A DNA stretch of 64,000 nt, taken from assembly GCA_025024175.1 (NCBI GenBank), contig QCXZ01000064.1, forward strand, positions 2,790,001 through 2,854,000. The letters run 5' to 3'. The notes beneath the pieces are model-generated. The model searched no databases, was not told the DNA's origin, and was given only the letters and a program-made list of their open reading frames with translations. Position numbers and translations under genes: made by a program. The DNA comes from Rhyzopertha dominica (lineage: Eukaryota; Arthropoda; Insecta; Coleoptera; Bostrichidae). Of the stretch, positions 1-64,000 are shown piece by piece (positions within the stretch are counted from its first letter, which is position 1; every line of letters begins with the position of its first letter).

Positions 1-70
1 GTTCCCATCTCATGACAGAAACTACCCGGTTGGGTTCGGGGCGAAAACGGAGAAAAACCAAGGTACTCAC

Positions 71-99
71 ACCAAGTGTCGCCGGCTGAAGATCTCCAT
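71..99 (-). CDS. Putative first coding exon of a gene running off the left edge
   Basis: On the minus strand an ATG at 99-97 opens the peptide MEIFSRRHL and runs into a strong splice donor, GT|GTGAGTACC, with the intron starting at 70. The surroundings (1-420) are clearly richer in GC and CpG than the rest of the window, as expected of a promoter and first exon. The remainder of the gene would lie left of the window. The product cannot be identified from nine residues. The call rests only on ATG plus donor plus composition, so it is tentative. Confidence 0.3.
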
Positions 100-198
100 C
101 CCCAAAGATCGGCCTCGGCAGCACAGATTCGAACGCACCGACACAGAACGATACCAACGCGCGTTGCGAGGTGCACTATCGGAGCGCGACTCCAATTT

Positions 199-420
199 TT
201 AGGCGGAGACGTCTTCCAGCGCTTGGACCGGCGCGGATAGCACGGGCTGGTTCTTCGGCGAACCACCACTGACCTTATATCCCTTAATAATTTCCTTCGG
301 TGGTACACTGACCGCAGGGAAGGGAATTTTTTTGCCGTCGTCGGGTGTTGACTTGGAGTGAAACTTTTGATGGGTTATCGGGGATTTTTTTTGATGGCGT
401 GGCGAAGTGTTGACGGCCAC
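199..420 (-). CDS. Short GC-rich ORF of unknown significance
   Basis: An open frame of about 73 codons on the minus strand, rich in Pro, Ser and Lys, ends in TAA at 199. It has no ATG at its start (the first codon is GTG), so if it is coding it would be part of an exon. It lies just upstream of the putative first exon at 99-71, in the same GC-rich patch. I recognise no domain. It could equally be promoter DNA that is open by chance because of its composition. Confidence 0.15.
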   Translation of the reverse strand: MAVNTSPRHQKKSPITHQKFHSKSTPDDGKKIPFPAVSVPPKEIIKGYKVSGGSPKNQPVLSAPVQALEDVSA

Positions 421-493
421 GGAATGTAAAGGTTCTAATGGCTTTGATTTGGATATTACATTAATTTTTAATCCATAGACTTAGGATTTTCAG

Positions 494-520
494 TCAGGTA
501 GTAAGTCAGGTCAGGTCGGG
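494..520. repeat. Left half of an interstitial TCAGG array split by a hAT-like insertion
   Basis: TCAGG units occur at 494-498, 506-510 and 511-515, followed by TCGGG at 516-520. The other half resumes at 2483 with TCAGG, TCAGG, TCAG. Removing the element at 521-2474 and one target duplication leaves about six consecutive TCAGG-type units. TCAGG is the telomeric repeat described in many beetles. The wider flanks are also related: a TTAGGATTTTCAG segment near 481 recurs near 2506. Confidence 0.5.
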
Positions 521-2474
521 CAGTGGCGTCGCCAGGGGTGGGCGCAGGCCCATCCAGAAAAAGTCCAGGCCCACCCTGGTGCCCACCCGAAAAAATCGAC
601 ATTTGAAACTGCAATGTCATACCTATAAAGATACAAAATGAATAGCAATAAAATATTAATTTTTGAGGTTCCTTCTAGTAGTTCTATTGTAGTGAGTAAC
701 CGTTAAATACTGATTCGGGAGTGACGACAAAATTTTAAGATTTCTTAGGTGGAGTCCAAATAGAACTTTCTAGAGCATTCTTCAAAAATCACCAATAAGG
801 TTATTTTTTTAAGGACTAATAAATCGGTCAAGACAAACTTTCAATACCTCTTTCAGTTTTCGAATAGAACTTTCTACAAAATTCGCAGAAAATCACCAAG
901 GGGCTTAGTTTTTAAGGACTGGATCGATCAGTGAAGACAAATTTTCAATATTTTTTTCAGTTTCGAATAATGGAACTTTCTAGAACAATCTAGAAAAATC
1001 GCTTAGGATAAATTGATTATCAAGATTAAATTTTCAATACATTTTTTAGTTTCTAATTCTTAGAAAAAATTATATTTTTATATCATTTTCGGTTTCCAAA
1101 TAGAACTTTTGTAGAACACTTTTGAAAAATTACCAGGAAGGTACTTTCGGTCGAGCTTTGGGTTCACAAAGTTAAAGAAGGGGTAATTCTATGTTTCCAA
1201 ACTAAAAGTTTTCAAATCAAGTTAATGGTAATATAGAGATCAGCTGTTGAAATTCTACGAGATGACATCAAAAGAAAATAAAACTCAAGGACCTTGTATG
1301 GTACTATTGGTACTCGTGAGGAACTATCAGTCCTTAATAACTGGAATTTTCTTTTTTTGAGAGAATTTAGTTTTTCCAGGAAAAACTCCTGTACAGATTA
1401 ATTCAAAAGAACAACTTTTATTTAAAGTACAAATCTTCAAAAATCGCTAGGACTGTTCTTGAGATAGCAAAGCACATATTTCTATACAAGGATTGCTCGT
1501 TTATAAGATATAATCATAGCCTTTGTATCGATGTTACGGGCACAGAACACCCAAGTTCAATCGACAGAATAACCCTTGATAAGAATACGTTGATAATAGT
1601 CGATTTTACGCGAATAAAAATTCATAACTCAGGTAGTAAAATTCATAGACGTCTTAAATGAGGAGCTCCAAATCAAAACGCACTTTTCGACCAAAACTCA
1701 GTTTTTGAGTTATAGATGGCACTCGATACTTGAACATGATTGTAAGCAGATGGTGCTTGTGTTTGAACTGAAAACGCTGTATTTCCCTTTTAAAAGTACA
1801 CTCCTTGTAGGACGTTCGAATCAAAACGAAGTCTTTGGAATAATTAATTTGTTTCAAAATGCAATATTTTACTTAAAAAAGATGGAATCTAATGTATTGG
1901 TATCTGTAAGCAGTACGGCAAGCAGAAAGAGGATTAAAGGGGAAGCTAAAAGGTAAAAACTAATGGCTTTGAGGTAAAAAATATACATATATGCACCCAC
2001 TCGAAAAAAGTGACAGAGCGAAGCGGAGTCACTACGGAAGCCATAGGCTTCCCGTCCTCGTCAGAGCTGGGACGTAAGGCCTAGTTAAATTTACTGAAGT
2101 CTATTGTCTTGTTTTTAAAATATACACAAAATTTTTGATTATAAATATCGCCCCACATAATATTTAAGCATTATTTTCAACAAACAGATTATGAGCTTGG
2201 TACTCTTACTTTACAGATGTATTTTTGTACAGCAATTGATTTGATATAAAATATTTCGAATTTCGAGAATACAATTCACGATACCACATTATGCCCATTC
2301 GTTTTATCATTTTGAGTGATTCTGGTGAGCACCGCAGTTGCTCTTGCTACCTCTCCAATATAGTGGATCACTTCAATTACNTTGACGCATTAAACNCTAT
2401 TGTGAGTCCTCTCCAGAGTGCCCCTTCGAATTTTAGAGTGCCCACCCACATTTGGAGGTCTGGCGAAGCCACTG
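521..2474. mobile_element. hAT-like DNA transposon, non-autonomous or decayed, 1954 bp
   Basis: The left end reads CAGTGGCGTCGCCAGG. The right end, read inward on the other strand, is CAGTGGCTTCGCCAGA, giving imperfect terminal inverted repeats. An identical 8-bp direct repeat, AGGTCGGG, flanks the element at 513-520 and 2475-2482. Ends starting CAGTGGCG and 8-bp target duplications are characteristic of the hAT superfamily. Inside I find no transposase frame, only short ORFs and a degenerate internal tandem array, so it must have moved with a transposase supplied in trans or has lost its gene. Two ambiguous bases lie near 2381 and 2396. Confidence 0.8.
750..1190. repeat. Degenerate tandem array inside the hAT-like element
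   Basis: Four diverged units of roughly 105-130 bp follow each other. Each begins near AATAGAACTTTCTAGA (about 759, 863, 969 and 1099) and continues with AAATCACCA, a TTTTTAAGGACT segment and CAATA..TTTTTCAGTTT. Subterminal repeats of this sort are common in non-autonomous hAT elements. Coordinates of the units are approximate. Confidence 0.55.
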
Positions 2475-2537
2475 AGGTCGGGTCAGGTCAGGTCAGATCC
2501 TAGATTTAGGATTTTCAGTTAGGCAGTGATAGTCAAA

Positions 2538-3320
2538 CCTGAAGATCCAACTATTTTCTGCAGTCTTTACGCTCACCAGTAAATCAAATTGTTGTCTATG
2601 AATCCATTGACACCAAGGCTTTATGGACTTCCTAAAATACACAAAGATAACTGTCCTATCAGACCTGTTGTTTGTTACATAAATTCTCCATGTTATAAAT
2701 CAGCTAAATGGCTAAATTTGACCATTCGTGAAGTTTTACATTTCGAAAATTCTCTTGCTATTAAAAATTCAATTGACTTGACCAATGAACTTAAGAATTT
2801 TGAAATTCCCCAGAACTCTTTCCTTATTTCTGTCAATGTCAATAATTTATTTCCTTCGATACCTCCAAAAGACTGTCTTGAAATATTGAATAATCTGCTG
2901 TTAAATTGTAACTTACCTGTGTTTCACAAAAATAATTTGGTTTCTTTAACAGAATTTGTCTTAAATCAAATTTCTTTCTGCTTCGATAATAAATATTACT
3001 TACAAAATTCAGGTTTAGCAATGGGTTCGTCTCTTAGCCCACTTTTAGCACAACTTTTTATGCACAATTTAGAACAAGATATTTTCAAAAACGTTTCCTT
3101 TTCGTCCCATATTAAATTTTGGTGTCGTTATGTAGATGATGTTTTGTGCCATTTTACAGGAAATTACAATGACTTAAATAATTTTCTTACATATATTAAT
3201 TCTCTTCATGATTCTATAAATTTTAGTTATGAAATAGAAATTAATAATCAAATTCCATTTTTAGATTTATTAATTATACATCAGTCTTCTTCTTACCTAT
3301 ATATACAAAATTATAGATAA
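2538..3320 (+). pseudogene. Penelope-like retroelement reverse transcriptase fragment
   Basis: The open frame from about 2589 encodes a Penelope-type RT core: PRLYGLPKIHK near its start, PIRPVV, GLAMGSSLSPLLAQLFM and the catalytic box CRYVDDVLC, then IPFLDLLI. Penelope RTs make DNA from element RNA at chromosomal nicks and normally end in a GIY-YIG endonuclease. This copy lacks the N-terminus and stops at 3320 before the linker and endonuclease. In motif A the usual acidic residue of S-x-D-V-x-x-L-F is replaced, reading SVNVNNLF, so the active site appears dead. A separate endonuclease remnant of the same class lies at 5.55-6.08 kb. Confidence 0.85.
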
Positions 3321-3622
3321 CGGTAATTTTACAATTTTGAATGATTTTTGTAACTTTAGTTGTCCTATTTTCAATTCTTTATTTGATAATTGATTTCATG
3401 TTTGTGCTTTTGGCATGCGGGCTACTTTTTTGTTTGAAGTCAAGATTGCTTGTTTCGATTTTGACAATGTCAGTTTTATAAATTCTTTTGTATTCTTTGC
3501 TTTGCTTTGCCTATTCAGTAAATATAGTGGATTTGATAGACCGGGGAGATTTATTGTAGAAGTAAACATTACTCATATATCCACTTAAAGAAAAATGGAC
3601 CAGTGTACATTGTTCAAATATA

Positions 3623-4070
3623 CATGGTCCCTACAAGGTATGGAACCAGCAGGATATTTCAGGTTTTGTTCGACCGATTTTTCAGAAATTGTGCATGGGC
3701 CTATGGGTAATTAAAATGCATTTTCTGGATTTTTTTCAGTTCCATGTCAGCTCTCGTTTCCGACATATGGGCGCAAGTTGCATTCTTTTAATGGGAAAGG
3801 GATCAAAAGGCACATCATCAAAAAATGTATAACACTTGTACAATTTATTGCTTCTGACAAAAGTGTAAATACAATAATTGAGCCTGACAAAGGACGAAAA
3901 GAAGGAAAACAATTTTCTTTATCGCTAAAATGGACAAGTGTTTTATTATTATTTAATATTATTTAATTATTATTTAATAACTTCCAAAAAACTCCACTAT
4001 TCATTATTAACACCTTTCTCAACTCAGAAGCAATAAATTGTACAAGAAGTGTGATACATTTTTGAAAGAG
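3623..4070. mobile_element. Fold-back remnant of a long-TIR mariner-like family
   Basis: The segment from 3623, after a TA, aligns in reverse orientation with 61607 down to about 61310, the flank of the mariner remnant at 60-61.6 kb. Shared stretches include GTGCATGGGCCTATGGGTAA and ACTTGTACAATTTATTGC. Within it, 3816-3865 and 4011-4068 are inverted copies of the same terminal sequence with little between them, so this is an internally deleted, foldback-type derivative. No right end matching CCCTGTA is visible. Confidence 0.55.
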
Positions 4071-5282
4071 AATTACCACAAGATAACCAGTAGTAATAAT
4101 GCATATCAGGTAGTTCTGCCTTAGTATATCTGTTATTATTGTAACCAGAAAATGTTAATTTGTTATTTGGTAACGCACAAGTCGCAGATTCAAAATACCG
4201 TGTACACTTTGTAAATCCTGGAAAAGAGAAGAAGTCTCCTTGTATATATTTTTAAACGGATTTTACTCGAAAACGGCTGATTCTATCGTAACGTAAGCTT
4301 TTTTTTTAAAGATTTTTAACGATCTTAATTTCTGTCATATTAAAGTTATAAATAATCACAAACAAAAAAGTTCTGGGTGATAATTTGAAAGTCAAGGGCA
4401 GTTTAAACCCTTTGGCATTGAAGGATTTGCTTGAAATTTGGACAAGAAAATTAACCGAAAAAAAAATTGCCACTCTGTCTCCACGTTTATTATTTGCTCA
4501 TCATTTATGTATATGGGTGGTTTGAATAACATAACGCAAAGTCGTTTTATGGTAACAGTTACCTATAAAGAACGACACGTTAGTAAAGCTTAATGTTGTC
4601 TTAAATTATTTTTCCGGCATAATCTCTAAGTTTTTAAAAGTAATATCACCACACTATAGATTTTCGGAACCAGAAAAATGTTCCACTAAAATAAAACATA
4701 AGTTGGTATCATGATAAAATAAAATTGCAGTTATACTGATTAAATTTTACGTAAAATCTACGATGGCACTAAAAATAAAACTAATAATCGAGATATATCC
4801 TCTACATACTCCCGAAAGGCAAATTAGAGTCATTTTCAGCAGCAATTATAAACCGTCTGCCTTATAACTGTCCCCAACACTTATAAGTATTTAACAGGAT
4901 TCAAAATGAAAATTACGCTATTTCTTCATGTTGTTGAAGCTCGTGCGACGAACGGAAATACAGAGAGGAAATTACTATCGCTGCTGTTTCCCACTCCCAC
5001 GAATCACCCGTGCAATTAATCTCTTCTGATACCCTTCCACATATTCTGATTCCTCTCGGCGTATATCACTCGAATATTTGGGCCATAGTGGAAAATATAT
5101 CATCNCGACCTAGTAATACCACAATAAGTTCATTCAAACTGCCGAATTATGAATGAAAACGGCACGCATCCTAATTCTGCGGCGGAAGAATGAGGTTTTA
5201 CTTCCGTGGATGGATATTTTTGACGTTCGTTCACAAATAGATTATGTCATACAGGGTGTTAAATGATTTGAATAAATGGGTG
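4071..5282. other. No gene seen
   Basis: AT-rich sequence without a supportable ORF, splice pattern or recognisable repeat end. An ambiguous base lies near 5105. Confidence 0.5.
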
Positions 5283-5400
5283 ATACAAGGGCGTCGCCAG
5301 CTCACAAGCTAGAGGGGGACAGGAAAAAACAACCGGGGAGGGGAAAACTGCTTTTACAATTAAAAACAAGATAATGCCCAAATTTTATACATCGTTATAT
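5283..5400. repeat. Dispersed repeat segment shared with 13.55 kb
   Basis: GGAGGGGAAAACTGCTTTTA near 5336 recurs on the opposite strand near 13555-13590. The pair extends to a second shared block, 6700-6760 against 13430-13370 (ATATTACTTAT, ATACAATTAACAATCC). The segment opens with GGGCGTCGCCAGC, resembling hAT-type ends. Between the two blocks this copy carries the Penelope endonuclease remnant, which the 13-kb copy lacks. Confidence 0.45.
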
Positions 5401-5551
5401 CTCGAATAAACATCGATATATTTTATGCGGGCAAACGATACTTCGATACGGGGGTTATGTGATTTAGCACTCAGCAACACCTCATAAAATTTGGAGGTTT
5501 CGGAGATTGCATGGAATTACTTAGCTATTATCTTTGAATATACAATTTGGA

Positions 5552-6084
5552 ACATCAAATTATTCAAGATAATGTAATAGTACAAGACACAAGAGTTAAA
5601 GATTTAGATAAATTTGGGTCTCTTCCAAATATTACAGGACTAACAAAAAAATTAATTAAAAGTTTTCAATTAGAAAATGTAAAAATTGCAGTCAGAAATG
5701 TTAAAAGGGGGATATAATTTATTTAGCAAATTAAAATCTAGAACTCCTAAAAATTATCAGTTTAATGTCGTTTATGCCTTAAAGTGTGAAGGGTGTGATA
5801 GCACATATGTAGGACAAACTTCTCAATGGTTAAAAAGTAGAATTTCCTTACATAAAAGTGATGTTAATAAAAAAAGAGACAGATGCGCTCTTACAACACA
5901 TGTTGTCAATAACAATCATTCTATCTGTTGGGAAGAGGTAAAAATTATAGAAATTGAAAGTAATTATAACAAAAGGTTGATTTTGGAAATGTTTCAAATA
6001 CAAAAGACTAAAAATTCTATAAATAAAAATCAGACACACAACAACTCAGTAATATATATATATATACATATTTGCTATCACTAA
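5552..6084 (+). pseudogene. Penelope-like GIY-YIG endonuclease fragment
   Basis: From about 5552 one frame reads EHQIIQDNVIVQDT, then KFGSLPNITGLTKKLIKSF, the linker that precedes the Penelope nuclease. Near 5697-5710 the frame shifts by one base into the nuclease itself: NVVYALKCEGCDSTYVGQT, a GIY-YIG core with the Cys pair typical of Penelope, followed by the Arg/His helix LKSRISLHKSD. The enzyme nicks target DNA to prime reverse transcription. The frameshift and the absence of an adjoining RT make it a pseudogene. It may derive from the same insertion as the RT at 2.6-3.3 kb, but the 2.2 kb between them is unrelated sequence. Confidence 0.8.
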
Positions 6085-6473
6085 CTTAACATATTTAGTA
6101 TATTCAAAATTGCGGTCTGTTTGTTTCTGATATATATAAATTAAATAATAGATCATTAAATTATAAATTTAAAAAATAAAAAAATATAATAAAAAATAGT
6201 TATTTATATGATGTATTAGTTGGTCATATTGATATATTGGTAATATTGTTTTTGTAGTCTTGAAATTGTTTTAAATTTGAATTTGACAGAATTTGAATTT
6301 CAAAAATATGTTACATTTTTCGTTCCTTTTTTCGTTGAATACCAGGATTATATAAATATAGAACATAATATCATAGAAATTGCATAATCTCAAATTTCCT
6401 GTAAGTACATAATTGTTGATTAGTAATTTAAGAATATTTTGTATATAAAAATTGTAAACTGCTTGTAGAAGTT

Positions 6474-6507
6474 CTGACGAAGACTTGAATACAGTCGAAA
6501 GCTTGAC
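6474..6507 (+). ncRNA. Degenerate hammerhead-ribozyme-like motif after the Penelope fragment
   Basis: CTGACGA at 6474-6480 is followed by an extra A, GACT, a 7-nt loop, AGTC and GAAA, which fits the CUGANGA / stem II / GAAA order of a hammerhead core. The expected cleavage triplet after GAAA is not clear (GCTTGAC). Penelope-like elements are known to carry hammerhead motifs in their flanking repeats. Its place about 400 bp downstream of the endonuclease fits that context, but this copy is probably inactive. Confidence 0.4.
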
Positions 6508-7089
6508 ATTGGAAAAAAGAGTATTCTTTAAACCAAACTAAGGTCGAATAAACCCCAAAATAAATAAAAATACAATTCTATATTCTATATTTAAAGCTAT
6601 TATCTAATCTTCGTCTTCTAAGTCATCCCGTAAAGTTATGAAAAATATGTAAACCACATTTCACTTAACTAACTAATAAATTTTAAACAGGGGTTTTTAT
6701 ATTGAATGATATTACTTATATAAATACAATTAACAATCCCCTCCCAAAAGCTGCGGTATTTGGTATGGAATGCAATAGACTACAGGCCCGTGCTGAAAAA
6801 ATGATGGGTCATTTGAACTACCAGGTGACCTATCTAGAACGATATAAGAGCATAAAATAATAAGATTCAGCACTATGCCGTCACTTGTAAGCTGTCCAAC
6901 TGAGTGTATCTCTAGCTTCCACAAAACAACCAGTTCAAACTACCCTGCAGTGCATTCATTGTATCATAGCTTTCTATATGTCGATTTACAAATAATGAGG
7001 AGCCTTGAAGGAGATTATTATGTGGAAGAAAACGATGCTGCATACATGACCAGTTCAGCTCTTTAAGCATATGGAGTGGACTTTCCGTT

Positions 7090-7500
7090 TAAACTAAATG
7101 CTTACAATACCAAAACCTTCTTCTGAAACTTGGCAAGCCATTTGAACGTTACTTCATTGCCCTCTTTAATATAGTAGGTGTTGTTTCCTGCTACATCACT
7201 GCCATCTAGTGTAAAATAAGTCTCATTGTTGATGATAAAATTATTATTAGAAGGTTTCAAATGAGTATCACGCAATTTTCACAGTTTACTTCTTTTGTTC
7301 TTCTAACTTGGCTAGGTGGGGCCAGATTTTCGTTTTCTAGGAGTCACGTTTTTCGCTTTAAGAATATTTCTCACATATGAATATTATATTTTGAATTTTC
7401 GACCTAGTTTTGTTAATGACTGTCTGGCCTTACCAACAGGTTCTGGCTCCAGTCTCTTTTTCCTGTTCTCAGTCATTTTTTGATGTTTTCTTCCACTTGC
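7090..7500 (-). pseudogene. Degenerate transposase-like fragment
   Basis: On the minus strand broken frames read AKNVTPRKRKSGP, then NNFIINNETYFTLDGSD and FKWLAKFQKKVL. The pattern of an N-N-E/D-x-Y-F-T-L strand followed by F-x-x-K-V resembles the first catalytic strand region of IS630/mariner-like transposases. Several stops and frame changes interrupt it. Family assignment is tentative. Confidence 0.3.
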
Positions 7501-9312
7501 CGGCGCTCTATCCTATAATATAATACACTGCTAGTCGTGGCATCCCCATTCCACAAAAATATTTTACAGTGAAACATCTTCCTTGTAAAATATGTATCAT
7601 GTAAAATTCGCCAATTACTCGGCATCAATCATTTTCCTTTAACTGTTTCATTCTACTGTAACTGCTCCTTGAGAGGAGTTTAGTTACAAATGTTGCGAGG
7701 CAGATATTTGACAGCGGGGCGAGGTCGTGGGTTCACTATAAACTTACCTTTATGGTAAATTTACAAATGGGACTAGCGATGCTTTATGGGCGCCACCAAA
7801 TTTTTTATTATTAAAGTAACTAATACGGCCACCGTGCAGGGAATTTGGAAAACCGCTAAATAAATGACCACTTGGAAAGATACAGTTTTTTTTTTAATAT
7901 AAGATAAAAAGAAGTTACAAAATATATGCAGGAAGTTGTACACAAGGTGGGCAGTATTGATTGATAATTAACGTACATGCGGTGAACAAACAGATAAAAT
8001 TTGTGACTCTTCGCAAAGCTTAGCTCAGATTTACAATTAATCTCTATGTATCGATCTCAATCTGATCTCATGTACATTCAATAACCGCTACGTATAGTGT
8101 AATATCGAAAGGTGGTGTTCACTTATCTGTATCCTGTCAAATGGTGGTGGTATGTGCAGTGTGGAGTTGGTGGCCTGGGTGGTTATGCAATTCGACGATT
8201 TCCGGTAAGTAAGCAAGCTTCCTTTCTTATATTTAGCTCCCTACAGGTACAGACAGACAGACAGAGACCCTCGGTATATAAAATGGACTGATGGATGACC
8301 TTACTGTGACCTCGACGTTCGACCCTAACGATTGAACCAAAGTACAAAATTAATTATATAATTTACCTCACTTCGCGGAGGGTCAGCTTATAGGTATAAG
8401 TATATTCAACGACAGAAATAAGGCCAACAAAGCAAGCACCTCAAATTGGAAAATTCCAGTAAGTTATCAGGAACCCTGAAGTAGTAAAGGTAAGAGCAAA
8501 TGATCGAAATGAATAATGGTACATTACCTTAATCAAAAATGGTAGATACACTATAAATACCGGGTGCTAGTTAATATAATAATTAATGTTTTACTTTCAG
8601 CTCAAGATGGTATGGCCAGTGAAGTCGGCAGCGGAGTGCCAGAACATGGGACTAATCACCACAAAAATAGAGGCTGAAAAAAAAAATGTAAGAAGAAACA
8701 ATACCAATCCAGGGGCAGAATGACAGCCTGATTGGGAACAACCCACACCACAGATGGACCACTGAATATGTACAAATCTAGTGATTTTTGATTTGGTTAA
8801 ATAAACGGGCAAACGTAGTGTTACACTACTTCAAAGGATTATATCTGTTTTGAAATAGCTCAAACTGACACGAGAAATGTCTCAACCTTCAAACCGTAAT
8901 GATAGGTTTTCGCAGCCTATTGTTTTAATAAAAAAAGTATAAAAAGATATGTTTACACATCCATAGTGTCATATCTATCCTGCCTCCCCCCTAGTTCTTT
9001 GTTTCTAGTGCTCTTTAACACAACGGCACACAACTTAAGACTGAGGGTTTCATTAAGCAATATAATGTCATATAAGCAAAACTCGGCACTATCATATAAC
9101 TCTTCCATATTAGTATTAATTCCGTGCACATTTTGATAGTAGATGTGTAGTGCGAATTTTATTCAAGCTTACAACTTTAACAGAATGAGAGCCATTGTTG
9201 CTTGGCTGATGCGAAGAGAAAATCATACAGAGTTGTATTAATTACAGGAACCTGTAACTTACCGCTTAATGTTGCGTTTGGCTGCACCAACTTTTTTGGG
9301 TTTAAAAAAATA
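7501..9312. other. No gene seen; short CAGA repeat
   Basis: Only short chance ORFs. A small (CAGA)n tract lies near 8249-8267, followed by sequence resembling generic insect repeat ends. No domain or convincing splice structure was found. Confidence 0.45.
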
Positions 9313-9318
9313 TTTATT
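9313..9318 (-). terminator. Polyadenylation signal of the 9.4-14.7 kb gene
   Basis: AATAAA on the minus strand lies about 100 nt beyond the TAA stop at 9415, the expected place for the 3' end of this transcript. Confidence 0.5.
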
Positions 9319-9414
9319 GGTAAAAGTGAAAAATATATTTCTTTAAAAATGGCACCGCATAACAGACCATTGTAAAACAGTAAAAATATATATGGTAAAG
9401 CAAATCTTAAAATG

Positions 9415-12400
9415 TTATATGTTTTCCTGCTGAAACATTTCAGGGGTTAAACTAACGGCCCAGTCCTCTTCGTTATATAATTTCTTTTTTTTTCTCAATG
9501 CTTGTGTGGGTGTAAAATCAGTAGTGTCTGAAATAATCAACATCTTTAGACATAACCTTAATAAAATTTTTGGTGTGGGCACTCTTACCCAGTCCTGTCG
9601 TTTNCAAATTACTTTGATTTGCTTGTACACACATTGTAGTTCTTCGTTTGAGATTATTGCTTTTGGCTTTCTCCAGAAATGGAAGTGCTACAATTGTTTT
9701 TCTGTTACTATTAACACATCTAGGAGGTCCCCAAAAAGGGAATCAGGAAAAATGACAGAAAATAGAATAAAAGAATATTGAACAACAAAAAAATCCAATG
9801 ATTAGAAGAAAATTATAAAAATGAAGAGACACGAAATTTCTATCAAGATGCTAAGAAAAATAAAACTGAATTCAGAGGATTTAGTTTTTTTTACGAAGAA
9901 AAAGATGGCAATCTCATAGAAGGAAGTGAAGAAAACAAATTTTATTTAGCATTTATAAGGGCAGTCTTACCTAGGCTTGTTTTTTGCAAGTTACTTTGTT
10001 CTGCCGGTAAACGCATTGTAGTTCTTCGTCTGAGATCTTTGCCTTCAGTTTGATCCAAAGATGGGAATGCTGCAATAGTTCTTCTGTTGTTGTTAACACA
10101 TGTGGCAAGTTTTGACGTTTTAGCTAAATGTTTTTCTATCAATTTTTTCTTTGTTTCCGGAGATAACCGTGCAAGCTCAATGCCGGGAATTCTATTATTT
10201 AGAAAAACAATATCTGTAAAGAAAAAGTGGAATAAAACACACATTTATTTATAATAAACTACGAATTACCGTAAGGCCTGTCTACAGGTTTTCGTACCCT
10301 TGTCGACCTCCTCAAATTACTGCGAGTACGATTTTCTGTTGTATTTACTGTCCCGAAGCACGCCATTGTAATTCTTCTCTTTGCGGTTTTCGGATTCTGG
10401 TTTTGTGTAACTGGCGTGATACGATCTGCTAACGACTGACTTTGTTCATTTGTAGTCGAAGATGCTTGCTTTTTCTTTGTAGAAATCCTTGGGTTTCCTG
10501 CACCAACACTTTCCTTCATAATGCCATTGGATGCAACTGAATTTTCATCAGGCAAATGTAATGGTATGTCTTGTGATGAAATGTCTCTTTGAACTGAAAA
10601 CGACAAAGGCGCTGCAGAAAAGTGTTACCTTTAGGAAATTATTTAGCATATTTTGAAATGACAGTACAGCGCATTTAGAACTTTATAGATGATATTGAAT
10701 TAATGGAAATGCACACCAATTTTGTTATTATACATAGAACATTTCTTACACTATAGCATTTTTGGCTCTGTTAACCATACATGTCGTTTAACGAGCCGAT
10801 GGCTGCTTTTTTTCAACTTCTGATGGGCTTTAAAATTAAAACACATTTACATAAAAAAATTCTATTTCTAAACAGAGTGAGAAGCCTTACTCATTTTTCT
10901 ACAAAATCGCTAATTTGAACCATATTTCATATGACACGAGCTTTTACGAGCTCCGCCCCATTTTAGTTGGACCCATGAATCTAATTGTAAAAATTCTTGA
11001 ATATACGAGTAAACTACTTGAATAGAATTAAAATATAAGTAAATGGTTTTTGTGGTAATATCATTTACGTATAAAAAAATCTTTCTAGTAAAGAAAAGTA
11101 ATTTTTTACTGTTTCTGACAGCAAAGTACTAAAGCTGTATGGTTTGCCCCAAATCCATAAAACTAATTTCAAACTAAAACGTGTAGTCAATAAGATTTTA
11201 ACATGATGGGATTGTTCCACATAGCTACATCGTTTATTAATCTTTTTAAATGAAAATATTTCTAACAGATAGATAGGTCGTGGGGTGATTGTTCAGTGCC
11301 CAGTTAGATCACCAGATTTCACAAAACTTGATTTGTTTTGTCTATCTATCTATTCTGGACATAAAATTAGTGCAACATTTTGGGTATTATGCCAGATATT
11401 TTAGGCTAACCCTCGTGGACAGAACTTTAACACACGGGTTGATTGTGATTGAAAAAAAAATTGTCATTAACTATGTTTTGTTCATCTTTTTGATTATTAC
11501 TCGGTAGTTTCTGTTTGAATTTTACAGCTTACAGACAGAAATGTTTCTCACCTTCAAGTACAAAAATATCGTTTTCAGGTATTTAAATTTAAAAATTTCT
11601 TGTGTTTCGAAAAAATATTTTCTTATTAACTAATCATATTATGGTTTCTACTTCAAACTTAAAGTTTTTTTTGAATGTATATGAAAAAAGGTTTTTGCAA
11701 TAAACGGGCACATTAATTAAGTTAATAGGTTTTATTTATACTCATCCTTTCCACTTGCAGACGACTTTATTCTCCAACGTTTTTATCACTACCTGAAGAC
11801 ATCTTATATTTCTTCGCTACTGGACTATTTTCCTCCACAGGTGAAAGTATGGTTATAGTTTTTCTCTTGATGTTAGTACGTCTGCTAGCAGGCTCAGTTC
11901 CATTGTTTCCTTTTGAGCTTGGAGGTGGAACTACATCTTTGCCACGTTTCATTGCAGCTAAATGACCAAGAATTAGAAAGAGGTTTATTCACAATGAGTT
12001 ATGCGTTACCTTCTCTTCTGGCCAATGTCTGTTTTCTTGTGGATAATCTGCAAGCACGAGAGCTATCTCCTGTTGTATTCGGCGTTTCTGTATTGGAGTG
12101 CTGGTCCTTGTTTCCATCCTTTTCTGTTGTTGCTGGAGGTGAACTTGCATTGGGCAAACTCTCTGTTTCTTTCACAACGTTAATTTGCTTGTGTTGGCTA
12201 GTGTTTCGCGTTTCCAACACATTATCTATTTTATTTATGGTGGGTGCAGTAGCCAGGGGAGATTTTAAAAACAGACTTATAGACATGCGTTTCATTTGTC
12301 CATCTAAAACATGCAAAATCGTAAAATATCTCACAAAGAAAACATCTCTTATATTTACCAAAGTTAACAGGTTTATTTTTCTTAGGTCTACGCCACATAA

Positions 12401-14702
12401 TTGGTTCAAATAGTTCATCATGCTCGATGTCAGATGTGGCACCTTCACGATTTCCTAAAACATTAAATTAGTCAGGTTAAGATGGACGGAAATAAACTAG
12501 AAGTTACCATCAAGATTCTTTTCAGGATTCGGAGATTTTTTGTGTGTCCTCTCCAGTTCGCGATTAGTCAATTCTATACTGTCTGAAGTCGAATACAGGG
12601 TGCAGCTATCAGTAGTGGACTCTGCTTGTATAGTCGAAGTCAGAGTGCAGCTCTCAGATGTGGACTCTGCTTCAATACCGGATAATTAATAAAAATGTCA
12701 GTGCGATCAAATTAATGATTTAGTTTTGAAATATTCTGGCTCGGCCTTTGGAAAATGTTATTTTTTAAAATTTTGCATAGATTGACTGTACCGTTCGGTG
12801 ATCGAATGTGGGTCTACCATACCAATAAAAGCCAAGCTCGGCTGTCAGCTGTCACCCGGCAAGGTCCTTTCAACTGTATTTCTCGACCTGCAGGGCGTTT
12901 CGTTCTTTGATTTCTTGCACGGCCACTGTACAATCAAAAATGTATTTCTAAAGCTTGTAACTATCTAGAAAAATAAATTATAAGTGCCTTCTGCTTTTCA
13001 ATAAATGATTTCGTTATTTAAATAAAATCCTGTTTATACTTAATTCACCCTCGTACTAAGTACTACGTAATTTCTTTTATTTCAAATGAATTTAGTAGTA
13101 CATTTCTGCATAAAGCATGACCAATTTGTAAAATCCTACCTATATCAAAATAATATCCAAATAATTAGCACAAACATAACTGTAACTACAGATATTTAAA
13201 GTGAATTTATAAAAAGCTCTATTTCTTATCTTTCCTTTTTATAGATAAGTCTTCTTTTAAGAATTTTCTACCGTGTCATTTCATTATTGCTCTTATTTAA
13301 AAGTGTGACTTTTTTAATATTACATTTCTTACCAATCAATTTTCATTTTAAGTATTTGGACTTTTTAACAAATACTGCCGCTCTTTGCAGTGGATTGTTA
13401 ATTGTATTTACATAAGTAATATCAATCAACATTAGAGTCAAATGGAATGTGGTATACTCAATTTTGTTGGTTTGTTGGTGTCGAATTAAAGATATAACAT
13501 ATGTACTCGTATATATTAATACATAAAATATATCCATATAGTTACTTTTACAATTACAAAAGCAGTTTTCCCCTCCCTGTTTTTTTGCTTGTACTCTTCA
13601 AGTACTTTCTAAACCTGCATTAAAGTATAGGGTGTTCCATTAAAAAGCGCATAAACAAAAGAGTAAAATAGATACTAATTAATGTAGTTATAAAAATTGA
13701 TATAAAACAATTTTATTTAGTAAAATATTTCCCCTATATGCCACCTCTTTTATTTACAACTAGTAGGTCATCAGATTTATACCTGAACGAACAAATAAAA
13801 AATATTTGAATTTTATTTGTGTTAGTCATACTGTTATTTAATATATTAATAATCTATCTAATGTAACTGTTTTTTTGCACTAATCGTCTTATTCAATATA
13901 ATTTTTTTTGCAGGAATTCATGGATCCACTATTACACTAAAAATTGTGGGCGCCACTGCAAAAGTTAGAAGAGGTCTACGATTACGTCCAATAAAGAATA
14001 AGTAAGTTATATCTTTTATATTCATTTTGTCTTGTATTTTGATGTGAAGCATTTCTTTCGTTTAATCACCAGCGATCCTTTGTTCTTTCACTCTCTGTAC
14101 ATAACAAAATGAAATTTTTCATTTTAGGAACAGCCTATAAACAAGAAACATTATTAAAATATATGGTAAAAAGTGCACATGCTCTTTTTACTTCCAATTC
14201 ATGTTTACATTTAATTTTGTACTTTTTATCAATCGTGTATGCATGCTAGCATTATTAATAGGTTTTAGACTTTACCATTAGCAGTGCTTTCATCATTAAC
14301 AGCTGCATCCGACTCAGCTTGAGCCCCACTAACGTTCGATATCTGGATGTTGGCTCGTAAACAACTGTCGTACTGACGTTTTAGAAAATCCGGTAACGGC
14401 AGTCTTGCAGGTGCCGTCGGGGGTGTGTCGTAACACTTTTCCGTTGACTCATCTTCACAGTTTGATGTAACGGAAACCCAGTCTCTGATAAGATCTTCGG
14501 TGTCCTTCAATAGTTGCTGTGGTGTGCTGGAGCTGCTGCTTGAAAGTCTATTACTGAATCTGGTTGAACGATGTAGATCTCTCAACATATTTAAAGAGAG
14601 AGTTATTGATCTTGTGATGTCCCGCAGAAACGGTTTAATTTCTTCTGNGAGAACATCTCGCATCATGTGCTCTGTTGCATCTAATGAAAGCGAATAAGCC
14701 AT
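9415..14702 (-). CDS. Uncharacterised eight-exon protein, about 606 aa, with repeated basic-Thr motifs
   Basis: Exons run 14702-14276, 12666-12508, 12454-12359, 12303-12010, 11957-11793, 10593-10270, 10213-9971 and 9527-9415 (TAA). Each junction is AG...GT, every intron is phase 1, four introns are 52-56 nt, and the summed length of 1821 nt stays in frame. The start is the ATG at 14702, giving MAYSLSLD. Exon 1 is partly helical with a poly-Ser tract; exon 2 holds two 15-aa repeats beginning AEST; exon 4 ends with RACRLSTRKQT; exon 6 ends RRSTRVRKPVDRPY; the C-terminus is EEDWAVSLTPEMFQQENI. A motif of the form K/R-R/K-x-T-hydrophobic recurs (KRKTITIL, KRRITMA, NRRTIAAF, RRRTTMRL), resembling basophilic kinase sites. 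I do not recognise the family. The basic C-terminal patch recalls chromosomal proteins such as shugoshin or CENP-C, but that is too weak for a name. One ambiguous base lies in exon 1 (near 14647). Confidence 0.75.
9589..9719 (-). pseudogene. Disabled duplicate of exon 7 inside the last intron
   Basis: The frame RCVNSNRKTIVALPFLE...LKRRTTMCVQANQSNL is clearly homologous to exon 7 (TCVNNNRRTIAAFPSLD...LRRRTTMRLPAEQSNL). It keeps a good donor (G|GTAAGAGTG at 9588) 61 nt before the last exon. The only plausible acceptor (CCTAG, exon start 9719) puts it one base out of frame, so use of this exon would give an early stop. The eight-exon model therefore skips it. A one-base deletion at the acceptor, or a sequence error (an N lies at 9604), explains this. 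Confidence 0.6.
12589..12675 (-). repeat. 45-bp tandem duplication encoding a 15-aa repeat
   Basis: Two head-to-tail copies of about 45 bp lie at the start of exon 2 of the minus-strand gene and encode AEST(S/T)(E/D)SCTL(T/Y)ST-type units. The period is a multiple of three, so the frame is preserved. Confidence 0.7.
13340..13590. repeat. Inverted partner of the 5.28-6.76 kb repeat
   Basis: The reverse complement of 13551-13588 contains GGGAGGGGAAAACTGCTTTT, as at about 5336, and that of 13370-13430 contains the ATACAATTAACAATCC block also seen near 6727. This is the shorter copy, without the Penelope remnant, and lies in intron 1 of the minus-strand gene. Confidence 0.45.
13914..14140 (+). 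CDS. Two plus-strand terminal exons nested in intron 1 (tentative)
   Basis: A pyrimidine-rich acceptor (TTTTTTTTGCAG) precedes an 88-nt segment open in one frame only. It encodes IHGSTITLKIVGATAKVRRG and then LRLRPIKN, and ends at a consensus donor, AA|GTAAGT (14002). A second acceptor (CATTTTAG, exon from 14128) continues the frame and stops at 14138-14140. Both junctions are well formed and phases agree. I could not find upstream exons on this strand and recognise no family, so it may be the tail of a nested gene or a relic. Confidence 0.3.
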
Positions 14703-15263
14703 TTCGGATGATGCTTCACACAATGCTTATTAAATTGGTACTATTGGTTGTAGGTTGTATTTATCATCTCTCCATGCAGTAGTAAAATACATTTAACTTA
14801 GTTAATTAGCTTTTGCCATGAGCTAACTGTTAATTTAATACTAAATTGAGAACAAACGCAATCTAACATTTAAGTATTTAAGGACAAGTTACCTAAAAAC
14901 TAAATACTAGTTAAATTAACCGTTAAAAGTAAACACAAGCAAATTCAAATGGTAACTGACAAGTGAAACTACATTGACAGAAAATTGGCGGTAAAAAGAG
15001 CATTGTTGCCAACCTTACTGCATTGATAGCGTGGCAAATAATACGATGGCGTAGAAGAGCCACGAATATTTTTATTTTTTAAATTTCGTAAACGATACCT
15101 TAATGTAGAATTATTATCGTACAGTTAGCAAGTTGCTAATAGCAATAGTTAAGCGTTAAGCTGACTTAAGTATAAAGTTTACTGTATGTCTACTTTTGAA
15201 GCCAACCACTGGACCCCTAGTATCGTTTCAATCTAAAAGGTGACGCCAGCGGCGTTTTCGTCA
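14703..15263. promoter_or_regulatory. Upstream region of the minus-strand gene
   Basis: This gap lies between the ATG at 14702 and the target duplication of the P-type transposon. It holds no ORF and should contain the promoter of the 606-aa gene. ATTGGCGGTAAA near 14983-14994 loosely resembles an E2F-type site; this is only a suggestion. Confidence 0.3.
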
Positions 15264-15270
15264 ATAAGAG

Positions 15271-15300
15271 CTTTGAATATAGAACGTAATAGAAGGACAA
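15271..15300 (+). repeat. Left terminal inverted repeat of the P-type element
   Basis: A 30-bp end starting CTTTGAATATAGAACGTAAT. It differs from the right end at two positions, fifteen and twenty-seven bases in. Confidence 0.8.
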
Positions 15301-16050
15301 TCCAATGCTTTTAAATGTAACGCTAGAAAGGGCGTTAGAAGCTCATTAGTTGGGGCGTTAGTACTGTAGAGGCGCTGTCTCGGTGCTGCAAGCGCATTTA
15401 CAGATTCTAACAGACGCCTCAAATAATGAACAGCAACCACTATGTCTATTCACCATTAGAGGCGCTGATTAGGAATCGTCGGCTGGTAAAGCAAAAAACG
15501 TAAACTATATAATCGGCCGTACATACGGTTACCAAATTTTCATTTATATCAGTACGAGATACTGTAGATTGACTGAACCTAATGTTACTAGCAAGCTATT
15601 GTTTAAAAGCGGACTAAATGATACCCTCTAAATGAATGTTATTTCTATATGTGGTGCAACATAAAAATACTATTTGTTATAACAGTTTATAAGATTTTTC
15701 GAGAGCGCCGAGCGCGTTAGGGTAGGACGAGCGGAGGAAGTAAAACATTTTTTTTGTATATCAAAATTATGGTAGACTTTCAGGTGAAATGGAAATAAAT
15801 AACTAAATAAGTTAACCGCAGACAAATTCTCGAACGCGATGTATTGTAACGCAAATAAACACGGGCAAAACATAAACTTCAATCCGTCGTCAATGGGATT
15901 CGGGAAGCGGGACGCGGGACACCCTAAGAAAATTACGATGTCTTAATAATCCAGCATTACAAGCGAGCTCATCCGTAGTTCGGTCTACGTAATAAGTTGC
16001 ATTTCTAAACTGTGAGATTTTTTGAGTAATAAATACTGCGCCAATAAAAA

Positions 16051-19000
16051 ATGTCAACTTTACGAAGTGGTGTAAAGTGCAGCTATTTTAACTGTAATAA
16101 TAGTGCTAAATATGTAGAAGGACTACGTGTGTTTGGCTTTCCAGTGAAAGACACAGAAAGGTGCAGAAAATGGATTATTAATAGTGGTAAGTAACCCTTA
16201 TATGTCCTAAATGTTTGTTTTCAAATAAATATTTATACACAAAATTGAGAAAATTATTGTTTTTCCATTATTTCTCTACAATATTTGTGTAACAGTTGGT
16301 AAATTATGTTTTTAGTTTATTCTGGAATTGGTTTTAAGAACAATTGCTTTTTAAAAGTTATCACAGTTGTTTCGGTAGTAATCTATATGCTATATAAGTG
16401 CTCGAATGACAAAAAATATATATCGGGTTTTGTATAANAAAAACATTCAATGAGGTCATATATTTTTCATAGTAATAAATTGCACTGTTTCATTCGTTTC
16501 AAAAACTCTTTTCAATTCTTTAGTTACCTGTTTCAGCAATTTTTTGAATTTTTAGAAGTAACCTTATTTGAATTTCCTGCATTATTTAATTGATACTTAG
16601 TAGAAAGCTGGAATACAGTTATTATTGTATCGAACATCTTCATTGATTAGTAAATAGTCAGTTGCCCTTCTCTATGCTAAGAAAAGCATACCTACGGTTC
16701 TTGAATCGCATTGCAATATCTATAGTTAACTAGGGATTTAACTTTTACGTAATTAATGCTCCTAAAATATTATAAACTATGACTCAAGTTTGTTTTAGTT
16801 GGAGTTATATTTAAAAAAATCTGGAGTTTTTAATGTGCACTTTTTTCCATTGTATCAACACCAAGCAATAATAGGGTATGATCAGCAACTAGGAAGGGCA
16901 CAAATAAGGGTTGCATGAAGCTGATTAATCTCCACCAATAATCTTACTTTTATTTATTTTGTATTGATTATTGTAATTATTTTCAGGTAATGCAGAACTA
17001 ATAAATCTGCCGGCAGAATCATTGAAAAAAAGGTTTTTGTGTCATTACCATTTTCCTTTATCTGAGTTTATGCATCCCGGTTCAAAATATCTCAAAAGAA
17101 CGGCAGTTCCCACATGTTATAATGAGAGCGCAGCATTACAAACAGATACTCCAGGTCCCAGTAGTGAATATAGCGCACCAGATAAAATACCCTCACCAAA
17201 AGTTCTCACCCCAAAGAAAACATATGTTAAACATAAAAGTATATCTCCAACTACATCTGAAATTTTTCCTACAGAATCGGATCTGTCACCCAGTACACGC
17301 CATTTTTTACAAAACGTTACTGATTTGCCCACACCAGAATTAAAAGGAAAAAAGGTCAAACGAAAACTTGTTTATTCGGGTGATGTTTCAGAAGGCTTAA
17401 TTACTCCCAAACGAAGAAAAATAAGTGAATTGCAAAAAACAATTGCTCGACATGGAATACTCCTAAAGAGAAAACGAACCCAAATCTCACGATTAAAATC
17501 AAAACTGGAAAACAAGATATTTATTACCGATATTCTGCATACTCTGCCATATCCTTCACAACATTCAAAGACATTAGTGACAATGCAACTATTGCATAAG
17601 AAAAAGGCTGTGTGGAGTCAAGACGAAAAGGAGTTTGCAATAGCTTTATATTATAAATCACCCACAGCTTATACATTTCTAAGAAGGAAAAATGTAATTC
17701 TACCTGCTGTATCAACAATAAAGACATGGATAAGTGTTTCCAAGTGTTTGCCAGGTTTCAGTGCGGAGCTATTTAAGCAAATAAAAGTAAAGTCTTCCAC
17801 AATGTCTGGAATGGAACAAACGTGTGTTGTATGCATAGATGAAATGGCCATAAAGGAATCTCTCGAATACTCTCCTTTACTAGATCTCATAGAAGGCTAC
17901 GAAGATCTTGGTCTTTCTATTGGGCGCAGTAATAAGACAGCCAAAAAAGCCCTCGTCTTCATGGCCCGGGGCTTATACTTCAAATGGAAACTACCACTGG
18001 GATATTTTTTAAGTAATAAAGGTGTTGATGGACCAAATCTGGCAATACTCATAAAAAAGTGCATCGACAAATTGGCAGCAGCATCATTGAAACCGCTAGC
18101 TATTGTATGTGACCAAGGAACACCAAATGTTTCGGCTATCAAAATTTTGGGCAGTACTACAGAAAAACCCTATTTCCTACATAATTCACATAAAATTTAC
18201 ACCATTTTCGATACACCACATTTAATTAAATCCATTAGAAATAACCTTTTAAATGGTTATTTTCAATATGAAAACAAGACTGTGCGATTTCAAGATATAA
18301 TAGACACTTATAACATTGACAAGGGAAGTATTTCGGCACGAATGCTTACAAAAATTACTGATGCACATATATCACCAAATGCATTTGAAAAAATGAATTG
18401 CAAGTTAGCATTGCAGATATTCAGCAATACCATGGCTGCAGCACTGCGTACATGTTCTTCTACTGGTCAGTTGAAAAGTAATTCTGCTTTGACTACTGCA
18501 GATTTCGTTGAAATGTTGGATAAGACATTTGATTGCTTGAACAGTCAGTATCGTTTTTCTAGAAATCCATATTCCTGTGCAATGTCATCAAAAACACCGA
18601 TTGTTGCAGAAACATTGAAAAATGCCAAATACGTTATGGAAATTATTCAGAAAGTTAACTTTAATAGTGGCAAAACTTCGCGTCCACCATGTTTTGACGG
18701 ACTTATAACCACTATTAATGCAATACTTTCATTACACGAAGAACAGGTAAGCAATGGCTTTGATTACCTTTTAACGTACAGGCTGAATCAAGATATTTTG
18801 GAAAACTTTTTTTCGGTAATTCGACAAAGGGGAGGGTACAGTCGTAACCCTACTGCCAGAATTTTTAGGTCCTCATTTAGAATTGCTGCGATTAGGAATT
18901 TAATGCAGCCTCCGGAAAGTGCCAATTGTGAACAAGATGATGACCAATATTTGCAAGTACAGTCGGTAACCAATACTTTATTACCTGAATCGTCGGCAGA

Positions 19001-19589
19001 AAATATAGATAAACAGACAGACAGCGTTTCTGGTTCAGAATCCTCGTCTAGCTATGAAATTCAGCAGCCAGAGGCATCATTTGGATTAATTCACAACACA
19101 GCAGAAGATTGTGCAGCAGCCTATTTCATAGGTTATTTGTGTTTTAGATGCATTAAAAAATTCAAGTGCGCAGATTGTGAAGAGTATTTAATTAAAAGTG
19201 ATTCCAAACTTACAGAACCAAACGAGTTGTTTATTTTAAATAAATTATACACTACAACTAATTTCAGTGATTCTTCAATAGCATTGCGCTGCCCACAAGA
19301 CAATGTTGTGGAAATACTCACTCAGGCACTATCCATTTTTGCAGATGCATTTCAAACATATTCATATAAAAGAAAAGTTCTGCATAAAATTTATAAAAAA
19401 ATTGTTGCTAGAATAGACCCAACATTTCTTGCCATGGACTCTAGATGTTTACAACATAGACAATTCATAATAAACCTTTTAATTAAGGTCAAAATATTTA
19501 AAGAATGTAAATGGTGTCTACCTGTTAATCGACGCTTCGCAGATCAAGCCAAGCCGCATCAAAAACTAAAGATATTAAAAAACTTGTAA
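16051..19589 (+). CDS. THAP-domain P-element-type transposase (THAP9-like), 912 aa
   Basis: Exon 1 is 16051-16186 and exon 2 is 16987-19589. They join through AGTG|GTAAGT and TTTTCAG|GTAATG, completing a Gly codon. The N-terminal THAP zinc finger is whole: C10-x4-C15, W at RKWIINSG, C64-x2-H67 and the closing AVPT at 85-88. A Lys/Arg-rich coiled coil follows at about 188-222. The RNase-H-like catalytic part shows D330 in CIDEM, D421 in IVCDQGTPNV, the conserved DTPHLIKSIRN at 454-464 and E651 in DILENFFSVIRQRGG, which I take as the D-D-E triad. A CADCEEYL Cys motif lies near the C-terminus. P transposases bind the element ends through THAP and catalyse GTP-dependent cut and paste. Length and order match THAP9/P enzymes, and there is no stop or frameshift. 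A domesticated gene is the alternative, but matched ends argue for a transposon. Confidence 0.93.
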
Positions 19590-19648
19590 TTTTTCTAGAT
19601 TATATTTATGTTTTTTTATCTATAGGCATCAGTGTTTGATTTATTTGT

Positions 19649-21034
19649 TTATATAAAGAATAAGGTGAAATATTCGTTTAATAATACATGTATTTTCTTT
19701 TTTTTATTAATAACTTTACAACATGCTGTGAGAGTTTCCAATTCCTGTACATAGTTTTGTTTTTTGGAAGGCTGCTTTGTTTGGCCACGCAAAATAAGCT
19801 TTTGCTTACTGACATATCGAACATTAACAATCTTTTCTGTGTATTTTTGCCAGTCGATTTTATCTAATGACTTCAATTTATAAATGTTCAAAACCTACTG
19901 CGATCTTGTCAAAATTACTGGTTTCTAAGATTATTGTTGAAAAGAATGCATCCTAAGTTGGTTATATTTATATCTATTGTATTTATTCTGAATTAGTCAG
20001 TGTGTTTATAAAGTTAGTATTTTTTATATAAAAGTTCTTAACCAATTTTTGACGCTGTACATACGTAGTTTATATTTCAATAAAGTAACATGTTTAAAAT
20101 CACTTCATTCTTCTGAATACACCCCATATTTATATTTTGCCTGGACTGAATTCCAAACTGAAAGTTTTTTTTAGCTTACCGAACTGCAAGTACATATGTA
20201 TATACTATAATATTCTATGTTCCTTCAAAATAATCCTTTTATAGTTTAGTGGCGAACAATTAATTTTTTGTTCACATAAAGATTTTAAGTTTTATTCTTT
20301 CCGCATCTTCTAACGAAATGAACTTCCTAAAATTGGCTTGATTAAAACAAAAATATTCTTCAAGTTCTCAATTTACGTACCTACCACCGTTAAGAAATAC
20401 CTACCCAGTTTTGAATTTAAGGAAACGTTTTCTTTCGTTCTAAAAATGTTGCTGACGACCGGCGCCCGCTCTAGGGTGGGCAACCCACACCCACATTTGT
20501 CCTTAGCGCCAAAATTTTGGGGGGCGGTGAATTTTTGCTATACCTAAGTGTTCGAAAAATATGGATGTGTTAAATACCCGATTAAAAAAATCACACCGAT
20601 TTTTTCGTTCGCTAATAATTTTGGGTATATTTATATTGTCTAAAGGCTAATAAAGATATGTAAACTAATAACCACAAGTTATTGTATATATTCTTAATAA
20701 AAAGCGGCAATTTGTCGTTTTGCTCGGGGCGACGTAACCGATAGAGCGGGCGCGGTGATGAGCGATTCTTAAAATAAACTTGAATGTTGAATAGAAATTC
20801 GCCTCAGTGCGTGCGCTAGTGCAGGTGTTCATTGAGGCAATAAATCACATTTTATTGCATTTGGAGACAGGTCCGGCCGCTAGAAGAAAGCGCCATCTCG
20901 TGACCTATTGCGACTCACATGTGTCTGCTATTATATTTAATAAGTGTTCTGATCCCTACTAAATACTAAATAATTAAACCCTTTAAAACACATATGCAAC
21001 CCACCTTACCCGCGCACTAATATTCCCGTAAGCG
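19649..21034. other. 3' part of the P-type element, no further gene
   Basis: This holds the transposase 3' UTR with AATAAA at 20079-20084, then non-coding internal sequence up to the right inverted repeat. A GC-rich patch (20700-20930) lies near the end. An 80-codon minus-strand frame at 19649-19891 is open but lacks an ATG and any recognised domain. Confidence 0.4.
20079..20084 (+). terminator. Polyadenylation signal of the P-type transposase
   Basis: AATAAA about 490 nt after the TAA stop, on the coding strand and inside the element. Confidence 0.45.
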
Positions 21035-21064
21035 TTGACCTTCTATTACATTCTATATTCAAAG
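21035..21064 (-). repeat. Right terminal inverted repeat of the P-type element
   Basis: The inverted partner of 15271-15300; it ends in ATATTCAAAG and is followed by the second ATAAGAG copy. Confidence 0.8.
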
Positions 21065-21071
21065 ATAAGAG

Positions 21072-21960
21072 ATATGTAAATTACTGAAGGTTCCCGTTGT
21101 AAAAATATTTTTAGGGATATCATTCAATACAAGAGTATGTTTTTTTTGTAAAAAAAAATCTAACTATGCTTAATATTATAAATGTTTTGAGAAAATACTA
21201 ATACCCACCTAAAAGTTAGTCATATCCCAAAGAAAACCTGGAATTGGAAGTTCCTTTAATGTTACATAAAAATCCATAATTGAGTAGCTGAGAAATTGAG
21301 CTAGAAGCTGACATATCGAGAACATTATGGAGATGATTTTCAAAAATCGACAATTTTATTAATAATGACTGGAATCTGTCTGTTATAAGGAGAAGTGTAA
21401 AATAGCTTTTTTTGTTCTTATTATTATTATTTTTACTTTTTTGCCCAATTTATCTGTAATTAAATTATGTATTTCCTTGCAACATTCTTATGGTCCAAAA
21501 CAGAAAAAGTTTCTCGAAATTTACTTATATTTTGATAGCAACCTGGATTGTTACATTTGACCTTTTTATTGATAATTATTATAATAATACTTACCAGCTA
21601 CATTTTGATGTGAATGTTTGTTTTACTAAAATTAAACAGTATGATATACCTCTTCCATTATTTACACTTTTTTTATTTGCTACACTCATTATAGTACAGA
21701 AATTTTACATTAGTAGTTGGGTAAAAAACACTTAGGTGGTATTAGACACTAGAGGGTGAACAGATAACTAATTATACATGTGGAAACACAATTAAATACA
21801 TTTTTACATTGACTTATATGAATATTCACCTAAAAATATATTGTAGTTCATTGAACATATTTATAATCCACAAGGGATTGACACAGAGGAGATCATAGTG
21901 AAAAAGTATTCTGTTTTACACTTTGCAAGTAGCTACACTACTTCATTGGGTATCTGTGTC
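21072..21960. other. No gene seen; possible distal 3' UTR of nerfin-1
   Basis: AT-rich, with only chance ORFs. Read from the right, this is downstream of nerfin-1. AATAAA on the minus strand occurs near 21673 and 21561 and could end its transcript. Confidence 0.35.
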
Positions 21961-22424
21961 TGACTAGAAATGCACTCGCATCTTTATATTATACATTTGG
22001 CTTAAACATATGATGCAATATAAATTAATAACTAGAAATGAGACTAGAACTGCTTTGGGTATAAACTGGCCTTATCCCTTTTACAAAAGCAATGGATGTA
22101 AAATTAAAAGTCATTTTAAGTGCAGAGAAGTTGCCGCTTTAAGCTTATTGCAAACTTATTCCCAAGCCCGCACTGCGAAACTAATATAAATTAAAATATT
22201 TGAATTTTGATATTCAGCGTTTGTAAATTAAATACCTACTATCTTTATGTACAGAAATTTACATTTTAGTATAGATATCACATTTTTAAAAGGTACCTAC
22301 GTAAAATAAAGCTTCGACTAGATTTTCGAAAATTTAACGACTAGAAAGACACTTGGTTTAACGACTAGAATAAAAGGAAACGACGACTAGTGCTGGGTTT
22401 GACTAGAAAAGCTTGAATGACTAG
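21961..22424 (-). promoter_or_regulatory. Cluster of eight miR-279/286/996 seed sites in the nerfin-1 3' UTR
   Basis: On the nerfin-1 mRNA strand the target TCTAGTC (complement of the seed GACUAGA) occurs six times in 460 bases. Plus-strand coordinates are 21961-21968 (full 8-mer with terminal A), 22042-22048, 22316-22322, 22339-22345, 22363-22369 and 22400-22407 (8-mer). Two weaker sites lie at 22385-22390 (6-mer) and 22418-22424 (7-mer-A1). The 21961 site also matches miRNA positions 13-17 (CACTC) in register. One such heptamer per 16 kb is expected by chance. miR-279 repressing nerfin-1 is established in Drosophila sensory development. The sites also indicate that the 3' UTR reaches at least 21961. 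Confidence 0.85.
22246..22253 (-). promoter_or_regulatory. Possible Pumilio site in the nerfin-1 3' UTR
   Basis: The mRNA strand reads TGTACATA, a match to the Pumilio element UGUANAUA. Nearby, 22277-22282 gives TGTGAT, a K-box or miR-2-family core. Each could occur by chance. Confidence 0.3.
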
Positions 22425-22507
22425 GTAAACTGACTATATAATGGGGAAAAATTACGTATGTTACGCTTGATTTACCCAGGTGATATTGGAAACATACCGA
22501 TCAGGCG

Positions 22508-22606
22508 TTAGATACTCTTCTGCTGGTGGTAGGGGTGGTGACCTCCATAGCCTCGGAGGTAGTCTGGCGATGGGTCGCAGCGGAACCAGCCGTTGTCATT
22601 CAACTT
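22508..22606 (-). other. Frame-shifted continuation with coding character after nerfin-1 ZF3
   Basis: After the in-frame TGA at 22598-22596, the +1 frame reads LNDNGWFRCDPSPDYLRG, then YGGHHPYHQQKSI, and stops at 22510-22508. Codons end mostly in C or G, like the gene itself and unlike the AT-rich UTR that follows. Either an indel or sequence error hides the true C-terminus, or the gene uses an unusual frame change. The effect would be about 30 extra residues. Confidence 0.5.
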
Positions 22607-23441
22607 GATGTACAGCCTGGTGTTTCCTGAGGTACGCCAGACGTCGGAAACGTTTCCCGCATTCGTTGCAGGGGTACTGCTCCCCTCCTTCCTGGTTCGC
22701 TTCTTCGGACTTCGTATCTTTGGTAGGTCTAGGTTTGTGCCATCTCCTGTGAGACGCCAGGTTGGCGGGACAATTGAACACCTTGTCGCACTCTGGACAT
22801 CGATACTCCACGTGCACTATCCGCGAGCAGCGGTGTTGGGCCAGACCGAAAGCGTCTTCGTAGAGCTCGCGACAGAGCCGACAAACGTAGTCCCCCAGGT
22901 GGTTCTCGATCTTCGCCAGCTCTGCCTTGGCCTCCTCCGTGATTTCCACCACGTTGAACGCGGGGTCTATGTCTCCCTTTCGAACGACGAGGGTTTCATC
23001 GGGTCCCAGCTCGCGGATTATGGTTCCGCTCACCGGACTGCTGTTGTCCTCGTCGAAGTTGAGTTTCTTCGTGATTTTCGATCTCCTGGCCGGAAGGGCG
23101 GGGTTGGGCGTCTTCTTCTTGGACGGCACCTGGGGGACTTCTTCAGAGGGGTTGGTCTGTCTCTTATATCCGGGCGAGGGCGTGCATGGGGGAGTGATGG
23201 GCGGCTGATTTTTGAGACTCAGGTCCAGAGGACAAGCCGTTAGTTCGAGCGGTTCCGAGTAGCGGAGGTACTGCAGGTGCTGGTGGAGGTGGACGGCGGA
23301 GAGGAGCTGGGGCTCCAGGCCGAGCCGCTGGAGCACCGTCGGGTGGCCGTACGTGGTGAAGCGTTCCATGTCATGGTGGAGCTGCACTAGGGGCATCGAT
23401 GACGACCCTTTGCGGAGGCTTGTGCTCGACTGGGTGAACAT
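22596..23441 (-). CDS. nerfin-1: Nerfin-1/INSM-type zinc-finger transcription factor, 281 aa
   Basis: The single-exon frame opens MFTQSSTSLR. The repressor-recruitment motif CPLDLSLK lies at 70-77, then a Pro/Ser-rich linker, an acidic/basic region, and the EIN-domain zinc fingers: ZF1 at 185-210 (C187, C190, H203), ZF2 at 213-235 (C215, C218, H231, H235) and ZF3 at 256-278 (C258, C261, H274, H278). The YVCRLCRELYEDAFGLAQH and YRCPECDKVFNCPANLASH stretches are those of INSM1, EGL-46 and Nerfin-1, nuclear factors that act briefly in neuronal precursors to control division and axon guidance. The frame stops just after ZF3, but another frame then continues (see 22508-22606). Codons are GC-rich compared with the window, as expected of a conserved host gene. 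Paralogue (nerfin-1 or nerfin-2) is inferred; the miR-279 sites favour nerfin-1. Confidence 0.92.
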   Translation of the reverse strand: MFTQSSTSLRKGSSSMPLVQLHHDMERFTTYGHPTVLQRLGLEPQLLSAVHLHQHLQYLRYSEPLELTACPLDLSLKNQPPITPPCTPSPGYKRQTNPSEEVPQVPSKKKTPNPALPARRSKITKKLNFDEDNSSPVSGTIIRELGPDETLVVRKGDIDPAFNVVEITEEAKAELAKIENHLGDYVCRLCRELYEDAFGLAQHRCSRIVHVEYRCPECDKVFNCPANLASHRRWHKPRPTKDTKSEEANQEGGEQYPCNECGKRFRRLAYLRKHQAVHQVE

Positions 23442-23830
23442 TTAATATTCATCCCCTGTTATAGGGGTCCAATAGCGCGACGGGAACGCCTAGGGAGCGT
23501 GCAGGGCTTGCGCGGGGTGGGGCGACCCACGGCGACGCTATTGGTGCGACGCCGGAGAGTTTGGCCGATTGGCAGTGTAGCAATCTGTGGAAATGCCTCA
23601 ACGGATTTTTCGTTGCGGTTAATTTTTTAGGATTTCGTGTAACGGTTTTTGGACGACGGGATTCCGGGGCAGATGGTCCGGAAAACGTGCAACCAGTTTA
23701 ATTGATTGTGGGGGCGAAGCCCTACTAAAGCGGAGCGTTATTTTTATTGAGCTTCGAATCGTTAATGATGGGCTGCTCGGGAAAATTACCGGTTGGACCG
23801 GTGGAACGGCGCTGCTGTTAAGTAGGTGCT
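23442..23830 (-). promoter_or_regulatory. GC-rich nerfin-1 upstream region with paired CCAAT boxes
   Basis: CpG-rich DNA directly upstream of the ATG. CCAATAGCG at 23469-23477 and its exact inverse CGCTATTGG at 23536-23544 form a pair about 60 bp apart. CCTATAACAGG on the minus strand, just upstream of the ATG, could be a weak TATA. No direct proof of promoter function. Confidence 0.4.
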
Positions 23831-23861
23831 TGTGTTTCCATGTCTTGAAACTAAAGGACAG

Positions 23862-23880
23862 TTCCTTCCTTCCTTCCTTT
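23862..23880. repeat. Short CCTT microsatellite
   Basis: TTCCTTCCTTCCTTCC-type tract of about 19 bp. Confidence 0.6.
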
Positions 23881-24089
23881 ACATCTGATGTTAGCAGTTG
23901 CTATTCTGTTACTGCTATGGTTATAGCATTACTTCTGCATTATAGTTTCAATCCTGTTCATCAAATACTCATGTAATTACTTAATATTTTAATTTGGGGT
24001 TAAAAGTATACGTACAGTTTGGGAATGAAATGTTATCATATACCGGATATTAAAAAAGTGTAAAAAATTCAGGGAGGACCAGCATAAAT

Positions 24090-24725
24090 AAAAAAGTCTT
24101 GGTAAACATAGGTCGGAGATGGAGAAGGTTATTTTTTACCTCTCGATCTGCCAAAGCTTGCTTTTTTTATAATAGTTGGCTGCTGCGCGACGTCTTTATG
24201 ATGAAGCTTATCCATATATCCAGATTCCGTCACATCGTATGTTTGGAAAAATTCACCAAAGATTGTATGATACCAGGTGATGTCTATACTCCTACAGCAG
24301 AAGACTATTTTTTATCACGGACAGAACATGATTCGGGGGCTAATGTGCGAAAAATTTCAGCCGAAGTAAGAATTATTGCTTCTTTTGTTTTTATTTTTTG
24401 GCACTAGTCTCTACGCAACGATGCTACAGACCCCAGTTTTCTTGCCTATATTATTTTTTACCGATGAAGCTGGGTTCACACGAAATGGAACTGTTAATTC
24501 CCACAAAACGTATGTTTGAGTCGACGAAAATCTTAATTCTCTAATGCAATCTCGACATCGACATGATGGTGCTCCAGCCCATTTTTCCATTGCCGTTAGA
24601 GAGCATTTAGACCTTGCAAGATCGCCCGACTTGAACCCTCTAGATTTATATTTTGGGGATATCTGAAAACATTAATCTATGGTACTACTGTATGTGAAGC
24701 ATCGAACTAATAAAAAATGTCAAGA
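24090..24725 (+). pseudogene. Degenerate DD41D-type mariner transposase
   Basis: Scattered frames spell the expected order: RRLYDEAYPYIQIPSHRMFG (N-terminal helix-turn-helix), FTDEAGFTRNGTVNSHKTYV (first catalytic Asp), HDGAPAHFSIAVREHLDLA (second Asp), then RSPDLNPLDLYFWGYLKTL (third Asp). About a third of the usual length is missing, including the segment between LDL and RSPD, and several stops and shifts are present. No inverted ends were found. A long-dead copy. Confidence 0.7.
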
Positions 24726-25698
24726 GTTTAAATATTCTTAGACCAAAAATGTGATGCCTCTTTGGAAATAGGACGGTACTTTGAACACGTTATGTGACTT
24801 TACTTTTCGTTTTCGCTAAGAGCTTCTTTTGTTTGCTATTGCAAATAAATGTTTCAAAAAACCTCCGAAACCCTTACATGGCAACTCCTGTTTACAAAGA
24901 CTTTTTTGCTTATTTTTATTTATACTATTTTCTATTTTTAACATTCTGTCTCAAGAACTATAACACATTAGTATAGTACAACCCTTCTGCCGGAGGTATA
25001 GCTACCATAGTTATAAAATAGACTGGGCGTACGTCGAGATTCCTCCAGATGTGATTGATAATTCTTCCAGGTTTGTATTTGTTAAATAGTTCGGGTTAGT
25101 CTTGTCTGCTACCCAAAACTCCAAATAACATATAATACGTCGTAAGCGAAAAACGACGGTAAGGCAAAACACATTAGTAGGTATTTAATTACATAAAAAG
25201 TTGATTTATCTCCATTTAGACTTATGCTAGTATAAATATTTTTTTCTAAAATGTGGCGGTATTTATTTAATCCATTTCGGGTGTTCCTGGCCCAAATTTC
25301 AATCGTGTTGTGCCGTGATATCGTTTTCTCTTGACCCCTCCGGATCCGATATGCCCACCTGGTACCATACGGTGGTTTCATCCCCGTTTTTACACTTTCT
25401 CCTTTATCCAATCAACATCTTTTAATCGCACCTGTCAGAAAAGGTACCGTTTGGTAAAGCAATCTATTTGGGATGCGGCGTTGTCAATTTTCTGAAAGCT
25501 CTTTCAAAAGCCAGGGTAATTTCAAAACTAACAAATATGTGTAGAATTATTATACATGATGGACTATCATCGTTGGGATTTCAGGCTAAATATAAATAAA
25601 TAAATAAATAATTTTATTTCCTACAGGTTTGCACTCATAGGAAAATCATAGAAAATTACATATACATACTCCTATCGAAAATAATGATTATGTCTATA
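24726..25698. other. No supportable gene; AAAT microsatellite
   Basis: A 100-codon minus-strand frame (25109-25411) contains KPPYGTRWAYRIRRGQEKT and is mildly suggestive, but matches nothing I know. An (AAAT)n tract lies at 25588-25612. Confidence 0.35.
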
Positions 25699-26995
25699 CA
25701 GGACGTTTCACGAATGATAATGACCCTGACGAAAATAAAAATTAAATCCAAAATACATTTGCAGAGGTAACATTGATAATTGCTAATCGTCTTAAAAAAT
25801 ATAAAACGTATAGCTGTATAATTCGTAAATTTTGACATAAACTTCAATCATTTGCTTTAAGTAGATTCGGTATTGTAAAACGAATTTTATTTTTGAAAAA
25901 TGTTTATTCAATAACATTAATGTAATAAATGCCCAAAATGGCGATATTTACACAAGCTTGAATTCGAGCTCAAAACGATCTTTTAACATACATTAATATT
26001 TCTGGAGTGATGGATCTACATGCATCAGGTATTTTATTTTCTAAATATTCTACACCTTTAATTGGTGTTTGGTATATCTGCTCTTTTACCATTCCCCGCA
26101 GAAAAAAATCCAAAGGAGTAAGGTCCGGGCTTCTCGGTGGCCAATGATTAATTGAACCTCTTCCTATCCATCGGTTAGGCAAAACCAAATCTAGATGATT
26201 TCGCACTATTCTATGATGATGCGCAGGTGCCCCATCTTGTTGGAACCATAGATCTTGTCTTACTTGTAAATTTACATTTTGGAGAAGTACCGGTAAAATG
26301 TTTCTTAAAAAATGTAGATAAGTATTTTCGTTTAAACTATCGCGAAAAAAATAAGGCCCAACAATTTGTTTCCCGAATATTCCGCACCAGACATTCGTCG
26401 AGTAGATAGTTTGAAAATGTCCTTTTCGAATCAAACATGGATTTTCTTGCGCATAATAATGCACGATATGTTTGTTAACTCCATCATTATTAGAAAATCT
26501 TGCTTCATCTGAGAAGCAAATGTTGTCATAAAATCTCAAATTCAAATTTTGGTGTTCCGGAAAAAAATTACAAAAAGCCAGTTTTTTAGGATAATCTGTC
26601 TCCTTTAAGGCCTGAATCAATTGCAAGTGATACGGATGAAATTGATTGCCTTTAATTATTCGGTGTACTGAAGACAGGCTAATACCCGTTACTCTTGAGA
26701 CTACACTTTGACTAATATGAGGATTTTCGTCAATCATTTCCAATACTCTAATTTTATTATCAGGATAACAGGGCCTGTTGCTGTTCTTACTCTTGACTTT
26801 TTCAGTGGTGGGCAGTTTGTTCTTAAAGTTAATTCAAGTCTCTTGAAAAATTGTATCGGCAGGAGCTCTTCTATTTGGAAAACGTTGTCTGTATAAACGG
26901 GCAGCAGCTGAAGCATTTTTCTTGCATTCACCATAAATCAAAAACATAACTGTTTTTCATCATTTGAATAGATGTGACTTTTAATAAATACAGTG
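25699..26995 (-). mobile_element. Mariner DD41D family copy A, truncated at one end
   Basis: After a TA at 25697-25698 the element begins CAGGACGTTTCACGAATGAT, the same terminal repeat as in copies at 36619 and 54558. Homology to those copies ends at about 26995, after AATACAGTG, so the transposase-proximal end, roughly 150 bp with its repeat, is missing. Confidence 0.75.
25970..26934 (-). pseudogene. Mariner DD41D transposase, copy A, nearly full but broken
   Basis: The main frame (26743-25970) carries a helix-turn-helix (SRVTGISLSSVHRIIKGNQF), the first Asp in CFSDEARFSNN, the second in WFQQDGAPAHHH and the third in PDLTPLDFFLRG. There are 41 residues between the second and third, so it is of DD41D type as in the rosa/VS mariner groups. 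The N-terminus continues in another frame (26934-26734, RLELTLRTNCPPLKK...), which shows a frameshift near 26740. A nonsense codon ends the protein at KRSF, where copy C reads KRSFWARIQ. The enzyme would cut and paste the element at TA sites; this copy is dead. Confidence 0.85.
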
Positions 26996-27202
26996 TCGCT
27001 CATTTTAATTTGTTTTTACGAGGAATACCTACATTTTTTTAAAATTTAGTCTTTAAGATTTATTATTGTCAATACCAATACTATTGAAGATTGTCTACTT
27101 GGTTGACGATAATTTAAAACCAGCTAATAATTGGCAACTGCGGTATGCTCGCATGCTTATAGAACTATGTGTTTAGCGGACAGCTGTCTAGAAACCGAAT
27201 TG

Positions 27203-27290
27203 TGACGTCAGTGTAGGGCAGCTGTCGCTGGTTCCGACAATGGGGGGTGATAAACCCCGTATAAAATACGCCATGGGGCATGAATAGATA
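27203..27290 (+). promoter_or_regulatory. Possible core promoter: CRE plus TATA box
   Basis: A perfect TGACGTCA lies at 27203-27210 and GTATAAAATACG at about 27259-27270, flanked by CAGCTG E-boxes (27181 and 27219). A short frame with a CCATGG start context follows at 27401. The arrangement suits a TATA promoter, but no gene downstream is confirmed. Confidence 0.35.
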
Positions 27291-27400
27291 ACTGGACACA
27301 CGCGAATTTGTTTATGTGGTTGGGTGAACAAGGAAAGATTTCCTTGGATTGACAGAGGAATAGCTTCACATAGAATTAGTGTATAGGAAAGCTTTCTGCC

Positions 27401-27622
27401 ATGGTCAATAGCATAAAAACGTTTTTATTATGTTGTTTTAGCTTCTTACGTTGCCTAACAAAAATTGATATTGTTGTCATTTTTAAGCACTTCGCTTTTA
27501 TTGTACTTTTTTATGGACTTTTCGGTTCAAAAACAATGTTATGGTACAAAATAAATTTGTCAAATCTAACGTTTTTCAAAACAAGAATTTTTTACCTCAT
27601 AATTGACCGGTTTTGCCTATGA
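27401..27622 (+). CDS. Short hydrophobic ORF downstream of the putative promoter
   Basis: The ATG at 27401 in the context GCCATGG opens MVNSIKTFLLCCFSFLRCL, which could be a signal peptide or membrane segment, and the frame continues for 73 codons, hydrophobic throughout. No homologue is recognised. In AT-rich DNA a hydrophobic frame of this length can arise by chance, so this is a weak candidate for a first exon. Confidence 0.2.
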   Translation: MVNSIKTFLLCCFSFLRCLTKIDIVVIFKHFAFIVLFYGLFGSKTMLWYKINLSNLTFFKTRIFYLIIDRFCL

Positions 27623-29769
27623 TGGTGGATAAATTGGTACATTTGGAAAAAACCTCTCGTGAATTAAAGGCTTCTTAACTCTCTTATACAAGAAAGAAAT
27701 AGCTGAACCAAACGGGTGCGCAGACTTATTACTATAACCAAGAAACAAAAAAATTAATAACAAAAGGGTCTAATGGGCTGCATTTGATTTTTGAGCAAAT
27801 ATACAACTTTTATAATTAACGCCTCCCATTGTCAAACAGTTGCAATAAATTGTAAGTTACTTATGATTATATTGAAAGCCATAAAATTCTCTTTAAAACT
27901 AGTCATTATTCGTTAAATTCGGTCAAACCATACTTCAGTTATACCATTATGAAGATTTGAAACTTCTATTCCTCCTGTTGTGATTGTCATAGAAACTAGA
28001 AAAAAATGTTCGAAGAAAATTTATTAAGAAATAAATTATTATATTGAGTTTATTTTAGACCAACATTGTATTGCAACTTTTTGGAGAAAGAAACGATTCT
28101 TTCATATTAAATCCGCCACATAGCGAAGTTACAAACTTCATAATATTTTAAATGAAATCTGGGTGGCCACATTTGTTAAAAAAATTACCGCAAGATTAAT
28201 TTCCAAAATACAGCCGCTGTCCTGGCTTAACTGATCATCCTGTATGTATAAATTTTTGTTGATTGATTGATTAAACCAGCGTAAAGTCCGCATTTCTGCC
28301 ACTCCTGGATATACCACCGGGCCGGCCGTCTACGCTGGGTTGGAGGGATACATGGTGATTGCTAGTAGTGCGGCTGCATTGTTCTTCTTGTTGCAGGTCG
28401 TTTAAGAGTGCTGAGATTCTGTAGGCATTTTCCATTGAGGTTTACGTTGTTCGTAGTTGTTGAACAGTTTTTTCCAAGTTACTTCTGAGCTTCGAGGGTA
28501 GTTAAGTCTTCCAGGATTTTATGTACCATTATTGTGTTATTTCTTGTATACACTTAACTGTATACATGGAACTTCACTATAGCAACCGCAACAATGATAA
28601 TAGTAACGCAAACATAACACTAGGACACAATGTGAATTAAACTCTTACAACTTTATATAGTTGTTGGATTTCTGTAACTTGTTTAGGTTTCTCTTTCACG
28701 ATGATGTTGACGTTTTCTTGTGTGATTTCATCTGTTTGTCCGATCGCTTGCTGGAGCTCTAGATGGGGTGATGATCTAGGGGATTATTCTTGAATGTGTG
28801 CATTTTTTCTTCCGTAGTTTCTGGTAAACCATTTGAGTTGTCGGTGTCTGTTTATGATCATAAAACTCATTAGCAGTTCTTTTTATTAGGTCTGTTTATT
28901 GTTCTCCCAACAGTCGTGTAAGGCATTTGCAAAAAGTTTGCAGTTTCTCAAATGAGACGAGCTCCTATTTTGTTCCGTTAGTACATAGAAACGAATGCCT
29001 TTTCATATTTTCTTCACAGGCACATTGGTTTTCTAAATCAGAAACGTTTTCCTCAACGTCGATTTCTTCTTCTTCGCTTTCTCCTCCGTTATCCTCCATC
29101 TGAATATCTTCCGCCTTTCTCTCATCAACTTCAAGTTCGTTAATTCCATATTTCCATGGCTGGCACATTGTCGCAAAAAATTGTTAAATACAATCGAGCA
29201 CAATAACCTGATAACCAGCAATACTCAATTACGATTCTATTACGCACCCCCAAGAGGGGTGCCACACTCAGAATTACCAGCGATCGTTTGCAGATTAACT
29301 TCTTACATCGGTCCTCTTTATTTGGGCCTTCAAGTGTATAACCTGCGTTCCTTACGACCTGTTTCTTAACAAAGGCACAAACACAAAGGACAATAGTGCA
29401 GGGGTACCGGAGTTTGAAAGGAATACACCTTAAGGGTAGCTCGTTATTTCTTGTCGGAGCCTAAATGGCACCTGTTGCTCTTGAATGGAGTCGGCGTGTT
29501 GAATAAATTAAGCGACGGAGAGATTATGCGGAGAAAGTGAAAACTAGGGGGTTGGAAAAGGGGATTTCAGCTAAACTGGTCTGACGAACAGTAGTGGACA
29601 AGCTCCGATAAACAAAGAAGTTTAATGAGTCTGCACGTTGTATTAATAAACATTGAGTAAGCATATGAAACAGTTAGAAGAGGGTAGTTGTGGAAGACTA
29701 TGGTAAAACTTATAATACCAAAGATAACTGAAAAGCTCAATGCAGATGTGGATATAGTTTTTGTTTTAA
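27623..29769. other. No supportable gene; one acidic ORF
   Basis: A 67-codon minus-strand frame (29168-28965) is strongly acidic (EDIQMEDNGGESEEEEIDVE) and then reads FLCTNGTK before a stop. Beyond the stop, other frames read FYDHKQTPTTQMVYQKLRKK. This looks like the decayed N-terminus of a transposase, perhaps piggyBac-like, but cannot be assigned. Confidence 0.25.
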
Positions 29770-31020
29770 ACAATTCTGCAAAGATTACGTTTTGTTTTCG
29801 GTGATTTGAACACTCCTTATTTTACCAGCGGCTCATGTGATGCTCACAATACTATCCGGAACTATTTCACAACTTTTCACAGCTCAACGGCATTGATATT
29901 TATTATGGTTGGAGTTTGGATCTTGTTGTACTTCCATTCTTGACCATTACTATTTAAAGTATGTATGTTTTTTTAACGACGGTGATGGTTTTCACAAGCA
30001 AAAATCTCTTTTGCAACAAATAATATTAATATTAATATTGAAAGTTCAATTTCTTACTTGCAAAATATTGGAGCTATTTGATAAACATGCCCCTTTCAAG
30101 ACCGCGCGTATTATTAAACCTTATGCACCTTCGATGACAAACACGTTCAAAATTATGATGAGTTGCAGAGACAAGGCATTAAGAACATTTAAAAGACATA
30201 GATCTTTAGAAAATNGGACCCAGTAATAAAGCTGCTTACCTACAATATTTTACGTCCATTTTTACACCTCCAAACAATTGTCGGGCTATATACAATTGCA
30301 GAATATATGGCAAAAAACATAAAGGTGACCACCATTTTAGTTTTCATTTGGCTACCCCTGATAAAATTAGTCAAATTATTTGTTCCTTAAAATCCGACGC
30401 TTACGTCAGTGATAACGTGAATGCTTGCATGGTGAAATTATATTTGCCGCATATTTGCAATTACATAACGCATGTAATTAATTGTTGTTTAGAGGTGGGA
30501 TTCTTTCCAGATATGTGGAAACCAACAGCGGTAACCCCTTTACCCAAAATTAGCTCTCCAAAGCGGTACAGTGACTTACGGCCAATAAGCATCATAACTA
30601 CTCTTTCGAAGGTTCTTGAAAAGTTTATCCAAAAGCAAATATATAGTTACGCAATAGATAATAAAATAAATAGATAAAACCAACATCATTGATGATATCA
30701 TAACAACAGATAGTGGTCGCGCCACTTCTCTAGTTCTTTTAGACTTTTCGAAAGCTTTCGATACTCTCGATCACATATGTGTGCTAAATTAGTTTACTAT
30801 GGATTTGACGTGAACTTCGTTAGCTTTTTTAAGTCTTATCTGAGCGATAGATATCAAACTGTTAAATTATGTGCTAAGACCTCAGATCTATCAAATATTA
30901 CTCGGGTGTTCTTCAGGGCTCAGTTTTGGGACCCATCTTTTTTCTTATTTATATTGCGTACAACTTTGTTCCTGGCGCGATTAGACGATTGTCTTCAAAT
31001 ATTTTTCGTAAGGAAATAAA
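29770..31020 (+). pseudogene. Non-LTR retrotransposon (Jockey-like) fragment
   Basis: In order, over several frames: endonuclease pieces (FGDLNTPYFTSGSCD and a LDLVV-like stretch), the linker LELFDKHAPFKTARIIKPYA, RT motifs WKPTAVTPLPK and YSDLRPISIITTLSKVLEKF, then LVLLDFSKAFDTLDH (motif A), SYLSDRYQTV and GVLQGSVLGPIFFLFI. The YxDD box and C-terminus are missing, as is the 5' end. At least three frame changes and several stops interrupt it. The order and sequences fit Jockey/CR1-type LINEs. It is a dead insertion. Confidence 0.85.
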
Positions 31021-32606
31021 AAATATTCTTTTATCAACGCAGTAAAGGGAACCTTGAGCTGACTGTTTTGATTGTTTTGTTTGATGGTATTATTTATTGT
31101 ATTGATTATGATTGAGCATGTATTATTTCTTGCTGCTAAAGGTTAAGTTGAATAGCTAAAGCTAGACTTTGCCATAGGAATCAGTATGAAAGGCTGTGTG
31201 ATATTCCTACATAAAGCCTTATTATTATTAGCAAAGCAAGAATTATATGTGATTTTCAGTTTTTCCAAAAAGAAAGCTAAAAGTTTAATTAATCGTCTGT
31301 AAAAATATGGTTTGCTAAGTTCTGGAAAAATAGATATAGAAGATGTGAATAAAAGTGCAAAAAAATTAAGCGAAGATAAATTAGGTTTTTATGTGAAAAG
31401 TCAAATTTGAACATCCCCTGTGAAGATACAACCTCTTAAAAGCCCAGTAAACAATTACTTGATTTCTATTGTAAAGCCACACCTAAGAATTGATACGTTA
31501 TCAATTAAAATTTACTTCAGATAGCCTGTTTCATTTTAAACAAAAAAGTCTCTTGTAATTTTTCGTAAATGTAATGATTTCCCAGCATATGTTAGAAATT
31601 TAATCAAGTAAGAGGCTATGGCGTTGATTTTGTATTTGCAATGTAATTGCTATTTGTCATTTGCCAATACAGTCTGATCGTTTTGAGAACTCGTTTGTTA
31701 ATTTATTTAATAGTCTTTTTTCTTTGGTAATTCAGACAAGAAACTAACTTCTGGGCACCCTCGCCCCCTTTAAGAGGATGATGGACTGATCTAATTTTTC
31801 CATTAGGAACTATAACCTGAGTTTTTGGCGCTGATACGCTCTGCATATTTGCTACATTTGGAACACAGTTGAAGAAGAGTGTACAAGTATAAAGCATATT
31901 AGGACTGGACGTGACTATAGAAATATGTCGAAGGAAAATGTTACAGTGAAATAAACGAAGAAGAATAGTAGAGAAGACAGAAAAATAGTTCGAACACATA
32001 GAATTCGTTTCCTAAAACAATACAAATCATAAGCTAGCACTGTTGCAGAATGCAAATTACTTGGCAGTATATGTCTCCCCTTCAGGCAGCTTTCGACCAA
32101 AATCCGGTCACACATGTCTTCACCAAGGCCATCGTCTGCTATTGATCATATTTTATCCCTTTCATATGGGGGTATTGTACGGGTGCATTGGCGATCTTTG
32201 CAGCTGCCGGTGAATCTTTTGTTCACCTCAAAATCAGGGGTGAAAAGTTGAAGGGTGTCCTACGGCACGCGACCAAGCCTATGAGGTCTCCTCTCAACCG
32301 GTGTTTCTTTCGTTTGTACCTGATGTCGATGAAAATTGTCCCTCTATGGGGTTAATCGAAACATATTCAGGAATTCAGGTTTGCTAAAAAACAACAGTTA
32401 TACTTCTTCAAATTAATCGAATAAGGTTATATTGCATTTGTAAGGTTCCGATCGCCTAATAATTATTGCTCGTTTACTTACAATGAACCCTTGGCTGCAA
32501 ATAACCTCCCGTTTAGCAACAAAACCGTTACTTTATCTGGACCGCCTTGAGTAAAATAAAAGTACAGGTTCGTTTCACATTTAAACTGGGAATACTCGAG
32601 GAAAGA
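31021..32606. other. No gene seen
   Basis: AT-rich sequence with chance ORFs only. Two overlapping minus-strand frames at 31703-32115 have no recognisable features. Confidence 0.45.
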
Positions 32607-32608
32607 TA

Positions 32609-33854
32609 CGAGGCATGTTTTTTAAGTAAGTACCGTTTTGAAATTAAAAAAAGACGTGCAAAGATATCGCAATAATTTTATCTTACATGAAAGCCTGTAT
32701 CTTAATCTACTTTTCCACATAATTTCCGTGAATATTGAGGCACTTGTCATAACGTGGCACCAGTTTTTGAATACCCTCCTCATAAATTTCTGCCGCCTGA
32801 CTTGTTAACCACTGTATCACAAATGTTTCGACTTCGTTATCGTCTTGAAGACGCTGACCACCCAGGTGTTTCTTCAAGTGCAGGAACAAATGGTAGTCGC
32901 TGGGCGCCAGATCAGGGCTGTATGGAGGATGATCTAGAGTTTCCCATTTAAAAGATTTGATGAGATCTTTGGCCCGATTAGCCACATGTGGACGGTCATT
33001 GTCATGCAGCAAAACGATACCCTTACTCAACTTGCCACGTCTTTTGTTCTGGATTGCACGACGCAGATTGTTCAATGTCTTACAATAAGACGCTGCATTG
33101 ATTGTCTCATTACGAGGCAGAAACTCCACTAGCAATACTCCTTTTCTGTCCCAAAAAACTGTGCACATGATTTTCCGGTCAGAAATTGTTTGCTTAAACT
33201 TCACTTTTTTGGGTGATGATGAATGTCGCCATTCCATGGATTGTTGTTTCGATTCTGGTGTGACGTAGGCCACCCATGATTCGTCACCAGTAACAATTTG
33301 GTCTAAAAAATCTTCACCTTCATTGTGGTACCGCTCAAGGAAAGTCAATGCACTGCCTAAACGTTGGGTTTTGTGCAAATCCGTCAACATTTTCGGAACC
33401 CAACGTGAACACAATTTCCGGTAATTCAAGTTCTCGGTCACATTGCGATACAAAACACTACGAGAATATTGAGGAAAGCAGTCGCACAATGATGAAATTG
33501 TAAAGCGTCTGTTTTCTCTCACCTTTTCGTTCACTTTCTGCACCAAATCTTCATTAACGACCGAAGGACGCCCATTCCGTTCTTCATCATGCACATTTGT
33601 GCGGCCATCTTTAAATGCTCTCACCCATTTCCTTACCATAATGTTTTGTCAGTAAACTTCACAGATCTCACGATGAATATCGATCGGTTTTACGCCTTTA
33701 GCACTAAGAAATCGTATAACAGCCCGTACTTCACAATGGGCGGGACTCACGATTGTCGGAGGCATCTTAAACACTCAGTAAACAACGTATACAATGAAGA
33801 ATCAAACTGTAATGGCGTCAGTGCGTAGACAAGAGATGCAGGTAACATGCCTCG
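32609..33854 (-). mobile_element. Full-length DD34D mariner element, 1246 bp
   Basis: The ends CGAGGCATGTT (32609) and its inverse AACATGCCTCG (to 33854) are flanked on both sides by TA (32607-32608 and 33855-33856), the mariner target site. The inner parts of the ends differ. It encloses a transposase with one nonsense codon. Confidence 0.85.
32707..33765 (-). pseudogene. Mariner DD34D transposase with a single premature stop
   Basis: From the ATG at 33765 (MPPTIVSPAHCE) the frame runs 352 codons to 32707. Only one TGA (33651-33649, codon 39, in CEVY-stop-QNI) interrupts it, at a place where relatives usually have Gly, so a single GGA-to-TGA change explains it. The rest is typical: WVRAFKDGRTNVHDEERNGR, the WVPKML motif, D161 in VTGDESW, D255 in LLHDNDRPH, D290 in YSPDLAPSDYHLF (34 residues between the last two, DD34D), and the C-terminal Y-D-K-C-L...G-N-Y-V-E. 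An internal restart at Met43 would lack the first helix-turn-helix part. Close to Mos1/SETMAR-type mariners. Confidence 0.92.
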
Positions 33855-33856
33855 TA

Positions 33857-35031
33857 AAAATCTTCTTCCACAACAGCTGGCTGATTTTCTCCACATCGGT
33901 TCGTACCAAATCTATTACAGTAGCACCCAAATTCGGGCGTTTATTATTTTTTTTTGGATGCCTATTTCCAGCATGCTCCGTATTAATTAAATCGGATTGA
34001 ATTCACAATATTAATATTGTTTGTCCATCTTGTCTTGCGATTTTAACAATCCTATATGGGTTATTGGAAGATTAATCTCTTTCATAACATCCAGCAACTG
34101 CTTCTCTCATAAAAATAGCTCGCTTATGGTTAATAATATTTACTTATCGTAAATAAGTTTTATTTTCCCTATAGAGTCAGTTAACATTTCACTTACAAAT
34201 AACAAACCTGATTAGAGTTGCTTGTGTTAGCAAATCTATAAATTGTTCTGTCAAACATAATGAATATGCTCTTGTTACCAAACAGAATACTTGTTCTAGT
34301 TAGAAATCTTGTTGCAATAAAACTGTAAAATACTTAAAGCTAAATAAATAATTATTTTAAAACAAATAGATTCACTAAATGCAAACAACATGTTATTAAA
34401 TGTAGCGCTTACTAGTAATAACTGAATTTATTTGTAAAAACAAAAAAAAACACATTACTTAAGAGTGCTAACCGAGTATTTAAATGGAACAAGTCTTAAT
34501 TTCTGTAGGAAGTGAGGGTACATTGTTTTTCACTTTTAGTGGTTTGGTTGTTTAAATTAAAACGTACTATTTATTTGAGCTAGCAGACGGTATTATTTAG
34601 GGTTATAGAATGAGGCTCATTAAATCAGTAAAAAACGAAACCTCTACAAAACATATAATTTATTGTTTTTAACACTTAATGTAATGATTTTCATAATCTC
34701 TGCTATCCATTCGTAGAGAAAACAGAAATATTTTGTATAACCCAGTTAGTTAAATTGCAGTTATCTATCAGTCTGCGCATATTTTCCATGAATGTTTGTC
34801 AAAATGAAGTTCCTATAAAAGCAGTTAATATTGTTGTAGGACGCTTTCATGTTGGCAGCATGGGCTATTGGTACTAACAGATATATATTTCCATTGTACA
34901 GTAGCACAGTCTTTAAGATAATTTGATGAACCAGTGAACAAACGCTAATCTGGTAAACAGTACAACAGTACTTTAGGTCCAGTGTACTCATTACTGAAAG
35001 CATATCTAAATCCCCTTCTTGAAAGAAAATC
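33857..35031. other. No gene seen
   Basis: AT-rich non-coding sequence with short chance ORFs. Confidence 0.45.
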
Positions 35032-35165
35032 ACTTACAAACTCCTCGTTACTTTTGTGTTTTGGTGCAGCAGATGCCAACCCTTCAATCGGGATCCTAAA
35101 AGTTAAAATTGCCGTTTTGAAAAATTTAAATCGCGTACCAAATCATTTAGGTCTTCCTGAGTAAG
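35032..35165 (-). pseudogene. Small exon-like remnant
   Basis: On the minus strand TQEDLNDLVRDLNFSKRQF is followed by a stop, an ACTTTTAG acceptor-like site and IPIEGLASAAPKHKSNEEF, ending at a donor-like GTAAGTG. The E-x-L-N-D-L-V-R-D-L-N-x-S-K phrase is, as I recall, widespread in repeat-derived insect proteins. It is probably a relic of such a sequence rather than a live gene. Confidence 0.25.
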
Positions 35166-36616
35166 TAAATTTGGTTCACATTGGGAATTAGTTGTTTCAT
35201 AAGGTGGATCGTTATGAGAGTCAATAGTGGTTCTTTATCATATAGGGAGCTAAACATAATATAATATTTTTAAACATGAATGATATTATTTTGCAGTCTA
35301 CAAATGAGCGAAGCAGACCCATTTACATTTAACCAAAGTATAACTACGCTTTTGTTAGTATATACAGAACTAAACACGCTCAATATTTAATCGCAGTTTA
35401 CATTATAAAACTCTCTGAGACTGCAAGAAATAGAACTATTGCCGTTCAACATGTAACGCATGAATTTTCCATAAATTCGGTAAATATACGGTCTGTAAGG
35501 CAACAAACTTGTCACGTAAAGGTTAGTCTACATTATTGAGAGCTTGTGTCCACGTGTGATTTAATTTAAAATTAATATGTGCCATCCTCAGCCTTGTCGG
35601 TACACAGGCATTATCCTTTTTCGAGTTCACGGTATACAAATTTTAAGAACGTGAGCTAAATCGATCTATAATGCTACTCGGTATTAGTAAAAATAATTGT
35701 AGGAAATGTGAACAGGCGGAGACATTTCATTAGCTTTGACTTAATTATTATATAGGCCCATCTAAATTTCATTAATTATTAATGGGTTTGGCCTGCGTTC
35801 TTCCTAGTTAGCTCAAAAATTCTACAATTTGTGCTTCCAACCAAGTTATTTAATTGTTTTTTATTTTATATCGATAACTCTAATAAAAATATCTTTTCGG
35901 TATAAAAGCTCAGGAAAGTTGGCATACCTATATTAAAAAAAGATTGTTTCGAAGCTATTTTCTTTTAGTAAGAATGTTTCCTAAACAATACAGCTAGAAG
36001 CAACAGATCCTTGAAAAATTATATCCAATGAACTACGCGTTAACACTTCCACAGTCTCGACCTCTTCGCATGACGTCACAGGTGTTATATAATCTGCCAA
36101 GCCGTCTTTTCCGGTACAATGACTCACTGAACACCCTAAAAGTCACCTGTTTCAAGTCTCATACGACATTCTTAAGCAGGTTATAGACCTATATGGGGTA
36201 GATTACGACTTGGCCCCCTTCGAAGCAAGGTGACGTGACGTCATACCATTCAAGGAAGTTCGAACCAAGGGACCCCATTCGCAAAGAAATGACACCTGTG
36301 AAACTGCACATGAAAGGAGGGGCAGCGATAGCGAAAGAAATAGCATTACTTCAGATGTAACGCACAAAAGATACAATACACCCTAATCATTTAGCGTTCT
36401 TTTAGTACCCGCATCATATTGACAAAACAATTGCGAGTACTGATAGAGAACGTTTGTGTCTATATGGTTACAATGAAGAGGCTTTGTGGTTGAAGTTCAT
36501 CGCACTTATAACCCTACGTGGTGGATACCCGCACACTAATCTTGCTTATTATAACCGATCTGTATTGATATTCTGAACACCTGGACTGTTTCTTGACCTT
36601 TCTCCAGTTTAAATTA
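35166..36616. other. No gene; two perfect CRE palindromes
   Basis: TGACGTCA occurs at 36071-36078 and 36236-36243, 165 bp apart, in a locally GC-richer stretch (36040-36330). No ORF accompanies them. The rest of the interval is featureless. Confidence 0.35.
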
Positions 36617-36618
36617 TA

Positions 36619-37874
36619 CAGGATGTTTCACGAATGATAATGACCCTAACGAAATTAAAAATGCAACCCAAGATACATTCTCATAGCCAATGTGGTTATT
36701 TTACATAATGGTATTATTTTAAAAATAAATTGGGAATCCATGACGGCTATGTGCTATGGTTCCTATAACTGTATTTATTAAAAGTCAAAATGTATTCAAA
36801 TGATGAATAAACAGATATGATTTTTTTTCTTGCCGATACAATTTTCAGGGGACAAACTGGCCACCACTGAAAAAGTCCAGAGAAAGAACAGCAACAGGCC
36901 CTGACAATGAAATTAGAGTATTGGAAATGATTGACGAAAATCCTCATATTAGTCAAAGGGTAGTCTCCAGAGCAACCGGTATTAGTCTTCAGTACACCGA
37001 ATAATTAAAGGCAATCAATTTCATCCGTATCACTTGCAATTGGTTTAGGCCTTAAAAGAGACTGATTATCCTAAAAGACTGGCTTTTTGTAACTTCTTTC
37101 GGGGACACCAAAATTTGAATGTGAGACCTTATGACAACATTTGCTTCTCAGATGAAGCAAGATTTTCTAATAATGGTGGAGTTGACAAACATAACATGCA
37201 TTATTATGCGCAAGAAAATCCACGTTGGATTCGAGAAGGACATTTTCAAACTATCTACTCGACGAATGGCTGGTGCGGAATATTGGGGAATCAAACTGTT
37301 GGGCCTTATTTTTTTCGCGGTAGTTTAAACGGCAATACTTTTTTTACCATAGAATCGTGCGAAATCATCTTGATTTGGTTTTGCCTAACCGATGGATAGG
37401 AAGAGGTTCAATTAATCTTTGGCCACCGAGAAGCCCGGACCTTACTCCTTTGGATTTTCTCTGTGGGGAATGGTAAAAGAGCAAGTATACCAAACACCAA
37501 TTGAAAGTGTATAACATTTAGAAAATAAAATACGTGATGCATGTAGATCCATATACTCCAGAAATGTTAATGCACGTTAAAAGATCGTTTTGGGCACGAA
37601 TTCAAGCTTGTGAAAACGGCGAAGGGCGACATTTTGAGCATTTATTACATTAATGTTACTGAATAAACATTTTTCATAAATAAAATTTGTTTTATAANAC
37701 CNAATTTACTTAAAGCAAATGATTGAAGTTTATGTCAAAATTTACGAATTTATACAGCTCTCTACGTTTTATATTTTTTAAGACGATGNACAATTATCAA
37801 TGGTACCTCTGCAAATGTATTTTAGGTTGCATTTTTAATTTCGTTAGGGTCATTATCATTCGTGAAACATCCTG
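36619..37874 (+). mobile_element. Mariner DD41D family copy B, 1256 bp, both ends present
   Basis: It starts CAGGATGTTTCACGAATGAT and ends in the inverse ATCATTCGTGAAACATCCTG, flanked by TA on both sides (36617-36618 and 37875-37876). The inverted repeats extend at least 45 bp. Same family as copies A and C. Confidence 0.88.
36790..37652 (+). pseudogene. Mariner DD41D transposase, copy B, decayed
   Basis: Fragments in changing frames follow the family order: LEMIDENPHISQRVVSR, then CFSDEARFSNNGGVDKHNMH (first Asp), GWCGILGNQTVGPYFFRGSL, then a deletion that removes the second catalytic Asp region (WFQQDGAPAH in copy A), then PRSPDLTPLDF and the C-terminal FWARIQACENGEGRHFEHLL. Frameshifts and the deletion rule out function. 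Confidence 0.85.
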
Positions 37875-37876
37875 TA

Positions 37877-39959
37877 TGTGTTTAGCGAAACTATTATTAT
37901 TAAGTTTGTAAGTTGACCATTATTAAGCTCTGTTTTAGCAGTATAAAAAGTAATAGATCTCTTAATATATTAAAGAAAACAATTATTTATATAAAAGCCT
38001 TACCTTATGCAATGATTTTGTTGAAGGTGGATGATCATGGAAGGTGGGTTCCGTTTCTTCTCTACCATCCATTCCATCTGAGACTCTTTAAAATACCCAC
38101 GAAGACCAGGAGTTGGATGTGTCTGAATGTGTTTCCACACAGGTGGGTAAGTTGTAAATGTAATTTTAATCATTTTTTGATATGCAATTTCGTAAAACAT
38201 ATACCAAAACACTGCCTCTGAACTTGAATTGTTATGTGATTACCTCTTAAAATATTGCTTAGATTATAATAGATTCTTAATATTGAGTGATTTCAGTATA
38301 ACTAGCTATGTCGATACTGAAAACTGCACCCATAACTGAAACGATAGATTAAGCCACAATTTTGGTATAGGTATGTATGTATGCAAGTATGAACAGTCAG
38401 AGTCCTGTCATAAAATTTACTATGGATTTAGAAAGCAATGGTAGGTTTACAAAAAACCTACATCAACAATACTACTTATAAATTTAAATGTTAACATTAC
38501 AGTTGTTAAAAAAGAGAGTTGAATTTTCGCGAACCCTAAAGTTCTTGCTAAATTCCACTGGTGAAGCCAATTATTTCAAGTATTAACACACCTGCTTTCG
38601 AATAAGTTGACCAATGCGACTTACACTTCAGGCAGGTATTCAACATCACAGTGCTGCATTTTATTAATCGAAAGATTTCGTTTTATGTATTGTGTTTACA
38701 GCTGTCCGTAACACAAATTACAAGGCGAGGGAATTGAAATGATAGGGAATAGAACGCGAGGGCCGAACCCTGGAGAAACATAAGGGGAATTTATGTTTAT
38801 TAAATAGTGTATTAAAGGTTTTAGCTCCGGCTAAGTGAATTGCAATGAAATTACACAAAATCTGGTCGTAATGGATTTCAGTCACGTATACATCCCCAAT
38901 TGCTTGCAAATGTCAAATAATTCCACCGGGCTGAGTTTGAGCTTGTTACGTCCGAGCAAATCTAAAACAACAATCATCCCTATTTTATCGGAGTTCCGAC
39001 ACCATCTGATTAATGCCTCATTGATAAGCATAAATCGCGGCTCATCGGTTGACAGAGCACGGACAACCGAAACACCAGAATCAGGGCCTAATTAAGTATG
39101 TTTGAAGTGGCCATATGGTTACATGTTCCCTGCACCATCACACGGTACCGACAGTTTATACTGCATTCCCCCCTTCTTGTCGTCATCATTCAAGTTTGAC
39201 AGATCGCCCCCTCGTTACAGATTTGTTTCGTCAGAGTTCCTATAGTTTCGGTTGAACTCCACGAATGTGCTTGATGTTAAGATCTAATAGCATGTTTATG
39301 CAAACATGATTATAAACGCACAAAATTTGTATTTTTGCTTATGGGTGTAAACAGTCAAACGACCATTGTGTTGAGTAAAAATGTGAAATTAAATTAGCTG
39401 GTTTCCAAGCTTTTAAATTAAGAGATTTAAGCATGGCTGATGACATATATAACTACTATTTAGAAGTTTATGGGTACCATTCATTGTGGATGAAATAGAT
39501 CAGTTCCCCAATTAGTAGCAATTTCCATTAGTACATCACAACATAAAATAAAATTTTGTATGTACTACCACTTTAACAACCGAACCTATAAGACCTTTCC
39601 TGGGGTATTGACTGCCCTTATGCAATTGCAGTTTTATCGCCCTTTGCTTATACCTTATATACCGAATATGTAATAAAAATAGTCAATTAAGTAAATAAAT
39701 CTTATCGAAACAGTAAAAAATAATCCTGACTACAATATTAGAAATTACAATAATCTGTATACGTATTTCTTCTTCTTCAGCAGAATAATAAGGTGACTTC
39801 TTGAGAAAGTCAACATGGTTTTTCTCTTCTATGATGGTTGGGTTTTCCTGACTTTTCTGTGAAAAAAACCTCTTGTAAATTGTGGAGATCAAGGGTAACT
39901 TTGTAGAAAGCATAATTCCGGGGAAATTTTTAAAGATTTTCGTTTCGTTCTGTTCCTAC
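37877..39959. other. No gene seen
   Basis: Non-coding. Frames at 37913-38221 and 38835-39095 are open but carry no domain or codon signature I trust. Confidence 0.4.
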
Positions 39960-40140
39960 AGTGGAACTTCGTGAAGTCCGATTTATTGACTTGAATGGAT
40001 AAAAGCCCTGAAACAGCGTACGCGTTCCAACAGCTGAAACATCTTGACAAAAATGGCTTATTTAACGATATTACATTACTGCCGAAGCGATGGCAACGTG
40101 TTTTAGATACGCAAGAGGTTTCTATTGAATGATTTAAAAA
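39960..40140 (+). pseudogene. Possible mariner C-terminal fragment
   Basis: A frame reads MDKSPETAYAFQQLKHLDKN, then GLFNDITLLPKRWQRVLDTQ and a stop. The L-P-x-R-W-x-x-V ending resembles the C-terminus of mariner transposases. It has no associated catalytic part or ends. Confidence 0.3.
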
Positions 40141-40281
40141 AAAATATACGTTCCACTTGCGAGCTGTGTTGTTGTGTGCAGGAATTTTGATGACACTCGG
40201 ACTTTAGAAGAGGCACTATCATTCTTCTTACTTATTGTAATGCCGATTTTGAACTTTGTTTTACTTTCGTTCATCACTTAC

Positions 40282-40524
40282 AGCGGTAGAATTTTTATTG
40301 CTGGGTTGAGGATGTTTAATATCAGTTTTTATTTTGTCAGAGGACGGTTGGTCGTCGAGATTCGTAACCTGGTTTAGCGAAATAATAATATCCTGTTGCT
40401 TAACTGTGTACGCAAAAAGCTTCTGGCTCGAAATAGGGTCTTCATCAAGGACATCATCGAAATCAGGATCCTCAGATGGCGATTGAACGTCTTCATCAAT
40501 ATCTTCTTGCTTCCTTACCAACAT
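40282..40524 (-). CDS. Putative acidic first coding exon
   Basis: The ATG at 40524 opens 81 codons, MLVRKQEDIDEDVQSPSEDP, then DFDDVLDEDPISSQKLFAYT, leading to a consensus donor CGCT|GTAAGTG (intron from 40281) in phase 0. Composition is acidic and hydrophilic, unlike chance frames here. No following exon could be identified to the left, where a mariner fragment lies. It may be the start of a host gene or of a transposon-encoded protein. Confidence 0.35.
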
Positions 40525-40701
40525 AATTGATAATCAAAGGCTTATGATTCAGTGCAAAAATAACAAGCTGCTCANTTCTCTTTCGACTCAAGACTCCTTT
40601 TACGTCCTTTAGGGTGGGGGTACATTTCATAGTTTTCACGGTATCCCACTCCATATCCGTTAGAATCCTTTACCTATACACCAAACAGACACTGTAACTA
40701 A

Positions 40702-41055
40702 TCATCGGCGTAATCGCTTCGAAAGAAACAAAAAACGGAGAACGGAACGCGTACGGCATGTAATCACAGGGTGATTGTGCTCTATCAGACGGCCAGGTGT
40801 TCCGCGACGGGGTTTTCGGGGATCCACGTGCCCGACAGCTGCCAGGGGTTGCACCCCAGCATAAAAGTGCACACATGCCGTGATGTATGCCTCTGTGTCA
40901 CCTATGCGTGCGTATACTGCGTCGGTTCCTATTGTGTCGGTACGCACTAGTATGCAAATGATGGGCCGTGGAGCCCGACCGGCGAGTGGCTCGCTGGTTC
41001 TGGGATAATTAGGTTCTGGTTCGGATAACAGGTCGTATTGGTCTTGGATTGGCAC
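40702..41055 (-). CDS. GC-rich orphan ORF, 117 aa
   Basis: The ATG at 41055 (MPIQDQYDLLSEPEPNYPRT) opens a frame to 40702 through DNA visibly richer in G and C than its surroundings, with a basic end (RFLFLSKRLRR). Composition suggests a different origin from the flanks, such as an old exon, a retrocopy or an insertion. No domain is recognised. Another frame on the same strand is also partly open, so coding is unproven. Confidence 0.25.
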   Translation of the reverse strand: MPIQDQYDLLSEPEPNYPRTSEPLAGRAPRPIICILVRTDTIGTDAVYARIGDTEAYITACVHFYAGVQPLAAVGHVDPRKPRRGTPGRLIEHNHPVITCRTRSVLRFLFLSKRLRR

Positions 41056-41264
41056 CGAATAATAGTTTTTGATCGAGAGATGGCATTTTATGCTTGACGG
41101 AGATATAACTGCTGCTTAGGTCGAAGCTTCTCGAAAAAAAAAACCCTCCAATAACCGAAATTGTAACTGATCTCCTAGCCAACGCAGTTACATATAGTTT
41201 ATGTAACTATTACATAACACCACTTACTTAAACCATGTTTGTAACATGTATGGTACATGTACAG

Positions 41265-41640
41265 CACATGTACTGAAAAACGCCGGCTCAAACCTGTGTC
41301 ATCCGCAATATCTATGTTACATAAAAAAGCTACATAGCAGCCATGTAATTTTTATATGTTGTAGCGATGTAGTTGCTCTGTTTATGGTACAGGTGTGATC
41401 CAAATACGCTACATATATTATATATCATTATTTCGTAATGTCACTACGTTTGATATGTTATATCTAAGGAACATTTATAGTTCATATACTTGAAAATACC
41501 GGCTCAAATAGGTGTGATCTGTAATATATCTGTTACGTAAGAAAGCTACAAAACAGATATGTACCTTTTATATGTTACAGATTACATACAGTTTAATTTA
41601 CTTTATGTGATTTACCATATATATGCACTCCAGATGAGTT
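41265..41640. repeat. Tandem duplication with about 216-bp period
   Basis: Two diverged copies: GCCGGCTCAAACCTGTGTCA at 41282 corresponds to ACCGGCTCAAATAGGTGTGA near 41498. Both continue with ATATCTGTTAC-type, AAGCTACA and TTTTATATGTT blocks. The flanks are also rich in GTTACAT/ATGTAAC words, so older copies may exist on the left. Confidence 0.6.
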
Positions 41641-43635
41641 GTACATGTATCTTTTTGATAACGTCCGGATGTTCCCTAAATGAAAAAGTCCTTTTACTGA
41701 AATAAAATTTATTCGAGATGATTACATATTATAATAATATATCTTCAGAAATATCCTTGCCCCTTTCTGTATTCTTTCATAGGCAGTCTCTACTAACACA
41801 AGACCATAAGTTCAACAGATGTATAACACAGCAGCAATTCAGGAGAATATGCATAATCTCTTATGGGCATGTGGGATATCTATACAAAAGTAACCTTCTA
41901 TAATTTTTTTCTTCCGCGACACACGTTTGATGAAAACATATATGTTACATGCTGTGAGGCAACTGCCTCTTTATTAGAAGATGTTGCCTGCTCAGAAAAC
42001 ATTATTTGGCGGCAAAAGTTTTGGTCCTTCAATGTCCCATCTGCAAATATAAATTTAATCATTTTACATCGACTTATGGTTCCACTGTATGATTAAATCT
42101 GGGTTTGTATGGGTAATTTTCTTCTTTCTCAAAATTCTTAAATGTTTGACTTTCTAATACTCAGGTGAATTGACCACCTTCTTAGTGAGATCTTTGGTTG
42201 GTCCTGCACAGGTTCTATCACCAGCTCTTCTTCGTCGTGGGTCTTTGGCGTTATTAAATTTTTGACAGTTGTTAAACAACAAATCATTGAACTTTTCAAT
42301 AACACTTTGTTCGCCTATAGCACAAGCCGCAACATAAAGCTAAATAAATTCTCTGCTACAAAGTCAACGTTGAATTGTCAAAATAAACCGTTTGGATGAT
42401 AAAACTATAAAATTAATAAGTTAATCATTACAGTCCACAATCAAGTAAAAATTAATTTCTTTTTCCAATTCTTCAGAATAGTTAACAGATTTACTCTTGT
42501 AAACTCAATCCTGACACATACTGCATAAGGCAATCAATTTATCATAATCTTTCGATTTCAGTATTATAATATATAGTACACGAAAATCAAATAGTTCTCT
42601 ATAACTTTCATGGCGTATATATATAAGTGTATATGAAGATGAAAAGCATTACAACCTAGTTCTGCAGCTTTTAGCATAACATCAGTTAGTTTCTTATTAA
42701 ATGGTAATAAAGTTTTACATAACTTTTATTAGCGATAATGAGAAAATTGGCGTGAGTATTGCATTTGTCGGATTTCTCAAAATCCGAGTTGAATCAAAAC
42801 TGGAATCAAAGATGGCAATGACTGTGGTAAGGATTTTTCATATATAGTGTAATTGTATTTTATATAAATCAAAATATTTTTTCAGTAGAAAATTTATAAA
42901 AGGTGATAATGACGATTGATGCAGTTTAACCGATTTCGCTATAATCATACATACACACCATACAAAAATAGATTTCAAGTAAAGCTACTAGGCAGGTGAC
43001 AGCCCTTACCCTTAGGGGAAATAAATGAATCACCTGGTAGTTAATCGAAAATGCCGATTGTTCCAGATAACTCTGACTCCGGCGCTTACTTCCTCTTGCA
43101 ATATTTAATATTTTGCGAGGACTTAATTGCTTAAAAGCGGCAGCTCTAATTTCATCTTAGCTATGGCTCAAGTGGAATTCTCTCCAGCGTTAGCGATATA
43201 ATTATAATATGACCAGGAGTCTGTTGCATCGGCGTTAAAATGAAGTTTATTAGCAAGTATGAGTAGCGTTATATTAAAAAGTCTGTCGTAAGAAGCTGCA
43301 TGCAGTCTGTTTCAGGAACGGGTAATGGATCAACAAAATGTATATTTGATAGAAATGGACAAACAGTTAAGCAAAATGGGACTTTTCTTGTTAACAACAC
43401 TTTTTTCATTCATTTATTAGGATACATGTTAAGTGCACAATTGCTTAAATTATTAAACACCATATTAGAAGATGTGCAAAATGACTCAGAAACTGACAAA
43501 TTAGAGATCATTTCTCCACTCAATGTTTCGGATACTGTCTATGTTGACGGTGCAGAGATGATCGAAGATTGTTGCTCAATTGAATTAGTAAAAATTCTTT
43601 TTGAAATTTTTACTTTATTTTCTATACTGTCTTCA
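41641..43635. other. No supportable gene
   Basis: Short ORFs only. The 112-codon plus-strand frame starting at 43300 overlaps the end of the interval but has no domain, and its 3' end overlaps the opposite-strand recombinase remnant. Confidence 0.4.
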
Positions 43636-43639
43636 TAAA

Positions 43640-44065
43640 GTGAAAGTTGTTATCAGGAGCATTGTTAATGAAATTCTTCACATTGTCCATTGATAACACT
43701 TTTGACTTTTTTGCGACATAATCGTCATATTGATGTTTAAGATATGCCAGCAATTTTTTATAAGCAGAAATGTCCACGTTTTCGTTTAACTGTATTAGTG
43801 CTTTGTAGTATTGAATACTGAGACCAGAATGTTGAAGCTTTAACAGTTTTCACCTGCAAGAATTTTTAAAATTTGTTCTTGTAATGAATTTCATAAATAA
43901 AACAAACCTCGTCACACAAGTACTTAATTAGAATGTTTTCATATTCTCCTTGCATATTTTTTGTATTTTTTCCAGAGACTAAACTGTTGGTAAACTTTCT
44001 CGTACTTTGCTTTAGACTTTGTTGTAGGTAACAAACTTGATTCTGCTTCTTATTCTGCTTCACTT
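43640..44065 (-). pseudogene. Crypton-type tyrosine recombinase remnant
   Basis: On the minus strand, over two to three frames: LPTTKSKAKYEKVYQQFSLW (core-binding domain start), KASTFWSQYSILQSTNTVK, YKKLLAYLKHQYDDYVAKKS and KVLSMDNVKNFINNAPDNNF. This follows the N-terminal order of insect Crypton-like tyrosine recombinases, whose catalytic R-H-R-Y half would come next but is absent. A sequence resembling a small intron (GAG|GTTTG to TTGCAG|GTG) separates the first two parts. It is truncated and dead. Confidence 0.6.
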
Positions 44066-44602
44066 GATTGATTCATTTTGCAGTTTGCAGGAAAGCTTGA
44101 TCACAAATTTTTATTTATTATTGTGATGTTTTGTTTCTATGTCGACAAATCTACCCAAACTTGACACAAGTTACCATGAGAACAGGAACAACAATTTATT
44201 TTTAAAATTATCCTAAATTTCGGGATCTACACGAAAAAATACGTGTTTCACGCGTAAGAAAAGTGGGTTTTCTTGTAAAACAATCTACTATTTATAGCAC
44301 ATGTTAAAGTTCAAGGTCAAAGGTCAAGGAATTTCTAAGACTCTATAATATTTTAACATTAAGAGTAGTTAAAGAAATCTATTTTTTATTGCAATTTTAA
44401 TTATCATTTTGAATTTTTGAATATTTTTTCGATATCTCGTTGAAATAATGAAAGCGTGTGATCTTTCTTAGCTCTGGTCTCTGGTGCTAGATTATTATGA
44501 CCGATTTTAGACCATACGCTTGAGATGTTTATAATAACTATATAAAGCTGATAGAGTAGTATTTAAAGTAGGTTTGAAAAATAGTACACACATGGTTGTC
44601 AT

Positions 44603-45830
44603 CATGCGCGTACCCTGCTTTTGGTCTGTGAGGGGGGGGGGCAAAGCGGGAATGGCCAACATAAATAGAAATAATAAATGTTTATAAGATATAGGTACTT
44701 AAGTAATGAATGAAGTATTTATTCCACGAAGATTATTACTGCAAGGCGACTTAACACATATTCTGTGAAATAAAGACCCAAATTATTTATATGTGTTCTA
44801 TATGTACACTGATAATACAAAGCCCCTTTATTACTCATTCCGTTATTGATAAACTCAATTAGGTGAGGCGTCCGTGATCCACATAATGTATAATGATACC
44901 ATACGAAGTACCAAAGAAACATAAATTTCACCTTAAAAGTTCTACTAATAGGACGATTTCTGATTCAAAATTAACACATCAAAGACTAATGCATTAACCG
45001 ATGCGCTCTTAGTACAGTTTCAACTTTTCACACCAGAAGCTTTAGAAATTCAAGCTGGGAATTCATATGTATAGGTGCTAAAGATACAATTGCAGTAATT
45101 TTTACTCCCCAGGAGAAGAGACTCGATGGATAACTAACATTATTAAAACTCAGAGTGACAAATGCCTCAGCATTGTGCGTCAAGCCAACCTTCTTAGATC
45201 GCCAGTGCATTGCTCTCAAAAATTAACCGACTACTTAATATTTTAAAGAAATTAAGCTTCATTTAAATAAACTGAAATATATTTAATTGCATTTTTAACA
45301 ACACACCGGGTTTTAATTCGTGCTGTTAATGCTTTTACTGGATTCCTGAAACATATATTAAATAAATTGACTTTCATACACGTGAGTTTGGATGGATTTT
45401 TAGTTTTTTTTTGTATTAATTGTTAAAATATAATGTGAATTTAGAAATTTGGTAAAAAAAATCGTGTTATGACTCATCCTGACCAAGACAGTCTTTTAAA
45501 GCTATATCCGCCCTAAGACAACGATTTGTAACAACAAGAATGTTGCAGTTACAGTGTCAAAACGCACATGGCATCGATTAAGCTTGGAAACCGTTTGACA
45601 ACGACTTATTAGAGAAGGTCATTTGCAAGGGTCAAATATGACTTCTGGATGATAATTGTGAAATACAATTGCCTATAAATTTTACTTTATTTACAATTTT
45701 GTAAATAAGACAATTTTTAATTAATTAGCCAGCTAAATGTATGGGAAATTGGAAGGACCCAGATTGGACAACCAGGCCCAGGGGGGAAGCCCCCCTCACC
45801 CCCCTCGCCCCTTCTCTCGGTACGCCCATG
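44603..45830. mobile_element. Non-autonomous element with CATG-CGTAC ends, 1228 bp, 8-bp duplication
   Basis: The left end CATGCGCGTACC and right end GGTACGCCCATG are inverted. Both are followed inward by G/C homopolymer-rich stretches and flanked by the identical 8-bp repeat GTTGTCAT (44595-44602 and 45831-45838). Subterminal parts match, in inverse orientation, the element at 62719-63227 (for example CGTTGTCAAACGGTTTCCAAGCTT). No transposase is present. The 8-bp duplication suggests the hAT superfamily. Confidence 0.75.
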
Positions 45831-45838
45831 GTTGTCAT

Positions 45839-47052
45839 AATAGACATAAAGTGGTTATAAAAAACAAACTGTTCGTAATACAGGTACTTGGTTCTACGCT
45901 CTTCAGGAGATAAATACATTTTTCAAATTCGGCAGGAAACCATGACGTTGTTTACTGTAAACAAATCCCTGCACACAAACATACGAATTTGAAGGAATGT
46001 GTTTTGATATCCTGCTTTAGAACAACGCCGGAGGGTCCCAACCCATTATAGTATCGAATAACTTCAGAATTTGGTGTACAAAACCGTTGCTCAACTAGCT
46101 AATGAGCAACCCCAGTTAATTAAAGCTTCACCTATTTGCAATAGCGCTTTATTGATCGGTAAAAGCCCAATAGCGCTCGGCTACAGACGGTTTCTTACGC
46201 TGCTTTGAACACTACTCGCCACGACTTTGTTCAAATTTGCCCCGTTAGTTCGGTGGTCAGTTGTTAACAGCCCGACTCTCGTTAAACTGTCTGTTCAAAA
46301 GGAAAATCCGTGCGAGATGCAACCGTAGCCCTCAAAGAGGATTTGGAGAATATTCCCGCCTTTTCCATTTGCCACCGAATAAGGAGTGCGTGACAATCTT
46401 TATAAATAGGATTTCCTCTACAGTGCATAAGAGCAGGGTTCACGTGTGCCGTCGTTTTCTATAAAAATTCAATTCACATCCAATTTTGCTACTTTCGACG
46501 TACAATATAGCCCTGTAAATGGGGACACAGTAAAGACCAATCTCTGGGAAATATCCCAGGAGTTGTATCCCCAACGATCTAATATTTTTTAGTTAGATTT
46601 GACATTTTTTTTCATTTCATTTTAAAAGACACTAACTCCTACCTTCTGAATGCGTTAAACTATCTGTAAAGTGATATAATTTTGAAGGGAATTTCAAAAT
46701 TGCTCTACAGTTTTAAGTAGAACGAGGGGTTATTGCACATTACATGAAAAAGAATTTTTAGAGGCGTACCTCTAGACTTATGAAAAACGTTGAATTTGTT
46801 CGAGGTGATCTATATCTAAAATTAACTCTTCCATAGATGTCTACGTTTGTCTGAAAATAGTGATATCTGTATGGATTACGCATTATCAATATGACATTTA
46901 TCAGTAAATACGCGTGCACACATGATGCTTCCCTAAACTTATCAACAGTCGTTTAAAAGCTATAAGTTTGTACCAATGTATTTTTAAAGACAGCTAAATC
47001 TGGATAGATAGAGTTTTTTGTTGTTCTTCTGTTATAGTGGTTATGTAGTATA
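45839..47052. other. No gene seen
   Basis: Non-coding, with no recognisable motif beyond short inverted words such as GGGAAATATCCC near 46547. Confidence 0.45.
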
Positions 47053-48730
47053 CAGGGTGATTTTTTGAAAAATTAACATTTTAAATAACTTTAAATAGAG
47101 GAAAAATTTAAAATTTTGCAAAAACAGGTAAACTTTTGTTTGCAGGGGGACAACTTTTGAGATAAGTTTTTAATGGATAGCGCTTACCCTCTTAGCGGGG
47201 TAGATACCCCTTCAAAAATTTTAAATGAAACTACCCATCTTATGATACATCATTTAAAAGCTTATTACACAAGGAGTCTTGCCATGTAATTAGTTTTACC
47301 ATTTTTTACCCATTGACGGGGTAGTGGGTCAAAAAGTGCATTGTAGCAAGTGGCTTATAAAATGGAATATTTTTGACTTTTTTTAACAAAATTTATTGTC
47401 TTGCAGTTACAATAAAAATTGTCCTTACTTAAGCCTAAAAAAACTTGTTAAAAAATAATTGTTACACCTAAGCAACTTTGTGTTTCCAATTTTTTGTTTC
47501 AACTTTTTGGCTACTTCTTTGGCACGACCATCTTTTTGTTCACATTCCTTTTTATAAATCGCGTGAAATTTTAAAGTGGGAGTCCAAGTGATAATGGTTT
47601 ATTCAACTGCCGAAAGGGTAGAAATAATTTTTATTTACGGTGCTGAGCATAGCTGTGCTCGTGCGTCAGCAAGGGTGTTTAACGAACGGCACCCCGATAA
47701 AAATGTTGACGCTAGGTACATTCTCGAACTCGTGCAGAAATTTCAAGACACTGGATCTGTAGTAAACAAAAAAAGGACAGGGAATAGAGTCGTTGATGAA
47801 ATGGCCCAACTTGAAGTACTTGGTCATTTTGCAATGGATCCAACTAGCTCTTTGCGTAACATTTCTACAGCCACTGGACTTTCTTATTCATCTGTAAGGA
47901 AAGTTACAAAACTGCATAAATTCCATCCCTATAAGATGAAAACTCTCCAGGAACTCGGCGAAGATGACTTCGATAGAAGACTGCAATTTAGCGAAATTAT
48001 GACAGAAAAGATTATAGTAAATCCAAATCTAATAAAAAATATCTGCTTCAGTGATGAATGCACATTTTTTTTGAATGGCTCTGTAAATAAACATAACGTC
48101 AGGTACTGGAGTGACGAAAATCCTTATATTTTTCGAGAAGGTCATACACAAGTTCCTCAGAAGCTGAACGTCTGGGCTGGAATACTTGGCAACGCAATTG
48201 TAGGTCCAATTTTCATTGATGGGACGCTAAATGGGGGAATGTATTTAGAATTATTTGATAACGTTATTGATCCTTTAATCACAGAGCAATTAGAAAACCA
48301 ACGTGACCCTGAAGGAAATCCAATGTTGGATGTATACGAATTGTTTTACCAACATGATGGAGCCCCACCGCATTACGCCATTAATGTGCGAAATTGGTTA
48401 AATCATAGATTTCCTCTTCACTGGATTGGTAGGCGTGGAACAATTGAATGGCCGCCACGATCACCCGATTTGACTGCTTTAGATTTCTTTCTATGGGGTC
48501 ATTTAAAATCTGTAGTTTACAAAACACAACCTACTGGCTTGGACGATCTGCGAGAAAGAATTATTAACGAGTGCAGGAGGATTCCACCTGAAACTTTCCG
48601 AAAAGTGCAGCAGGAGTTCGAGAATCGTCTGTATTGTTGTATGGAAAGAGGTGGTGCACATTTTGAGAATCTATTGTAAGGTTTGAATTTCTATGGTTTT
48701 GTTCACACTGTTTTTGGAGTTACAAATAAA
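47053..48730 (+). mobile_element. DD41D mariner with intact gene; right end not found
   Basis: The left end CAGGGTGATTTTTTGAAAAA follows a TA at 47051-47052. About 540 bp of AT-rich leader precedes the transposase. Downstream I could not find the inverse CACCCTG end before the hairpins at 49.7 kb, so the copy seems 3'-truncated or its end has diverged. The right boundary given is approximate. Confidence 0.65.
47594..48679 (+). CDS. Intact DD41D mariner transposase, 361 aa
   Basis: I place the start at the ATG at 47594 (MVYSTAERVEIIFIYGAEHS); the upstream in-frame GTG at 47576 is less likely. The protein has an N-terminal helix-turn-helix (about 1-60), a second one (about 90-115, ISTATGLSYSSVRKV), then the catalytic domain with D154 in CFSDECTF, D255 in YQHDGAPPHYA and D297 in PDLTALDFFLWGHL. 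There are 41 residues between the last two, so it is a DD41D enzyme. The C-terminus FENRLYCCMERGGAHFENLL is the usual G-x-H-F-E-x-L-L ending. No stop or frameshift is present. It acts on TA-flanked inverted ends in the nucleus. Confidence 0.93.
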   Translation: MVYSTAERVEIIFIYGAEHSCARASARVFNERHPDKNVDARYILELVQKFQDTGSVVNKKRTGNRVVDEMAQLEVLGHFAMDPTSSLRNISTATGLSYSSVRKVTKLHKFHPYKMKTLQELGEDDFDRRLQFSEIMTEKIIVNPNLIKNICFSDECTFFLNGSVNKHNVRYWSDENPYIFREGHTQVPQKLNVWAGILGNAIVGPIFIDGTLNGGMYLELFDNVIDPLITEQLENQRDPEGNPMLDVYELFYQHDGAPPHYAINVRNWLNHRFPLHWIGRRGTIEWPPRSPDLTALDFFLWGHLKSVVYKTQPTGLDDLRERIINECRRIPPETFRKVQQEFENRLYCCMERGGAHFENLL

Positions 48731-49706
48731 TAATTTATCTTTTTCGTGGACATGGACTTTCTAAAAAATTACATGATAAATACTTTAATGTTGACAATTG
48801 TGGAATAATAACAAGAGATGATATGAAATGTAATATGGGTCAAGTAATTTGTTAAGTAAAGTATTTCATAGTACAAAACGTATAAGGTTATAGACATAAA
48901 ACAATTCAAAAAGCATTTAGATAGAAAGCCAAAAGACACGAAAAAAAAACCGATAGTTTTCTTTATTTAAAAGGAGTTTGAATAAAAATTGAAAATGTTT
49001 TGAGGCGACATAACATTAGAACAGCATATAAGGCAGGAAACAAAATTGTCTCACTTTTGAAAATTCCAAATAATGTGCATGAAACGTTTAAAATAACTAA
49101 CATATTTAAGTTAATAGGGATTAATACTTTGAAAACTAATTGCTCTTCGGTTAAGCTTATACAACAGCGGAGAAGTATTCCAAAGAAATTAACCGCTATC
49201 CGTCATTAAATGATGTCATACCGTCGGCGTCGCGACGGACTACGGGATACCTGCCAACACACGCGGTTGTAGTATAGCGTGTGGCGTCATTCATGCATGA
49301 GGTGGTCTGACGCCCGGCGTCTATCTGGCACTACATCTACTATGAAGATTGAATTTACCGTTCATTCTGTTGCAGACCTTACACAACACGTCCTGAACGC
49401 TAAGAAATAAATACGATCTTTTGCTGTTTATGAATAGACCAGAAAAATTTTTTTTTTGTAATGAATATCTTACTAAGTAAATGAATTGAATTAGTTTGCG
49501 AACAGTTAAGAACAGAATGACTACGTTTTTTTTTATAATTTACGACTAAAATCAGATGCTGAAGGTAGTCGCTCTACAAATTGCAAAAGCAATCCACAGA
49601 GTTGCAAGTTCATGCTTAGGAAAAATAAGGAAGTATTCTTCAAGAATATCTTAAACTTAATGGCTATAATTAAAAGTAATAGATATATTAAATAATAAAA
49701 TGCATG
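48731..49706. other. No gene seen; GC-rich patch at 49215-49330
   Basis: AT-rich and non-coding except for a short GC-rich patch with palindromic words (TCATGCATGA near 49291). Confidence 0.4.
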
Positions 49707-49808
49707 TCTATGCTGTGCTGTCTACACCTCAACTGCAGATAGATCTATTTCGCTGTTATTACAGCTCATCAGTGCAGTTTAGGTCTAGTGTAGACAGCAC
49801 GGCATAGA
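49707..49808. ncRNA. Hairpin of pre-miRNA size and shape
   Basis: Arms 49707-49737 and 49773-49808 pair through 21 positions (TCTATGCTGTGCTGTCTACAC, one becoming G-U in RNA), then a small bulge, then a second helix around AACTGCA/TGCAGTT, with a loop of about 35 nt. A hairpin of about 100 nt with a long lower stem and one asymmetric bulge is what a microRNA precursor looks like. Either strand could be transcribed. I cannot match it to a known miRNA; a small foldback element is the alternative. Confidence 0.4.
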
Positions 49809-49849
49809 ACTGGTTTTGCTTATATACCAAAGCAATGGTATGATGTAAG

Positions 49850-49928
49850 TAAGAATTTAGGATGGCAATGCCATCTGTCATCATGTCAGTGTAATGCTGA
49901 CAGATGGCATTGCCATCCTAAATTCTTA
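49850..49928. repeat. Perfect 31-bp inverted repeat with 17-nt loop
   Basis: 49850-49880 and 49898-49928 are exact reverse complements (TAAGAATTTAGGATGGCAAT...), 31 of 31. The arms contain a second-order near-palindrome, GATGGCAATGCCATC. It lies 41 bp from the other hairpin. Perfect pairing suggests recent origin or conversion; in RNA it would be a Dicer-type duplex. Confidence 0.8.
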
Positions 49929-52900
49929 TTTATATTAAAGAATAGTATATAAATTGATGCACTCGCTGCGAAAAATGTAGTTTTGTTAGCATAACGGTTA
50001 AATAAAAGAGAAATATTCATTTTACTAGATTTCTCGAACTGAATTTAGCTGTATACAATACATTTCGCAAATAGGATTTTTTCAGAAATTAATCACAGTG
50101 CTATTTTGTGCATTCAACCCGTTTCTTCTACAAATACGACACTGGCTGTTAAAAAGCGGATATCGCGTGCTTTAGGGAGTTAGGTGAATCACCGTCACTA
50201 TTTTGCTCCCCGTTGTTGTAATTTGTGGGAATATTTTTGCTGGGGTGTGGGTTCCCCTACGTTAACCTTGTACGGTGTATCAATGGCAACAGACCAAGTT
50301 TGAACTTGAAAGAAGGTATGGCCAGTTAGTAATAAGAGGGAAGGTTTATCCTTTTGAGGCTTCATTTTTACGCGTACACGGGTCGTACCTTACAGAAAGT
50401 CTGTACTTTGTGATATCAAAATTACTATTAGATTATGTACTAGCGTATTAAATACAATAGATCATTGCAAAATCTTGAAATTATTTCACTAAATATATAA
50501 TATTGTAGGTGGTGTTCTTTAAAGCGTAAAACCCTGGCACCCTAACCAAAGGACAAGCAAGGAGAATGACCGAATTCGGAGCTGAGATTTTCTTTAAAGA
50601 ATATTGATCTTAATATTCAATCACCTGCAATCGTATCCACTAACTTTGTGTCCATTCTACTTTGCACAATAATGACACTTTTTCTGTTTATCTCATCATT
50701 TTATATAAACAGTGATTCATTAGAAAACAGCATGTTTTCTATGGTCAAACACATCAGGTCTAGTACATCCATTTTCTATAAGGATAGTCTTGACTCAATT
50801 CCCGGAAGAAAATTTCTTGTCTTTGAGAATTCTTATTTCTACTGCTGAAGATTGACCAACCAGCTGCTTGGTGGGAGTGCCATTAGCGTTTTTTTAACAG
50901 GCAGCAGTACATAAATAATAACTAGAACTATTTCTAAATTAATAAACATATATGTCATTTACAAAATTTAGTAGCTGCAATTTTAAATATATTAGGTAGA
51001 TCAGGCGTATAGGAATTAGGTTTAAAGAGCATATAGCCCATTTCAAGTTTAGGAACTTCGATAAATCAAGTGTTGCCCAACATAGTTAAGCACTGTAAAA
51101 CTTCTAAAAATCTAAAACTAGTAAATTAAGTTTCTAACAACAAGAAACTCAGCGTGTTTGAAAGCATCTTTATTAACGAAAGAATGAATTTAAATTCAGT
51201 GTTTGAAATAGTCAGATTAAGGAATAAATCAAACGCAAAATTCGTGAAATATGAATAATGATGTTTTGTTGATCAGACTCTTACTAGCAATGAAAATGTG
51301 ATGGCACAGTGTATAACCAATCGAGATTGTTCGTATTTAACGGACGCAATGCCTGGTGGCCGGGTGACGCTATTTCTTTCAACAGTACAATTATGCACAG
51401 GTTATACCGATTACAAGGGTGTGAGCTAAGCCCCTGCTCTAAGTGAGTCACCGACAGACGCCAAGCGTCGCGCTTGCCGACGCCACCACATCAGGCGCCA
51501 GGTAAATCGAACAAGAAGGGTACGAATCGGCGACAAATAAAGCTGGTCATTGTCCAAACAAAATTATTAATAAACACAAGCCCAATCCGTCTCAATTCCT
51601 TAAATTGAATTATATTTAGTAATACGTGTATAGAAAATCGAGATATAAAAATTGAATCTGTCTTAATGAGTTAGCTTGAATGCAACGATAAGAAAGCAAA
51701 ACTTACATCAAATCAACGATCACTAGCTGTTTAGTTTAATTAAGACAAAATTCAATTTACACAAGAAATAAATGAGCTAAATTTGAAAATTTTGGATGCC
51801 ACTAAATCATTTTTCTAATATTCGGAGGAAACAAATATCATGTCAACTAAATTTTCACTGATCAATATCTGTACTTTGCTAAATTACCAGTAACAACTTC
51901 TGCACTAGATTGTTCAAATAATAGTAGCAGAAAGACAATGAATACTAACAAAACAGAATACAATAATTTTTTTACATTTTCCATTCTTGTGGAAAAGCAA
52001 TTTAGTAGTGTAAACTAATTAAATCAGAAAATTTTTAGTCCAGTCAAAATCTATCTATCTAGCGAGAAGAAGAACAAAGGGAAGAAAGCATTGAATTAGT
52101 ATTTTGAAAATTACCAACTACCTCATAGGCATTGCGGAAATATGTGTATATTATGTATTGCGTCTTTGGAATGAAGTCATGGGAAAGCAGTATAACAATT
52201 TTTATCGAGACAATTGCGTTGTCTACAACTTTTGTCTTACCTTTTTATGATAACATTTAATTCAATATAGCCCTTACAGGTTTTGAAAAAGCGTTTGACT
52301 CTGTCAATAGAGAAACGTATGGGTTATAATGTTCATAGATATGCAGACACGTAGGTGTCTATTTTAAATGAACTACGTTAACATTCTTATGAATTTTATT
52401 GCTGCATTTGGTAAAACCGTAGAATATATGGACAGCTGCGCCAAAAGACATGTGTGACGAATCAGATCTAGTTAACACTGACCATTGTGCAAACAGAAAA
52501 CAATATCCGGAGTTTGCCGACTGTTTTACCGGTTCGGTTGACAAACCGTATTAACTTACACCGTAACAGAAGAGTACGATTAATTTCATACGATGGAGTA
52601 ACTGGCGATGGGGGTGGAAACCACGATAAACGCTCGTTCTTACATAATAAGCCCTTCAGTACCCACGTTGCCTAACTCAATCCAGCTGTAAAATGATTTC
52701 ATTTATATTCAAAGTAATTATTCGAAAATTGGCTGCTGAAGTGCTTATAAAGTCGTTGCAACACATTTTTTACCCTCATCGACGCTGTGATGCACAGATT
52801 GCCAATATACATATTTTAAGGCACCCCAAATGCTTGTAGGCGGTCACCCTCTAGAAAATAATAGCTAGGTAGCAAGAGTGTTCTAACTTGATCATTTTAA

Positions 52901-53044
52901 AATGTTTTGTAAATGTTAGCGCAGCTTCTCCTTAGTTTCTCTAAATTTGCAGACACAAAACTACTTTTGGTTTGAAGGCTTCCGTGGTTGTTATCGATGA
53001 CATGTTGTTTTCCGGGCTGGTTCCCACGTTGGTTATTTGACCTT
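49929..53044. other. No gene seen over about 3.1 kb
   Basis: Only chance ORFs under 70 codons. A locally GC-rich patch lies at 51340-51530. No transposon ends recognised. Confidence 0.4.
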
Positions 53045-53078
53045 GACGTTTCGACACTCATGTCGGTGTCTTCCTCAG
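53045..53078 (-). ncRNA. Hammerhead-ribozyme-like motif of a Penelope-like element
   Basis: On the minus strand: CTGAGGA (53078-53072), one extra A, stem II GACAC / loop / GTGTC (53070-53066 and 53057-53053), GAAAC (53052-53048) and the triplet GTC (53047-53045). This is the CUGANGA, stem II, GAAAC, GUC order of a minimal hammerhead with an almost absent stem III, as described for Penelope-like retroelements. It lies just downstream of the endonuclease on the same strand, where such motifs occur. The extra A between the core and stem II departs from the strict consensus. Confidence 0.65.
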
Positions 53079-53102
53079 AAGTAGCTCTGAAACTAAAGTG
53101 TC

Positions 53103-53797
53103 CTAGTCCGCTCGGGTATTTATACTCGTTCGGTTCACTGATGCGTGGGCGTTGTTACCCATGACCGGTTTCCAGATTCCAGGTAGTTCGATGCCTCGGT
53201 CTTGGTTATAATTGTGCGGATTCTTCTGTATTTCGATGGCTTCCTTGTACAGTCTCGGCCAGAATCTCGCCTCCCTCGACAGCATTTGTGCTTCATCGAA
53301 TTTGATGATGTGGCCAGTCTCCATTCGATGTTCTGCTACAGCCGAACTATCACCTTGCCGGTCTCTGGTGTCCCTCATGTGCTCCTTGATTCGCGTGCTG
53401 ATGTGCCTTCCGGTTTGGCCGATGTAAACCTTCCCACAGCTGCATGGGATGCTGTACACACCTTGTGTTTGTAGCTCCCCGGTCGTCGAACGATATTTCG
53501 GAAAGGCGTTAGCTATCTTTCCCGGGGCGGTGAAGATGGTGTTTATATGATGTCTTCTCAGCAGCCGTCCGATCTTATCTGTACATCCATTGACGTAGGG
53601 CAGGTATGCTGCAGCGATGTGCTCTTCTGGTTCCTTCCTCCATGGTTGCTTGTTGATAGCCTTCTCAATCTATGCCTTGGGGTATCCGTTCTTCTGTAGT
53701 GCTCTGCGTAGATGTTCTAATTCCTCTTCTAGGTGGTCTGGTTCGCTGACTAGCTTCGCTCGCTGTATCAGCGTGTTGATGACTCCTTGTTCGGCAA
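53103..53797 (-). pseudogene. Penelope-like element C-terminus with GIY-YIG endonuclease
   Basis: From 53797 the frame reads EQGVINTLIQRAKLVSEPDH (after the RT thumb), GRLLRRHHINTIFTAPGKIA, then the nuclease VYSIPCSCGKVYIGQTGRHI with STRIKEH, ending at 53103 (about 230 codons). One TAG (in NGYPKA-stop-IEKAI) is the only break. The whole RT is missing on the right, so it is a 5'-truncated copy, the usual product of incomplete reverse transcription. It is clearly a different lineage from the Penelope fragments at 2.6 and 5.5 kb. Confidence 0.88.
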
Positions 53798-54555
53798 TTG
53801 GCCAACTAAATTATAGATACTTTTTTGGATTTCGATTTTACAGGCCATGTTACAAGAGTTTTCTGATGACATCTGTCAATATTTATGATTATAAGGCTTA
53901 CTCGAACAAATGCCAGACAATGGTAACTAGATTGAATGTTTTGGAAATGATGGAAATTAGCTAAGAAAGTTGCCTCAAAACTTCATATTACATACGTTAG
54001 TGCTAAAACATTATAAAACAAAGTCTTCCGCTGCGTCTGTCCGTTTGTTGGCAATAAACTCAAAAGCTACTGAACGAATTTTCATGCGTTTTCACCAATA
54101 GCAGAGTGATTCACAAGGAAGGTTTAGGTGTATAATAGGTCAAGGTTTTGTTTAAAGTAGTTGAAATATAACTATAATTGTTGGAAGTGTCGGAAAAAGT
54201 CAAGCCGTCTGGGAGCTTTCACCGAAAATGCTGCGTAATCCCTTTGAGATATAAAAAACAATGCATGGTGGGATATTCCTCTTTTATAGTTCTGCAAAAA
54301 GTCCGGGATGGCATATACCTTTCAAGGATGGATTATTATACCCATTCTGTTCTTTAAAGAATGGTCACGTACATTTAGTAGTTAGTTACCTTAAGCATTT
54401 CATGCATATTATTATAATCTATTAAACCATATAATTTAAATGAATATCTTGAGAGTTATCGCAAAAAATTAACCTGCGCGAAAATAAATTCAAGCGCGTT
54501 TCTCACACCGATGATGGGACTTGCTTGATGTGATCACATTCGCCCACTGTCTCTA
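53798..54555. other. No gene seen
   Basis: Non-coding interval between the Penelope remnant and mariner copy C. Confidence 0.45.
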
Positions 54556-54557
54556 TA

Positions 54558-55900
54558 CAGGATGTTTCATGAATGATAATGACCCTGACGAAATTAAAAA
54601 TGCAACCCAAAATACATTTGCAGAGGTAACATTGGTAATTGTTCATCGTCTTAAAAAATATAAAACGTAGAGAGCTGTATAAATTCGTAAATTTTGACAT
54701 AAACTTCAATCATTTGCTTTAAGTAAATTCGGTATTGTAAAACAAATTTTATTTTTGAAAAATGTTTATTCAATAACATTAATGTAATAAATGCTCAAAA
54801 TGTCGCCCTCCGCTGTTTTCACGAGCTTGAATTCGTGCCCAAAACGATCTTTTAACATGCATTAACATTTCTGGAGTGATGGATCTACATGCATCACGTA
54901 TTTTATTTTCTAAATGTTCTACACTTTCAGTTGGTGTTTGGTATACTTGCTCTTTTACCATCCCCACAGAAAAAAATCCGAAGGAGTAAGGTCCGGGCTT
55001 CTCGGTGGGCAAGGATTAATTGAAAATCTTCCTATCTGTCGGTTAGGCAAAACCAAATCAAGATGATTTCGCAATATTCTGTGATAATGCGCAGGTGCCC
55101 CATCTTGTCTTACTTGTAAATTTACATTTTGGAGAAGTACCGGTAAAATGTTTCTTAAAAAATTTAGATAGGTATTGCCGTTTAAACTATCGCGAAAAAA
55201 TAAGGCCCAACAATTTGATTTCCCAATATTCCGCACCAGACATTCGTCGAGTAGATAGTTTGAAAACGTGGATTTTCTTGCGCATAATAGTGCATGTTAT
55301 GTTTGTTAACTCCAACATTATTAGAAAATCTTGCTTCATCTGAGAAGCAAATGTTGTCATAAAATCTCACATTCAAATTTTGGTGTTAAAATTACATAAA
55401 GCCAATTGCAACTGATACAGATGAAACTGATTGCCTTTAATTATTCGGTGTACTGAAGACAGACTAATACCGGTTGCTCTTGAGACTACCCTCTGACTAA
55501 TATGAGGATTTTCGTCAATCATTTCCAATACTTTAATTTTCTTTCTTTAATGTTCTTTCAGTGGGGGCCAGTTTGTCCTTAAAGTTAATTCAAGTCTCTT
55601 GAAAATTGTATCGGTCGGAGCTCTTCTATTTGGAAAACTTTGTCTGTATAAACGGGCAATAGCGGAATCATTTTTCTTGCATTCACCATAAATCAAAATC
55701 ATATCTGTTTCTTCATCATTTGAATACATTTTGACTTTTAATAAATACAGTGACAGGAACCATAGCGCATAGCCGTCATCGATTTCCAATTTATTTTTAA
55801 AATAACACCATTATGTAAAATAACCACATTGGCTATGAGAATGTATTTTGGGTTGCATTTTTAATTTCGTTAGGGTCATTATCATTCGTGAAACATCCTG
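54558..55900 (-). mobile_element. Mariner DD41D family copy C, 1343 bp, both ends present
   Basis: The ends CAGGATGTTTCATGAATGAT (54558) and ATCATTCGTGAAACATCCTG (to 55900) are flanked by TA on both sides. It is the longest of the three related copies and the only one with both an intact N-terminal start region and both ends. Confidence 0.88.
54779..55732 (-). pseudogene. Mariner DD41D transposase, copy C, decayed
   Basis: The N-terminus MYSNDEETDMILIYGECKKN starts at about 55729 and continues to RLELTLRTNWPPLKE before the frame breaks. Later pieces are CFSDEARFSNNVGVNKHNMH (first Asp), RDSLNGNTYLNFLRNILPVL, a shortened second catalytic region (RQDGAPAHYHRI), PDLTPSDFFLWG and KRSFWARIQARENSGGRHFE. 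At least three shifts and a deletion near the PEHQN region inactivate it. Confidence 0.85.
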
Positions 55901-55902
55901 TA

Positions 55903-57054
55903 TATTGGAGTGAATAGAGGCGACGACTGGAAGGTATTTGTTGTAGGCCTAATATGCTCTACTACTTGTGCGAAAACAGGGGCAGGTCGCTAGTCATTAA
56001 TAAACTACAGTAACAATAATTGTACTAAAACCCCCAGTACAAATCCTTTGCGAATCTCGACCGTCTAAATTTTGCTGCCTAATTGGCCCGTATTTCATTA
56101 TTTGAAAGATCACAATGAGCATTTAACAAGCTGCTGCTCCTGACAGTTACATCTCACCTCGTTATACTGGATTTCGTCGTTCGGAGGAAGCGTGTAGATA
56201 ACACAGGCGATTTAACAGCATTAGTATTTCATCACGACAGCTTCGAGCCATCTAGTAACTCGATTTCAGACAAAATTATAATTCAATTTGCTTGTTACAC
56301 CAGGAACTGTATGTCTGTAATTAATTTGTATACCATTCATCTTTTAATCCAATAAATTGTGCTGACGTTTCAACGTAACGCTTTGGTTAAACATGTCGGT
56401 ATTCGCTTTTTTACCTTAGGTGTGGAACAAATTGCGATTTATTAATTAATAGAGCTTTTTTGAACAGGCATAGGTCAATCGAATGATAATTTATTTATTT
56501 GTTTGATGACTACTACTTTTATATGTGATTGTTTTGAAAATAAGAATTATGGCGATTCTTCCTTTTTAGACCTCTCTAAGGCTTTCGTGCCATGAAAGCT
56601 GTAAACTCATTTCTTCTTCCCTGAAAAATGGACAACAATAAATAAAGTTTAATGATAAGATTTCCAACTTTCTTCCTGCAAAATGTCATGTCCCACAAAG
56701 CTCCATTCTGGGACCCCCGTTTTTCTTAACCCCTCGAGACAATCATTAAAAAATGTTTGTCTATTGTAACAATTAATTTTTCAAAAAACATTTCCATTTC
56801 AATCTGACAGCATAGTTCATCGTCTTCTGTATAGTATCCCTACTCCGACACTAAGGTCATAATTGATAACGCTGCAATATGGAACATTTGAGGTGTTAAA
56901 TCCGTGCGATCAGCAGGTCACTGACTGCAAGTAAGATTTGCTACTCTTTATTTAAACACCTAACTACAATTATATTAGGCCAACCAACACCTGATATATG
57001 ACTAATCTAGTTATATAATTCAATTGCTAATTTACCGTCGTGGATTTCAGGCCT
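55903..57054. other. No gene; weak Penelope-like 3' sequence
   Basis: Near 56345-56400 the minus strand carries ACCGACATG...GTTGAAACGTCAGC, reminiscent of the hammerhead-bearing ends of Penelope elements, but without a clear core. Otherwise featureless. Confidence 0.3.
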
Positions 57055-57420
57055 TTACGGTATCATTACCAATATTTTATCGTCAACGCCGTCGCCATTT
57101 TTGTTGTTCGATTTTTCGTTGTAAGAAATCTTCCTTTTTTCCAATTTTGGAGTACCATTGCGACGTATCCTACAAGATCCACGTAGCAGCCACGAAGACC
57201 GTAGACCACCTTGTTTAGAATCCGGGAGAGCTATCAGGAATAATCTTTGGGCAGGTGGATTCATCAATAGTCGCCGTATCATTGCATCCCAGGGGATATC
57301 TACAATAAAAAGGAAAAACAGATAAGCTATACTGTGCTAATAACTTAAGTAATTCAATTAAAAATTTATATTTTAAGTCATACTTACCGTTCGTTGCTAT
57401 CACATCCAGTTTCAGACATT
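57055..57420 (-). CDS. Small two-exon ORF, uncertain
   Basis: On the minus strand ATG TCT GAA (MSETGCDSNE, near 57418) reaches a consensus donor, CG|GTAAGTATG. A TTTATTGTAG acceptor then follows and the frame continues RYPLGCNDTATIDESTCPKI to a stop, giving a protein of about 38 aa. A second frame across the same second exon stays open much longer (DIPWDAMIRRLLMNPPAQRL...) but has no matching start. Good splice signals and GC-richer codons suggest a real exon pair; neither product is recognised. Confidence 0.3.
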
Positions 57421-58432
57421 TTTTTTGTGTCGATACTTATCTATTTACGGCAGTTTGCAAACGTCGTGTATATTCGACACGTACATACTTACTTGTCAAA
57501 CAGTTGTAAAGGCCATACACGTGTATCACCTGAATAATACAATGCAATGTCACAACAAATTTTGAGCTATTAGTATCACATCATATACCCCTTGTAAAAA
57601 AGGCTAATTATTACTTAAACTTGTACTTTCAAAGATATCTTGTTTTCTCTTAAATTTTAACTTATGTGCTTTGCTATTTTGGGCATTTAAGTTACGTTTT
57701 CACAAATTAGCTGGCGCCCTATATTAATTATTGTTTGTTCTTTTATAACGTGAACCCACCCCTTATTGCCATCGCAAAAAAAGAGCTGCCGTACGCAAAT
57801 AGTGAAGGTAGGTAAAACTACGTCACACTATAAATATTCTAGTTCATATATATATAGTGTTCATATTTCTGCACAAGAAGTAAATATAAAAACAAAGGCA
57901 AATTATCTTCATCGTCCCAATGAGACTCAGGAATTTCAAAACCTTTTGGGCCAAATTTGTCGGCTCCTACACGAACCACATTTGGTGTGAAAACTGGAAA
58001 ATCATGACAATTATTGTGCTCTATTCATCTAAACGTTGTAGAATAGGTACATTTCTGACACAATAAAAAAACAAAAATTTTGTGCATTATTATGCTGTCG
58101 AGGTTTTCTGAATAATTCAAAGTTTCAAAAATATATAGGATGTTGCATTAAACTAAGAAAGTTGGTATTGATCCCCATGACACACCGTGTATAAAAAGAT
58201 TTTGTTGAAAAAAATCGCCACTAAAAATACCAATCAACGTAACCAAGCGTTGTTTCGAACACGACCCCACTTATTTATTATCAAATTTAGTTTATTCGGC
58301 TCCATCATACTGTGTATGTAGTTAAAGCGTCAGTTTCTTATGCCTTTAAATTATTTTCGTATGATAAGAAAGAAGTACATATAAGATATTATTAAGCTTT
58401 GATTTTAACTTCTGGAGACAACTCATACATTT
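57421..58432. other. No gene seen
   Basis: AT-rich and non-coding. Confidence 0.45.
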
Positions 58433-58748
58433 TTATAAAGCCTTCTTAAAAACTTGAAAGTCGACGTTCTTGGACAAAATGTGCAGTTTCCTCCACTTGG
58501 CCAAATCGACAGTATAAATTTTTCGCAGCACTCCAACAAGTGTAGCCAGGAATTTGTCTATGGGAAAAGAGATCCAGTTCGGATGGAATATGAACCTCTT
58601 GAAGAACGCTGACATCCACGCGTTCCCTCAAAGCCATTTTCAACAAGAAATCGTACTTACTCTCCAAAATCCCTTCAATATTTATCTGATAAATGGTCAA
58701 ATTTTGATGAAATCCCAAAAACTTCAACACATCTCCGCAAACCAACAA
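58433..58748 (-). pseudogene. LINE endonuclease N-terminal fragment
   Basis: The frame reads LTIYQINIEGILESKYDFLL and ERVDVSVLQEVHIPSELDLF, then IPGYTCWSAAKNLY, the start of an APE-type endonuclease (N-x-x-G, then Q-E-x-H). It is the N-terminal part of a non-LTR retrotransposon ORF2. The frame shifts and ends near 58433, and no RT follows. Clade is uncertain (I/R1-like wording). Confidence 0.65.
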
Positions 58749-59970
58749 AACTAAATGATGACCGGGAAAATCCTGAATATCAGTCGGTCGTCTTAGTGTC
58801 GGTGATTTCTGGGTAAAAAAAAACTACCTAAAACGGCCCAAAATCATAAAATAAATAATTCCTGATTTTCGATTGTTTAAATGTTTGATTTGGGATTATT
58901 TTTGTTCATTTAAATAGAGCTGCTCTCATATCAGCTCGTACTAAAAAAACGTCAGGTTTTTGCTCCAATTCCTATCCTAATAGACAATATTAATAATAAT
59001 AACACGTTTAAAGCGGACAGTTTTGGCCTCTAATGCAGCATGACGCTGATCAGAATGCGTAACGAATACTTTTACAACCCCAACGCGTTCTGTAGCATCC
59101 CCCTGATAGTTTAGCCCATAGTGAAAAATTATAGTTGTAATGGCCATGTGTGTATACGTTTTAATTTCCGCTATGACCAATTAAACCATTTTGAGGGGTG
59201 GTTTGTGAGAACCAGCATATTGTAAGTGATTTTGGGGAGCTCTTTCTCCATAAAATTCTGACACGTACCTATAGCAGTGGAAGTTGTAATGTCATTAATT
59301 CGGAGTAAGCTTTTCCACTACCAGTACTTTGCACGATACAGTTCGGCATACCACGATAAATTGAGGCATTAGATCACAGCATTCCTTTCGGTATTGGGAC
59401 AAATATTTGTTCTGAAAGCAATCACCGATAATGTCGGTAGATAATGCACGCCAATACGATCTCGAATTTTTCCGTATTACTAGTTGTAACGTAGCACTGA
59501 TTTATTCTATACAAATAGATCTATAAATTACAAACTTGGTGCTATGAAACTGTAATTGCACCAGATGTTCTCTATTTAGATTTCTGCAATAAGTCAATGG
59601 TTGATGTTTATGATTATTCTCTGCTTTAACCGTGCTTGTGGAATCAAGAATAATAATTAGGTTTCAAGATAAAGGACATTATTTTCTTCTGCTATTAATT
59701 TAGCTACTAGAAAAAAGTAATATTGAAAATTAAAATTAACGAAGTGAAAGTAACCGTTGCGCCCTCAACTTATAAAAGACCTGTTTATAAATCCTCCTTA
59801 CGTTTATCTAGAATAAAATAGACACTTTCTATTTCTCTTGACAAGCGCCCTTTAATTCGCAATGACTTTTCCGGCATTCATGCGACGATGAATTCTATAA
59901 AAGCAATGTTTCGTAAAACCAACATTCGAATATGTTTACTGAAAGCGAGATTGCATTTTGCAAATGATAT
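58749..59970. other. No gene seen
   Basis: Non-coding AT-rich sequence up to the long inverted repeat at 59971. Confidence 0.45.
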
Positions 59971-60165
59971 TTTTTCCTGATTTCAAAAATGTATCACATT
60001 TTATTGGTTCTGACTTGAGAAAAGTGTCTTAACAAACTTGGGTTTTGCAAAAAACTTCTGGATAAAAATCATTTTCATTATCACTAAGTAGCACAAAAAC
60101 TACAGGTGTCTCCATTTTCCTCATGACTGGTGATAATTTTCATTCACTTTGTTATTTGAAATCGC

Positions 60166-61190
60166 GATGCTTCAGTTAATTGAACATGATTGTATCGAAA
60201 TTTTGATGATGATTGGTTATGGAGATAGAAGGCGAAGTTATTTGGAAGTAGTTGGACTCTACAATGCAATTCATGAAGATCGTGAACCAGATCAACAATT
60301 ATTAAAACATTGCAATGTTTTGAGGTAATCAACGGTGTTAAAAATCGTCAAAAGCCAGGACGTCCAAAGGTTGCTACGAGTGAGGGAAGTAGCTTGATTG
60401 TCCTTTTAGATGTGCAAGAGAATCACCATATTAGCTGAAGATCTGCTCAGAAAATTTTGAAAAAAGAGCAGTTCCATTTATACAAAATTCACTTATTACA
60501 AGAACTGAGCGAAGATGATTTCGATAGTAGGATAGAATTTTGCGAAACTGCTATGAACATGATAGATGAAGATAGAAACGTTTTAAATTGAATTACGTTT
60601 TCTGATGAAACGAGTTTTTGCCTCAATAGTAATGTGAATAGACATAATTGCAGATAGACACAAATCCACATTGGATGGAACAAGTCCACATACATCACCC
60701 TCAGAAGGTGAACGTCTGTATGGTATTATCGGTGAGCACAATATTGGGCCTGTTTTCGTCGATGGAAAACTGAATGCGGTCAAGTATTTACAGTTTTTGG
60801 GCGAACACATTATACCAGAACTTGTTCGCCTGCTTCCTAATCGTGAAAATGCCGCGCGTCCTTCTGAGCAGATATGGTTTCAGCAAGATGGTGCACCGCC
60901 CCATTTTGCAGTCAACGTTCGTGGATATTTGAATGCGATATTTCCAGACAGATGGATTGGTAGGCGCGGAGTGATAGAATGCCCAGCACGTTCCCCTGAT
61001 TTGACGCCGCTTGAATTTTTTCCTGTGGGGGTATCGGAAAGATCGTATTTATGCTGATCGGCCACATAATGCAGATGATCTAAAAGGACGAAACATGACA
61101 GAAATTCAGAACTTACCTCCAAATATGCTACAAAGAAAACTTTTACTGCCAGGAAGTAAATGGGGAACATTTTGAACAATTTCTGTAATG
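60166..61190 (+). pseudogene. Mariner-like transposase, DD41 type with Glu at the third position
   Basis: The order is MLQLIEHDCIEILMMIGYGD (N-terminus), KSRQKPGRPKV-like linker, FHLYKIHLLQELSEDDFDSR, FSDETSFCLNSNVNRHNC (first Asp), NIGPVFVDGKLNAVKYLQFL, WFQQDGAPPHFAVNVRGYLN (second Asp) and ARSPDLTPLEFFPVG. The last puts Glu where relatives have Asp, 41 residues after the second Asp. Multiple stops (for example at about 60335, 60434 and 60590) and shifts make it non-functional. Confidence 0.8.
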
Positions 61191-61309
61191 TAAATCTGAA
61201 AAAATATAGCATTTTTCACAGAATCATGTTTTTCTTCTTTACTTTTTGGGTAGCAGATTCGCAATAAATTGATCTAACTAGACAAAGATTAACACCAGTC
61301 AAAGAAAAA

Positions 61310-61607
61310 TGGTAATAAGGAAAATTGTTTTCGTTCTTTTTCAGGCTCAATTATTGTATTTGCACTTTTCTCAACTCAGAAGCAATAAATTGTACAAGTG
61401 TGATCCATTTTTGAAATCAGGAAAAGATATCCTTTTCAATGATGTGCCTTGTGACCTCCCTTCCCATAAAAAATGCAAGTTGCTCCCATATCTTGGAAAC
61501 GGGAGCTGATATGGAGTAGAAAAAAATCCTGAAGATTCGTTTTAATTACCCATAGGTCCATACACAATTTCAGAAAAATGCTGCTTTCATACTTGGTAGC
61601 GACCCTG
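61310..61607. repeat. Terminal block shared with 3.62-3.96 kb
   Basis: Reverse-complement homology to 3623-3960 over about 300 bp, including AATTGTGTATGGACCTATGG-type and ACAAGGCACATCATTGAAAA-type stretches. Confidence 0.6.
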
Positions 61608-61609
61608 TA

Positions 61610-62575
61610 TATATAAAAAAGTAGTGGTCCTAAAACACACCCTTGCGGAACACCGGCATGAACAGTCTCAATATAGACGTACCCTTAGTTGTTTCAACGT
61701 ACTGCTTTCTGTTATTCAAATAAGACTATATAAGTGAACGGCAGAGTGGGAAAACCCAATGTAATGCAGAATATTCAATAAAATAAAAATAAATTACGGG
61801 ATCGAATTGCAAGACTCCGATTTTGATTTCTCAAAAATGTTTTGAAATAAAACTGCCTGTCCATTAAAACCTCGAAACCGGCTTGCGAGACTATAACATA
61901 ATGGACCCACCCTGCTGCATCCGCAAAGCAGCTTCCGTCTCCGGCATTCAACAAGTTCCATGGAGGGGGGATTGCCGTCAAAGATATTTTATCCTCTCCG
62001 TTTTGCTACGGGTTATTAGATTCGGTCCTCGCGGAATATCTTTTGAACACATCCGGAATTAGGTTAGGGAACCTTACAATTCGCTTTGCCCCATCGCGCG
62101 GATTAGGGCTCGCGACGACGGTCTCCTGCTCTTGGAACTGTGACTTGTTCGGGGGTGCAGCAGGGAAGACCGAAACGCTGGCGGTCAGGTGAAAGACCAG
62201 GGCGCCGGAAAACTTCGTCGAGAAGGAATTAGTGGGTGTACACTAGGGAACGGCAGTTTTGTAAACTTGTGGGGTAAAGATACAGTAATTATTTCGTTAG
62301 TTGCGGTAGAGACAGTTGGCTATGTATTCATAAAGTCGGCAATTTTTTCACATATATTTTCTGTATTTTTTGTTGTTGTGTTTTAAATAGTTAGCCATGA
62401 AATACATTATTTTGTTTCATAAAAATACACATTTCAAAAATAAATTGAAATAATTTACTTAACAGTTAACATAACAAGAAAATGCAATAACAACGCAAAA
62501 AACTAAAATATGGATTACTACAAAAGGTGTTCAAACAATCCTTCATTATTTTGTATGGATAAATTACATCTTTTT
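61610..62575. other. No gene seen; GC-richer patch
   Basis: A moderately GC-rich stretch at about 61890-62230 with no long ORF; otherwise AT-rich. Confidence 0.4.
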
Positions 62576-63960
62576 AAAATGAGCAAGTTGCCTTCCTATA
62601 ATAGAACGTCTGTCAATTGTAGCAAAAGCTTGTGAAACGGCAGCTCTTAGGTCATCAACTGTTTCATACTTCCTTAGGTACACGTAGTTTTTTATTGTAC
62701 CCTATAAAAATATATCTACATGGGCGTACCGAAGAAGGGGGCAAGGGGGGCAACTGCCTCCCCTGGACCTGGACTGCCAACTCTGGGCCCTACCTACCTT
62801 CCATACATTTAACTGATTAATTAAGTATGTGTTTATGAAATTGTTAATGAAGTAAAATTTATAGACAAGCATATTTCACAATTTTTATTTAGAACTCATA
62901 TTTGACCTATGCAAATGACATTCAATAAGTCGTTGTCAAACGGTTTCCAAGCTTGTTTTGATCAGGAGTCATAATACGATTTCTACTTTGTTCAACTCCG
63001 CTAATATGTTTTCTTATAGGGATTGTTCAACTATGCATGATTCTGTTATGCGGAATACACAGAATCAGTCACATATTTGTATTTGCCGATAACTCCAATC
63101 TTCTTAGTTCCAAATTTCAAAATTAATACAGAAAAACATAAACTTTAAAAATATCAGTTGAATTATTCAGTAAGGGAGATTCCTGCTTTGTCCCCCCCAC
63201 CTAGACCAGAAGTTGAGTACGCCCATGTCTAAAACAGATAAATCTGGAGAAGGGGGCGGCCAGGCAACAGGTTCGTTTCTTCCTAACCACGAGTTTGCAG
63301 ACATTTGGTCAAGGCAATTCCTTACTTGTGCTGTATTATGAGAAGGTGTTGGAACCAGTCAATTGTTTCACGTATCTCCAAATTTAAATCTTGAAGGATT
63401 CCTTTAAAATCATTTTGTAAAAAATGAAGATAACGTTCACTACTTAAAGAATGGTCAAAAATGTACCAACCTAGAATAGTGGACTCAATAATACCGCACC
63501 AAACATTAAACCCAAATCGATTTTAGACACGTTTGTTATGTCGGTTAAACATACAGCAGTTTATAAATTTTGTTCCATCCGACTACATAATCTTAAAAAA
63601 AAACTGTGGTTCTTCTGCGCACCACTTATAAAACTACAGACGCCAATCTTCATCCGTAGTACGTAATACTTGGTTAACTGCAAGCTTGTAGGGGTGAAAT
63701 CTATGTAATTTCAATGCTTTAACAACAGTGCTTTGTGTAGTGGTAGTATTTAAAGCAATCTCACTGGTTGAACATGACGGATTTATGTTTACACTTGCCA
63801 AAACGTATATCTGTGTAGCTTCATTTACACGCCTAAACCGATTTCTTGGGTTACAAGAGCCATATTGTCCTAAGTTATCGTAAAAGCCATAAACTATTTT
63901 AAAAAGCAAAACGTGCAATATGTTAGATCAATAAAACGGCGATTCTTTCGCCATTTAACC
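62576..63960 (-). pseudogene. Degenerate DD41D mariner transposase, split by a nested element
   Basis: From the right edge: MAKESPFY, FRRVNEATQIYVLASVNINP, VVKALKLHRFHPYKLAVNQV, FNVWCGIIESTILGWYIFDH, FLQNDFKGILQDLNLE, then WPPPSPDLSVLD. There the frame is cut by the insertion at 62719-63227 and resumes as IFL-stop-GTIKNYVYLRKYETVDDLRA and GRQLAHFKKM. Joined across the insertion, the third catalytic Asp and the W/stop-G box line up exactly. Several other stops and losses mark it as old. Its N-terminal end lies close to the window edge. Confidence 0.75.
62719..63227. mobile_element. Non-autonomous element with CATGGGCGTAC ends, 509 bp, nested in a mariner
   Basis: The left end CATGGGCGTACCGAAG and right end GAGTACGCCCATG are inverted; G-rich and C-rich tracts follow inside. 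Internal sequence matches the element at 44603-45830 in the opposite orientation. TCTA occurs directly on both sides (62715-62718 and 63228-63231), and removing the element with one TCTA restores the mariner frame, so this is a 4-bp duplication here. Confidence 0.72.
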
Positions 63961-64000
63961 TTTCTTCTAGCTCTGCCAGTTTTCAAGATCATCGAAAAAG

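Follow-up and report, generated by a model that had tools for sequence, protein, structure and literature searches.

In Drosophila, nerfin-1 is a critical and strongly derepressed target of miR-279/996 in vivo, its mRNA rising strongly when the miRNAs are lost, and a reporter carrying the fly nerfin-1 3' UTR is silenced and destabilized by miR-279 through CCR4-NOT, according to the available text of these studies. Two prediction surveys of 2005, in their accessible portions, bear on the same pair: among the fly genes that PicTar scored for targeting by single miRNAs, nerfin-1 came highest, with numerous miR-286/279 sites, two of them anchor sites present in all flies, and MovingTargets reported three sites each for miR-279 and miR-286. 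For beetles, conserved miR-279 sites have been predicted in Tribolium nerfin-1, according to the available part of a 2020 paper (PMC6961396). A second kind of 3'-end control is described for the Drosophila genes glass and drifter/vvl, in which, according to the accessible sections of two reports, readthrough of a leaky stop codon gives a conserved C-terminal tail (PMC6655844; PMC8417969). A single-genome test found no abundant readthrough in Tribolium, where annotation was incomplete, as stated in the available portion of that study (Jungreis 2016; PMC5100048). We analyzed a 64-kb stretch of beetle DNA (hereafter, the window) and lean toward the view that its nerfin-1 gene is controlled twice at the 3' end, by a leaky UGA-C that would add a 44-residue tail and, following it, by a dense miR-279/996 array.

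The nerfin-1 coding sequence lies on the minus strand of the window (22596–23396), encodes 266 aa of the INSM1/egl-46 family, and ends in a TGA at 22596–22598. We take the fly name nerfin-1 to be the appropriate one for this gene, which databases list as insulinoma-associated protein or egl-46. Judged by its protein relatives, the gene is nerfin-1: the top named relatives of the protein read from 22596–23441 were beetle insulinoma-associated/egl-46 proteins at 73%–76% identity (e.g., from Aethina, Anoplophora, Photinus, Tribolium, and Nicrophorus), and C2H2 zinc fingers were found in it. The frame stays open up to an ATG at 23441, which corresponds to 281 aa. Since the methionine equivalent to 23396 is the start in eight of the 11 aligned sequences shown, 266 aa is the probable protein length; the 15 open codons that precede this methionine probably belong to the 5' noncoding region. 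A search of the genome (an assembly of 479 Mb in 138 contigs) found nerfin-1 in single copy, with three other matches that were only 30%–34% identical. No related loci were found in bacterial and viral sequence collections.

We examined the C-terminus against 119 relatives, which together with the window's own protein were the best 120 of 1761, and against one further sequence, P0121, that came from a search with the tail described below. Most beetle relatives in the alignment stop at or near the position of the TGA, with endings of the type HQ[VIMLQ][DE] or alike (HQVD, HQID, HQMD, HQVE, and similar are usual) where the window's frame meets the TGA. The preliminary description had the 3' UTR start at 22507, which corresponds to a wrong-frame ORF (22508–22816); the C-termini of the relatives place the true stop at 22596–22598. 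We rejected that ORF as the end of nerfin-1, as most beetle relatives end at or close to the TGA position and its frame has no similarity to the tails. Correcting the UTR boundary in this way exposed a conserved in-frame tail, to which we return below.

At the other end of the UTR, the first canonical AATAAA after the stop lies at 21672–21677 (minus strand; a motif match) and the next at 21565–21570. The first falls beyond all eight miR-279 sites, its upper end being at 21677, and the putative 3' end of the UTR lies just past it, with transcription expected to run through 21961. Weaker variants of the poly(A) signal occur nearer the stop, interspersed with the sites; CATAAA at 22249 and TATAAA at 21988 are examples. 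Because the CATAAA precedes the two distal sites, a shorter transcript that loses these two and carries only the six clustered sites is possible. A transcript end upstream of 22424 is likewise conceivable.

The surroundings of the gene include several mobile elements. A P-element-like transposase on the plus strand (16977–19589) ends ∼2 kb past the putative end of the nerfin-1 UTR; its frame has 870 codons from stop to stop, with the Pfam domains TNP-like RNase H, GTP-binding, and Tnp_P_element. Remains or copies of mobile elements lie elsewhere in the window at 2589–3320 (plus), 25970–26833 (minus), 32707–33639 (minus), and 47576–48679 (plus); these four frames comprise one RVT_1 reverse transcriptase, one mariner-type Transposase_1, and two that are helix-turn-helix transposase-like by eye.

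A recount of the miR-279/996 sites confirmed the six heptamers and two shorter seed matches claimed for the 464 bases at 21961–22424, all on the minus strand, which is that of the nerfin-1 mRNA. The 109 nt of 22316–22424 contain six of the eight, namely both shorter matches and four heptamers, in line with the claim of at least five within 110 bases. By class, the matches to the GACUAGA seed comprise two 8mers, four 7mer-m8, one 7mer-A1, and one 6mer. From the stop onward these are the 7mer-A1 (CTAGTCA; 22418–22424), the first 8mer (TCTAGTCA; 22400–22407), the 6mer (CTAGTC; 22385–22390), the 7mer-m8 sites (TCTAGTC) at 22363–22369, 22339–22345, 22316–22322, and 22042–22048, and the second 8mer (TCTAGTCA; 21961–21968); the six TCTAGTC heptamers are thus the four 7mer-m8 sites and the stretches 22401–22407 and 21962–21968 within the 8mers. 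The site at 22339–22345 has extra 3' pairing, five further base pairs with the 3' part of miR-279 (−15.9 kcal/mol with the genome's own miR-279), and the 8mer at 21961 has the strongest, seven further base pairs with the 3' part of a mir-996-like miRNA of the same genome (−20.3 kcal/mol).

The six clustered sites are spaced 18, 16, 22, 24, and 23 nt, and the other two lie 274 and 354 nt past the last of them. Counting from the TGA, the first miR-279 site is 171 nt away; from the second in-frame stop, a TAA at 22461–22463, it is 36 nt away. The rest of the 64-kb window contains no TCTAGTC on either strand. Predicted accessibility of the sites was unexceptional, ranging from percentile 14 to percentile 85 within the UTR. 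A miR-277 7mer-m8 (its 6mer begins at 21973, minus strand) abuts the distal miR-279 8mer (TGCATTTCTAGTCA).

Base composition reproduces the chance expectation of about 0.03 that had been given for one heptamer (0.030 in 464 nt), and in 5000 dinucleotide shuffles of 21650–22595 the heptamer count had a mean of 0.09 and a maximum of 2. The total in the whole window is unremarkable, with six observed against 4.1 expected on both strands and 17 of 100 shuffles reaching six. Clustering scans that allow for the free choice of heptamer covered 28,710 heptamer-strand pairs with two settings (at least four in 110 nt; at least six in 464 nt); four pairs reached the cluster's count in each, and all four are this cluster itself, as complement or overlapping word. 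The free choice of miRNA was likewise allowed for by comparing 65 seeds: miR-279 has seven sites of 7–8 nt in the putative 3' UTR and the best of the other 64 beetle seeds has two, while across 946-nt stretches on both window strands the next best seed reaches four. The 65 distinct seeds come from the available part of a Diabrotica miRNA table (PMC9170749), from which 70 of 101 sequences were used, the rest being duplicates or, by eye, having the same seed.

Genome-wide, a search for triple TCTAGTC with gaps of 5–35 nt gave five matches at four loci in 479 Mb (counts at repeats being lower bounds), two of them overlapping at this cluster. The other three loci are two tandem repeats, of 38 and 39 nt, and one coding repeat of SSQS type. 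The reversed pattern, used as a control, gave 109 + 94 matches, showing that clusters of some heptamers are common and not rare as such; the nerfin-1 cluster stands apart at this scale only in lying outside repeats and coding sequence. On the minus strand of locus L004 (644–3058; contig G000:C53), three copies of the miR-279 seed complement arise incidentally within 70 coding nt, in the SSQS-type repeats of an 804-codon open frame.

Absence of a GACUAGA-seed miRNA from this species is excluded at the gene level by three hairpins in the same genome. The sequence TGACTAGATCCACAC occurs twice, and both places score as mir-279 precursors in Rfam (77.1 and 72.6 bits; gathering score 56); one mir-996 was also found (49.7 bits; gathering score 40.3), 61 nt downstream from one of the mir-279 genes. 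All three fold well (−39.3, −40.4, and −25.4 kcal/mol). The mir-279/mir-996 pair (locus L002, 1358–1568, minus strand; contig G000:C64, near 23.518 Mb) shares its contig with nerfin-1 at a distance of about 20.7 Mb, and the second mir-279 gene is on another contig (locus L001, 1448–1534, plus strand; G000:C42). An Rfam scan of the 64-kb window itself returned nothing at gathering score. In the fly, too, mir-279 and mir-996 are close neighbors that share a transcription unit, according to the accessible literature.

We consider it very likely that the cluster is a block of miR-279/996 target sites in the 3' UTR of the beetle's single nerfin-1 gene, acting via Argonaute, GW182, and CCR4-NOT. Argonaute loaded with miR-279/996 would bind the eight seed matches and GW182 would recruit CCR4-NOT, whereupon the nerfin-1 mRNA would be deadenylated and decay; Nerfin-1 would thereby be kept low in cells that express the miRNAs, which we expect to be expressed together with nerfin-1. 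The mechanism of repression is most likely the same as in the fly. Spacing of 16–24 nt could add cooperativity, by analogy with the general cooperativity reported in the available sources for suitably spaced miRNA sites. The conserved nerfin-1 circuit proposed in the preliminary description is very likely right, supported by gene identity, sense-strand sites past the stop, and three cognate hairpins. Its UTR start did not hold, and its suggestions of a steep dose response and of a site number beyond the needs of a simple switch are conjectural.

Two other readings of the cluster were weighed. The heptamers might be remnants of a decayed tandem repeat or transposon with no regulatory role, a reading with some appeal given the 16- to 24-nt intervals of the dense part, a stretch shared by two sites (CTAGTCGTTAAA), and the tandem-repeat nature of two of the three other triple clusters in this genome. 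Tandem Repeats Finder (TRF), however, reported no repeat in 21500–22700, sequences flanking the six clustered sites resemble one another no more than random UTR positions do (mean identity 0.27 vs. 0.28), the two distal sites carry flanks of their own, and nerfin-1 is well documented as a miR-279 target in flies in the literature available to us. With no TRF repeat and unrelated flanks, a tandem-repeat origin was dropped, and the remnant reading as a whole appears highly improbable. Alternatively, the sites could serve the RNA in some other way (e.g., as an RNA-binding-protein motif with CUAGUC) or act as a DNA-level enhancer, which is compatible with the sequence taken alone and would agree with the fourfold recurrence of CTAGTCG. 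The common core, however, is exactly the complement of the miR-279 seed, the heptamer is confined to the mRNA strand, two of the eight sites are full 8mers, three of the eight have an A opposite miRNA base 1, and the genome encodes three cognate hairpins; we give this possibility hardly any weight and retain miR-279/996 targeting as the explanation of the cluster.

The tail exposed by the corrected boundary is a second open frame that continues in frame after the TGA for 44 codons (22464–22595, minus strand) until the TAA at 22461–22463, and is a candidate readthrough region. Its translation is QRLVPLRPIARLPPRLWRSPPLPPAEEYLTPDRYVSNITWVNQA, with an Arg/Pro-rich pattern, QRL.P.RPI.R..PRLWR.PPLP ... 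W.N... Three beetle-like relatives (P0003, P0042, and P0121; source “lgn”), compared as protein translations, have W at the stop position followed by DWQRL[ILM]P[IVL]RPIPR[ML][PA]PRLWRPPPLP. A search with the P0042 tail recovered P0042 itself, P0003, and P0121 (three of 12 candidates) and no more, and when the window's own read-through frame (region 280–326) served as query, four candidates came up, none at E ≤ 10. These three and, by back-reading, P0051 are the sequences informative past the stop; the other relatives examined end near it, differ, or diverge earlier. Carriers are scattered over the protein tree, in which bootstrap values had yet to converge and P0121 covers just 25% of columns, and the tail may for this reason be old within beetles.

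Several properties of the alignment point to protein-level constraint in frame 0 between the first and second stops. Frame 0 in the sense direction aligns with the tails of the relatives at z = 13–21, and the other five frames score from −0.9 to 0.3. Over the first 23 codons (counted as cells out of 69 codons), the forced changes number 14 at codon position 1, zero at position 2, and four at position 3; half of the 14 are within V, I, L, and M and half within P, A, and S. They amount to at least nine events, with P about 0.002 against equal positions 1 and 2. In a simulation without codon bias, which treats the relatives as independent, zero second-position change arose in 0.05% of runs at 10% divergence and in 0 of 20,000 at 15%–30%; the protein score taken alone was reached in 6% of runs at 10%, in 0.1% at 15%, and in none above.

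The Aromia moschata model (P0051) runs out of frame just before the tail, and back-reading it forces a TGA at the same place. Of its next 15 codons, 14 fit at least one of the four tails and 12 fit the window's (background 0.30), the one remaining codon permitting V at a position that is I in the others. Beyond a second frame slip, eight of eight codons fit WRPPPLPP, though several of them allow many residues. The frame slips may be assembly errors.

The stop itself may be shared. P0007 and P0013, close sisters of P0042, and P0005, a sister of P0003, stop at the W codon, and P0121 has six W among its last 75 residues; from this we infer that the translations of P0003, P0042, and P0121 used a genetic code in which TGA means W, and that these three hence have TGA too. 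The first-stop codon reads as follows: TGA in the window, a forced TGA in Aromia, and, in the three translated relatives, W, which stands for TGG or else for TGA under code 4. Should these three have TGG, the case for a coding tail would be no weaker but that for readthrough would be. At the position of the window's TAA, five residues past the W common to the tails, P0003, P0042, and P0121 have another W, which fits a second stop kept in place. The base after the first stop is C in all five sequences (CAA in the window; CA in the three with Q; CN in Aromia), a context named as leaky in the accessible readthrough literature. Tribolium has lost selenoproteins, according to the available part of the source.

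Similarity to the tails begins at the first codon after the TGA, the closest preceding AG is already upstream of the TGA, the window's tail contains no Met, and neither the antisense nor the other frames show similarity to the relatives' tails; splicing, downstream initiation, and antisense coding were ruled out as causes of the signal on these grounds. The RNA around the stop (22461–22640) folds no better than its shuffles (z = +0.66; 148 of 200 at least as good), and a structure aiding readthrough was dropped on that basis. Also set aside was a let-7 7mer-m8 in the tail (6mer part beginning at 22561), which P0003 and P0121, both with M there, do not share.

Against a coding tail, the stretch 22464–22595 could be a conserved noncoding element of the UTR, or the frame of ORF 22508–22816 could be the coding one. 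Such a reading can draw on the fact that P0003, P0042, and P0121 are known from translations alone, on the GC content by codon position (0.66/0.55/0.45 in the tail vs. 0.63/0.41/0.72 in the coding sequence), and on the 6% of simulations at 10% divergence that match the protein score. It is harder to square with an alignment that is strong in sense frame 0 only or with the 14/0/4 distribution of forced changes over codon positions. For the other frame, position 1 of frame 0 would be a third position, but the forced position-3 changes alter its residues. We therefore regard the noncoding and other-frame readings as possible though rather unlikely, and judge functional readthrough of the beetle nerfin-1 TGA, as read from sequence, to be the somewhat more probable account of the tail. 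No report of nerfin-1 readthrough was found in the main texts searched, which were open-access; “nerfin” is absent from the main text of the 2016 paper that lists readthrough genes.

Should the tail prove real, beetles would make a second form of Nerfin-1/INSM1, a neural transcription factor that attracts broad interest. Tribolium, the reference species of the order, lacked abundant readthrough in one test, as far as the accessible portion of that study shows. The likeness is to Drosophila glass and drifter/vvl, transcription factors with a conserved tail after a leaky stop (available text of PMC6655844 and PMC8417969), and is closest in detail for glass, described there as a zinc-finger factor with a UGAC context; the nerfin-1 case differs in being a sequence-based one, in beetles. 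The in-frame tail is a more novel lead than the miR-279/996 target.

For the miRNA array, the genomic parts of the fly olfactory-precursor circuit are present in this beetle: the target UTR, two mir-279 genes, and one adjacent mir-996. Like the nerfin-1 3' UTR of Drosophila, the one described here combines the same gene, the same seed, and many sites, whereas the beetle has eight sites, six of them within 109 nt, at positions that present data do not equate with those of the fly. Tribolium castaneum provides a further parallel, another beetle nerfin-1 with predicted conserved miR-279 sites (available part of PMC6961396, which gives neither their number nor their spacing), in a different species; in our protein tree the window falls outside the clade to which Tribolium madens belongs. 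The circuit itself is already known in flies and predicted in Tribolium, and what is new is the dense array in this species, which makes the nerfin-1 UTR well suited to studying how the response depends on the number and spacing of sites.
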